DNA of 64,000 nt. It comes from Phorcus lineatus. Its lineage: Eukaryota; Mollusca; Gastropoda; Trochida; Trochidae. The stretch is taken from the NCBI GenBank assembly GCA_921293015.1, contig OV121090.1:34941082-35005081 (forward strand). Direction: 5' to 3'. The translations under genes and the position numbers were made by a program. The notes under the pieces are model-generated. The model did not search any database, had not been told where the DNA came from, and saw only the letters and a program-made list of their open reading frames with translations. Every line of letters begins with the position of its first letter. The first letter of the stretch is position 1. This document shows positions 1 through 64,000 of the stretch, one piece after another.

Positions 1-866
1 CTGTCTCACAGATGGCTCCTCAGACCATCACCCCTCCACCTCCAAATGCTCTCACCTCTTGAACACATGAAGCTCTCCCCACGGCGACGCATCACATGCA
101 CTCTTCCGTTAGTTACGAACAGCTTGAACCTGCTTTCGTCTGTAAACAACACACGAGCCCAGTTCCGGTTCTGCCATCTCATTACAGTACGGGACAACCT
201 CAGTCGGTTACATCGATGAAGCGGGGTCAAGGTTACACCGCGGAATGGTCTGTACATTCGAAGACCATATCTTCGAAGTCGTCTAGTTAATGTCTGCCTA
301 CTCACAGCGTGTCCAAATGATGACACTGCAGTTGACGTCATTGTGAGAAACCGATTACGTATTAACCGTAAGTAGCAGTCTTCATTGGGTGTGGTCAAGT
401 GCGGACGTCCAGTTTCTGGTCGACCTGAGGTCTCACCAGTGTCACCAACCCGTCTCGCCAGTCTAGTAATGGTTGATGTGTGACAATTCTGGCAGGTTCT
501 GGCCACGTGGTCCTGAGTCGCACCCTGCTGCAGCATCCCAACTGCTCGCTCACGCTCCACCTGCGACAATCTTGGCATTTTCGTTTTGGTAATTCACATC
601 AGAAAGGTCGACTGAGTCAGCTCATTCTCCTTTTATACTTGAATATGGCACGTGCAACGGAATTTGCATGCTTTGCATGATCTTGTCTTTAAAATCAATA
701 TTCTTCAAAGTTATTGACACAGGTTGCATTTTATCAATGATGTCAATGAGTAGACATACCAATTATTGTTTCAGCATAACTTTGAAACCACCATATATGA
801 AATTTTGGAAATTATTTAATTTTTTATGTAAAAATATTATGTAGGCGTTTCTTTTAGACGGCAGTG
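1..866 (-). mobile_element. Tc1-like DNA transposon, one end
   Basis: The element that carries the broken transposase. Read on the - strand its 5' terminus is CACTGCCGTCTAAAAGAAAC, ending at base 866 and followed by TA at 867-868. TA is the dinucleotide target used by Tc1/mariner elements. The terminus is about 288 bp ahead of the transposase start, which is ordinary spacing for this group. The other end is outside the window. Confidence 0.75.
6..578 (-). pseudogene. Tc1-like transposase, broken, cut by window edge
   Basis: The frame reads as the N-terminal two thirds of a Tc1/mariner-superfamily transposase, which would bind the element's terminal inverted repeats and move it by cut and paste. 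A helix-turn-helix DNA-binding half (about residues 3-110) contains a GRP hook-like segment 'GRPETGRP' near residues 52-59. The start of the DDE domain follows, with the first catalytic Asp in 'VLFTDESRF' near residue 147. The copy is dead. After 'GESFMC' (about 60-66 on +) the family-like continuation 'VQEVRAFGGGGVMV' lies in another frame, so there is a small indel. In that frame an expected Trp codon has become TGA. The rest of the DDE domain would lie left of base 1. The family call is from recognised motifs and no search was done. Confidence 0.88.
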
Positions 867-885
867 TATTTTTGAGGCAGCATAA

Positions 886-1167
886 TCATTCTTTAAATTT
901 ATCAAATAAACAATTGATAAATTTACTAAGTTTTCTTTGTGTGCATAAGTCCTGAGCAGATAAGAGTTGGTTTAATTTATATAAACTGGGTCTAATTACA
1001 AAATGTTGATTAACAAACTTATTTCTTTCATACACAAATGTTGAGCAAATGTGCAATTCATCACCAACCCCAAGATGACAAAGTGGGCAGATTCTATCAA
1101 GATAGGGGACATGAGACCATCTTCCCTTTTCTACTGGTAGTGAATGGTTACTTGTACAATAAGACAA
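886..1167 (-). pseudogene. non-LTR reverse transcriptase C-terminal remnant
   Basis: A 93-residue frame with the sequence style of the C-terminal tail of animal non-LTR retrotransposon polymerases. The segment 'SNHSLPVEKGRW' is followed by a zinc-knuckle-like Cys/His cluster (CPLCHLGVGDELHICSTF) and a Lys-rich end. The usual pattern in this tail is RxSNHxLxIExGRW, then CPxCxxxxGDExHxLFxC; here the last Phe-x-Cys is changed. No polymerase core is present upstream, so this is a short dead fragment. The part at 1108-1167 is also the left edge of the 1132-bp tandem unit and is repeated at the start of each unit. Confidence 0.75.
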
Positions 1168-4100
1168 TTATCAAGCCAATTATCAAACCAATCAACCAAT
1201 CATCAAACAATCAACCAGCCAAGTGTCCCAAAGCACATTGCTTAAATGATATCTTTTCAATGATAATCCTTTTAATAGCATTTAGGGATTAATCTAAATG
1301 ACTTGCTCATGTGTTATTAAAATAGTTTACTAGAGGACTAAATGAACTATAAACAGTCATAAAATTAAAATTTCTTTCCACCTGACCTGTTTATTTACCC
1401 TCTTACACTTCCCCAACCTGACCTATTCATTCAAAATTCATTCATTAATTATTTTATTATGCATCCATATCATGATGATTTCCAAGAAGTTTCCTATTGA
1501 TTACTGATTTGTTTTATTATAAGAGAAAAACATGTATAATTATTATCCTGAATCACCTTACTGTTAATTATAAAAGTATTGCAAAGTATGTTAGAAAAAC
1601 AGTAAAATTTTAAGCTGTGGCAGGGGTTGTTTTGCCATATTTTATAGAAATACCATGGAAACAAGGACCCCATGTAAATAAGTAAATATTGGCATATGTT
1701 TTCAAAATGTTAAAAAGATTTAACCAAATAATTAAAGAACTGTTTATTTGACATTAAAGGGTGGGGAAATATGTTATTTATGATCATCAGGATGTTTGTC
1801 AGAATTGGCAGTTACACTCTTATAGAAGTGTATTTATCAATACCACGGAAACAGGTAACACGAGGGTGTTATGGCCGAGTTAATTTGCTCATAAAAAAAA
1901 TCAAAATGATCATTGATATAAAAAGTAACCGCCAAACGCTATATATATAAAATGTTCCCCAATCAGTTATTTAAGATTCGTGTATTTGTAGCCGAGCTTA
2001 TTTCGACAGATGTGAAGATACCCCACCTGGGTACTGTTCAATAATGAAGATATGATACTGAGACAATAATTACTGCAGTAGATTGAATTACTTTGATGCG
2101 GCTGAAAACACATTGAAATAAAAGAAATCTTCTTACCCAGCTTGACAAGAACAGTGTGCATAGGATATCTCAGATGGTTTGACGTCCATGTTGAGTATAT
2201 GTGGAACTTCAGTCTTCAGCATCCCAACATGACATGAGACCATCTTCCCTTTTCTACTGGTAGTGAATGGTTACTTGTACAATAAGACAATTATCAAGCC
2301 AATTATCAAACCAATCAACCAACCAACCAATCATCAAACAATCAACCAGCCAAGTGTCCCAAAGCACATTGCTTAAATGATATCTTTTCAGTGATAATCC
2401 TTTTAATAGCATTTAGGGATTAATCTAAATGACTTGCTCATGTGTTATTAAAATAGTTTACTAGAGGACTAAATGAACTATAAACAGTCATAAAATTAAA
2501 ATTTCTTTCCACCTGACCTGTTTATTTACCCTCTTTCACTTCCCCAACCTGACCTATTCATTCAAAATTCATTCATTAATTATTTTATTATGCATCCATA
2601 TCATGATGATTTCCAAGAAGTTTCCTATTGATTACTGATTTGTTTTATTATAAGAGAAAAACATGTATAATTATTATCCTGAATCACCTTACTGTTAATT
2701 ATAAAAGTATTGCAAAGTATGTTAGAAAAACAGTAAAATTTTAAGCTGTGGCAGGGGTTGTTTTGCCATATTTTATAGAAATACCATGGAAACAAGGACA
2801 CCATGTAAATAAGTAAATATTGGCATATGTTTTCAAAATGTTAAAAAGATTTAACCAAATAATTAAAGAACTGTTTATTTGACATTAAAGGGTGGGGAAA
2901 TATGTTATTTATGATCATCAGGATGTTTGTCAGAATTGGCAGTTACACTCTTATAGAAGTGTATTTATCAATACCACGGAAACAGGTAACACGAGGGTGT
3001 TATGGCCGAGGTAATTTGCTCATAAAAAAAAATCAAAATGATCATTGATATAAAAAGTAACCGCCAAACGCTATATATATAAAATGTTCCCCAATCAGTT
3101 ATTTAAGATTCGTGTATTTGTAGCCGAGCTTATTTCGACAGATGTGAAGATACCCCACCTGGGTACTGTTCAATAATGAAGATATGATACTGAGACAATA
3201 ATTACTGCAGTAGATTGAATTACTTTGATGCGGCTGAAAACACATTGAAATAAAAGAAATCTTCTTACCCAGCTTGACAAGAACAGTGTGCATAGGATAT
3301 CTCAGATGGTTTGACGTCCATGTTGAGTATATGTGGAACTTCAGTCTTCAGCATCCCAACATGACATGAGACCATCTTCCCTTTTCTACTGGTAGTGAAT
3401 GGTTACTTGTACAATAAGACAATTATCAAGCCAATTATCAAACCAATCAACCAACCAACCAATCATCAAACAATCAACCAGCCAAGTGTCCCAAAGCACA
3501 TTGCTTAAATGATATCTTTTCAGTGATAATCCTTTTAATAGCATTTAGGGATTAATCTAAATGACTTGCTCATGTGTTATTAAAATAGTTTACTAGAGGA
3601 CTAAATGAACTATAAACAGTCATAAAATTAAAATTTCTTTCCACCTGACCTGTTTATTTACCCTCTTACACTTCCCCAACCTGACCTATTCATTCAAAAT
3701 TCATTCATTAATTATTTTATTATGCATCCATATCATGATGATTTCCAAGAAGTTTCCTATTGATTACTGATTTGTTTTATTATAAGAGAAAAACATGTAT
3801 AATTATTATCCTGAATCACCTTACTGTTAATTATAAAAGTATTGCAAAGTATGTTAGAAAAACAGTAAAATTTTAAGCTGTGGCAGGGGTTGTTTTGCCA
3901 TATTTTATAGAAATACCATGGAAACAAGGACACCATGTAAATAAGTAAATATTGGCATATGTTTTCAAAATGTTAAAAAGATTTAACCAAATAATTAAAG
4001 AACTGTTTATTTGACATTAAAGGGTGGGGAAATATGTTATTTATGATCATCAGGATGTTTGTCAGAATTGGCAGTTACACTCTTATAGAAGTGTATTTAT

Positions 4101-6835
4101 CAATACCACGGAAACAGGTAACACGAGGGTGTTATGGCCGAGGTAATTTGCTCATAAAAAAAAATCAAAATGATCATTGATATAAAAAGTAACCGCCAAA
4201 CGCTATATATATAAAATGTTCCCCAATCAGTTATTTAAGATTCGTGTATTTGTAGCCGAGCTTATTTCGACAGATGTGAAGATACCCCACCTGGGTACTG
4301 TTCAATAATGAAGATATGATACTGAGACAATAATTACTGCAGTAGATTGAATTACTTTGATGCGGCTGAAAACACATTGAAATAAAAGAAATCTTCTTAC
4401 CCAGCTTGACAAGAACAGTGTGCATAGGATATCTCAGATGGTTTGACGTCCATGTTGAGTATATGTGGAACTTCAGTCTTCAGCATCCCAACATGACATG
4501 AGACCATCTTCCCTTTTCTACTGGTAGTGAATGGTTACTTGTACAATAAGACAATTATCAAGCCAATTATCAAACCAATCAACCAACCAACCAATCATCA
4601 AACAATCAACCAGCCAAGTGTCCCAAAGCACATTGCTTAAATGATATCTTTTCAGTGATAATCCTTTTAATAGCATTTAGGGATTAATCTAAATGACTTG
4701 CTCATGTGTTATTAAAATAGTTTACTAGAGGACTAAATGAACTATAAACAGCCATAAAATTAAAATTTCTTTCCACCTGACCTGTTTATTTACCCTCTTA
4801 CACTTCCCCAACCTGACCTATTCATTCAAAATTCATTCATTAATTATTTTATTATGCATCCATATCATGATGATTTCCAAGAAGTTTCCTATTGATTACT
4901 GATTTGTTTTATTATAAGAGAAAAACATGTATAATTATTATCCTGAATCACCTTACTGTTAATTATAAAAGTATTGCAAAGTATGTTAGAAAAACAGTAA
5001 AATTTTAAGCTGTGGCAGGGGTTGTTTTGCCATATTTTATAGAAATACCATGGAAACAAGGACACCATGTAAATAAGTAAATATTGGCATATGTTTTCAA
5101 AATGTTAAAAAGATTTAACCAAATAATTAAAGAACTGTTTATTTGACATTAAAGGGTGGGGAAATATGTTATTTATGATCATCAGGATGTTTGTCAGAAT
5201 TGGCAGTTACACTCTTATAGAAGTGTATTTATCAATACCACGGAAACAGGTAACACGAGGGTGTTATGGCCGAGTTAATTTGCTCATAAAAAAAAATCAA
5301 AATGATCATTGATATAAAAAGTAACCGCCAAACGCTATATATATAAAATGTTCCCCAATCAGTTATTTAAGATTCGTGTATTTGTAGCCGAGCTTATTTC
5401 GACAGATGTGAAGATACCCCACCTGGGTACTGTTCAATAATGAAGATATGATACTGAGACAATAATTACTGCAGTAGATTGAATTACTTTGATGCGGCTG
5501 AAAACACATTGAAATAAAAGAAATCTTCTTACCCAGCTTGACAAGAACAGTGTGCATAGGATATCTCAGATGGTTTGACGTCCATGTTGAGTATATGTGG
5601 AACTTCAGTCTTCAGCATCCCAACATGACATGAGACCATCTTCCCTTTTCTACTGGTAGTGAATGGTTACTTGTACAATAAGACAATTATCAAGCCAATT
5701 ATCAAACCAATCAACCAACCAACCAATCATCAAACAATCAACCAGCCAAGTGTCCCAAAGCACATTGCTTAAATGATATCTTTTCAGTGATAATCCTTTT
5801 AATAGCATTTAGGGATTAATCTAAATGACTTGCTCATGTGTTATTAAAATAGTTTACTAGAGGACTAAATGAACTATAAACAGCCATAAAATTAAAATTT
5901 CTTTCCACCTGACCTGTTTATTTACCCTCTTACACTTCCCCAACCTGACCTATTCATTCAAAATTCATTCATTAATTATTTTATTATGCATCCATATCAT
6001 AATGATTTCCAAGAAGTTTCCTATTGATTACTGATTTGTTTTATTATAAGAGAAAAACATGTATAATTATTATCCTGAATCACCTTACTGTTAATTATAA
6101 AAGTATTGCAAAGTATGTTAGAAAAACAGTAAAATTTTAAGCTGTGGCAGGGGTTGTTTTGCCATATTTTATAGAAATACCATGGAAACAAGGACACCAT
6201 GTAAATAAGTAAATATTGGCATATGTTTTCAAAATGTTAAAAAGATTTAACCAAATAATTAAAGAACTGTTTATTTGACATTAAAGGGTGGGGAAATATG
6301 TTATTTATGATCATCAGGATGTTTGTCAGAATTGGCAGTTACACTCTTATAGAAGTGTATTTATCAATACCACGGAAACAGGTAACACGAGGGTGTTATG
6401 GCCGAGTTAATTTGCTCATAAAAAAAAATCAAAATGATCATTGATATAAAAAGTAACCGCCAAACGCTATATATATAAAATGTTCCCCAATCAGTTATTT
6501 AAGATTCGTGTATTTGTAGCTGAGCTTATTTCGACAGATGTGAAGATACCCCACCTGGGTACTGTTCAATAATGAAGATATGATACTGAGACAATAATTA
6601 CTGCAGTAGATTGAATTACTTTGATGCGGCTGAAAACACATTGCTTAAATGATATCTTTTCAATGATAATCCTTTTAATAGCATTTAGGGATTAATCTAA
6701 ATGACTTGCTCATGTGTTATTAAAATAGTTTACTAGAGGACTAAATGAACTATAAACAGCCATAAAATTAAAATTTCTTTCCACCTGACCTGTTTATTTA
6801 CCCTCTTACACTTCCCCAACCTGACTTATTTATCT
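1108..6835. repeat. 1132-bp tandem array, five units plus a fragment
   Basis: The same sequence returns at 1108, 2231, 3363, 4495 and 5627. The first unit is 1123 bp (8 bp fewer in a CCAA-rich run and one A fewer in an A-run); the next three are exactly 1132 bp. Copies differ at only a few bases, so amplification or homogenisation was recent. The fifth unit is cut short at about 6643 and joined to a later part of the unit, giving a sixth partial copy up to about 6835. Each unit starts with about 60 bp of the reverse-transcriptase remnant. A 64-codon frame on - recurs in four copies (1967-2161, 3099-3293, 4231-4425, 5363-5557). It is identical only because the DNA is, and I do not call it a gene. 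Confidence 0.97.
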
Positions 6836-7611
6836 ACCCTCTCCCACCTCCCCCACCTGACCTGTTTATTTACTCTCTCCCACCTCCTCCACCTGACCTG
6901 TTTATCTACCCTCTCCCACCTCCCCCACCTGACCTATTTATCTACCATCTCCCATCTCCCCCACCTGACCTGTTTATTTACTCTCTCCCACCTCCCCCAC
7001 CTGACCTGTTTATCTTCTCTCTCCCACTTCCCCCATCTTACCTGTTTATCTACCCTCTCCCACCTCCCCAACCTGACCTATTTATCTACCCTCTCCCACC
7101 TCCCCCACCTGACCTGTTTATTTAACCTCTCCCACCTCCCCCATCTGACCTGTTTATCTTCTCTCTCCAACCACCACTATCTCACCTGTTTATACCCTCT
7201 CCCGCTTCCCCTACCTGACCTGTTTATCTACCCTCTCCCACCTCCCCCATCTGACCTGTTTATCAACCCTCTCCCACCTCCCCGATCTCACCTGTTTATC
7301 TACCCTCTCCCACCTCCCCTGTCTCACCTGTTTATCTACCTTCTTACACTTCCCCCATCTTACCTGTTTATCTACCCTCTCCCACCTCCCCCACCTGACC
7401 TGTTTATCTACCCTCTCCCATCTCCCCCACCTGACCTGTTTATTTACTCTCTCCCACCTCCCCCACCTGACCTGTTTATTTACTCTCTCCCACTTCCCCT
7501 ACCTGACCTGTTTATCTTCTCTCTCCCACCTCCCTTATCTGACCTGTTTATCTTCTCTCTCCCACCTCCCTTATCTGACCTGTTTATCTACCCTCTCCCA
7601 CCTCCCCTACC
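6781..7611. repeat. 36-bp pyrimidine-rich minisatellite, about 23 copies
   Basis: Tandem copies of a unit close to CCACCTGACCTGTTTATCTA followed by CCCTCTCCCACCTCCC, about 36 bp, with scattered substitutions (TTTATT, TTCTCT, GATCTCACC variants). The array begins inside the sixth partial copy of the 1132-bp unit. That unit already carries one and a half copies of the motif (for example 1378-1432), so the seed can be seen in place. Strong C/T bias on +. No coding potential. Confidence 0.95.
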
Positions 7612-8426
7612 AATACGAAAATGATTAACCTTTTATCCTTTGCAAGTTGAGGGGTAAGCTTTTCTTTTCTTTTCTTTAATTCTAACTTGGTGCTTCTAGT
7701 CCTTGTAAGAAAAATAATAATTAAATCATGAATACTTATAGCTGTACATGGTTTTTCTTTTGAGTAGCATGCCTCCCTCTTAACATTGTTTCATATTGCA
7801 ATGATGGCTACATATAGAATAAGGGGCTGGAAATTTTTTCCAAATATTTCATTTAAATGAATTACCTTAACCTTTTTTTGTTTTGTAAGTAAGTGAGATG
7901 GTATTTTGGGGCCCTATGTACTAGAATCATCATCCCACGCAGTGCCTATACTTGAGCCAGCCTCAGTGACTTGCTAAGATAGGCCTCTCCAACTTTTCAG
8001 CAAAGAAGGCGCTGCACCCAAAACACAAATTTGGACAGGTTGGCAGCAATGATTAGTTAGCCAGTGATAGACTAGTGCATGTTAGAGCCATGCTGGGGAA
8101 GATGAACTAAAATATACTGGTTGTGAACTCTGAAACATGTGACATAACCTTTCATGCCTTATGGATAACATGTTGTATTGGTGGTGGTTGTATCGGTCCT
8201 CAAGTCTAGTTTTACGCTGTCCCAATGTCTTTATCACTGTAACCCTCCATGGACGTTTATACTGTATACCATCCTTACTAGTTCTCATTATCAGACAGCC
8301 TAGATTTGAATTTGAATTATAATAAAACCTTTTCAATAATAATCCAAACAGTATGTTTATCACCTAATGTGTAAACATTTTGAATATCCCCATGTTCTTG
8401 TAAGATGCACAGGGATAGTTAGTGAT
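7612..8426. other. no gene seen
   Basis: Unique AT-rich sequence after the minisatellite. A 93-codon frame on - (8082-8363) has no recognisable domain and I treat it as chance. Nothing else supported. Confidence 0.5.
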
Positions 8427-8925
8427 TGTCACGAGGTTGTTGGCTAAGACCCAGTGGTCAGAGCAGGCGAGCACAGCTAAAACCGCAAATAGTCAGAGCA
8501 AGTGAACACCCGAGTGCAACATGTGGCTATAAAGCCTAGGTATCTGCTGTACACGTCACTTGCGTCAAGTCATCGGTCGGGTCATGTGGTGAGTTTTGTT
8601 TGACAGAACGTATCGGAATAGTCCTTATTGAAATGTTGCTGTTTTTGCAAAGATTGTATTTGTTACTATGTTTGTGTAGATGAAGCTGTTGGGTTTTAAC
8701 GCCGCCATTCGGAGCTGTAATTTAATACAGTTGGAAAGTTGAAACCCTAGGAACAGATCCTGAGTGGAGTAAGTATATTGTTGTTTTGTATTTTGTGAAA
8801 TATAAAGTATTTGAATTAGAATAATTTACATTATTTGTGAAAAAGGTATAAAGCATGTATAGTGATATTAGTGTTTACTTATGGGTGTGTTGTTGTTTAA
8901 GTTTATCCAAGTGACGTCGGATTAA

Positions 8926-8940
8926 AGGTCATCATGACCT
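8926..8940. promoter_or_regulatory. perfect ERE-type palindrome
   Basis: AGGTCATCATGACCT is an exact AGGTCA inverted repeat with a 3-bp spacer, the consensus site for oestrogen-receptor-type nuclear receptors. It lies 6 bp after a TGACGTC core. A 12-base specific match can occur by chance in 64 kb only rarely. Occupancy cannot be judged from sequence. Confidence 0.45.
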
Positions 8941-9104
8941 GGACGTAGTAAATGACCGTCGGATCAAGGGAGGGCCGAGATCCGAGTTGCTACACAGGAG
9001 TGCAGTTGAATGACCATACAGGAATACAGGGTTGCCTGTCGTCCCATTGTGACGTCAGAGAAGTTATGGTAGAATTGTGATGTTACATAAGAGTGTACTG
9101 GCCG

Positions 9105-9155
9105 CACCGAGTCGGTGGGGTACAGTGGCGGCCTAAAGTTGGCCTGGGTGTACCC
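9105..9155. other. two adjoining GC-rich hairpins
   Basis: CACCGAGTCGGTG (9105-9117) is a 6-bp perfect stem with a single-base centre. It directly abuts a second stem, GGGTACA (9118-9124) with TGTACCC (9149-9155), which has an inner GGCC/GGCC pairing. The pair sits in the GC-richer stretch. Function unknown; they may be part of a mobile element. Confidence 0.5.
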
Positions 9156-9200
9156 TGAGGGGCGGGCGTATCATGTGACCCCGTCGGAAATCACCCAGAG

Positions 9201-10484
9201 AACTTTCATGTATTGTTCATGAAGTGATGTTTGTGAACTTTTATCTTTGTGGGTGTTTTGCATTATTTGTATGTGATTCCTTGATGGAATTAGATGTTTT
9301 AACTATTTATCCATCTAAAGTGTTAAGCTTACTTGACAATCATTTGTCTGACTGATAAATTTGTATTCAATTCTTATATTGAATTAGATGTGCTAAACTC
9401 TCATATATACTAATTGTAATGTTTTGCTTGACATTCACCGATGGGATTGATAATAATTTGATGGTTTGAATTGTCGTGTGAGTTGATAATTCGAGAATTT
9501 AAATTGATTTAATTAACACACTTTGCATTTAAGGTAACTGATTTCAGAGTAAAAAAAGTTGATCTGAAGTGTTTGTATAAGATCATTGGGTGGCAGATGT
9601 AACATGTTTTTCAAATTCGTTTTGTCCCTTTTAGTTATGATGCTATAGGTTAGCCTAGTCCAATCTTATGAATAATTTAGATCTTGTATTGCAGCTCTAT
9701 ACCAACTAATACAGAACTAACTTCACTGAGGCACGTTGAAGTATGCATGGCATGAATGCACCCTAGCTAGCAAACATCATCTGAGTTTATGTTTTCAGGT
9801 TTTTGCAGCTCCTATGGCACCATATCCAAACCCCGCGTCTTCGTTCCTAATTTTATTGTAAAGTAATTGTATAAACCTGGTTATTTTTGGTGTTGTAATA
9901 AACTTTGTTAAATCATCATCTAATTGTTTTCTCTGAGAACCACAGTCACATTGTGACAGTGATATATGTACACCTGAGACTGTGTACCTTAGCAACAGAT
10001 ATTCGTTTTTAAAAACCTCTAATTATCAATTCAGTGAACCAAATTAGATATCTTATAAAACAAACAGCGACCTTGTCCCATGCACTGTATATTCTATGGA
10101 TTGTGGATTTTTCTACATAGTGCTTGTATGTGACATTGTATTAACTTATTGAGATTGAAGGTGTCGCAATTAATAGTATGTGTCTCCTCGTGATATTGTT
10201 CAATTGACATTATTTGCTCCTGATGCATCCCAGGGTTCCCCTTGTGTTCCAAAAACACCCACTTCCTGTCCAGACAGCCAATCAGATGAAGAGTGCTGAA
10301 GCAGGGTTTCAAGTGTCAATGAAGTTGAACAATTTCTTGACCATAATTTGAAGTGGATTTAAAGAATACTGTAGATATAACTTTGCAAATCAGTTCTTTC
10401 TTCCTTAGATTAAAATTTGATGTTGTTTGATTGTTTTTGGGTCTTGAAATCTTAGTTGATTTTCTCAATATTTTTAATATTTAA
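9201..10484. other. no gene seen
   Basis: AT-rich sequence. Two - strand frames (9795-9995 and 10094-10312) show no domain and ordinary chance composition. Nothing supported. Confidence 0.5.
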
Positions 10485-10541
10485 AGGGGTTTGGATGGGG
10501 GGGGAGGGGTTTGGATGGGGGGGGGGGGGGGGGGGGGGGGG
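10485..10541. repeat. G-rich tract ending in a 25-G homopolymer
   Basis: Two GGGGTTTGGAT motifs with G-runs lead into 25 consecutive Gs (10517-10541). The + strand could fold as a G-quadruplex. Homopolymer length is likely to be unreliable in the assembly. Confidence 0.9.
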
Positions 10542-11500
10542 AGGTTCACCTATTTAAATGTTGACCCCCGAGGGTAAGCCAATCACCAGGCAGTAAACTC
10601 AGTTGTACAGAGCCATATTACTTCCTGCTGTAACATTTTTCCTTCATGAACTTTTTTACAATATCTAGTTTTTAAAATTTATTTTCAATACCTTTACTTT
10701 GTTTATTAATGAAGGAAAAATATTATTTGTGTTCATCATTGCTCATCAGCAACAGAGAGAGAAACCAGCCAATCTCCCCTCGGGCACAATTTTCTTATTA
10801 ACCCAATTTAGATGTTTACAGCAATTTAGCTTTGGCATCCGATATCATTACTCTAATCAAGGGTATTCAATTTGTGCTGATTTCATCTCCAGCTAGGACC
10901 TGTCTGATAACAGTAATGTCCATTCTAGCTGCTGCTATCAGTATGAGAATGTAAAATTGATGGGTATTCAAATTCTAGACATATTTTTACTTGTTCTATG
11001 AGTTAGGATTTTTGTGTCTAGGAAAGGGCTTTATTAAATAAATGTGTCAGTTTCTTCAGTTATTTTTCTTAGAGTTAGACATAAAAAAAAATAAGGATTA
11101 GGATCCCAATAAAGATTTCTTTTTGGAATGACATGAGGCAGAAGCAGTTATTTGTTGACAAATAATATACTTTACACTATGAAAAGTTGTAGGAACCATT
11201 TATCATGTCCTGAAATAAATTTCAATAGTGATTTGTTTTGTCAAATGATTGTTTGATGTTCATGTCATTGTGAAGAAACTTGGAATTTAATGTTTTCAGT
11301 ATTACGTGTTAATTTGCATGACAGCTTCAATTCAACAAGGAAGGCTTTAAAGTTTACATCACCACCAACATATTTCACTAATTTCTTTGGAATATATGAA
11401 TATCTGATTACAATATTGTATAGTGCGTCACAGGTCGTTACTCAAATATGTTCAGTTTGGTAATGAAAGCCGTTTTTTAATGCCACTTTTGATGGGCCGC
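10542..11500. other. no gene seen
   Basis: AT-rich. A 65-codon + frame at 10699-10896 has no recognisable features. Nothing supported. Confidence 0.5.
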
Positions 11501-11556
11501 TTAGATCTATTTGGCCATAAACCAGTGAATGCATGAATGGTCACACGCTCTTTTTG

Positions 11557-11700
11557 TGACGTCATAAACAGAATCATTGCTTCGTGAACTTTATTACTCG
11601 CTCGTGTAAGATAACGCAGTGTAATATTTATACGGCGATATTAAACTAGTGTAATACCGATCCCCGTATGACGTCATAATAGTGTGTGGTTGTGACGTCA
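11557..11700. promoter_or_regulatory. cluster of three perfect CRE palindromes
   Basis: TGACGTCA occurs at 11557-11564, 11669-11676 and 11693-11700, with a further GACGTC near 11712 and a TTACGTCA at about 12174. TGACGTCA is the CREB/ATF full site. Three in 144 bp is far above chance. The surrounding sequence is CpG-richer and runs into the foldback palindrome at 11805, so the cluster may belong to a mobile element and not to a host promoter. I cannot tell which. Confidence 0.5.
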
Positions 11701-11804
11701 CAATCTTGGCACCGACGTCTCAATGGCGGCTTAGTCGCGGAAATGCTTTGTTCAGTACACTTTCGGTAATAATGCTTGATTACTGAGGTCAAGTAATAAA
11801 CAGA

Positions 11805-11942
11805 ATACTAAACTTCCTTCCATTTAATACTATTTTTATTAAACTCGTTAATGATTTGGTATCAAACTCGCTTTCGCTCGTTTTATACTTAATCATTAAC
11901 TCGTTTAATAAAAATAGTATTAAATGGAAGGTCGTTTAGTAT
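11805..11942. mobile_element. 138-bp foldback palindrome (MITE-like)
   Basis: The left arm from 11805 (ATACTAAAC, then CCTTCCATTTAATACTATTT and onwards) is matched by the reverse complement of the right arm, ending at 11942. The arms are about 60 bp with only a handful of paired mismatches, and the centre reads CTCGCTTTCGCTCG. The near-perfect arms suggest a foldback transposon or MITE. No clear target duplication was found. No coding capacity. Confidence 0.75.
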
Positions 11943-14581
11943 CCTCTATATATATCTATCGTAACAATATCACAGAAAAAAAACCCCAATAGTTAACGAT
12001 TTTCAGATAATGTTTTCGACTCAGTTAGATAAATCATTTGACGATGTAACACTATTAAGCGTTTGGTGTAAAAAAAATAAGATGTAAGATATCCACATCA
12101 ATGGTAATAAAACAATTATTTAAGGCGGTATTTCAGTTGAAATAATGATGTGCCACTCTGTACAGTCTGTTTATTACGTCACAACCGCACAAATTTTATG
12201 GCCCCTAGCCCAGGTGGGGTTTTCACAGCCGACAATTACGCCGTCTTAATGAAAGGCTAATTAAAGGTGTTTATTGGACAAATTTTAAAAAATCAAGCCC
12301 TTATTTTAATTATTATTTTGTAGAAAAATCATTGAACAAAATCGAGAAGTGATAAAGTCGAGGTTAGTGGTTGTTTAGCATAACATGACCATGTCATTCC
12401 CTGACAGTGAAAACATAGCTTTCAAGCTTTCTACATGGAAAAATCACTGAAAAATGTGTAAGTTTAAAACTCGCCAGCTAGGTGTCACATAATGCCAAAA
12501 ACAAAACAGCAGACCAGAGCAGACATAACATCCTTCTTTAAAAGTAATCCTTAGGCTAATAAGGCCACATCACCAGTTGCCCGCTTGTGTTTTCAGAAAA
12601 TCTCCGAGTATAATTCCTGCTTGTGTATTCAGATAATCTGCTTGTGTATTATGAGAAGTTTCCTGTTTCTTGAAGACAGTATTGCATGCCAGACAACAAA
12701 TCTATCTTTCATCCAACTCTTCTATAAGAACTCTTCTATGGGACGTAATGTCCGCCCACTGCTTCTAAACTCAGCCAGCAAATTGATTTTTCGATGTTCT
12801 TGGCCAGGTTAGTCTGGTGACAAGATGGATGAAGTGTGGACTTTCTCATCAACATGTATTGCTCTCATTAATATAGATTTAAAGATACATCGAGGCGCTG
12901 CTTTAATCGTTAAGATGATTTTGTATGTTAAAATGACTTCCTAGACTCTCAAGCTTATTTCCATTGATTCTCACTGAAACAATTAAAAGTATAACATAGA
13001 CTAAACCGTTGCAAACAGACTATAGCTCTGAAAAAGAAAAGTATAGGTTCAGATTAAAGCAAATTGGGGTCCAAAAACAGCAAAAACTTCCTTGATGTGC
13101 ATGCATATCATTTCGGTTCAAATAGCACCCTTGATGCTTTCCTCAAAATATTCAAAGGAGGCTCCTAGTAGCATTCCTTTAGGAGGGGGCTCTTATTAAA
13201 AATTATCCAAAATGGGTTTGTCAAACTCTTGTTTCTCTTAAAAATTTTGTATTTCATTTCTCAGTTTTGTGTAACAAATGTATGTTGAAAGTTTGAAAAA
13301 TATTTTTGAGAATAAACTTTCATATCATGTGTCATTCTTCCATGTAGAAAGTGCTTATTTGAAATAACATGAATAATTTCATTGTTTGACTTTCAATGGT
13401 TTAAGTTTTTATTGAATAAGATCAAATGTAAAGCAAATTTATATTTTTTGAGAAGGGAGCTTTAAAATCGAAGTAAGTCAAATGAAAGTATATCAAGATG
13501 ATACATGATAACTTCTAACTAGTTTCACTGTTGGCATTTTTATTAATTTTGAATATTTTGGAAACTTTAAGAAAAGTAAGACAGTGATGCTTTAATCCTG
13601 TTTGCCTCAGCATGAAGAATGAGTTAATTTATAAGATGGCTAAAACACATTTGTTGTAAGATATTCTGCTCAATTAAACAGCATGCACGGCCTTGCACGC
13701 CTCCCTGTTACATTACTGAACTCAGTTTTTATCTTCCCTACCACTTGTATTAACAGAATCATCGGTCTGCACCATCAGGTATATAGATTCAAGCTCAATG
13801 CTTATACGGATGGATTAAACAATTCGTGCTTCCTGTTTATCATTGTTTTGAAACCCTTCATCTACACCAGTCTCTCTTTAAAGCTTCATGCCTTTAGAAA
13901 CGAGGTTTATAAAATTATTGATAACAAAAATGAGTCATTTTGTAAAAGTACATCTCCATTTCAGGCATATTTTAATTCAAGCATAATGAAAGAAAATGAG
14001 GTATACAAAAAAATTTTAATTTATGATCTACTATAGATATCTTCAATTTTCTTTCTTTTATATTCATAATCCAAGATTCAAGTTTTTTTGGAAAGCAGTC
14101 CATTCATGAAACATCATGAAAGATATTGTTTCAATATCCAAATCTAAGAAAGAATCTTGGAGATAAGTATAACTTTGACACCAATATTGTATTTGTATAG
14201 TCCCAATGGCACCATGAGAAAGTTTTATTTATTGAAAGGATTTCAAATACAGGAATACTTAAGGGAAGACTTAATGTTTTATAGATCTATCCAAGTGTAA
14301 TGAATATAAGAGAGAATAAAACCTGCCTGAGCAAACAATGGTTATTTCTTTATTTCTTTTTGAAGAATGGCATGGTATGATTCATGAATTTGATTCTTTC
14401 AGATTAGAACTTTTTATTGAGTATTGAGACAGTGGGTCTGGACAGAAAGGTTCACGTCTCAGATTTGAAAGATACAGCAAGATAACAGCAGCATGATCTA
14501 ATTGTTTACAGGAGTCTCAGACGTAGGAATACACCCTGTGGACAGGTCTGTCTAATCTGAGTTTGTTTATCAAATCCCAAA
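11943..14581. other. no gene seen
   Basis: AT-rich. Frames at 12585-12812 (+, 75 codons) and 13683-14036 (+, 117 codons) were read. The longer one has no domain, no repeated motif and AT-driven residue use (many I, N, K, F, L), so I take it as chance. A small CpG-containing patch lies at 12170-12250. Confidence 0.45.
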
Positions 14582-14815
14582 CTAATTGCAAACATCACCC
14601 AGGTTAGAAAACATTGCATTCAATATGGCTGCCATGAAAGTCAATGTGTCTCCGTGAAATGACTCCCACTGGCACGTCTCCTCCCAATTTGCGTAATCTC
14701 TGACATTTGTAGCTTGAAGAGACTCATTCACGGGAACTCCTCCTTCAGGACATAGTTTTATCCATTCATCCAAAATCTCACACTGACATCTTGTTTCTGT
14801 GTATGTCCCCGAGAC
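14582..14815 (-). CDS. possible unrecognised coding exon
   Basis: A 77-codon open stretch on -, opening after a possible splice acceptor (AATTAG, ending at about 14816) and closing with TAG at 14582-14584. Its residue use is unlike the AT-driven frames around it. It has four Trp, six Cys and many Glu and Asp, with segments such as 'RCQCEILDEWIKLCPEGG' and 'WEETCQWESFHGD'. The Cys pattern suggests an extracellular, disulphide-bonded domain. I do not recognise the family. The polypyrimidine tract is poor, no partner exon was found, and there is no good in-frame ATG at the start. It could be a last exon, an old pseudo-exon or chance. Confidence 0.25.
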   Translation of the reverse strand, partial: VSGTYTETRCQCEILDEWIKLCPEGGVPVNESLQATNVRDYANWEETCQWESFHGDTLTFMAAILNAMFSNLGDVCN

Positions 14816-17800
14816 CTAATTGAGATTTGTTGCTCCTAGGTAGGTTCTGGATATTCCTCAAGGAAGGCTTTTGTTGAGAAGAGGAAGACTGATATGTGTG
14901 TTGGTTAGGATGTTGGTTCCGGATATATCCATACTTATGTTGTCATCTTGAGGTATTCCTCTGCATCTCAAGAGCCATTCTTTGGCTTGCTTTAAAGGTC
15001 AAAATACTCGCATAACTTTGAACTGTTCTTATTGTTGATTACATAGACATATTCATTTCCACATGCAAGCAATGAAAGCATTTTATTGACTTAGTTTAGG
15101 TGCATACAGCTTAGTATTATAGAATCACACATTTTTTAAACACAGCCACCTTCAATGAATAGGTAACTCTCCGAACCAAAGAATGCTTCATCTAACCAAG
15201 TTTTTAATATCTTTTAAGAAGAAAGGTTTTCATCTATAAGGATGTTGTTTGACAGATTCTACACACTGAGATATTGGACTGTTGTTTGAGGAGATTGGGG
15301 CTGGAAGGGTGAGGAGGGATTAGTGTACTGTTTAATAGATATTTTTAAAGGGTTAAAGTTGAACCTCAGGGTTTTCAATTGGTGACCTCCTCCCCTCTCC
15401 TTCCTCTGGCAGTGTTGGAAATCATTTGTTTTGTATATGCAATGCACAAAACATGATAAACACTTATGAATTGATTTGATTTTCTTGAGAGATTTAAACA
15501 TTTCTTAGAAAAAATTCTCTTCACTCATCACCTTTCTGTGCCATATATTACAGACTATACTACTTCAATGAAAAACTCCTTGTTTCCCCTTGAAAAAGTT
15601 TGTAGATTTCTCTGTGCATTACTAGACAAGGTAGTTTTAGAATCGGAATCAACCCATGTCCTCTAAAGTTGAGGCTCTATGATCAACTGAAAGGTTGACA
15701 AACAGTTAATTCTTAATTTTAACATAAAATTCTTATCATTTCTATTTTTCCCTCAAACAGAATCAGTTTAAAGCATGATTGACTATTTAATCTTTGCTTG
15801 TTTCTAATAGTACACTTAATTTTTTTCAACATGCATGAAACAGAAGTTACTAAAAAGTACACCAGAGGACTGTAACCAGGAGGCACTTCAAAATGAGGCA
15901 TATGACCAAGTGTAAGCATTTTGTGATGCACAGAAAGTTGAACTTGTTTTTGAAAATTGATTGAACGGTTTATCCTGTAGCATCACATGCATATCCATGT
16001 CATTAGTTTCTTGTGGTCATAGACGCAATACCTATAGTAAAAAACAGCACACATTTATCAGGCCATTTTGAATTGTCTTGAAAAAAAGAACAGTTGCGAA
16101 ATGAGCTGTAGTTAAAAACAGCACACATTTATGAGGCTTGAAAAACAGTTGAGAAATTAGTTATGAGCCATTTGCATATAATTCAGATTCACAGACTTAG
16201 TAACAGACTATAAGTGATCATATTCCTCTTACAATGTATCTCTCCATTAAACAATAAACAAGACCAAATGCCCAAACCAGATGGCCAATTCTAACAGTTG
16301 TCCTGATGAGATTATAGTTGAATATCAATTAATACATTCTTGTAGATGTAAGATAAAACCAGATTAGCACAGTAACAATGCAACTGTACCTCTGTACATC
16401 TACTGCAGTAGCTGGCACTACCATGTGTTGTCTGTAGGCAGTCTGGCAGTGCTCGTTATCATTCTTATTATTTAACTTCTCTTAAATTAAAAGCTAGGCC
16501 TTCTTCCACAAAGCCCTTAGGTGATTGTTAGTTGCTTAAGTAACCTTTGTGCAATCTTAAAGAATGGGAGCTGAGGTTATTCTGAGTAAAGGTTGCTTTA
16601 TGAAATGAGTCTCTGGTTGTCTTTCTTCTATTGCATTTGTCTGAGTCTATTTTTTATTAGTTCCCAATATATATATAATCACATACAGGCAATGTAGAAT
16701 ACATAAGCAATGTTGAATAGAACATACAATAAAGAGTACAACAGGTAATTTGAATATGGAATACATATGTTCATTCAAGATCTGGAGAGAGAAGACACCA
16801 TTAAAATCATGATTTTTATTGTTTTTGGTTGCAATAAAATTTTCTACAACAAAAATTTGTCTGAGTCTTGTCTAGGTGGTTTGTGACCTGCTCCTCATTC
16901 CCTGACCTTGACATTGGCCAAGCTCATCATAGCAGCCTCTCTGTTATGTACCCAGATTAAATCTGTCTTTATCATTCAAAATGTGTCTGACAAGAGATGT
17001 TCCTTATATGAGATTGAGTTATATTTCCCAAGAGATGTTGTTTTGTAATAGATTTTGCACAATAATCATTGTAGTGGCATCAGAATATCTATCAATATAC
17101 AGAAGGTGACTCGAACTCAAGGCTCTCCGGTCAGAAACCTGATAACATCACGGGTTTATGATGTCTTAAACTTGGTAAAGTGATATGATATGACATCACT
17201 AGATTGAAAGAGTGTGATGTCTTCAAGAATCAAATCATCATGTCTAAATCTTGCTTTTAAAATGGAATCCATACAATAAGATAAAAATGTCCTTTTAAAT
17301 GTACCAGGTTGAGGTAAAAGCATTCCTACTGGTTTCGGCAAGTAGGATATCGCTTTGTCTAGTCAGTAGAGTGTTCATATGTTTTAAAACTTAATTGGAC
17401 AAAGAAAAATGCCAATGTAAGTCTAACTTTGCTGATTTCTGAGTAAACCTCATCAAGAGGGGGCATTTTTCTGCTTCTAGTTCTATTATTGACTTTTAAT
17501 GACCATACTAAAAAGACTTGATGAAGGCCAAGTGTCAGACTAGGTCTGGAAGGATCCTTTAAAGTTTGTGATGGATATTCTTTCTACAGATCTATCAGCT
17601 AGTGACGACATATAGAGGGCCGGCCGCCACACCAATAGGTGGTTCCTGTCAGCCCATTCTCACAGATTTACTTCCAACTTTATCTTCAAACTTTCCTTCA
17701 GGAACCCTGTCGCTGAGATCAATCCATTGAAATTAGACTTCAAAGCTGAGTCTGACCATTATCTGTTAACAAGAAGTTGACCAATGACACATCTGACTGG

Positions 17801-20029
17801 ACAACTCTTATGTATAATGAATATAAAGTCTATGTAGAATGAGCTTGAGGGTCTGGATTGAGGAGAGCAGATGTACCTCGGTGGGTCAACTGACAACTAT
17901 TATTGTTTTAATGGTGATTTGAAAAAACTTAAATTTCTTCTGAAATGAACAATGAACAAGATCATAATGTGAGGGGGATTTGCAGTTTGTGGATTATTCC
18001 ATGTGCACTCAGAGCACCTGGATAGAAGTACAGGTAGTAGTGATACCTGCAGTTCCTTCTTCCTCTCGTAGTATTGAGTAGTATTAACCATTATCGACGC
18101 TTGCAGTTTTGAAGGCTGTCATTCAGTCACCCTTTGAACATTTTACTCTCCATGATTTCAGTTCAACGTTAAAAAACTGAATTCAAATTCATTCAATCAT
18201 AATAAGACCCCTAGCAGGTTCTTTAAGTTGCAGATGAATAGATCTCATGTTTGGAACACTGTTGATGGTTGAAATATTGCCCAAGCGTTGCTACAATAGC
18301 TCTTTCACTCACTCTCATGTTTGGTATTTGAGTCTCATATATACATATACCTAACTTGTTTTCTTAATGACTTGTGAAGGTTTGACACAAAACTGTGAAT
18401 CAGTTTATTTTAACTCTTGGAATGATAATCATATATTAACAATTGTTTGGAAAATAATTGTGACTTTGAGTTCATTTGGTTGTTTGGTGATTTTAGCTTT
18501 AAATGACTTAAGAACATTGGCTTCGTTTTACGCCTCCTCTTTTGAGGAATGATTTTGTTGGAAGTAAATTTGAAATCACTTGTTTCCTGTGTGCAACTTG
18601 ATGATAAAAGTTGACTGATATCCCAAGATTGATTCTACTTGTGTCCTCAAAGGGTCATTGTACTAGAGGAAGTTTCCTGTGATAATAAAGATTTATGGGT
18701 TTTTAATGCTAATTTTCTTCAAAAGCTGACTAGGGATGAGGCCGTGTTTTTCACTTTTTGTTGAACCAAATTAGACATTGAAGAAATGTGTTTTCTTCAT
18801 TAGAAATACGGCTAACAGGCACTGAGAACGTTATGTTTGTTCACTAATGCTGAATCAGATGCAGTTGAATGGGTTGGGCTTTTAATAATGAATTTTGTTG
18901 TAAATTATTTCAAAATTGACAAAGGTTGAAGACTCTATATAAAGAAATTTTAGGTGATGCCCAATCACTTTTCAGAAACATATTTTTCTAGATCGACATT
19001 TGATTTAAACAATAATTGATTGACTGACTAAAAATTAATATTTATGAAAAGTTGTTCCATATCCAAAGCGTGAATAACAAGTTATTTGTTTGAATCATTA
19101 GATTGTGCAAGACATTGTGATTGTAAATGTGCATTATTGGATGTTTTTGAAAATTTGTTTTAAAAATTTCAAAAAGGAAATTCCCATTGGAATTAAAACT
19201 GCTTTACCAATATGTTACTTTTTGACTTTCACAAAATAATCTCTGGAGATTTGCCTCATGTTTATTACCTCTCTTCCTTAATGATGACAATTTGAATATT
19301 CTAATTGTACATTTCTTCACCTCATACATATAATGACAATATTATTAACTGTTCAAAATTAAATAATGAAAATAAAGAGTTCAATTGATTTTGTCGAGAT
19401 AATAGTTGATGAAGACATGAATCATTGGAATGATCATCACGAGACAGAGGTGTGTAGCTATTTTGATATGTTAAGTTAATTCAAAATGGTTCTGAATTAC
19501 AAATAAGTGATCCAATCAAATTGTCTCTGAATTAATCTGGGACAGTGCAGGTACTTTTTCTGGAAGCAAAACTAGAGACCTATGATGTTTCTTCTGTGAT
19601 ACTAGTATTCCAAGACACCAAACAGTCAATCTCATAATTGCCATTAATGCACAGACATGTACATCTCTTTAATTCATTTCTAAAATTTGCTTGAACATGT
19701 GTCACATTGAATATGTCTTCTTTCGGCAAATGGAATAACAAATGAAGTTGAAATAGTATCAATTGTAACTGTTAATTGTTTTATGTTTAGTAGATTTGTG
19801 CAATTGCTGGATTTGATAGTGACACTAAAGAAGAAGACGAGCTTATCATAATAGCACTGACTACTTGTAAAAACGTTTTATATGGGGGAATACAAGGGTT
19901 TTGTTTAGGTGAGGTTCTTCCCGTTAGACACTTTGAGAACATGACTGACCAGCCAAAAAATCCTACGGGGATTCTTATGAAGGATGTCAAGTTTGACATC
20001 AGCACTGAAGGACGTGTCTTTATCCCCAG
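14816..20029. other. no gene seen; one small duplication
   Basis: Long AT-rich stretch. Short frames on both strands (15259, 15719, 17156, 17900, 18367, 19580 and 19787 starts) show nothing recognisable. A 75-bp imperfect tandem duplication lies at about 16034-16158 (AACAGCACACATTTAT twice). A tRNA-like B-box remnant on - is at about 17105-17150. Confidence 0.45.
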
Positions 20030-20250
20030 AGCTTGGAATGTATTCTTCAGGGGTTAGATTCTATTCCAAGAGTACTTTGGGTTGGGGTTTATTCCCCACA
20101 GGTTGGGATGTATTCTTCAGGGGTTAAATTCGATCCCCAGAGGGGGTTTTGGTTTATTCTCAAGAGGTTGGGATGTATTCTTCAGGGGTTAGATTCTATT
20201 CCCAGAGGGGGTTGGGGTTTGTTCCCAGAGGTTGGGATGCATAGGGTCTA
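20030..20250. repeat. about 65-bp minisatellite, three and a bit copies
   Basis: Units begin at GGTTGGGATGTATTCTTCAG and repeat at spacings of about 64-70 bp, with G-runs in each. The 82-codon + frame over it (20033-20281) is just the repeat read in frame. Confidence 0.85.
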
Positions 20251-21947
20251 TTTCCTTGGGGTTGGGATTGAGAAAGGGTAAGAATGTTCTTTATTATTAC
20301 ACGGTTATGCCATAAAGATGTACTGATACATGTCAACAATCAATATATCATTAATGTTTGTGCTATCGCACTGCTTTGGTACTTGTTATTGTCATTTTTT
20401 GGTTGATTTTTATTGTATTCAAATCCTTACAATCAGATTAAGGTAGCAATTGTCAGCACTGACTGTCCTAACAGCTTATCCATTTTGCCACTGCAAACTT
20501 GATAGTATTTCAACAATAATTGTTGATTTTGATAAGGTTATATGAATGACATGTTTATTTGCATTGTTCTTGGTTCTTTAATGTCTGACTGAAAGTTGGA
20601 TGTGTAAATGAAATATGACTAAAGTAGACCCTGATCTCTATGTTTTTTTAACAAAAATAATAAATGGATTCTATCTGATGGCATATGTGTAATAAAGCTA
20701 ATTGATCTGTCGCTTGTATTCTATCTAAAGCTATCAAACTTGCCTATGTATTAATTGCACTGATTAAACTCTCATTAGGATAGCATATTGTAAGCTGACT
20801 TCACAGGAATGTAAACTTGAACTTATCTGGATGCCCACCTTCCAAATAATCCATGCAGGCAGGAAAATGTAAAGGGAAACCTTATCTCCTATATCCAGAT
20901 TGTAGGCATTTGTAAATAGAATTTGGTTAGGTGTTTTGTTAGTTTAGCCCAAGGAGATAATTTTATCAAACGCAGTGTTAGTTTATTGCTTGGCTAGATA
21001 TATTTCAAAGATTTGATGATGAAGAGTGGACGTGTTATCAATTAATTTTCTTCAATTATTTCAATGATTTTTACTCAAAAACAAATTTTAAAATATAAGA
21101 AGTCTTGTTAAACTTGAAACGTGTTTACACAGGTGATAGTACATGATGTGTATTCATGGTGTTCAAACGAAAAGGATCTTCAAATACAGCAGGGGACGTT
21201 ATCTCTAAATGGTTAGAACTTATAATTTTGTTATTCTCATAAGAATCTGGTAACATGATCATGTGTTATTCCTATTTGTTTTAAAGACATCAAACAACTT
21301 GCATAAATTAATTTAGCAAAAATGTGATTCAAAATTATTAAAAGATGGGATCAAAAAGGTGATTAAAGCTATTTTTGAAAGATAAGTGAATGTCAGGATA
21401 AAGATTTATACCGAGATTGGAGCTATTAAACAATATAATTCCTAGTATAGACATGTGTTTGAGATCTTAGATATGTTTTCACTTGATATGATTAAAGTGG
21501 ACCAGTTACTGAACTATAACCCAATAAATGGTTTAGATACGGTTGAGGAGCACAGTGGTGTAGTTGTTAGCCAAAGGCATGGGTTCCATTCCAGTGGTTA
21601 CCCAAATATCATTCCCTCCTATATTCAATGGAGGAATATTTAGAATTTCCTCAGCAGATATAAGTCATTTCTACATCACATTTGACCAAATCCTGCAAGA
21701 GATTATGCAACTGTAAGCACTGAAAAATAGCCTGAAAATTGTAAAAAAAACCAACTCAATTTTATACACTTTTCTCTCACTTTTTTTAACGCTAAGTGCT
21801 ACTGAATTGCTTTTATAGGATAAACTTGTGATGAGACAACTATATCTTGTGACCAATACCTCAGTTTGTTTTTGTGTAAACATACGTAATTTAGTCCTAG
21901 AGCAAACATTTTGGTTTTGTTTTCTATATGTTTTCAGCTTTCAAAAT
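20251..21947. other. no gene seen
   Basis: AT-rich. Short frames at 21455 (+) and 21671 (-) have no features. At about 21548-21600 a weak A-box/B-box-like pair (GTGGTGTAGTTGTTAGCC; GGGTTCCATTCC) suggests a worn tRNA-derived SINE head. Confidence 0.4.
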
Positions 21948-22021
21948 GAGTTAATTCTGCAGCAGAACAAAGCACCAGAAACATGCATCAGAAGCTTATT
22001 TCTGTGAGTTATTCTGCAACC
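21948..22021 (+). repeat. short interspersed repeat, copy 1
   Basis: Starts GAGTTAATTCTGCAGCAGAA and ends TTATTCTGCAACC. The same start and end recur at 59513-59631 with a longer middle. The copy lies 40 bp left of the Harbinger element. Class unknown. Confidence 0.6.
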
Positions 22022-22274
22022 GCGGACTCTAAGAATTTAGCAGGATCTTAAATAGTGACCTGGGCCCGGATTCACCAAACTTCTAAGAATTTTCTTAAGC
22101 CTTAAGAATTCTTAAATCCGCTAAGAATTCTTAGTTTCCATAGCAACCTACATGATACTTAGTTTTTTTCTTAAGCAACATTCATCAAACATCTCAGTGC
22201 TTAAGTTTGTTCTTAACATTAAGAATCCTTTATAGGTTACTTATATATTTAAGAATTTTCTTAACAAAACAAAG

Positions 22275-24196
22275 ATGGCTGCCAATGCTTTTATTCACAT
22301 TGATCGCTCGAACATTTTGGAAACATACACAGAAAATGAGCTTACAAGAAGATTCCGATTGACAAAAGACGGTATACAATTTGTAGTAAACTTGATATCT
22401 GATGAAATATCACCATTAACCAAAAGAAGTAAGCCGTTATCAGCCACAGACAAAGTTCTTTTGACACTGCGTTATTTTGCCACCGGTAAAATGCAGCTAT
22501 GCAATGCCGACCACTTAGGTGTGTCACAGTCCTCTGTAAGTAGAGCTGTACATGATGTCATTAATGCTCTATCATCCCCTGGCATTGTTAAACAATTTAT
22601 TCATTTCCCTACGAATGCAGCTGACATCAGGCGAAATCAACTTGGATTTTATGGAATCGCTAATTTTCCCGGAGTGGTAGGTGTAATAGATGGAACTCAC
22701 ATCCAGATAATTGCACCTTCCCTACACGAACCTGCTTATGTGAATAGGAAACATTACCACAGCATAAACACTCAGGTGGTGTTTGATCACAGGTCCATGT
22801 TGCTCGATGTCGTTGCCAAATGGCCCGGAGCCACTCATGACTCGAGAATTTTGACAGAGAGCGGTGTTTGTGCACTATTCTCCCGCCACATGATGCCTGG
22901 CGGTTGTCACTTGTTGGGAGATAGTGGATATCCCTGCAGAGACTGGCTCCTCACCCCGTATCTGCGTCCAAATCCCGGGTCTCAGACATCTTACAACAGG
23001 TAAATATTGTGTCCGATCACTGCCATGTTTCGAACGTGATCAAATCAGAGTTATTCCCCTTTAAAGTTGACTATAAAACTTTAACTGGGTTTCATCAAAA
23101 CTGAAATCGTTTTCAAATATGGAAAGTTCCAAAATATCTTGCAAAGTCGCAATATGAGACCTTAATGGATTACGTAGATCGTTATTATTAATATGATTTT
23201 CATCAAGTGACGAGTAAAATATCCTTATGATGATCCATATATTTTTTTGACCTAATAAAGAGCATCTGTTAAGTACATGCATTATACTAAGAAGTTCAGA
23301 TAAAAATTGAAAATTAGAAATATCCTTTCAAAATTTTAACATTTCACTATATATTAAAAGAGTTCTTCTAAAAATTGTTTATTTTTATTAGAGCTCACAA
23401 GAAGACAAGAAGTGTGGTCGAACGAGGTATTGGCCAGCTGAAACGTCGCTTCCATGTTTTGCATGGAGAAGTAAGGTTGACACCACAAAAAACATGCAAG
23501 GTATAACCAACTTTCATGTAAATATCCTTTGTGTGTATTTTTGAATAAATAATTGGGGGTATGAATGTATGAAATAATTTTTACTGAACCTCTAAAAGTA
23601 TTAGTAATTCTATAAACTGTGAACCAAGTTTCCATTCAAACATGAATACTATTTATGTATATGTATAATAATTGCCCAAAATATCAAATCAATTCTTGTC
23701 TAAGGTAAATCTTAAAAGTCCTACACGTGGCAAAAATTATTTTAAGGTGATATTAATTGCTCATGAATATAAAATACTAAAAAATAGTGTCTAAACAAAT
23801 CTAATACTTTGCACCAAAAGAAATGCAAATCAAGAAGCAATAGGAAAGATTAGGTATATTGTTAAATCCACTTTTTCTTTTATGTTAAGGACCACTTCAC
23901 AATGATTGCTGGCATTCATTATTATAAGGATTATTAATTTATCTCTAAAAAGGCTATAGGCTTAAATGAATATATATTATAAGTCTCCATTATAAGTCAA
24001 TCTTCATAAATATGGTTCTTTTTCATAGGTCATCACATGTTGTGCTGTATTGCACAATATTTGCAAGATAAGAAATATACCTATGCCTGACGAGGAAGAA
24101 ATCCGTCCAGATGAGGACAATCAACCAGAGATTCCTCAGCAGGTTCCAGGCCACAACTTGATTTACCGAGATCATTTTGCAAATACACACTTCTAG
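22275..24196 (+). CDS. Harbinger (HARBI1-like) DDE transposase, 3 exons
   Basis: The nuclease that cuts and joins the element. Exons are inferred at 22275-22999, 23392-23500 and 24029-24196. Junctions are ACAG|GTAAAT, TTATTAG|A, GCAAG|GTATAA and CATAG|GTC, and the phases fit, giving 333 residues (human HARBI1 is 349). An N-terminal helix-turn-helix-like part (about 55-95, 'LGVSQSSVSRAVHDV') precedes the catalytic core. The core has Asp139 in 'GVIDGTHI', the family HSIN and 'WPGATHDSRIL' blocks, Asp216 in 'LLGDSGYP', and Glu252 in 'SVVERGIGQLKRRF', which lies in exon 2. 'CCAVLHNI' follows in exon 3, and the tail is acidic. No stop or frameshift is seen, so the enzyme may be active. The ATG lies 213 bp inside the left terminus. 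Frame and motifs are seen; introns are inferred. Confidence 0.92.
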
Positions 24197-25187
24197 GTAA
24201 GACCAAGTATATAATATCTCCAATGCATTGTGAACATCCAAAAATTGAATTTAATACAAACAGCAGTAAAAACTTTTCAACATTTATTGACTGTGTTGTT
24301 GGTTCAAAGCAAATGTGAAATATTGACAAATATTAATATTATTAGATCACAAAGGTGTTAAAGCTCATAATAATTCACTGAACTATCACTCTTTTTAAAA
24401 ATGGCTGTTGGTTCTGCATTGATCAATGTCCAAATCATTTTTATTTAGTCAAAAAAGTATGATAATTATAGAGTTAGAAAAATGGAGATATTTTGCAATG
24501 TATTTTTTGATATGCTTTTCCATAAATATATACAATTTATGTCCAAATTAAGAGACATAAATAATTTCATAAGAGGGGTATATAAACAACAGCAAAAATA
24601 TTCACCATTACCAAAAAAACACAGCGGCACTAATAGATAAATAAACATTTCAATACCTAAAATGTAAAATTTGTTTAACATTTTTTTTCTTTCCCAGATA
24701 AATCAGATCATGTCCTTCGAAAATGTTAATTTCTGAAAGGCACTGCAGCACATTTTGTCAGGATAATTCAGTGATTTGCAAGACAATCAATTTTTATCAG
24801 GAAAGGCAGCTCTTAAACTATCAAATAATTTACCTACTTGAAATGATTTCAAGATGTACAAACCAATGTTTATATATGTAGAAATGGACAGGTTGAATGC
24901 TGAATAATATTTTGAAAGGTAGTGTTAGGTTTTATTGCAATCCCGGAATATTGTTAAATGTCAAATTTCTTTAATAACAAAATTACCATGAGGTGAGAAA
25001 ACCCTAAAATCCCTTATGAACTGCAACTTGCTATTTAGATTAAAACATTAAAATTAAAGAATTTGATTTTAAATATACACTTATCCCCCAAATGATGAAA
25101 ATGTGGAGGAGTACCGAATTAAAAGTATTTCTCATTATTATTATTAATACTCACAAATACATTTGGACATGATCTGATTTATAACTC
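24197..25187. other. convergent 3' region inside the Harbinger element
   Basis: About 1 kb of AT-rich sequence between the two stop codons. No further gene, and no clear polyadenylation signal was identified. Confidence 0.5.
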
Positions 25188-27763
25188 CTACTCTTCCATA
25201 ATCTTTTTGAGCTGTTCTTCCATTATTTTTTTCTTTAATTCAAGAACATCAATTTCCAGTTTGATTTTTTTCTCTAACAGATCACTGTAAGAGTGTGGAT
25301 TTGCTGATCTCTTCTGGGTCTTCGGGGGCTGGAGACTCTTTTGGATATCAACATCTCTAACTGTTGACAGGGACCCACCCATGGCTGTCAGGGTCTGAAT
25401 GTCAATGACTGACATGACATCGCTAAAATCAATGTAAATTGAATCATATTTCATCATTCAATTTGTACGGGTCAAAGCTGCCTATATTATTGTGTGTAAA
25501 TAAATTATTTACTATGTTGTGGTTGAAGTACTAAGGAAAAAGCTATTCAGTCATATTCATTTATGAATAATATCAGTTTGATTGGTGATTTAAAGTATGT
25601 ATGTCGTCTCTTTTTAAAATACTTACAATTTCTACACTAATATAAATCAGTCAGACAGCCAGGTTTATGAATTGTCAAACTGTTGACTGTATACTAGAAA
25701 CCACAAGGACAAAGCTTTTATTATCATTATTGTATGGCTTCAACCTCAGAAAAAATGAATATACAATATCTTATGACCTCAATGTCTTGTATGGTTTTAA
25801 ATAGTTTGTTTTTAACCTGATAAATGTCCAAAATGATTAAGCAATTTAAGAAAATGATTACTGTATTATTGGTGGAATTTTATCTGAACAATAAACAATT
25901 TTCATAATGATATTATGTATTAATTTTTTTTAGATTGTTTTGTTGTGTATCACTTACTTTGACTCGCTAAGTTGAAGTAGAGTGGTGTCCACTGAATCAG
26001 GAATCCCACTGATGGATACATTGTCCTTTCCCAAAATATCCCAAACAACTTCAGCTGCTTCATTTAACCCTTGTTCAGAGGGACCACCACCTGAAACATA
26101 TTCAAGTTTAGTTTGGATAATGTATTTTGATACTACTTATCTGTATAGAAAAATATGTAAGAGGGTAAAATATGATAGATTGTATGTAGTATATATTTGT
26201 ATAACGACATGGGGAATCAATTTCCAGAGATGAATATTTTCAGCACACAAAAATTTTCTTTGAATAAATTATTAATCTTACATGAAATGTTTAATTCTTA
26301 CCAGTGGTAGTGGATGCTTTCTTGAAGGCAGCAATTTCTGTTTTTGATTTTGACTGGATGTTATGCCATTTCTTTTCAACTTCCTCCATTGTCCTTACAC
26401 ATCCTATCATAGGAAAACAACCTCATGTTCAAATAAAGAATATATAATAAATCAATATGTTTTTAAATCAAAATATTCCAATTATCTAAATATTATGAAA
26501 GACTAGAAAGATTTACTTGCATGAAGATTACATCTAACAATTTGTGTTACATAAGATGTTTTACAATAATTTCATGATATTGATAACCTCAAATCTACAA
26601 CATTTTCTGCATGCAATTGTTAATATAAACATTTGACTCTATGTCTGCCTCTGGTTGGGATTGAACCAACTCCATTTAATGGACTGCCATTCAAAAGCTT
26701 TATGGGAGTCAAAACAATAAAATTAAAATGATAAATTTATGATAATGTTAAAACATAATACAGAAAGTGATGTAAACTAAAAAATAAATTCAGGTAAAGA
26801 AAGTGTGAATATTTCACTCTTTGTAAAATTAAATGAGAAATAATATGTGTGAATCTATCACACTTTGGCAAGACAATGTGAGAAATAAAATGTGTGATTC
26901 TTTCACACTTTGGTAAAATAAAATGTGTGATTCTTTCACACTTTGGCAAAATAAAATGAGAAATAAAATGTGATTATTTCATACTAGGGCAACATAAAAT
27001 GAGAAAAGTAATTTGTGATTCTTTCACAGTTTGGGAAAATAAAATGATGATTAATATGTGTGAATCGCTCACAATTGGTAAAATGAAATTATTATCCTTA
27101 TGTGCAATCATTTCACATTTTGCTGAAATGATATATGAATTTTCCAATAGTATTGATAAAATATAAAACATTACTGTATCATCATAATCTCATGAACATA
27201 TTAAATTCTCTTCATAGTATATGTTCATACTTACCTTAACAAAAAACCTCCATTCTAGCTAACATAAAATATAATTGGCAAAACTGCATTGTATAATTTA
27301 GACGTTCATCAACATGTCAAGTCATCTACAAATCATTTTGAAATAGGGTTATTGAATAAAATAAATATGTAATAAAGTACTTCAGAAACTTTAAAACATT
27401 TGATTTATCATTAGTCAGTTCATCTTCTATAACTTTCGCTGATCAAAATTAGGACACATGCATTATTGTTCAAAATTGACACATTTCAACTCTTACTTTA
27501 TGTTATTAAAATATGTTCTATCCATATGGAAAATAGAAATGTTGAAGAGAAAAACCATGTTCAGTTAAGTGAACATGAAGATGGAATATGACATAGGCCT
27601 ACTGTTCTTTCAAAACTTACGATAGTCACTCAATGAAAACATACCTGTGAAGGCGGCGTTTATTTGGCTTGTAATTTTTACCCACGTCTCTTTTTTCCGG
27701 AGTGAGGGCTTGCTCGGCCGACCAGTTTGGCTTTCTTGTGTTCTTTTTTTCGCTGTTTTCCAT
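25188..27763 (-). pseudogene. Harbinger Myb/SANT-like DNA-binding protein, frame broken in exon 1
   Basis: The second gene of the element. In Harbinger systems such a protein binds the transposon ends and helps bring the transposase into the nucleus. Exons are inferred at 27645-27763, 26302-26403, 25958-26090 and 25188-25422, all with GT/AG junctions. Exons 2-4 join in phase and read 'RTMEEVEKKWHNIQSKSKTE', then a linker, then a Leu/Lys/Glu coiled coil at the C-terminus (ending about 30 residues of heptad-like 'LLEKKIKLEIDVLELKKK'). Exon 1 starts well from the ATG at 27763 ('MENSEKKNTRKPNWSAEQAL'). The continuation that fits the family and the downstream phase ('LRKKETWVKITSQINAAF') lies in another frame. 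The middle of the Myb helix region is missing at the switch. This copy therefore looks inactivated by a small out-of-frame deletion, unless it is an assembly error. Confidence 0.75.
26740..27160. repeat. degenerate palindromic minisatellite in a Harbinger intron
   Basis: About nine copies of a 40-60-bp motif containing GTGTGATTCTTTCACAC, itself a small hairpin (GTGTGA with TCACAC), joined by AAAATGAGAAATAAAATG spacers. It lies in the first intron of the Myb-like gene. The 70- and 65-codon - frames here are the repeat read in frame. Confidence 0.8.
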
Positions 27764-28072
27764 GTTTTGGAATTTGACGTCTGCTTTTGTTTAGAGATAC
27801 GACGCTAATGTAACTCTGTGTAAGGAGAGTTCCAATATTGCTATTAATAGATATGGGGATTTCCATAACGTCACTTAAGAAATTTCTTAGCGTAAATTTG
27901 TATCCCATAATTCCGCGTGTTTCTTACTTAGAAAATTCTAAGTATTTCAGAAAATCTCAGCTAAGATTTGTGCTTAGAAGTTTGTTGGGTTCTTACTTAA
28001 GATTTTTTCTCAGCTAAGAATTTTTAAGGAAACACTTAAGAAAATTCTTAGAAGTTTGGTGAATCCGGGCCC

Positions 28073-28642
28073 TCATACTGTAATGGGCAAGTCACTGTGT
28101 CCACATTGCACTCAGTGAACCCAGCTGCTTAGATTGGCTACCTGAGAACGGATGTACGGATACAGTCTTACATAGTACTCAGTTGCTGCTTTCAAAGTGG
28201 TCCAATCCCTTCAAGGTGATAATATGAAAACTCCCTTGAGCATCATTCTGGGAGGAGCCTGAACAGTGTAAGTATATATAAAGTCTTGTACTAGTTACAA
28301 TTTGGACCTGGTAACCTCCCTATAATTGATTTCGATCTTTACATCCCAAGTAACAAACACAGCATGTTTTAACCATGTTTATTTATCTCTATAACAGTTC
28401 AGTATATGTATATAGGCATTGGAGCCTTACATTTCACAACAAAGGAATAAATAACACATGTCTGTCTGTTACATGATTAGTAACACTGTCTTTGGTACCT
28501 GGTCAGTCATAGAAGTTTCACCTTCGCAGTCAACTGTGCTAAAGCTTTTTCTCCTTGTATGTTTTTTTAAGATTCTTTCTTAAACGTCACACATACAATT
28601 GTCTGGAAACTGTCAGGAATTTTGGACTCTTAGACATGCAAC
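28073..28642. other. gap between Harbinger and the MITE
   Basis: Unique sequence downstream of the GPCR gene (which is on -). Candidate - strand polyadenylation signal AATAAA at about 28378-28383. No gene. Confidence 0.45.
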
Positions 28643-28883
28643 TTAAAGGCAGTGTAGCACGAATAGTGACTGTCCATTCGGAGTGGACAAAATACTCGGA
28701 CTACAATTCTTTACTAAGGGGAATAAATACATGATTAGCCATATGTTTAAAGGTAACTTGGCTATCCTGTAATGTTCCAGAACCTGTAAGTTAAGGCTTA
28801 AGTTTCAACCATGTGAGTGTTCCTGTTTTGGATTGTTGTCATGGATACATAAGACAATACAAGGGGTGCTACAGTGCCTTTAA
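28643..28883. mobile_element. 241-bp TTAA-flanked, piggyBac-like MITE
   Basis: TTAA at 28643-28646 and again at 28880-28883 bracket an inverted repeat, AGGCAGTGTAGCAC on the left and AGGCACTGTAGCAC (reverse strand) on the right, 13 of 14 matching. TTAA target duplication with short inverted repeats is the piggyBac signature. The interior (229 bp or so) has no transposase, so this is non-autonomous. It starts 50 bp past the GPCR stop codon, so it is probably transcribed as part of the 3' UTR. A similar terminus (TTAAAGGCAGTATCACAC) is at about 33847 without a clear partner. Confidence 0.8.
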
Positions 28884-28932
28884 TTAGGTCAGAGTTCAGA
28901 GTTCATTAATTAGGTCACTCAGTCACTGTCCA

Positions 28933-31900
28933 CTACATCAGAGAAGTCTCAAACTCCTTTTTCCATTGTTTTGACACCTGGTAAATGTTGTAACAACCAC
29001 AACAAAATATATATTTGAGAGTTTTGCGGAAATACGGGCTGATGATGCAGTAGAGGATGAAGTTCACAGAGAAATTGATGGACTGCATGAAGTTCATGAT
29101 AGCTTCGATTGTCATGTATGCGTAGTTATTGTCATTATTGGTAATCTTGGCAATATGTATCACAATTTCCGAGGGGGCAACAAATATGAAAAACATCACA
29201 ACAATCACAACAAGTGTTATTGTCAGGGTATGACTAGAATTTTCCGAACCATGACGGTCCTGCTTGAATTTCTGCCTCATTTTGTATGAGCGGTATATTT
29301 TACGACACAAGCAGACATTGAAGTAAAATAGCAGCACAAGAGGGATAAAATTGCCAATGAATGCCCAGGCTAGGCGATACATTGTATCAATCTTGTTGCT
29401 TCCCATCAGATATACATTGTCTGGGTGGTAGGTCGGGTGAGTTGAGTTTCCCCCACACAACAGGCGCGCTTCGTATCTCCACAGAATCGGAATATTGAAC
29501 AAGAAGGAAAATATGTAGGATATGACAATGACTATTTTGATGCGACGAGTAGTTAGATATAGATCCTGTCGCAAGGGGTAACAGATTGCCAAGAAACGTT
29601 CCAGAGACATCGCAACTGTCAGCCATGTACTGACCATTATAAACACATTGATGATTGCCGCTCCATATAAGCGGTACATCAGAATGAACCCCTCACTCGT
29701 ATATATGTCATCTCCAGGTAGAAACAGTGACGGAAATGCAAACACACAAAACATCAAATCCGAGACTGCCAGCGAGACTAGGCAGTAATTGGCTGCCATT
29801 TCCAACGTTCGGAAAGACTTCTGAAGTTTGCGTCGTGTGAGGATGGTGAGGTTGAGAATATTACCCACCATGCCAAAGAGGCACACACTTGGCAGGGCAA
29901 AGCCATAGATGACGTATCCAACATTCTCAAAGACCTGCTTGGCTCGCTCACTCCCCAGTCCAGTATTGTTTGCATCCTCTGTTAGGTTCACACAGGCCCC
30001 CTTGATCCTGCAGAGGGAAGCATAATGTTAGTAAGTTAGTGATAGTTGACACTGAAATAGTTAAGCAGATTTATTATAAATGAAATATTAATTACATTCA
30101 CGTAAACGTCTCTGAAGAATTATACCTGCTTTTCATGTTATTCAGTTTTCGTGCAAAAAAGTGAAAATCCAAAATTTTATCATGTAAGATTTTGCATTAA
30201 CTACCATAACCTTTTCAGGATGTTTTCATAAAAGACGATTTAATAGACTTTCAAGTGTTTCAAAATAATGCTTTGTAAATTAGTGCATCACAAAGAGACA
30301 TGCATTTGGAACATTTAGATGGATATGTTTTGCTCATCTTGTAATCTTGATTTCTTTCCTTGACAATGACAATATTTCAATTAAATTCATAATGATCTTT
30401 GAAAGAGACTAATTTTAAAGTCTGTCAGGAGTTTTTCTTGTCTCTAAGTTTTTGCTGTACTTAACTTTTCAGAGATTCAATGGCAACTATGAAGCAGTTA
30501 AGAAATATGTCAACCCTTTATATTTCAAGAATGGTCAATATCATAAGTGCAGGCAGTTGAGTGTTAACATGTCTAATGAGGTTTTAGCATAATTTTACCG
30601 AGCAAGATTCCAGACGGAATTGGTAGGGACCTCCATCTTGAGAGAGGTCGTGACCAGGCTGCAATTAACTCACCAGCTCTTGCCAGAGAAGGATGTGTAC
30701 TAGAGTGACTATTGAATTATTGTGGAATCATGAATCCCTTAATTATTCTCTGCCTCATAACTGTTAATTCATTTATATGCTATCCGGTGTGACTTCATGA
30801 GCAGTCTCATATTGATTATTCTGATTATTATCATTTTCATTTAAGAGGAGAAATTGAGTAGAAATGCTGTTTAAGTTATCAAGTCTGGTGTGTTAAGTAA
30901 TGGGGATTGGAATGATTATGAAATTGAGATTGATTAATGAATCTGTAAGATCCTTATTTATGAGTTCTCATTATTCCCTTACTTGTAATTTAATCAAATA
31001 CCAGAAATAATTATTTCTGAAAGCTTGTGTCTGCACCATAATTTTAGAAAAAACTGATTCATAATTGAGATGGAAATTATTGAATATATTGAGGTTTTAA
31101 AAAATTGGAAATTGGTCAAGCAATTTTGAAATTATGAAAGATCTAAAACGTCATTATTCAAGTTAATATCACTTTGCAATATATAAGAATCAGAATTTAA
31201 TATTTGTAAATCCAGATCCCTATTCAGAAGATATTTTGAAATAAAAAAGGAGGTTTGGAAACATGCTTTTTCATCTATTATTTTGTATCTAAGTTATAAA
31301 AAAGTCTACACAGTTTAAAATGATCAAAGTATCATTAAGATTATAAAATATGCAATCTTTAAGAAAGTAAGATTCTTAATAACATAATAAAGGAATATAT
31401 TTGCCATTAAAAATCTACTTTCCTCATAACAAATTTGTCATGATATTCATTGTTGACTTGATTCATGAAAATGAACCTTTATCAATAATGGAAAGCAGTT
31501 TCTCTTCCTACATTCACAATAGTCAAGTTCATTGTTGACTGATCTATAATGGAATCTAGAGAAGTGTCTGAAACAATTTTTTTAAAAATATTATTTGTTC
31601 AATTTCAACATTAACATTAATATTCTAAGCTTCTGCCATATTTTTCACTCAAACATAGGTTCAAAATAACTATAAATGCTTCAGAGAAAGAATGTATCAA
31701 TATTTTGAAGAATTGTTTTCTCTCTTTTTTGTTGTTAGTGTTAAAATGATATTTGACCGACACCGGTTGAAGGTTCAATCATTTTATAGCATTTTATAGT
31801 GATACACGTACATATCAACATTGGCGCGCTCTGGTTGCGGCCATCGTTGGAATGAGAGCGAGGCTCGGTAGTTACTGTAATTGTAACTGCAAGGCGGAAT

Positions 31901-32094
31901 ACGGATTCTGAATTATCAGTTGTCCAAAAAAGGTCATGCCAAAGGTCAAAACTACCATTATGTCCAGTTCCCAAAAAAATCGTCTACCGCGTTAAGTGAG
32001 CTTGATCTAGAAATTGCACCAAAACACAAAAACTAGAAAAAGTAATTAAGCACTTGAAGTAAAGTGAATAAATAACGTAATAAGTTACTTACAT
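28933..32094 (-). CDS. rhodopsin-family peptide-type GPCR
   Basis: Seven-pass receptor, 358 residues, CDS inferred as complement(28933..30007, 32093..32094). In the following, numbering starts at the split Met. Two N-glycosylation sites (NLT, NNT) lie in the short N-terminus. TM1 carries 'GMVGNILN', TM2 'SLAVSDL' and TM3 ends in 'ERFLAICYPL' (variant of DRY, Arg138). ECL2 has Cys185 and an NST site. TM6 reads 'FFIFVAPSEIV' with no CWxP. TM7 reads 'SVNFILYCIISPYFRKTL' in place of NPxxY, followed by a CCGC palmitoylation-type patch. This pattern fits the protostome FMRFamide-receptor/GPR139-like peptide receptors, and the exact ligand is unknown. Oddly, position 3.25 is Arg113, so the usual TM3-ECL2 disulphide lacks a partner. 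The intact frame suggests a functional plasma-membrane receptor. Confidence 0.95.
30008..32092 (-). other. GPCR 5' intron with a CpG-richer segment
   Basis: A 2085-bp GT-AG intron, mostly AT-rich. The part at about 31750-31990 is clearly richer in CpG (GGCGCGCTCTGG, GTTGCGGCCATCG, CTACCGCG). It could be an enhancer, an alternative promoter or an old insertion. A 77-codon - frame there shows no domain. Confidence 0.6.
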
Positions 32095-32247
32095 TGCTGG
32101 TCAACTTCAGAGTAAGCTCTCACATGACAGATGTGAATGATTTATGTGGAACCCTTCTCTTCCTCTTCAGCCTTGTATGGACACATGTTGCTTGGAGTGC
32201 CCATTCAACACCAGTCGTAACATGTTAGCCTCAAACTTCCACACATT
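32093..32247 (-). other. 5'-UTR exon of the GPCR gene with uORFs
   Basis: Bounded by an acceptor (CTTTTCCAG|AATG, at 32247) and a strong donor (GCAAT|GTAAGTAACT, at 32093). Its last two bases AT join the first G of the main exon (after CTCTGCAG, at 30007) to make the start ATG. An in-frame TGA sits three codons upstream (TGA CCA GCA ATG), which fixes this start. The exon holds several short upstream ORFs: 13, 18 and 20 codons, plus a minimal ATG-TGA. These may damp translation. An acceptor at its 5' side implies another non-coding exon further right. Confidence 0.75.
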
Positions 32248-35200
32248 CTGGAAAAGAAAAAGAATATGCATCAGATGATTTTCATATGATTAACAACTTC
32301 CTCTTTGATGAGAACCAACCTGGAATCACTGCTATATAAACAACTGGAATGCCACTGACAGACATCACACTCCAGTATAAAGCAAGAAGGGGTTTTTTGT
32401 CCTAGTTATCACACAACTCAATGTAGCTGTACCAGCAAGAACCACATTTAGTTCTTGGAATTAGATATTTGGATAATATTATATTTCGACTTTTTTTACT
32501 TTAGATAAAGAAGAATATGTATTATTTAATATATTTTTGGGGGTTTTGCTTGACAACACCAGCCAAATAACTCAGCTTTCTGATGACTGTACACTCGGTT
32601 AGATAAAGCAAATTAATTTCAGAAACCTGAACCCAAGGTGCCAGAGCCTTTAGGAGAATCAATACAAAGCATTCGTGGACATTAACTTTATTCTTCATTA
32701 GTCATTTCATCATCACTTCAGAACAAAACAATGTAGTCAGTGACCAGTTCAAGATATGTTTGTACGCCACCGTAGCATATTTTGGCTATAACTATTATAA
32801 GGAGTCGTAGCATAATGAATCAACTTTATTAAGCAAACCTAAATGTCACTCACTTAAGTGAGAAAAGAATTACAGAAGTCACTAACTTCAAACCTTGAGA
32901 GGGCCTGAGTCATGTCTGTCTTTGCAACAAAGGTGTCTCCATGAATAACAATGGGTTAGCATTGCAAATTGCCTCTTGAATAGACTAAATTACTCATTTG
33001 AAATGACTAGTTTTGGGCTAACTTTTAATACTACTTTGTGACTAGTTCAACACCAGACAAAAAGTGAGTTGCATGTTTTCACTAAAGCAGTTCTTAGGTT
33101 GGCATTGGCATTACACTGGGAATCAATTGATTGTCACACACTGTCACTCCAGTGAAGAAGAATTAAAACACTGGGAATCAATTGATTGTCACACACTGTC
33201 ACTCCAGTGAAGAAGACTTAAAACAACTTCCAGACTGAGGGATTGAGATCCTTCAGCAGAAACATCTGCCAGTAAGTAGCTTGTCAGCGGAGGAGAGGAT
33301 GAACCGATGGATCTGGAGCTGTATCATGTTTAATGCGATTTAAGGAAAACATTAGTATCAAACTGTTCTTTCTCCAGCAGTAGGGAGGATTTAGAGGGCG
33401 TTAACTCTCCCACACACCTGTGACATGCTGGATCAGTTGGGTTTAGAAACCTTGACGGTGTATTTGGAGTCTATTGATGTGTAAAATAGACTATGTGTAA
33501 AAGTACAATCAAGGTTGCTGTCTATGTTCATTGGTCCTGAGAGAAAGGAAATATAAAGGAAGAAACTGTTGCCCTTGCCAACAAAATTGACATTTTTCTA
33601 AAAAGACATGTGACAATCTTGAACAGTAAAATTTGTGTCAGGATGTATAAAAGTGCAATTTAGTAGGTTACTATCATTACCTCTTTAAAAATTATTTGTT
33701 TCAGATTCAAATTCAGTTTACTTTTTTTCTGAAAGAGTTCTAGTTTTACAGGCAACATCATGAAATCACTTTTTAGCAATTCAGAAATTTTGAACTTAGT
33801 AAAAAAATACATTTTTCTTGTAAATGAGTTGTGTTTTTAGGTATTTAAAGGCAGTATCACACAACAAAATTAGAACAACACTGCAATAGAATTCAAATTA
33901 AAAACATTTCCGGCCATATTGTGACAAAATAGTAAAGAATGATTAATGTTATGATAAATACTATGTTATTTGCCAAAAATATCTCAAAATGAAAACTATA
34001 TGAGAAATTCATGAAAATTGTGTTTTTACGTAAGAGTTTCACAAACTCATGTTAAATATGTTCTATAAAGACTTTGAGTATGATATTCAAGGTATATCAT
34101 AGAGACATAATAATTCTTCATCTCCTCAAAACACATAAGTTTTGGCAGAACGATGATTAAATGAGTCAAACTTAAGTGTAGACCTATTTAAATGGTATTT
34201 GCACTAAGTTTGCAAGTAATGTAAAAAAACTTCTGTTCAGCCGGTGTATGGCAATATTTTCCATCAACTGGTGCAATGCATAATGCGCAAAATAAATATA
34301 GAGAAAAATTATATGTACATGCACCGATAAGGATGGAAAATTTTAAAAGCATATTGAAGTTTATGTGGTTTCTTTAATAGTGCATCAATTTACCGAGAGT
34401 TTCGATATGCAAAGAATTGCTCAGCGCTGTAGGATGGTTGGCGGTGTTGATAGTGGTGAGGTTGACAGTCAGGGGTTCAAGTCGTGCTGGTTCTGATATC
34501 GGATGTTTAGGTTCATAATGGAATGTACTTATTAACCATATTTGTAATCAGGTGCTTGAAGATATGTAATCCATCAATGTTTTAAAAAGCTGAAAATGTA
34601 GTCAGTCAAAGTTTAATTCCGTTGATTTGACTGGCAAATTTTAAGAAAAAACCTTAAAGAGTTACCAGTCCTGACCAAAAGTTATGAGATTGAAAGCTGG
34701 TAGGCCGATCGTATTTTATACACTGAATTGATGCATAGATTATTTTATGCAATTCATAACTTGTTTGGGAATTGTATAGAATTTATTTAAATGGTTTTGA
34801 TTTGAGATTAACATTCCCCCAACCAAAGTTGCAAACTCTACTCGTATGTCATCCTCAAAGAACACCAACGATATGTACCACTCAGAATCCAAGTGTAAAA
34901 TGCTGGACTAGAGTGCAAAAAGACCAATGTCATTTTACTTTGTGTTAAGAATAAATATGGGCTAATATTGAAACTGTTTTCAACTTCGTAAGCATGCAAT
35001 GTGTGTATGTCAAATAGACTTACCATATCAGAATTAAAGAGCCTTTTGTTTTATTATTTGTAAATTTAGATGCTATCTGAAATGCTCAATTTTGTTTATT
35101 AATTCCTTTTTTTTCAGCTTTTAAGTGTTATGATGCTAAGTTTAATAACATCTTATTTTAATAAAATCTTATCCTTGATTATATACTCATTTATAAGTCT

Positions 35201-37063
35201 ATGGTGATTTAATAATTTTATTGCTGATTTAATCAGTCTATACATTTGATCGTGAAATCTGAAAAATCATGCTCATCTGCAACGTCAATGTCTGTGCATT
35301 TTCTGAAAAATTAAAGCTATAAATGAAAAGTACTCAATGCTGTTATCTGTAAGTTATTGATAAGATATATAAGTGATTCAATACATTTGTGACTGCAGAC
35401 CCAGTGAAAGTGTTTAAAATCCAAATATGATTAACTTTCAAGGAAAAATTCTGTTTTCTAATCATATTCTATTATTGTTTAAAGCCTTTTTTAATGCTTT
35501 CCATAAACAATCAACAATAATTAAAAAAAATCAATTTTGACAATTGAAAATTGTTTCAAACTTATTTAAGATATAACACTACTTGAAGAAATAAAGCAAA
35601 ATATATTTTAAAAAATAAATGTTTTGGTTCATGATTAAATTAATCAGAAAAAGCACTATGGACCTGTTGTCCTGTGTCTGTAGAAGTCTAGGGTAAACCC
35701 AAAAGACTTTTTCCCTATAAATATTGGACTAAATTGATGTGTTTTTGTATAAATCACTATTGTAGGTCATGTGAGGTTAGATTCCTGATCTCAAGTTTGA
35801 TCCAACTCATAATTTCCGATATAGCTGAAAGACTGACTTTCATAATAATGTTAGAAGATATTTTGGCACCATAATGAGATTGCACTAAAAAAATTGTCAG
35901 GCCCCAAAACTTAGTGTTTTTATCCCTCATATTTCACTTTTTATGATTTTTGTAAAAGAAAACTTAATAAGATATAACGATTTCTATCATTTATCTTATT
36001 TTTAATATGTTTATGAGAGGTTTTTAATGTAAAATTGTAATTTTAACACATCTTTTAATTGTGACCAAGTACCTTTTATTGGTAAGATATCTTTTCAGGA
36101 TATGTATGATATTTGCAATAGAGATAAAAAATAGAAAAGAAGATCTTAATTACACTCGTCATGAATAGGTACACTTGCTTTTCAATAATTCTTCAGAAAT
36201 TATTTGTGAGAGGTTTTTATTGTAAAATTTTAACTTTTACACATTATTTAATAGTTACATTGTACCTTTTTGGAAGAAATTTTCTTTTAATAAGATGATG
36301 TGCAAAAGATGAATCGAATCACGGGAGGCGTGTAAAAATACAAAAGGAAAGTTGCATTCTTCAAGTAAATACTAAGTTTTGTCAGGGTATTTACTGAAGT
36401 CAAAACAATAAGATGAATCACTTTAACCCCTTATGTAAATTACAATTGGTTTATCAAACAAATCTATCATCCAATAGTCTCTATAAAGGTTTAAACATGA
36501 GAAACTGAATAAAAATAATTCCTGGTAGATCAAAATGATAATCAAGTATTTCATATATCATTTATTTATATCAAATTGTTATTAATCTACTGTACACAAT
36601 ATGCAACAAGATTTTCAAAAATGTTTTATTACTTTAATCAATTTCTCTACATAGAAGGTCAGTTGAGCTACAATTAACCTGCATAAATTCACACCCTCAA
36701 TTTCTTCTCAATTTTTTCCAACAATGCCTTTTCTAAATCCACACCCTACTGATTATTATCAAACATCTCAATATGACGATAATCTTAAGCCATTGAGCAC
36801 CAAGGACAGCTTGAATCCTACATCGGCATAGACACGGATAGTCCATTACTTTATGTACAGAAGTGGCAACTGTTCCTCATGCACTCACTCAGTTTCTCTT
36901 CTTCTCCTGTTATATACATCTCTCCCTATCACGAATAGTCTATTTCTCCCTGCTTCTCTATCTCAGTCTCCTGCTCTCACTCTCATGGAAGATTAAATGC
37001 AACCCCTGCCATTTATGTGTCATTCAAGTGTTTTGTGTGATCTGTCAGTGGTGTTTTTATAAA
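32248..37063. other. no gene seen; upstream side of the GPCR gene
   Basis: AT-rich. It may contain further 5'-UTR exons and the promoter of the GPCR gene, but none is identifiable. A worn tRNA-like head (GGGGTTCAAGTCGTGC as B box) is at about 34430-34495. An imperfect duplication about 192 bp apart (GAGAGGTTTTTA..GTAAAATT) is at 36013-36275. Confidence 0.4.
33113..33222. repeat. 55-bp tandem duplication
   Basis: Two almost identical 55-bp units starting ACACTGGGAATCAATTGATT. Each can fold: CACTGG at the start pairs with CCAGTG near the end. Confidence 0.9.
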
Positions 37064-37277
<214 letters not shown>

Positions 37278-40200
37278 GTCTCATTTCCCCCTTTCTCCCT
37301 TCGTATCTAATCCCAGACCCCTCCCAAATATTCCTCTACCCTCAATATATGAGGCCACTTAGCACCAATGTCTATCATTGACAGGTGGGAAGAAACGGCT
37401 AGGTGTTATTGACTACCAAGGAAACCCTGATTGTCAGCAATAGCTGATATATGTCCACAGATGCTTCCGAAATATATACATCACTTCCCTTGATTTTTAT
37501 TCCATGGATCAGGAAGATTTACAGTAGCTAAACAGGAAGATATTCATGACATAAAAAATGTAAAAAGATATCTGATTGCTATGAATATATGACCTCTTTA
37601 CTTGTTTCTTTCAGTGCATTGCTATGAATATATGACCTCTTTATGTGTTTCTTCCACTGCAGTTAGAGAGTTAGAGTTTTTGTATCAGAATGATTTGGAA
37701 CCATGCATATCATTATTGTAATAAGTTGGGTGAAGAACAAGCCCCACTGGATAGGCATGCATCGATCAGGATTAAACCCAGTGCTCATAGTGCAGTTTTA
37801 CACGGTCTGTGTCCTTCATTACAATCACTTTATTTGCATTTATGGCCAATCAATTTGAAATGAATTAATTACTTAAACTTTACCCAAAGGTTCCCAGAAT
37901 ATTAAGTGATTTTCTTATCTTCGCCCCTTTCCTTTTTTTTCAATTATGTATCCTGACAATTAACTGCTTATGAATTGACCCTAAAAATTAATAGCAATAA
38001 CATTTTATTTAAGTTTGGTGTCTCCTTCCTGGTCAGTATTTTCAAAAGACAAAGTCAAAGGCCAGTATGTCAGACCTCTACTTGTAACTGACCCAATACA
38101 GAAATATATAATTGAGGACAATCTTCTTTTTTCTGGACAGTAGTAGACAGTTTATTTTGAAAGATGAACCATACACATTCTGTGAACAGTTTTCACGTTT
38201 TGAAATTGAAAAAAAGGCTTTCATCCAGTGACTGTTTTTCCTGTATTTTCCAAATATTCAAGTATTGTCCATGTAGTGTAATTATTCATATAATCCAACA
38301 GTAAATTCTGTATTATTGCCATACAATTGATATTCGATTAGGGATGTATGGTATATAGGCTAATATTTAAATCATCTCTGTAACCAGATGTGCTATGATG
38401 AAATTGTTTAAATGCTCAAAGAAGAAAAATCATTATTGTTTGTAAGGCTTGTCAATGAATTGCACTGTCTTAATCACCATGGAAACATAAATATTCTCCA
38501 AATGATGCCTCTGAGAGATTTTAAAATGAAAGCCAGCTTAAGTTATGTTCTGCAAGTTGATTTATTATCCTAAATGACAACATTTTATGGTTTTGTATAA
38601 TTTTCTGTTAAAATTTTACAAAGTTATTCCCATGACACTTTCAGAATTTTTTTAGTCTCTTGAAGTAAGCATTGCATATTCATACATAACACGTTAATAA
38701 GTGAAAGAGAACAAAGTTGGCTGTTGTTCGGCCAGTTTTGTTTTTTTTTTGGCACAACATGAAAAAAACTGTTGTACCTTTCCTTATTTTAGAAACTAGT
38801 TGAGATAAGATTAATCTTATAAATATAGATAAATATGTACCCATTAACAAACAATTAATAATCAAAGTCCACTTAGCAATGCCTTGTCATGCCATAGCAA
38901 GGCTTAGCTATTTTCCATACTCCTAACACTGATGCCTTGCTTAATTTCTAAATGTTTTTCTTTTTTATTGAAATACAAGCTGTTCTTTGTAAATTTTTAG
39001 ATACTGCAGCAACAACAAAAAATACACTCAGTGATGCGCTTGAAATGAATTGTGAAATAACATGTGTATTTAAAGGAATGTCAACTCCCATTTTACTTCC
39101 CACAAATAATACCCAAAGGATTCTCACTTTAAAGCTAGCTTTTTTGAAAGCTTTCACCAAATTTTCTTCAACAAAGTTTTGCCCAAAGCCACAAGATATT
39201 GCAGTTTTAAAAGTTGGTGTAACTTTTGGAGACATGAATTAGACACATTACATTGCAAATTATTCCATGTCTTCTTTGATTGATTATTCAAACATTGCAT
39301 TTTTATGCTTGAGTTGAACTGAAAATGTCTGTACGGGATAAAAAATACTAAGCCTAATCACTTGATGAAGTCTCGAACTGATTCTTTTACAGAACACATC
39401 AATTGGCAATTCTAAAGGAGTCACACTCCACGTAACAAAACAATTTCAAACCAAAATTCTGTTTATTCATCATTATCCACATACTAGTTAGAAATAAAAC
39501 ATCATTGATTAACAATTTACTTTTGCATGGAAGAAAAGTTTCGAAAAGATTGTCGTCAAGGTGTTTAATTTTTCATGAAAATAAAAGTAATTCCGGTTAT
39601 TATCAAAGTGACTGTAATAATCCGCCATAATTCCACACTCTTTGATAATGATTATTTTCAAATGATTGAAAGAAGGGTTTACTTCATCAAAGGAAATAGT
39701 TTTCTGATTAATTCATCTGACATGGCTGATGTCAACAAAGCCTTGAGTGCACATGTGGTGGTCAATATGGCCGACATGGGTAATTATCTACAGTCAATAT
39801 ATTCGTTTTGAAAGTATTTGTTAACCCATTGAAAACACAGGCTTGACTCAAGCAGATGTTGGCTAAATCTATTTGAGTAGGACTTGACACAAGTTCTTCA
39901 AAATACTGATAAATTTCTTGACATTCAAGTGGGATCAATCAACATGAAAAAGTTTTAATAGTGACTCATATTCATCGGGATGTGAAACAGAGTTTTTATG
40001 AAGAGGAATATTTTTTTAAAAGATAGAAGTGTTGCTGGCTTACTCTCAGGTCAACTTGGAATATCTTAAGCTCTTTAGAAACTATGGCATGAGTTTCAAG
40101 AAATGCATGGACAAATACTTTTTCTTACCCATAAAATTGTATCTTCCTTAGATATTCAAGTAGTTCATTATATAATTGGCTGAGAGTTTAAGACATTGTT

Positions 40201-40449
40201 GTAAGTGATATGTTGGTTTGATAAAAGATTACGAGACTTTCCATTAACATGAATATACATGTTCTAAGTGGTCACATACGCTTAATTGTATCACTTGCAA
40301 GATAAGTTAACATTAATTATAACATTTAAAAAATTTAGTGCTTATAAATAATCTATAGACAAAATCTGAGATTTGTAACCAAATGTAGTCAAGTTCGTGA
40401 TATAATCTTTACAGGCCATAGAGATTACTCACTTAATGTTTTCTCGGAG
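37278..40449. other. no gene seen; one 42-bp duplication
   Basis: AT-rich. A 42-bp tandem duplication at 37576-37661 (ATTGCTATGAATATATGACC twice). At 38948-39242 both strands are open for about 95 codons over the same bases. Neither reading has a domain, so I do not call either. Frame 39575-39811 (+) likewise. Confidence 0.4.
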
Positions 40450-40759
40450 GTGAGGTGATTTGGGGTTTACACTGCTTTCAAGAGTATTTCACAAATATAT
40501 CGCGGCTGCTAGTATTTTTGCAGGGAGAAAGCCCGCAACACCATTGTGGCTAAGAATTGCGGTGAAACCTGCAGGCATCGGTTGGAAGTAGTGAACCATC
40601 GTTGTTACTGCATTGATATTCAGTGTAGCATTTGACCCAAACCTTACTGCATGTAGAACAGTTCTCTACTGCAGACAAAGTTGCCAAAGTTGCGGGATCG
40701 GAACCACAGACCTCTTGATCAAAAGCCAAATGCGCTAACCACTGCTCTATTCCGCCCCT
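40450..40759 (-). mobile_element. tRNA-derived SINE, family A, near full length
   Basis: Read on -, the head is tRNA-like: GGGGCGGAATAGAGCAGTGG, then TTAGCGC (A box region). A 7-base anticodon-type loop CTTTTGA follows (TTT, Lys-like), then GTGGTTCCGATCCC (B box). The body is shared with the copy at 63655-63905 (for example CTGCAGTAGAGAACTGTTCT, and the end containing CTTGAAAGC). RNA polymerase III would transcribe it and LINE enzymes would copy it. The 76-codon - frame here is a shadow. Confidence 0.8.
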
Positions 40760-42833
40760 GTTTTCATGGAGGAGAGACATGGCAGTGCTGAAGCCTATTT
40801 AGCGATACCTTGACTAGGAAATTAATTATAATTGCCAATTTTTGGGAAAATAAATGTTACAAAATACAAAGACAATATTTTAAAATAATATTGCCAGTTC
40901 TGAAACAGACGTTACATGTTCAGTGAAGCTATGCTAGTCTATTTCTCTATCTCAAATGATGTTCACCATAAAATGGCATCAAGCAGTTTTTGCTTGATAC
41001 ATGATCATTTTTTGGCTATGGATTATCCGGCTGAGTTATGAGATGTTTGACCCTCTGGAGTTTTGGTTCTATTCTATGGACCAGCTTCAGCATTCAAGAA
41101 CTGTACAACATTCAATGTAGGGATGAATCAAGATTTACCAAGGATCCGATAAAAGCAATATTTACAAAAGAGCGGTATTGCATTTCATCTCCAAGTCAAC
41201 AGAGGTCAAATGTTACCTTAAATCTACTTTACAAACTGCAATTACATTTGCAGGAAGTCACTAGAGATTAAATTGATTTCTTGAACCGAAAAATCCCATC
41301 TCTGGCAAAATTGCATCTGTGTAAAAACTTTGTGCTTGGATTTACCGTTTTTCAAGAGCATAATAGAGTCTTTGGTACCAACATCAGAAGATTCTGACCA
41401 TCAGTATTTTTCCATTGCCTCCTTACTGAAGGAAATAGAAAATTGTCTATAAGAGTAAACCCAGGTTTATTATCTGTTCCAAGATATCAAGTTACAAGGA
41501 AGATTCACTCCGATGGTTTAAAGAGTGTTTTGCCATTTTATCATCCTTCTGTAAACTTGTTTCCAATTATTTTCAAGTATGAGTTCAATACCATGATAAT
41601 GAATACATTTATGGATTATTATTTTCTTTATAAAACCTCTCAGATTTCAGAGCATTTTCCACTTGAATTGAAAAAAGAGTGTATTTCCAATAAAACTTGT
41701 CTTCTCTCATTTTAGCATTTGATGAATTTCATATTGATTAATATTTAAGCAGTTATTCACTTAAAAGGTTATAGATTTTCACTTAAAGTTTCCTAATCAT
41801 TTAGAGATATTCCTGAATTCCAGATTCCTTCAAGTTACATACATTGATCTTCCCATGGAGAGGATGTGTGAGGCATATGATGTCATACATAAAAGTAGTA
41901 AGGCTTTTTTTTAAAAAAAAGATGATTATTATATGCATAGCTATGTGTGAATAACAAATCAATAAGTTACTAGTTTTTTTGCTTGCATATAAGGAGATGG
42001 TTCAATAAAAATTGAACAATGATCTTGATATTCATTAATAAATTAATGAAATACACTATGTTTCTGATAATATGCATATCTGGTTGCACAAGTAAAATAT
42101 ATAATACTATTTTGTTCCCCACAATCCTGTTGATAAAGGAGAAGCATGTTCACCAAAAGCTTTTGTACATTTGTAAAGACAATTTTATCTAGAAAATCTT
42201 GCTTTTTTAAAGTTTAATAAGATGATAAATCATTAAGATTGTATTAAATACTTTCACCAGTTTACAGTCGACTGCATCTTTGCTAAATAAATGGTCTTAA
42301 ACATATATCCAAATTAATGGAAAGTTTACTGATATACATGTCATTAACTCTCATAGTGACTGTTACTGATAGAGTATATGGGATTCTTAGTTAAAACTCC
42401 CATCACTCCCCCTCCCCTCCATATTAGATTTTGAATTTATGCATACGTTGTACACTGCACATATAAGATATATCGAGAGATGGTTAATACGACACCAATT
42501 CAGTTTTATAAACTCAGGAAGTAAGTCATTGTTCTGAGGCAATGTAAGAAATTAAGTTCTCACACCTACTGTACCCAGACAACAATATTCAATAAAGCTG
42601 TATAGAAAATTGATTAAGCCTGACAAGACAATTATTAAGAGCATTTGTCAACATCTGAAAGCTGAATGAATACTCAAAAACTTTTACAAAGTTGTTAAAG
42701 TGATGCAGATCACGTTTGGAAGGTGAAAGATTAAACATGGAAATCACATCCCATCGGCGCTGATTACAGTGAATACTGTTTCCATTAGTGGGGAAACTGC
42801 TGGGTTTCATTCCCTCATGCCCCGGAACCAAGT
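40760..42833. other. no gene seen
   Basis: AT-rich. Frames at 41038-41271 and 41443-41715 (+) and 42589-42831 (-) show no recognisable domain. Confidence 0.45.
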
Positions 42834-43745
42834 CAATAGTCTGTCCTTGATAGTTGCTACCAATGATGGGTCAACAAATGTTGTCCTCGATAGTTGTTAA
42901 CAATGATTGTTTATCAATAGATTCTCCAAAACATCATTCATAGTTGCTTACACTGATGGGTCATCAAAACATCATTTATATATGCTACCTGAATGATGGG
43001 TCAACAAAAAGTCATTTATATACATGTATGCTACCTGAATGACAGGTCAACATAATATTTTCTTTCATAGATACTACCATAATGATGGGTCAACAAGGTG
43101 TTGTCATTGATGGATGCTACCAGTGATGGGTCAACATGATTTTGTCCTTTATAGATGCTAGCTGAATGATGGGTTAACAAAATATTGTCATTTATAGATG
43201 CTATCTGAATGATGGGTTAACAAAATATTGTCATTCATAGATACTAGCTGAATGATGGGTTAACAAAATATTGTCATTCATAGATACTAGCTGAATGATG
43301 GGTTAACAAAATATTTTCATTCATAGATACTAGCTGAATGATGGGTTAACAAAATATTGTCATTTATAGATGCCATCTGAATGATGGGTTAACAAAATAT
43401 TGTCATTCATAGATACTAGCTGAATGATGGGTTAACAAAATATTGTCATTCATAGATACTAGCTGAATGATGGGTTAACAAAATGTTGTCATAAATAGAT
43501 ACTAGCTGAATGATGGGTTAACAAAATATTGTCATTCATAGATACTATCTGAATGATGGGTTAACAAAATATTTTCATTCATAGATACTAGCTGAATGAT
43601 GGGTTAACAAAATATTGTCATTCATAGATACTAGCTGAATAATGGGTTAACAAAATATTGTCATTTATAGATACTACCTGAATGATGGGTTAACAAAATA
43701 TTGTCATTTATAGATACTACCTGTCAGAATGATGGGTCAACAAGA
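42834..43745. repeat. 43-bp minisatellite, about 21 copies
   Basis: Unit close to ATGATGGGTTAACAAAATAT followed by TGTCATTCATAGATACTAGCTGA. Central copies (about 43150-43700) are nearly identical. Copies at the left edge (42834-43130) and the right edge are diverged, with GGGTCAAC in place of GGGTTAAC, as expected of an array turning over from the middle. Confidence 0.96.
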
Positions 43746-46700
43746 CGTTGTCCTATATATAAATATACAAACATTGATAGTCGTAAGAATCCATCACTGA
43801 TGGTTATTTCTTATAATTTTTAATGATAGGTTGATTAACTAGGTCGTTTGATTGTTTGTCCAAATAGGTTGTCATCTAAAGTTGGACTAAACAGCTCATG
43901 TTTGTAATCATTATAGTTATATCTCATTGGATCAAGTACAGTTCATGATCAATAGTCGGCCATCAGTAGAAAGTCACCAGTAAACAGTCTTGATTTGCTC
44001 ACCAATCCTTTTCAGTAGCTTGTCCAAATAGCAAAAGGTCTTCAGTGATAGGTTTTCATCAATAGGCTATGATCAATTATAAATCTGCCAGAGTCATTTG
44101 TAGGATTTTATCAAAAGGTCTCCATTGATATTCTGAAAGGACACCAATGACCAGACAGAACTAAAACATTACTTAATGAACTTGAAGGACCATTGAAAAT
44201 AAATCTATTCATTTCAGTCTCTAACTTCCTCAAAAGGGCATAACAAGTGTCGGTCTCCATCTCTTCACTCTCAGAGAAACAGTTCTTACATGATGAGAGT
44301 GTCAATTGGCGTTACAGCTTATATAAAAGAGCTAATCATGTTTGCCTGTTTGATGCTTTTTTTAAACTTGTTGGTGCCTATCGCTTAATTGTAATGCAAT
44401 TTCATCTTTATATGTGTACATTTTGCTGTTTTTGTTACAATCTGGATTTTTTTTGGTATCCTTGACTCTGGTCTTCACAGAGCAATCTAAAGCTGACCTC
44501 TGTGTGACCCCTGTTGATTGGTGGGGAGGTGAGGAAGGAGGGTAGGAGGAGGCAATGTTGGTTATTAGATTGGGCCAGCATATTTAAAGCTGCTATTGAT
44601 GCCTTTTGGATCTGTGTACTTACATGCCTGTTAAAGAGTCCTATTTGATTTAATGCAAGCGTCTCATATTTTGAAGTATTGTGAAGACATACCTTGATCA
44701 ATGAATTATAAATAGTAAATATGATAGCTACTTAAACCATAATAAAGAGCAAAACATACAATGTCTCAATATTTAACATGTTAGTGTTCAACCTAAGATA
44801 TAATTAATAATTCCATACCTGATGAGTTACAGAGACCATGGTTCTTCTTTATGGTGTTTAACCTTCAAATATTGATATAAAAATACTAATTGATCGTTTA
44901 AGATTAATGACTTGATATTTGGTTTGGCCACACGGTGCGTTCACTGCAATGTCGCTTGCACTTGTCAATAGTTTTCCTTTCACACTTGAGCAAATTGATT
45001 TCACTGCTTTTGTTTTACAAGTTGGATAATGTCACGTTCCACTGTTGTTCCAGTGGTTTGAAAGCGATTTAGTTTGTTTCCAAATCCAATTTCGTGGCGG
45101 TGATGATGCTTAAATACAAACTTGATATTCAGAATACTGCAACTTGCAGCTTTATGCAGTTGTTTTTCACATCATAAAAAAGGATCATTCCAATCTTGAA
45201 TTATTTTTTCCATCAACAATGCAAGTTAAGAGTGTTGGAGTCGATCCAAAGTTAATAATGATTCATCAAGTTGATTTTAATCATCATGAAAAATATTTGT
45301 TTACCTTTTTACATTTTATGAATTCTATGCCTGAATGGAATTCACATTGAAGTATTTTTTATTTAAAAGTCCATTCTTAAAACATTATCAATGATTCATT
45401 AACTTGTGTTTGTTACTGTTTGTATTATTCAATTCTGTCCAAAACCATGAAAACAAAAATATTCTCCAGTTTTAATGAGCTGAATGAGATTAACCTTTAT
45501 GACTGCAAAATATGATAATATTTCATACACAGAACAAATCTTTTGTATGACTTTTAGACTATATTAGTGATTCGTCATGCCCTCATACCTGTATGATGTG
45601 TAATTCATCTTTCTGATTCCCCTTGTATTTTCATATCTTTTTTATTACATCAGTCATTTTCTATGTTATAATTATTTTTATACCTTTCTAACATCACCAC
45701 ACACTTTCATCTCTTTCATAATCCCCATGCAATACTCATGTCTTGGACTTAATCAGTCATTATACACATTTTTGTGTCTTAACCAATCATTATAAAAAAT
45801 CTTTCTAAAATAATGAAGTATTCTCCATCTTTCTGATGATAACATAAAAAGATTGTGAATATCAAATATCATACAGGAAACACAAATATTCATGTGCTAT
45901 CTTGAAGATAGACACAGCCTCTGGTGATATGAAATTATGTTTTCAATATGTAAGCTAATCATTTCAGAAAGAAGATAACTTCAATATGAATGCTCATAAA
46001 TGATGTAATAATGCCAAAACAGATCTATACTCAAGGTTAGAGGTTCAAAATCATACAAGGCGCTCATTCATGGCAGACAAATTTGATGAGTCTAGATTTC
46101 ATCAACTCTAAAGCAAATAATCATCTCACAGGCTTGTATTACTTTCAGGGTGTATTTCAATGTAAAGGAACGATCTCTCTCGTCGAAGCATCATTCTTGA
46201 TTCAGTGGACTAGTCAATAAAGTCTTTAATGCAAAGGAGGGAGAGGCAGAGCAAGATTTTCTGGAAAACAACTTTGTTCATTATGAACTTTATCAGGCAA
46301 AACTATTCTATTTTGACTCTGTTAAAAATATGATGACGTCTCTTTTGCAGGTGGAAATGTGTTGTCACCATACTGAATCAAAAAGCATTAGAATAGCTAT
46401 TTTCAGGAACGGTATTTACCTCTGAAGATAATGTTTGTCAAATGTGACTCCCACAACATGCTCTCTTTAGCCCAGTCTAATAGGCATTCAGTATTTTGCC
46501 AGGCAACTGTCAAGCTCATTGGAAGCATCCACGTCAATGCATCACTGATATACACAAGACTTCATTGCACTGCCGGTGCTTTCTGGCTGATATCTGGGAT
46601 CTGACTGAAGGGTGATAGAACATGTCTGATCGCACTATACTCATCATTCCAGAGCCAATAAACATGAAGTAAGATAAATATGCTTTTAAGTGTTCTCTTA

Positions 46701-48021
46701 TCACTCATCTGCAAATTAAACTTGGATTTGCCTCTTCTGAAAGCATTGCTGAAGGCTCTGTTAGAGTTAGACCACCATCCTCTTCTGGATAAAACGTGTG
46801 ATGAAATATAAATGTGAATTCCTCCTGGGAAAAAAGAACAATAGAGGGAAAGAATATGATGATGCAGAGATCGATTTTTGTAATTGTGACTTGATAAGAT
46901 ATATGCCTTAGTGTGGGAGGAATATGTTTTCTTGATATTATAAACCAAGAAACCTTTTTTACTTGGAAGCTCATTTTAATTTGCAATAAGTTATGGCACA
47001 AAAAATGTAAAACTTTCTATGTTTGCATGAGAATGCCAAAATTTAAAGAATGATGGTATTTTGCAAGATGGAAATGATTGTATACTGCACGCTTTGGATC
47101 TGTCAACATAGACTTTGTCTGCATATTGTCTGTTATTAATTGTACTTACTCAAAACGTTAAAGCAATGCTTGTCCTTTTTATCTAAATTTTTTGGTAATT
47201 TGATATACATTTCTAGTTTTCCTGAAAATCATGCCTGATCTGTTGGTAACCATAGTGAAATTATGACTTTTGTCTTTTAGAATATTCAAAATGTATTTTC
47301 ATCATAATCTAATGATAACGTTTAGCTAAGAAAATTTTAAGTGCTTGATCTAGTCCTTGACTTTGATTTTAAATATGTAAAGTATATTAAAAGTTGTTTG
47401 AAGCAAATACTGAACTAATGGCTTTCCCTGGGGAGATTTTCAGAGAGTATATCACAAGATGAAGATGCCATTCTCAAATGTAGGATATGATAGCTTATAG
47501 GTGTTTAAAATATGTAAAATATATCAACATTATTGGAAATCCTTTTATCAATGCATTTTTCTGATTTTTCACAAACAAAAGTCTGTGACTCAAGGTAAAT
47601 ACGTACACAAATATTTGTCTTAGTATATGTTCTGCCCATGGAAAAGTCATATGTGATATTATGTGAAAGAATTTACATTTTGAAAAATAAGGAATTGTTT
47701 TAGTTCAGTAACGAATGTTCCGATTAATGTCGGAGAAGAAAACACTTTCAATTTGAAAGTTTGAAAGGTTTTCTTAGATGGCCAGTGAACAAGATTCTGT
47801 TGTTGAACCGAGCAGATGTAATGAAAACAGTATTTCTGTTTGTTTTAGGAGAAAACATGATTTTGCACTTCAAGAGAGAGGAAGCTAATAAGATTACACA
47901 ATCTTACACGATAAAACTGGGTAAAGTTTAGTGCTGACTTGGGAGCATTTCTGTCGACTCATGACTGAGCTCATTCTGGAGATGCTACCTGCGTGCCAAT
48001 ATTTGAAGTAAACATTTAACT
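43746..48021. other. no gene seen
   Basis: AT-rich. Several frames (44111, 44247, 44435, 45144, 46562, 46705) were read and none has a recognisable domain. A purine-rich stretch GGGGAGGTGAGGAAGGAGGG lies near 44522. Nothing supported. Confidence 0.4.
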
Positions 48022-48350
48022 TTAACATGGTGGAGGAGTGGTTTGCTTGCCTCTCTTGCCAAAGGCCTCTCTTGCCAAAGGCCCTGGTTTGAGGGTGGAG
48101 ACATCAAAAACTTGTGACCATGGTCTCTTATTGAGTTTTGTCCTTTGGCAAGGCACTCCATCCACATTACCCTCTGTTCACCAAGCTGTATAAGTGGGTC
48201 CCTGGAAGGTCAAGCGAAGCGCTGGGTAGCTGCTCTAAAAGTACACTTCCTTCAGGGTAATACTTGTGAGCACCTTGAGCAGCCCTTTGGTGTTGAACAC
48301 TTGCAATATGAATATCCACACCAATATTATTATCATCATAACATTAGGTA
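48022..48350 (+). mobile_element. tRNA-derived SINE, family B
   Basis: The body has the block widespread in marine-invertebrate SINEs: TTTGGCAAGGCACTCCATCC, then TGTTCACCAAGCTGTATAAG, then AGCACCTTGAGCAGCCCTTT. It ends in an (ATT)n-like tail near 48330. The head (GGTGGAGGAGTGGTTTGC; GGTTTGAGGG) is worn and contains a direct repeat of TCTCTTGCCAAAGGC. Recognised from general knowledge of such elements. Confidence 0.75.
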
Positions 48351-50643
48351 GAAATATCAGTATTTGTAATCACCTTTGAAACGAGCTGGTCTGATTGTGT
48401 TTTTTGTCATTTTAACAAAGTAAAAAAAAAACTCCAAAAGTTGGTTGCTCTGAATAAAAGTTACCAGGTTTCTTTGAGAGGCACGGAAGCTGGAATGATT
48501 AATGAGAAGAAGTTCTATGGCTAGTCAATATCCTTGTGAAGGTGACATTACTATGTAGGTACCAACACCATTTCAAGCATGTCATGGACAGACATTGTTT
48601 AATATACTTACTATGTGGTTGACATTTGAAAATCATTTGGTTTATTCTACACACTTGTAAGTGTAAAATGCTCCTTTGGGTATACTTTTTGATTACTAGA
48701 TTAAGTTCAAGAAGTAAAATATGTGCCTTGTATCAGACAAGAAATTCAATATTGAAATGTAGTGTTCTATAAATAAATTGGGGTTCTTTGTTTCTAAACT
48801 GTAAAACTAGGATGATATAAAAATATATTAAAAATTTTATCATGGTAATATATCATATTCAAACATATTTAGTTTTTAAAACAATGAATCGAGATCTGTT
48901 TTGGAAAACAAATGAGATTTTGCTTCTCTGAACATATAACTTTCAATTAAGTTCAAAATATATAAGAAAGTCAACTTGTATAAAAAATCCACTTGATCCA
49001 ATTAAGTGATATCCTAGCTAGCAAATAAAACCTCGCATACATTGAAATAAGGAAGTTGACAATCCATTTAGAACTTGGCCTTCTTTTGCTAATTGGATAA
49101 ATGATTGACAACTTCATTGCAGCTCTTAGAATTGTCACCTGCTTGGTAGCAGTAAACATGTCACCTTCTTTTCAATCACAAGAAGTTGACTTTCTGTCAA
49201 ATCGATGTCCATTCTACAAATGATGACAGTAATATTACATCCTACTTCATGATAGAAAGAAACCATCACTATGTCTGCTGGCTAGAAGTAAACTAGCTGT
49301 GACATGTTACCTTGGAGGTATAGTTCCCTAGGAAAAAATGCAGCAGTCATTGCCAAATAAAATGAAAACCAGAGAAAGTTAAAGGCAGATAGCAAAGTTT
49401 TTCATGGTGGAGACCATTGGGTGGACCTCTTTCATTGCATTGCCAATGCTATGTATATAATATCAATAATGCCAGCAGAATGTCAGTATGTCAGATCAAC
49501 CCAAGAAAAATTCCTTTATCTTGTTCCAATATAGCATAAAATCCAAATATCTACTTGGGACAAGATTAGGTTATTCAAAGCCAGAATGATGGTCATTTAT
49601 GACAAATACTCCATCTATCTTGCCTTGTGGGACTAGAAAAGCTGCTATAAAAGTTACAAAGATATAATTTTTCTTCATGACTTGATGAGGGTAATCTTGT
49701 ATTCGTCGAGGAAAGACAGATGTCCATATCTTCATCAAGTATTATGGTTGTATAATATCAAGAGTATCATTTGTTGTGTAGATTTCTTCCAACTGGTAAG
49801 GTAAAGGTGGCCCCAAGGTAACGTTAAGGTTGTGATAAGTTACATTGTGAGATTAGTCAAAGTTCATTATTACTTTGTGGACTCTGGAGAGACATTGTAG
49901 GAGTCAGTTCTATTAGAAAGGATTCTTTTATTGTTCATAATCAAAACCTTAGATAATTCCTCTTGAAACATTTAAACTAATGTTTTATAAGAAATTTTTA
50001 TAATTTGTCTTTTTAAGCCTTTGATAATGGATTAAATAAAAAAAAGCTTATAAAAAATTAGTATCTGTAAAAATTCTAAAAGACTGAAAAAAAATCTTTT
50101 TTTTAAAGTTCAAGAAATTTTTTTAAACAGGTCAGAACAAAAGTTTATTTCAAACATTTGAGGCAACATACAATGATTGAATATCAATTTTAAAAATAGA
50201 TCTTACGAATTTTTAAAAATAGGAAATTTATGCATGCATTGCATCATCTGTGCTGAATCTGTTGTCATAATATCATAATATTATGTGCTACAAAACAATA
50301 GTATTTATGAATAAAATGCTCTCATAAAAAACTTCTTATAGAATGTGATTGAGACAAATGTTGATCAAACTTATTGTTACTAGATAGGTGTTAATTATAT
50401 GTACATTATTTTATGCATCATGTTTGCTACTACGTGAAAGAAAGCCAAGATGAAAATAGATGAACCAACAACCTCTGATACAGTAATTTATTTTCTATTA
50501 TGTTTACTTTTTAAAACCTTTGGGATATTTTGAAAAATGTGTTTTACATAAGTGAGAAATCAAATATTTGATTCAGATTGTCATTTTGAAAATGAATTAT
50601 CTTAATTTAGAATAGTAGACATTAGACAAGAGTGACCCTTGTC
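48351..50643. other. no gene seen
   Basis: AT-rich with no supported feature. The - frame at 48971-49159 has no domain. Confidence 0.45.
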
Positions 50644-50799
50644 ATACTAACTAATATTTTTTAATTGTATATTCTAAATGATATACTAACTAATATTTTT
50701 GCATTGTATATTCTAAATGATATACTAACTAATATTTTTGCATTGTATATTCTAAATGATAGACTAACTAATATTTTTGCATTGTATATTCTAAATGAT
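50644..50799. repeat. 39-bp tandem repeat, four copies
   Basis: Unit ATACTAACTAATATTTTTGC followed by ATTGTATATTCTAAATGAT. The last three copies are almost identical, and the first differs by TTAA in place of TGCA. Confidence 0.97.
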
Positions 50800-52385
50800 G
50801 TACAATTCTAACAAAAAAATTTAGGACTGCCTCTACTTAAAAAAAAACTAGATATAAATTTAGTTAAATATCATTGATTCTGCCTAAATGAGAAACATTT
50901 CCACAAAAAAGTCAATCTCCAATAGACCCAACATATCATTCTGCTGCAATGATTTGAATAAAGCCTTACTGAGATGAGAATTAATGAGAATTCATGTCCA
51001 GATGTGGTTATTATGTTACATGATTAGCATGATATCAGAAATAATTATGATTATATATTGTGTAGGTAATAAATGTATACACTAACATAGAAAAGGTTAT
51101 GTAATTACAAAACAGTAATGAATGATATACATTGAAATTACTCCAATGATATTAACGTTTCACAAAATAGACATAAACCATGTACTAACAAATATTAGGG
51201 CAGCACAAAAACCCTGCTCAAAGCCTTAATCTGACTTTTGTGACAAAACAATCTAAAGCACATCCAACGTGCATGAAATGATAAAATATTTTACAAAATA
51301 GAAATAAAGACTATACAAACAAAAGATAAGAGCACCAAAAAAACGACTCATAGCCTTAATCTGACTTTGTGTGACAAAAGAATGTTCCTAAAGCAACTCT
51401 CAAACATGCATGAAATAAAGAATAATTCATATCTCACAAAATGAGCTTTAACATTGTTGACTAGCATTTTAAAGTTAAAGAATTTCACCCAGTAAATTTA
51501 ATATCTATATACAGGAGGAAAATCTATGTGTTAAACAAAACCTTCAAACTCATGGTATTCTGAAAAGGATATGTTTGAGAGTAAAATACTTCAAAATGGT
51601 TGAAAAATATTCATATAAATTTCTAATTATAAATCTTCTTAAAACGTAAGCCAGTGTAAAAATTAATCCTAAAAATAGCCATTTATTAAGTTTATGAAAA
51701 TAAATATTCAAGGAAATTCATGAAACATTACTAGGTTACCGTATGTCAGACAAGCCTTGTGTCATAAAAAGGGTTAACTTTCAGTAAGAGAAAGCTTCTA
51801 ACTTATATTCAATCACATCTGTAACTCATTTTCAGAGCAAAACTTCCAAAAGAATATTTGACAAATTTGCAGAAAAGATATTCATGTTTGAATGTAACCA
51901 GTATTCCAAACTATAGATCATTTGAAAATTCCTTGTTAAAACAGAATGCTACAGAATCTTCTATAAAGCATTAAAGCAGCATCTTTCATGATTTTTAATG
52001 ACATATAAAAATGACATACAAAGCAAAACTAAACGTTATTTCAATTCAAAGGAAAACAATTAAAAGCTTGCAATAGCTATTTACAATACCATAGACACTC
52101 TGAAAAAACAACTTACTAAATGGTGACAAAATGACTTACAGAAATGATAACCACATACCCAAGAAAAAAAGAAACATTAATATTTAATAAGAACTTCTTA
52201 TTAAAAGGATAATCCCAACTAACATTTATCATAATAACAGCATTTTTTCCACTTTAAAAATTTACATGGATGACTTAAGAAACATTTAACGAGAATAATT
52301 CTTAAGTCATAGCTCATTTCTTAGCAAAGTGACATGATAACAACATCTGTTAAGAGATAAAAAAAATAATGCGGAACTGACTTAC
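50800..52385. other. no gene seen
   Basis: Very AT-rich. A loose duplication of about 120-130 bp spacing (CAAAAAAACG/CTCATAGCCTTAATCTGACT) around 51180-51420 was seen. No gene. Confidence 0.45.
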
Positions 52386-52560
52386 GCAAAAGTTACTCCA
52401 ATATCCATGAAAAAGAAAAACATCCAAAGTTTGCGCGCTGTTTGGCTCGTTTGAGCCTCTTGGTTGAGCACATGTTGTGAGTGTGTGAGTTGGAGGGAGA
52501 GAGGCATCCAGCGAGAGAGGGACTCATTGATTGATGCAAGCTAGAGCTGTCTTACAGCGG
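52386..52560 (-). other. possible first exon / promoter-proximal region
   Basis: A GC-richer patch (GTTTGCGCGCTG, GGCTCGTTTGAGCC, CCAGCGAGAGAGG) in AT-rich DNA. On - it ends at a strong donor, TTTTGC|GTAAGTCAG. Just before it an ATG at 52423 gives a short frame 'MFFFFMDIGVTF' that runs into the donor. This looks like a 5' UTR plus the first coding codons of a gene running leftwards. No following exon was recognised and no TATA box is visible, so it is only a candidate. Confidence 0.22.
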
Positions 52561-52584
52561 CCTAACCATTCTCTCTTCTCTTCT

Positions 52585-53765
52585 CTCCACTTATGCTTCA
52601 TAGCATGGTTTGGTCTTCTCTTACTTAGAGTGTGTTTGGGAAACATTGCTTTGAGTTTGAGAGAGGAAATACAAAGAAGCATTAAAATGAAAAATGTTCA
52701 AATTGTATGTTTTTAAGGTATTTATCATTATCTCTGCTCATTCTTCTTGAAATGTTTGGTCTACTGTTGCTTACTGTATGATAGTGAAACCCTGTTTGAA
52801 GTGCAGAATTGTCATACAAAGTGCTGATGTAAATAATGGAATAATTTTTGATTTGTGAAATAAACTGCTGGATCATACTATCATGCTCATGTGAATGTCA
52901 TCAGTGTTGGTATCTATTTACTGATGTATGGTGTGTTATTGCAAGAGCTGTTTTTTCCTCATGTACATCTCTCCTCTTTGCTTTTCTGCACTTACGCTTC
53001 ATATAATGTTTTGGTCTACTCTAGGTAAGGAAAACGCTGCTATTAAGTTGTAAATTGGCATGCAATGATAAAATATAGTAAAAATTGATATTATTTTAAT
53101 TGTTTTTGGAAATGAGATATCAAGTATTTATGACCGTCTCCACTTATGCTTCACAGAATGTTTTGGTTTACTCTTGGTAACTATGTGAAGGAATCACGGC
53201 TTTGAAATTAAGAATTGATGTACATTATTATCATTATAAGTTATATTGAATATTGAAATTAGTATTGATTTCAGAAATGACATTTGGAGGGATAGCAGGG
53301 CGTATATTGATATGAACATGAAATGCTAATGTGAATGGTATCGATGTTAATATCTATTCACTGAGGTACTGTATATTTATGCAAGAGCTCTTGTATCCTA
53401 TCATTGTGGTTCAGTTGGTTCTCCATGCCTTATGGTAGAAATTGATTTTAACTCTCATTCTAAAGCCATATATATATAAGAAGAAGATGTTCAATAATGA
53501 ACTATTTCTATACTAAGTTTGAAGTCAATCAATAAACACATTGTTGTTGTCTGACAATTAACAGCTTTGTGAATTTGATTGAAACCTGACCCATTTCTGA
53601 CACATTTTCACCCTATAACTTAGTTCAAATTCAAGGATTATGATCCAAGCATTATAATAATGCATGATTATGTAAGAAAAACATGTTGTATGTATCATGT
53701 TGTATTCAGTTCCAAATAGACAATATATTATCATCAAACATGAAATGCTTATGTGAATGTAATCA
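52585..53765. repeat. decayed tandem repeat, about 430-bp period
   Basis: The segment CATGTGAATGTCATCAGTGT at about 52888 has diverged relatives at about 53320 and 53750. CACTTATGCTTCATAGCATG near 52588 has relatives near 52990 and 53146, each followed by TTTGGTCTACTC-like text. Old, drifted copies with uneven spacing. Confidence 0.6.
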
Positions 53766-54307
53766 ATGGTATCTTTCTAGCTCCCCTAATTAAGTGTCTT
53801 TTATATGCCAATACTAGTAGTACACTTTCATCACCCTCATGACCAGGGTTAAGATTATTATACTTTAGAAATATTAATTGAAAAAGGGAGAAGTTTAATG
53901 TACAGTACCCAGTGAGTTGGTGTAAGAAGGGGTACAGTTCTGTCCTCCGGTTCATTACAGAACAATTTCCAGTCCAGCTCACCCACTTCATGGTGTGTTA
54001 GTGCAGCCACTTGAACTTCCTGATCATGATGATATTTAACAGGTGCTTGGAAACACGTAGCAGAAACAAGTAGGAAATAACTGTGATGAGGGTTTATATC
54101 AGTTTTGTTATATGATATTGGAAGTATTTTATTTTCAAAATATTTATTGGTTTTGAATTTGAAATTTGCATATTGCTAAAAGTTTGAAATATAATGATAG
54201 AGTTACTCTTTTGTCTAGTCTAATCTTTTCTCACCTAATATGCTGCTTAGTCTTTTCCCCACTCAATTTGCTGTCTTACCTAACAAGGTTTCCATATATT
54301 TTAAGCC

Positions 54308-54707
54308 ACAGAGTAAGAAGGTTGCTGCAGGTTTCAACCTAGAGTTACAGTGTTACAATAGGCTTCAACCCTGACTGGGAGTAACAAGGTTTAAAGAGGT
54401 TTCAATAAAGAGAGTAATAAAGTTTCATTCGGCTTCAACCAAGAGTGTTTCAAGGTAAGAACAGGTTTCATCCAAGTATGATACAAGAATTCCATAGGTA
54501 TCAGCCAAGAGAGCAACATGGTTTGAACCAAGACGGTTACAAGTTTTCAATAGGTTTCCACAAAGAGAGTAACTTGGTTTCATTAGGTTTCAACCCAGAG
54601 AGTAACAAGATCACAATAGGATTTAGCCAAGAGAAATATATGGTTCCCATAGTTATCAAACCAGAGAATTACAAGGTTTCCATAGATTTGAACCCAGAGT
54701 GTTGCCA
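54308..54707 (+). repeat. 33-bp minisatellite readable as an 11-residue repeat
   Basis: About twelve units close to AGTAACAAGGTTTCAATAGG followed by TTTCAACCCAGAG. The last units are exactly 33 bp and stay in one frame (88-codon frame 54445-54711): SNLVSLGFNPE, SNKITIGFSQE, KYMVPIVIKPE, NYKVSIDLNPE. Earlier units contain stops and shifts in the same frame. Probably a non-coding minisatellite whose period happens to be a multiple of three. A coding origin cannot be excluded. Confidence 0.85.
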
Positions 54708-54711
54708 ATAA

Positions 54712-57700
54712 GAGATTTTGTTAGCATTTTCAAAAAGGCATGAGTTAATACAGCAAAAGAGTACAAGAGAGTTGACAGACATCAGGTTCATAGGTCAAAG
54801 TGATATGCACACCACAATCATGGTTGCCCATGTATGAAGTAGAATCCCCCTTAGCCCCCCTTTCTAAGAGGACTGTTTGTACTCTTCTTCAATCTAGTTA
54901 TTTCAGTGAGTGCTCTGTTAGTACAGCAACCAAGAACTTCCCTCATCACAGGTGTTTGAATAATCATACTTGTATAAAGTGTATTTTGGTTTTCAACAAG
55001 TGATCTATAGGTTATACAAGGTGACTTGAAATCAATTATATACTTGCAGAATTATATGAATTGAATTCATATCAACCTTAGATTAAAACCATTGAAGATG
55101 AAAATAATAGCATAGATGTAAAGTCGACAGTGATATCTCATGAAGTTTCATAAATATTACAAAAACATTATGATTATAGATATGAAAATAGATATTCTAG
55201 ATGGAGACTTCATTCAAAAGGTTACAGCCGAACCTTTCAAAGCAATGTTATTGAAATAAGTTTTCAGGACACTATTATATGACTATAAGTGAAATTTCAT
55301 GATGAAAGTAATGAAATAATGTCACTGATTACTTATCAACATAACGTTCACAATGAAGAACATGTTATCCTGAAAAACCTTGCTTTTATAAGGTAGGCCA
55401 CTTTGAAATGCCCTTCAATGACTAAAAGATAAAACCAATATTCAAATTTCATAAATCATAATGTAACAATCAAGTCAATCCAAGGAATATTCCAGGCAAT
55501 GCCATTACCTAATCAAACCCTGCAATTTAGTTATGCCATCTTATATCTCCAGGTCACCAATTCAATTATGCCGCTATAAATCAAGAGTCGGACAAATAAC
55601 CTCATTGGTGGATCGCCTACTGCCAATAGCTTACAATTACCCATAATTCCTTGCTCCCTATGTGTCACAACTTCTTTCTCTCTACACTAGTAAGTAGTCC
55701 CTGGGGTATTGTACTTTCCTCGTTACCTGATTTCTTAGGCTCGTTAATCAGATTTACCTTTCTCATCCGACGCCAGTAATTGCTTTTATTGTTTGTAAGC
55801 ATACTATTACTCTCTCCCAGTGAGATGGAAATACTGTACGTCATCACTTAGATATATTTATTATTGGTTTGATTTCCTTTAATGATTTGAACTCATATTA
55901 TGCTGAAGAATTTGTTTATAATTTTCAAAGAAAATTCATTTCCTGTAATAGTATTGTCGTCAAAAATACTTTTTGCAAATTGTGATAGTCAATATTTCAA
56001 AATTAATACCAATGACATATTCTGGTAGTCAAATTACTTTCACAAGTGTTTTCTATGATGAACGTCTTAAAGATGACAAATTAAAGCTGTAGGTTTCTCT
56101 CAAATGGATGGATTGATTGTCAAATTTTCTTCCTACAAATTAACGTAAACAGCATAGTATTTTCAATCTAAAAGTATAAGAATAACTTCACAATGAATAG
56201 CCTATAAATTTAATTTTGTAAATCATGGAATAACAGAAAATATATAAATAGAAATATATATATCCCATAAAAACATGAGAATTCCCCTGCTCAAACCAAC
56301 ATTCTAATTGCAGTTCACCAAACAAGAGGATTAAAAGTGTACAAGTATTTAATGGTATTTTAGGAGTGAACTATACAAGTTTTTATTTTAACTTATATAC
56401 ATTTTAGTACACTTGTCCTTGATGTTGATTTATATCAAATTCTGTACATGATCTTACACCAATATTAACTGATTACCGCAAGAGATCTAGTTTTAACGAT
56501 TATCCAATTTTGTTCAACAAAATCTTTAATATTCTGTCAATTTTGATTACTTTTTGATTGAGAAAAATTTTGAAAAGGCTACATAATTCATATCATTTTG
56601 GGGGGGGAAATTAAGAAGACATTACCAATGAAGCATTAGAGCTATCTATGCATTTTGAAAGACCGACAATTCGAACCTTTTTCTTTTGAACAATTGATTG
56701 TTAAAAACTTCATTTATAAAATGGAAAACTTTATGTAACTTAAAATTTTAATCATTTGTGATGTACATACTTTTGATTATATACAATTTTGACAATCTTT
56801 ATTTCATAAGTTTATATAAATTTCAATATAAAAATTTGAAATAATTACCATTTTGTGATTTATATTGTCAATTCTTATTGTAATGGTTAAGCAAGATAAA
56901 AACTACCTTGTTGTACTTCTGTACAATATTTCTATAAATTCAATCAGAGAAAAGGAAAAAAAATTCATCATAATATATGCATTCATAGAGGCATGATTTA
57001 AGAAAAATTCAAAGCCTTGCAATATTTAAAAACAAGTCTCTTATTTCATTCCAAAATGGAAAAAGTTAAAAATGAAAACAAAATCAATCACACTATGCTA
57101 TATAGATAATTCTCAATGAAGAACTTCAGTGTCCTACAAATGCTAGTCTTGTAGCTCATCATGTTTTAATGGCCTGATGAGCTCACAGCATGATGAGCAC
57201 ACCACACAAGTGGTCGGCATCGGTCTTCTGACTGACAGTCTTTCAAGTGTTTTTCTATCAAAAAACCATTTGAATTTGAATTTTCCACTCATTATCAATA
57301 ACCTATATATTGTGAAATATCTCTTTGTTTACACATACAATATTGATGAGTATCCATGAGTAAGATCTTTCATTTAATCATTGCTGTAATGATATTCAAT
57401 TTGCTTTTATATATTTTGATAAAAAGTCCTATTTAAGTATACAATGAAAAAGAAATTCCATTTAAGCAAATTTGTTATAATTTTCAAATCCCTATCATAT
57501 ACTTTAAAAATTAGCTTTTTTTGTTACAATGGAAACAGTTTAAACTACCTTAAACATCTGAAGAGGAGAGAATAGTCTATTGACTCACAATTTCTAATTA
57601 TTTATGATATTATGCCTCTAATTCAATAAACTGCATCAATAGTTTCTTTATTCCTTTTCAAATTTGTAGCTGTCAATTTCCATCTATATACAATGCAATT

Positions 57701-58199
57701 GAATTGTTTGGGCTTCAGAATATCATGAATGCATGTAGTTCCTAACATGACCTAATTTATTTTGTTTTGCAAACATAATTGAGTTTAGCTTTCAATGAAA
57801 TCTTAAAGTAATTTCAGGTTTTACATCTTTGAAGAGCTTCAAATTATAATCTGAAAAACTATATATTAGAGAACAATCACTCTAATCCAAATACAGCCTT
57901 GTAAACTAATAACATGAATCATACCTTGTAACTAAATAGAAATCATGGATATATTATTCCTGTCATTTTCATATAGCCATTATTTATTCTAACAACTTGC
58001 TGTCTCAAAGTAAAATCAATGTCTTTTGAATCATATCTTCCAAATATATGTCCTACACAGTTCTTACTTTCAATCACTTTCAAATTATGTTTTCAAAAAT
58101 TAGATTAATGAAACACTTTCCATTTTGATACCACAAATGATTCAATTTTTAATACAACCTTCAATGCTTATGCTTGAAGAAGGACGCTATTGATTCTTT
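54712..58199. other. no gene seen
   Basis: AT-rich. A mixed-composition patch at 55555-55860 contains a 60-codon - frame without recognisable features. Nothing else supported. Confidence 0.4.
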
Positions 58200-58400
58200 T
58201 TATGAGTGTTATTAACGTCATTGTTGCACATTTTATGAGTCAGGAATGGCAGGGGCAAGCGGACATTGTGTCTACGAGGTGTCACTTATGACGGCATACA
58301 GCTCGCCTCGTACATGTGGCTTAGATAAGAGACCAAGGCAAAGTAAATTAGACTGCTTACGTAGTGGGCATTGATTCATAGAATGGTGAGCTGTCATCAC
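58200..58400. other. GC-richer island of unknown role
   Basis: About 150 bp with CpGs (GCAAGCGGACATTGTG, CTACGAGGTGTCAC, GCTCGCCTCGTACATG) in very AT-rich DNA. A 42-codon + frame from the ATG at 58246 ends at a TGA near 58372. It has no recognisable family. It could be a conserved regulatory element, an exon or an insertion. Confidence 0.3.
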
Positions 58401-59512
58401 TGCCCTGTGAATTCACTTGCTAGTCATGAATATCAAAAAGGTAATTGTTGATAAATAACAGTACTGATAAGTATTATGTAGGTATGTTGGTGAGTGGGTG
58501 CATACTTGAATACCTTAATTGTTGCATGATCCATTTTACATGTAATAACTCTTATCCTATCTTGATTACATTTGTTAAAAATGATAAATTTCTTTTTAAG
58601 ATTTATCTTAAATATGGATTTTCATGTATGCACAATGATGAATTTTTCTGGAAATTTTTTTTAGATTGTTGATGCATCATTCACAAGTATTTAAAAAAGT
58701 ATGGACATGAAACTGAGTATACGATTGATTTTATTTATAAAATGACTCATGGGTTTGCATTTTGGATTCAGGTGACCTTTTAATATTCATAGGTATTGAA
58801 TATGATTTGATTAAAATAACCAATTTCTTAGAATAATGACTGTATATAAATGAATAGATTAATAGAATAAACAGTTGAGAACTAATGCTGCGTTAGCATT
58901 TATGTGTTATCTATAAAATATTATTTGAACCTGTTTAACGAAATTATAATTTGAAAGGCATTTCACATAGTGAATGATATTTAGAAAAACATCAGGGAAT
59001 GGTCATGCATAGTCAAACGGGTGATGGTGATTTGGAATTTATTTCCTTTAAACTCTTTTGCACTCCTGTGTACTTTATTTTTCTTGACTCAATTTTGGTA
59101 ATGGAGTAAATGATCTTTTGAAAAATAATTCAATAACTAAGTTTCTGTTATTGCAATGTTGCAGTTCACAAGAAGCTTATGCGCACTAACAATGAGTGGC
59201 AGCTGGAGGCAGCTGTAGTTGAGACTGTCACAATTGAAATGAAGCATAGAAAACTTAGTGCACATGGAACAGTTCAATACGAATATTGCTCAGACCTACA
59301 TCCAGTCCAATGAAAATGAAAGTGCTTTACAAAGACCATTCATTAGTCCCTCTTCGATTCTGCAAAGGTTCTGCGTGAGATTCTGCAGTTTGAAATGATT
59401 AAAAAGTACCACCAAATGGACAAATATTTCATTTCTTGCATCTCAGAAATGAGCAATACATATATATTTCAAGTTTTGTGTTAGCATAAACCTATATACA
59501 ACTCTCGAAACT
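58401..59512. other. no gene seen
   Basis: AT-rich; the 58445-58672 (+) frame shows only AT-driven residues. Nothing supported. Confidence 0.45.
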
Positions 59513-59631
59513 GAGTTAATTCTGCAGCAGAAAAATGGCAAGTTATGCAGGTATTCTGCATGAAAATGCCTTCTCTGTGGACAAGATTTTCTGTGCGTCT
59601 TCACTTTATTTCTACAATTTATTCTGCAACC
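59513..59631 (+). repeat. short interspersed repeat, copy 2
   Basis: Shares the first 20 bases GAGTTAATTCTGCAGCAGAA and the end TTATTCTGCAACC with 21948-22021, but is 45 bp longer in the middle. Family unknown. Confidence 0.6.
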
Positions 59632-60309
59632 AAGGAATTGCATACAGTCTCAAGCTGATTCACTGACAAGTAAGAATTCCAGTGCATAAGTCTGAGTTGT
59701 TTTGGAGAAACTTCAAACATTCATGTGAGAATTTGTTATTTCTTTAGGACGTTTCTATGATATCATCCTTTTTCTGATTTAGATTAACTGGATAACAAGT
59801 CCACTGAGAGGGTGCTTTTGGATTTATACGTTATAAATTGACAAATTTTGATGCTACAGGAGCCATTGTATGCAGGACATCAAACATGGAGTGATCAGTA
59901 TTCATCTGTCAGTCTGGGTGGGGGCGGTGAGTGGTGTTGAATCAGAGGTTATTCTGACCATCAAGATTAACTTCATATGAATTCATCCAGGAGCTTAGAT
60001 ACCCAGACTTGAGTTTGCGAAGAAATTGTCCTGTGTCACAGGAGGCCACTCAGTACATCATTTCTCTAGTGCATTTGTCTTTTGTCATGTTTGGTTATAC
60101 GTTGTAAATATTGCATTAAGTAGATGAGTTGATGATTCACAAATTGTTATGCAAAACAAGCTCTGGATAATTCCAACAGGTTTCAATCTTTGTATTCCTG
60201 TATATAGCAGTTGTTGCCTATGAAACACGTGATCTATGACAATCAGACTTTACATTTTTGACACAATGGCTTTATTCTAAATAATCAGGAAATATTTAAA
60301 GTGATAATA

Positions 60310-60535
60310 AAATAACAATGTGGATATTTATAAGGCGCATATCTCCATCCACTAGTGCATGCTCAAGGTGCTACCAACATTATTACCCTGGTCTAACCCA
60401 AGCTGACATATTTGTCGCTAGAAAGTCACCACCAACACACTGCTTTACCAGGTACCCATTTCCTGCTGGGTGAACATAGGCACATTTGTAACTAAGTCAA
60501 CTCGTTTCTCAGTGTGGGGCAGGAAATCAACCCTT
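60310..60535 (-). mobile_element. SINE, family C
   Basis: On - it reads AGGAAATGGGTACCTGGTAA, then GGTTAGACCAGGGTAATAAT, then AGCACCTTGAGCATGCACTA, then ATATGCGCCTTATAAATATC and a (TTA)n-like tail. This order is the body and tail of a SINE group common in marine invertebrates and related in its 3' half to family B. No tRNA head remains. Confidence 0.65.
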
Positions 60536-61290
60536 CAAACTCTCAGCTTGTCCAACAAGTGATTATGTCATGTAAGCTAAAGAAATATGTTAAATGCCAG
60601 GCAAATATTTCAATTCTATCAATCTTTCCTCTTACATTTGCTATGGTTAGAATTTCAACACAATTGAATTTCAAGCAACAGTACCCTTACCCACTTCATT
60701 CTGCCGGGGGTGCTTTAAGCCTGATATAAATGACATTGCATTCCCCTAGCTAACAAGTATAAAATGTAGTTGATCATTGAAATGTAGTCAAATCATGTTA
60801 ACTTCATCAGAAAGAAAAAACATGTAAGCTGGTTTAAACCTCAGTGAGAAATGTGTCTATCAAATAAGCAATGCACGTTTTCAACTAGCACTGTTGCAAT
60901 TTGAATATAATAGAGCTAGGATATTTCATATATTTTTTTGTGTGAAATAGACAATATTTTCAATCGTTGCTTCTGCGCCTCTTTGCCTTGAAAAATGGTG
61001 ATTTAGGTATGACGACATAACCATTGTTATATGATCACTAAGCAACAGTGATGACATCGTATTGATAGTGAAAACAATCATACAATTGTACACGTGATGA
61101 CATTCCCTCTGTGATATTTTCACTGTGATGAGAATAAGATATCAAACAGCAGTGACGAGAATTACCAGCACATCAACTGGGAAACCCTTGAGATGACAAT
61201 TGTGTAAAAATGGTAACAATTTATGCCTTAGATAACTTATATTTCAGATAACATTCATATTACCTATGTAAATATGACAACATTTACAAA
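60536..61290. other. no gene seen
   Basis: AT-rich. Frames at 60514-60729 (+, partly SINE) and 60926-61123 (-) have no features. Confidence 0.45.
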
Positions 61291-61840
61291 GGGGCGTTAA
61301 ATAAGTTTTGCAAGCTGGGCATTTATGTTTACATAAACAATATCAGCTATAGCAGGTGGTACTTTAGTCAAAACATGATATTGACAAACGTCAACACAAT
61401 TTCTAGACACAACAGTTATTTAGATATGAAAGTTGCACAGACCTAGGGGTCTTCTTAATCATGGATTTTCTCAAACATGAACAGCTTGCTGTGATCCAGT
61501 TCCTAACCAAGGAGGGATGCAAAGCTACAGAAATACATATGTAATGTGATGGGTAAGGATGCCCTAGCTATTCAAGAGTTTGTAGCTAGTCTGTTCAATC
61601 TAAAAGGGGCAGAGAGTCCTTAGACGGTCAGGCAGGCCCTCAAAAGTCGCCCAAACGGAAATTATTGTCCCTATCGAAAGAAGAATTTTAGCTGATCACC
61701 ATGTGAAAGTGTCTGAACTGTCTTTGGAATTCAAGATATCAGTTGGAAGTGTTGAAAAAATCCATCTTGGTATGCCCATGATATCAGCAAGATGGGTACC
61801 CAGAAACCCCAGAGCACAGAATCGCCATCAAAACTGAAAG
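61291..61840 (+). pseudogene. decayed mariner-type transposase and left terminus
   Basis: The terminus GGGGCGTTAAATAAGTTTTG at 61291 resembles ends of mariner-like elements. From the ATG at 61461 the pieces read 'EQLAVIQFLTKEGCKATEI', then, after shifts, 'VAQTEIIVPIERRILADHHV' and 'VSELSLEFKISVGSVEKI', then 'ISARWVPRNPRAQN'. This is the paired helix-turn-helix DNA-binding half of a mariner/SETMAR-type transposase up to the WVPR block. Several frameshifts and a stop break it, and the DDE half and right terminus are missing. An old dead copy. Confidence 0.75.
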
Positions 61841-63654
61841 TTGTCGGGAGAGCTACATACTTTAATCAGCTATTGCCTTAGTGCAGAAAGATGACAGGTG
61901 AAAGTGACAACAAAAACGTATTGACATAAGTTCAAACAGATATAAATGAATCTATTTTTTTGGAGGTTTCAAGATATTTTTCAACATAAAACATGAATTT
62001 GTATATTGGTACATGTAAAACTTAATGTATATAAGCATTAACTGGATATGATTACGTTTTGAAAATAATTTCAAAATATCTTATTCAGATTGTTTTTAAG
62101 CTTAAGATATATTAAGTTCTTGAATTCTTTATTCTTAAAGAAAGTCCTCTAAATACGAACATTTTTTTAATGTGAAAAATTTTCATCTTGTACAAAAACT
62201 TCTAATTTTTAAGATACTTTCTGTTTTAATTAAAGTGTTTAACATTTTGCTGACATTGCAGATCATCAGATGAGAATTTTTGCCAACAAGCTTTTTTTAA
62301 CATGCTAATGCACATATATATATGTCTTTTTGCATCAGGATCCATGTCAGGGGCCAATCCGGACAGGTGTATAGGTTTTGTATGAATAATCAATAGGAAT
62401 TATGTTTTGTGTATTATGGAATTTGTCTCTGAGTAATGTGTGCATTGTCTGTTTTTGAGAAAAAAAGCATTATCGCTGTATTACATATGACATTAACTTT
62501 TTCTGGTATGAGCATGTCAACAAAAAAAGAGTTTCTGACTTATTTTTAAAATTCCTGATAGAAGAAGAAAAACCAAGGTCATTTTCTTTTACTTATTTTG
62601 AATCTGGCACTCTCTGATGGTAAACAAGGTCCTAACCTTCTAAACCTTTTCAACTTTTATCTCCAGAATGAAAAAAGATAAAATAATGGTGGATTTTGTG
62701 ACGCTGATGCAACAAACCTTTTTTCATTTTCTCCAGGACAAAAAGCTCAAGGGACTTCTAAACTATACGTGGCTAATGCTACCAATAAATTGTAGATTTG
62801 TTGACAAATTATTTGTTTTTGAACTTAGGTCATATATTAGTTATTGCCTATCAATTTACATTAAACTATAGAAAGAGTTTGCAATTGTTTTTGATAAAAA
62901 CTTTGATGCAAAATAAATCCTCTTATGTATGAAATGAGAAAGAATATAAACAAAAATTCTTCATCACCTCAAAAACTATAGACAATATTACTGATATGAA
63001 AGATTACATTACTTAACTATATCATTCTAAAGCCACAACGCCTTGTATATATTGATTTTCTTTTCAGATAGCGTTTTTACAATATTTGTGCAAATGTGGG
63101 TATCAAAACCAAAAATAGCAATTTGAAAGTTAAAGGGCTTTGGTCTTAATACGTCAATAGTTATCTTGAAGGAGGAATTGAAATTGAAGAAAAAAATGGT
63201 TTCAAAAGAAGAAAACTCACAAGAGAGTTTTCTAATTTTGTGATAGTAATGAAAGTGCATGTTGTTTGTTGCCGGATATGACAAAGGGGAAGTTGACAGA
63301 TATTGGTTATATTTTCCCATTGACCATGGACATCAAAGCAAGTTTTGTGGCCTCTACCAATCAATTTCAGCAAATTTTTCAATCTGAGAAAAAAAACTGA
63401 ATTTAAGAAAGAAAATCAATGATCTTGTTTATTGAATTGTAAAAGATTAGAGTTAGTTCTTGTTTGTGTCTTTGATTTAACCCATAATGAAGGTATTTCA
63501 AAAAGTTTAATAATTACGTCCTAAAGACAAGAAATCAATATAATATGCATCTGTTGTTGTTAGTTGCTGAGGATTAAGAATTAACAGTAAAAAAACATTA
63601 ACAATAATGTTGTGTTTTTAGAAATGAAAAATGTTATTTTTCAAAAAGATAGGT
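61841..63654. other. no gene seen
   Basis: AT-rich. Frames at 62668-62871 (+) and 63027-63382 (-) have no recognisable domain. Confidence 0.45.
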
Positions 63655-63905
63655 GATAGGTGATATAGGGTTTAACGCCGCTTTCAAGAGTATTTCCCTT
63701 ATATCGCGGCTACTAGTATTATTTCAGGGAGAAAGCCTACAACACCATTGTGGCTATGCATTGCGATGAAACCTGCGAGCATCGGCTGGAACTAGCGAAC
63801 CATGGGTGGTACTGCTCTGAATTCAGAGTAGCATTGCACCCAAACCTGACTGCGTATAGAACAGTTCTCTACTGCAGACAAAGTTGCCGAGCCCCTGGTG
63901 GGATT
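63655..63905 (-). mobile_element. tRNA-derived SINE, family A, head truncated
   Basis: Same body as 40450-40759 in the same orientation. On + it shows TTTAACGCCGCTTTCAAGAG, then ATATCGCGGCTACTAGTATT, then ACACCATTGTGGCT, then AACAGTTCTCTACTGCAGAC. It diverges near 63895 where the tRNA head would begin. The retained CpGs suggest a younger copy than the first. GATAGGT-type short repeats flank its tail. Confidence 0.8.
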
Positions 63906-64000
63906 TTCAAAAAGAGTGAATAATGATAGTATATTTCAGTTCTACACGGCCATGGTAAGAAATCAATAATCAAATTGGCTAACAAGATAGTAATCAACAG

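Follow-up and report, generated by a model that had tools for sequence, protein, structure and literature searches.

The window, by which we mean the whole 64,000-bp stretch of Phorcus lineatus DNA that was analysed (contig OV121090.1), contains a transposable element that we read, with a probability of roughly 0.88, as a recently inserted cut-and-paste element of the CWG (NuwaI) group of the PIF/Harbinger (PHIS) superfamily, present here as a copy that encodes only the transposase, its Myb-like gene having been broken by a loss of 68 bp. The copy has matching ends, a CWG target, an open transposase frame and a broken Myb frame, and the genome holds recent sisters, one of them with both frames open.

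Complementarity of the two termini (22062-22099 and 28035-28072) extends to 38 of 38 positions, with 5,935 bases between them, so that the agreement over 38 bases reported in the initial annotation stands. With up to three mismatches allowed, the first 19 bases of the terminus occur at only these two places in the window, and they were not found in any of 100 shuffles. The target site was read from 35 distinct flanks of the window and the fetched loci, a set limited to ends with at most three substitutions (more diverged ends were dropped) and including a few nearly identical flanks from contig C41. The three bases adjoining the element end are CWG in 30 of them, with C in 32, A or T in 34 and G in 33 at the respective positions; the five exceptions are CCG, TTG, GAA, CTA and the right side of the window (GAG read outward, equal to CTC). 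C or T precedes this triplet in 27 of the 35. A pair of ends was obtained at 15 of 17 places, window included. When the outermost pair is used at each place and eight further inner pairings, which do not match, are set aside, nine of the 15 two-ended copies have an exact 3-bp duplication, in every case CTG or CAG, and six do not, the window (CTG/CTC) among them. The target duplication of the family is CWG. Because this triplet adjoins 30 of 35 ends, one base per end belongs to the target, and the element proper extends from 22063 to 28071 with TIRs of 37 bp (Table 1). An element of exactly 22062-28072 is thereby ruled out: the perfect termini on which that earlier placement rested remain, but one of the 38 bases is target site. 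The duplication of the window copy is itself imperfect, its right site reading CTC against CTG; this, and the six two-ended copies whose duplications are not exact, count against our preferred explanation.

Table 1. Features of the element and its target site, in window coordinates
Feature	Position	Strand	Remarks
Target duplication, left copy	22060..22062		CTG
Left TIR	22063..22099	+	37 bp, or 38 including the final base of the target; 100% complementary to 28035-28072
Left subterminal region	22063..22277		dense YTWAGAA/TTCTWAR; candidate Myb-protein binding array
Transposase exon 1	22275..22999	+	ATG; D139, D216; DDE_Tnp_4 (Pfam) on the spliced protein
Transposase exon 2	23392..23500	+	E252; AG/GT borders and frame
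Transposase exon 3	24029..24196	+	contains the stop codon
Myb-like gene exon 4 with stop	25188..25422	-	splice borders; in-frame join in sister L010
Myb-like gene exon 3	25958..26090	-	splice borders; joins in frame in L010
Myb-like gene exon 2	26302..26403	-	splice borders; joins in frame in L010
45-bp tandem array, about 6.7 copies	26803..27089		within the first intron of this gene (Myb-like)
Myb-like gene exon 1, broken	27645..27763	-	68 bp absent at 27703/27704 relative to L010, frame lost
Right subterminal motif-rich region	27867..28071		lacks 10 bp at 28030 that are present in L010 and L009
Right TIR	28035..28071	-	inverted-repeat match to the left end
Right target site	28072..28074		CTC, one mismatch to CTG

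The initial annotation had also proposed a transposase of three exons, in phase and free of stops, with a DDE triad at Asp139, Asp216 and Glu252. Its exon coordinates hold, and all three residues (D139, D216 and E252) are where it had placed them: the predicted exons have GT..AG borders and join without an internal stop into a protein of 333 aa followed by a stop codon. The spliced protein matches PF13359 (DDE_Tnp_4) over residues 138-288 at 1.4e-39, with a further, sub-threshold Pfam match to the helix-turn-helix of DDE endonucleases (21.1 bits against a cut-off of 27). A sequence search of the PDB with the transposase gave no convincing relative (best E 0.052), and a scan of viral_contigs for relatives gave one stretch that matched a pattern and none that was confirmed.

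Counting copies by their termini in the source genome, as had been suggested, bears out the youth of the element. The assembly searched comprises 958 Mb in 74 contigs, window included, and at least 41 matches were obtained in it with 237 bases of the left end as query; 40 of 108 first-look candidates were scored, and the counts are lower bounds. At least three matches, the window being one, are 100% identical over the full query, and the fourth is at 93%. The two near-identical sisters lie on one contig, C39; one of them, L010, has the same ends and a length of 6,089 bp, and the other, L009, measures 5,571 bp. The window copy differs from L010 by 9 substitutions in 6,011 aligned bases (0.15%) and from L009 by 7 in 5,507 (0.13%), and 9 substitutions in 5,571 separate the sisters from each other. 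All three encode the identical transposase protein, open in every case. If neutral change is assumed to proceed at a few substitutions per billion sites per year, the copies would be some hundred thousand years apart.

The flanks of the three copies are mutually different over 30 bases a side, which makes them separate insertions. Segmental duplication of a single insertion could be entertained since two of the copies share a contig, but in addition to the unlike flanks L009 and L010 each have an exact 3-bp duplication of their own, and the 600-bp flanks of the window copy, compared with 210 kb of fetched loci, have no match outside their own place (L003, L027) other than one 28-base stretch in the window. 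On the strength of the flanks and the duplications we discard this explanation, to which we give next to no chance. Shorter relatives are also present. L014 and L015 have the same ends and exact CTG duplications, and neither has a match to the transposase or to the Myb-like protein; L011 (1,047 bp) has the same ends and an exact CAG duplication, and of its transposase only fragments are left. Mobilisation has thus extended to relatives that share the ends but have hardly any coding sequence, or none. Further copies (L040, L041 and L043-L046) are about 2.2-2.4 kb long.

That the transposase is intact while its partner gene is broken could also be taken to mean that it has become a host gene under selection and is no longer part of a mobile element. 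Domesticated transposases of the PIF/Harbinger superfamily are known, HARBI1 being one. Others are reported from insects (PMC9710019). Against such a reading, the TIRs are perfect, and sisters only 0.13% and 0.15% apart at unrelated places are too young for it and point to what were still several mobile copies. These two observations put domestication out of consideration as a very unlikely alternative.

The second gene is where the initial annotation, which had described a complete, readable two-gene copy, needs correction. In the window copy, the frame that opens at the start of the Myb/SANT-like gene (KPNWSAEQALT) is out of step with the Myb residues that follow (KKETWVKITSQINAAF), and the broken peptide matches no Pfam family up to an E of 0.1. 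L010 has 68 extra bases and the same exons, which together give one Myb-like protein of 218 aa, recognised as Myb_DNA-bind_5 at 7e-19 in Pfam. The residues absent from the window copy are encoded wholly by L048, an old decayed copy that has a stop at another point of this exon, and mostly by L049, another old and decayed copy, from which it follows that the 68-bp state of the window is a loss. Rescue by other splicing was ruled out for frames of more than 200 aa: a script that started from the ATG at 27763 on the minus strand and used borders near the four exons found none. In L009, 14 bases are gone from the same stretch and the gene is likewise broken. Both genes are therefore open in one of the three recent copies (L010) and the transposase in all three. 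The window copy is neither complete, having the frame-breaking deletion at 27703/27704 and lacking 10 bp at 28030, nor readable in both genes, and anyone looking for active copies would have been led astray by the claim of completeness.

The losses in exon 1 fall in a stretch with a propensity to fold. A piece of 150 bases around the deletion, picked after the deletions had been seen, folds as single-stranded DNA better than all of 200 shuffles (z -3.61). Two stems lie in it: one of 7 bp, whose right arm went with the deletion in the window copy, and one of 10 bp, from which L009 is missing roughly the left arm and the loop. The deletion borders have microhomology of 4 bases in the window copy and 1 base in L009. 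Slippage at hairpins is the simplest cause of the losses, as judged from these two events. Strong folding may also make such a place hard to read, and gaps are found there in two of three copies, which raises the question of whether the window copy is in fact fully autonomous and its 68-bp gap an error of assembly or consensus. We regard this as improbable: the two gaps are unlike in length and place, the 4-base microhomology at the borders of the window gap is of the kind often seen in real deletions, and elsewhere the window copy has substitutions of its own and has lost 10 bp. One tentative extension, which we consider possible but rather doubtful, is that exon 1 is a hairpin-rich weak point that is lost repeatedly, such that the family keeps converting two-gene copies into transposase-only copies that live off the Myb protein of a few complete ones. 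Losses are not restricted to the Myb gene, since L009 has further lost 502 bp in its non-coding middle. Should transposase-only copies still move, they would represent a natural division of labour among copies less than 0.2% apart in substitutions.

The ends of the element carry a putative binding site for the Myb protein. The element has 24 occurrences of YTWAGAA/TTCTWAR, a motif picked after inspection of the element ends, and 21 of these fall within the outer 215 and 205 bp; the window outside the element (57,991 bp) has 71. No match to Rfam at gathering scores was found in the window.

An intact member of the family would produce two proteins from convergent genes. The DDE transposase would perform the cutting and joining, and the Myb/SANT-like protein, by analogy with studied relatives, would attach to the ends and carry the transposase into the nucleus. 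After the loss of 68 bp in the hairpin-rich exon 1 stretch of the Myb gene, the window copy would encode the transposase only. As far as its sequence indicates, it would not be self-mobile; it could supply transposase, and it could move if another copy provides the Myb protein. The Myb requirement is transferred from relatives, and supply in trans and present activity are likewise inferred. In the zebrafish system, as outlined in PMC2836001, the transposase needs a Myb-like protein, which binds the ends, in order to localise to the nucleus; for Ping/mPing of rice, the same source describes an excision that is usually exact and that is abolished or lowered when the Myb fold or a catalytic residue is mutated. 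These studied relatives need both proteins (PMC2836001), and by that model the window copy depends on the Myb protein of another copy. Its likely role is accordingly qualified by this analogy: that of a transposase-only copy dependent on Myb protein from elsewhere.

As to classification, NuwaI is described as a group of the PHIS (PIF/Harbinger, ISL2EU, Spy) superfamily (Han et al., 2015; PMC4482050), whose marks are a CWG duplication and a DDE gene, joined by a Myb/SANT gene in the majority of autonomous candidates. The account given there has 23 families from 16 animals, one of them a mollusc, and in 11 families both genes are open. The TIRs are 12-61 bp long with a usual GGG start, and the average length is about 4.46 kb; the strict PIF/Harbinger group is characterised by a TWA duplication and a pair of DDE and Myb/SANT genes (PMC4482050). 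The Phorcus lineatus family resembles NuwaI in its 3-bp CWG duplication (30 of 35 flanks), its PIF/Harbinger-kind DDE transposase (PF13359, 1.4e-39), its Myb/SANT second gene (7e-19 in L010, broken in the window copy and L009) and its 37-bp TIR, which is within the range of 12-61 bp. It differs in the length of its copies, about 6.0-6.1 kb against the average of about 4.46 kb, and, for the window copy, in the broken Myb gene. Its start is GGC at the CWG boundary, which speaks against the placement; GGG is obtained only by including the final base of the target. With the strict PIF/Harbinger group it shares the pair of DDE and Myb/SANT genes and a duplication of 3 bp, but the target is TWA there and CWG here, which rules that group out. 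The family thus belongs with the CWG (NuwaI) group by its target duplication, the published families having been compared by description and not by sequence. The designation Harbinger is upheld in so far as this is a young element of the superfamily with an intact split transposase, but not in the sense of the strict group. No publication on this particular family was found in a literature search by words, as opposed to sequence, and the element is an ordinary but informative addition to a known group.

The most useful fact to emerge is the set of near-identical copies, in which the transposase is constant and two of the three have a broken Myb gene. Such a natural set makes the need for the Myb protein addressable without reconstruction. 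The target of the zebrafish element Harbinger3_DR is CWG. Harbinger3_DR and Harbinger3N_DR resemble the present family in being a two-protein system with a Myb-like partner (PMC2836001, in part). The zebrafish element is a reconstruction, whereas here the copies are natural and near-identical, and one has both frames open. Harbinger-Snek of sea kraits, as presented in PMC8437027, offers a parallel in its transposase-only solo-ORF copies, which exist beside complete and short non-autonomous ones. In that system large deletions are given as the cause of the losses, and each variant is present in multiple copies (PMC8437027), whereas in Phorcus lineatus the deletions are small, of 68 and 14 bp, and each is found in one copy among those seen.

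The element (a young Harbinger-type transposon with a CWG target site, probably of the NuwaI group) has an open reading frame for a rhodopsin-type GPCR of 364 amino acids (7tm_1, 5.4e-25) as a neighbor. About 860 bp separate the 3´ end of this gene from the element, which thus inserted downstream of the GPCR gene. The target of L010, the near-identical sister copy, is an extended palindrome, TTAAGCCCTGGGCTTAA, containing a TTAAG core, and the same core fills the ends of the element.

Three relatives of the element (L030/L038, L033 and L036) are found on contig C41 of the assembly, where they have a nearly identical 20-base flank ending in AACGTTGGAAACGYCAG. Either these copies were duplicated jointly or they were inserted into a repeat, and their common flank is a possible source of empty sites.

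Repeats and open reading frames in the window.
Position	Strand	Feature	Details
6-593	minus	Tc3-type ORF	
1108-6658		tandem array	unit 1,132 bp, almost 5 copies, identity ~98-99%
6781-7611		tandem repeat	unit 36 bp, 23 copies, more than one frame open
28933-30027	minus	GPCR ORF	open
40448-40685, 63651-63888		repeat, ~240 bp	2 copies, direct orientation, 85% identity
42972-43723		minisatellite	unit 43 bp, 17.5 copies

Close to the array of 1,132-bp units, but not part of it, lies an ORF with a Pfam match (5.6e-08) to the helix-turn-helix of Tc3-type transposases.
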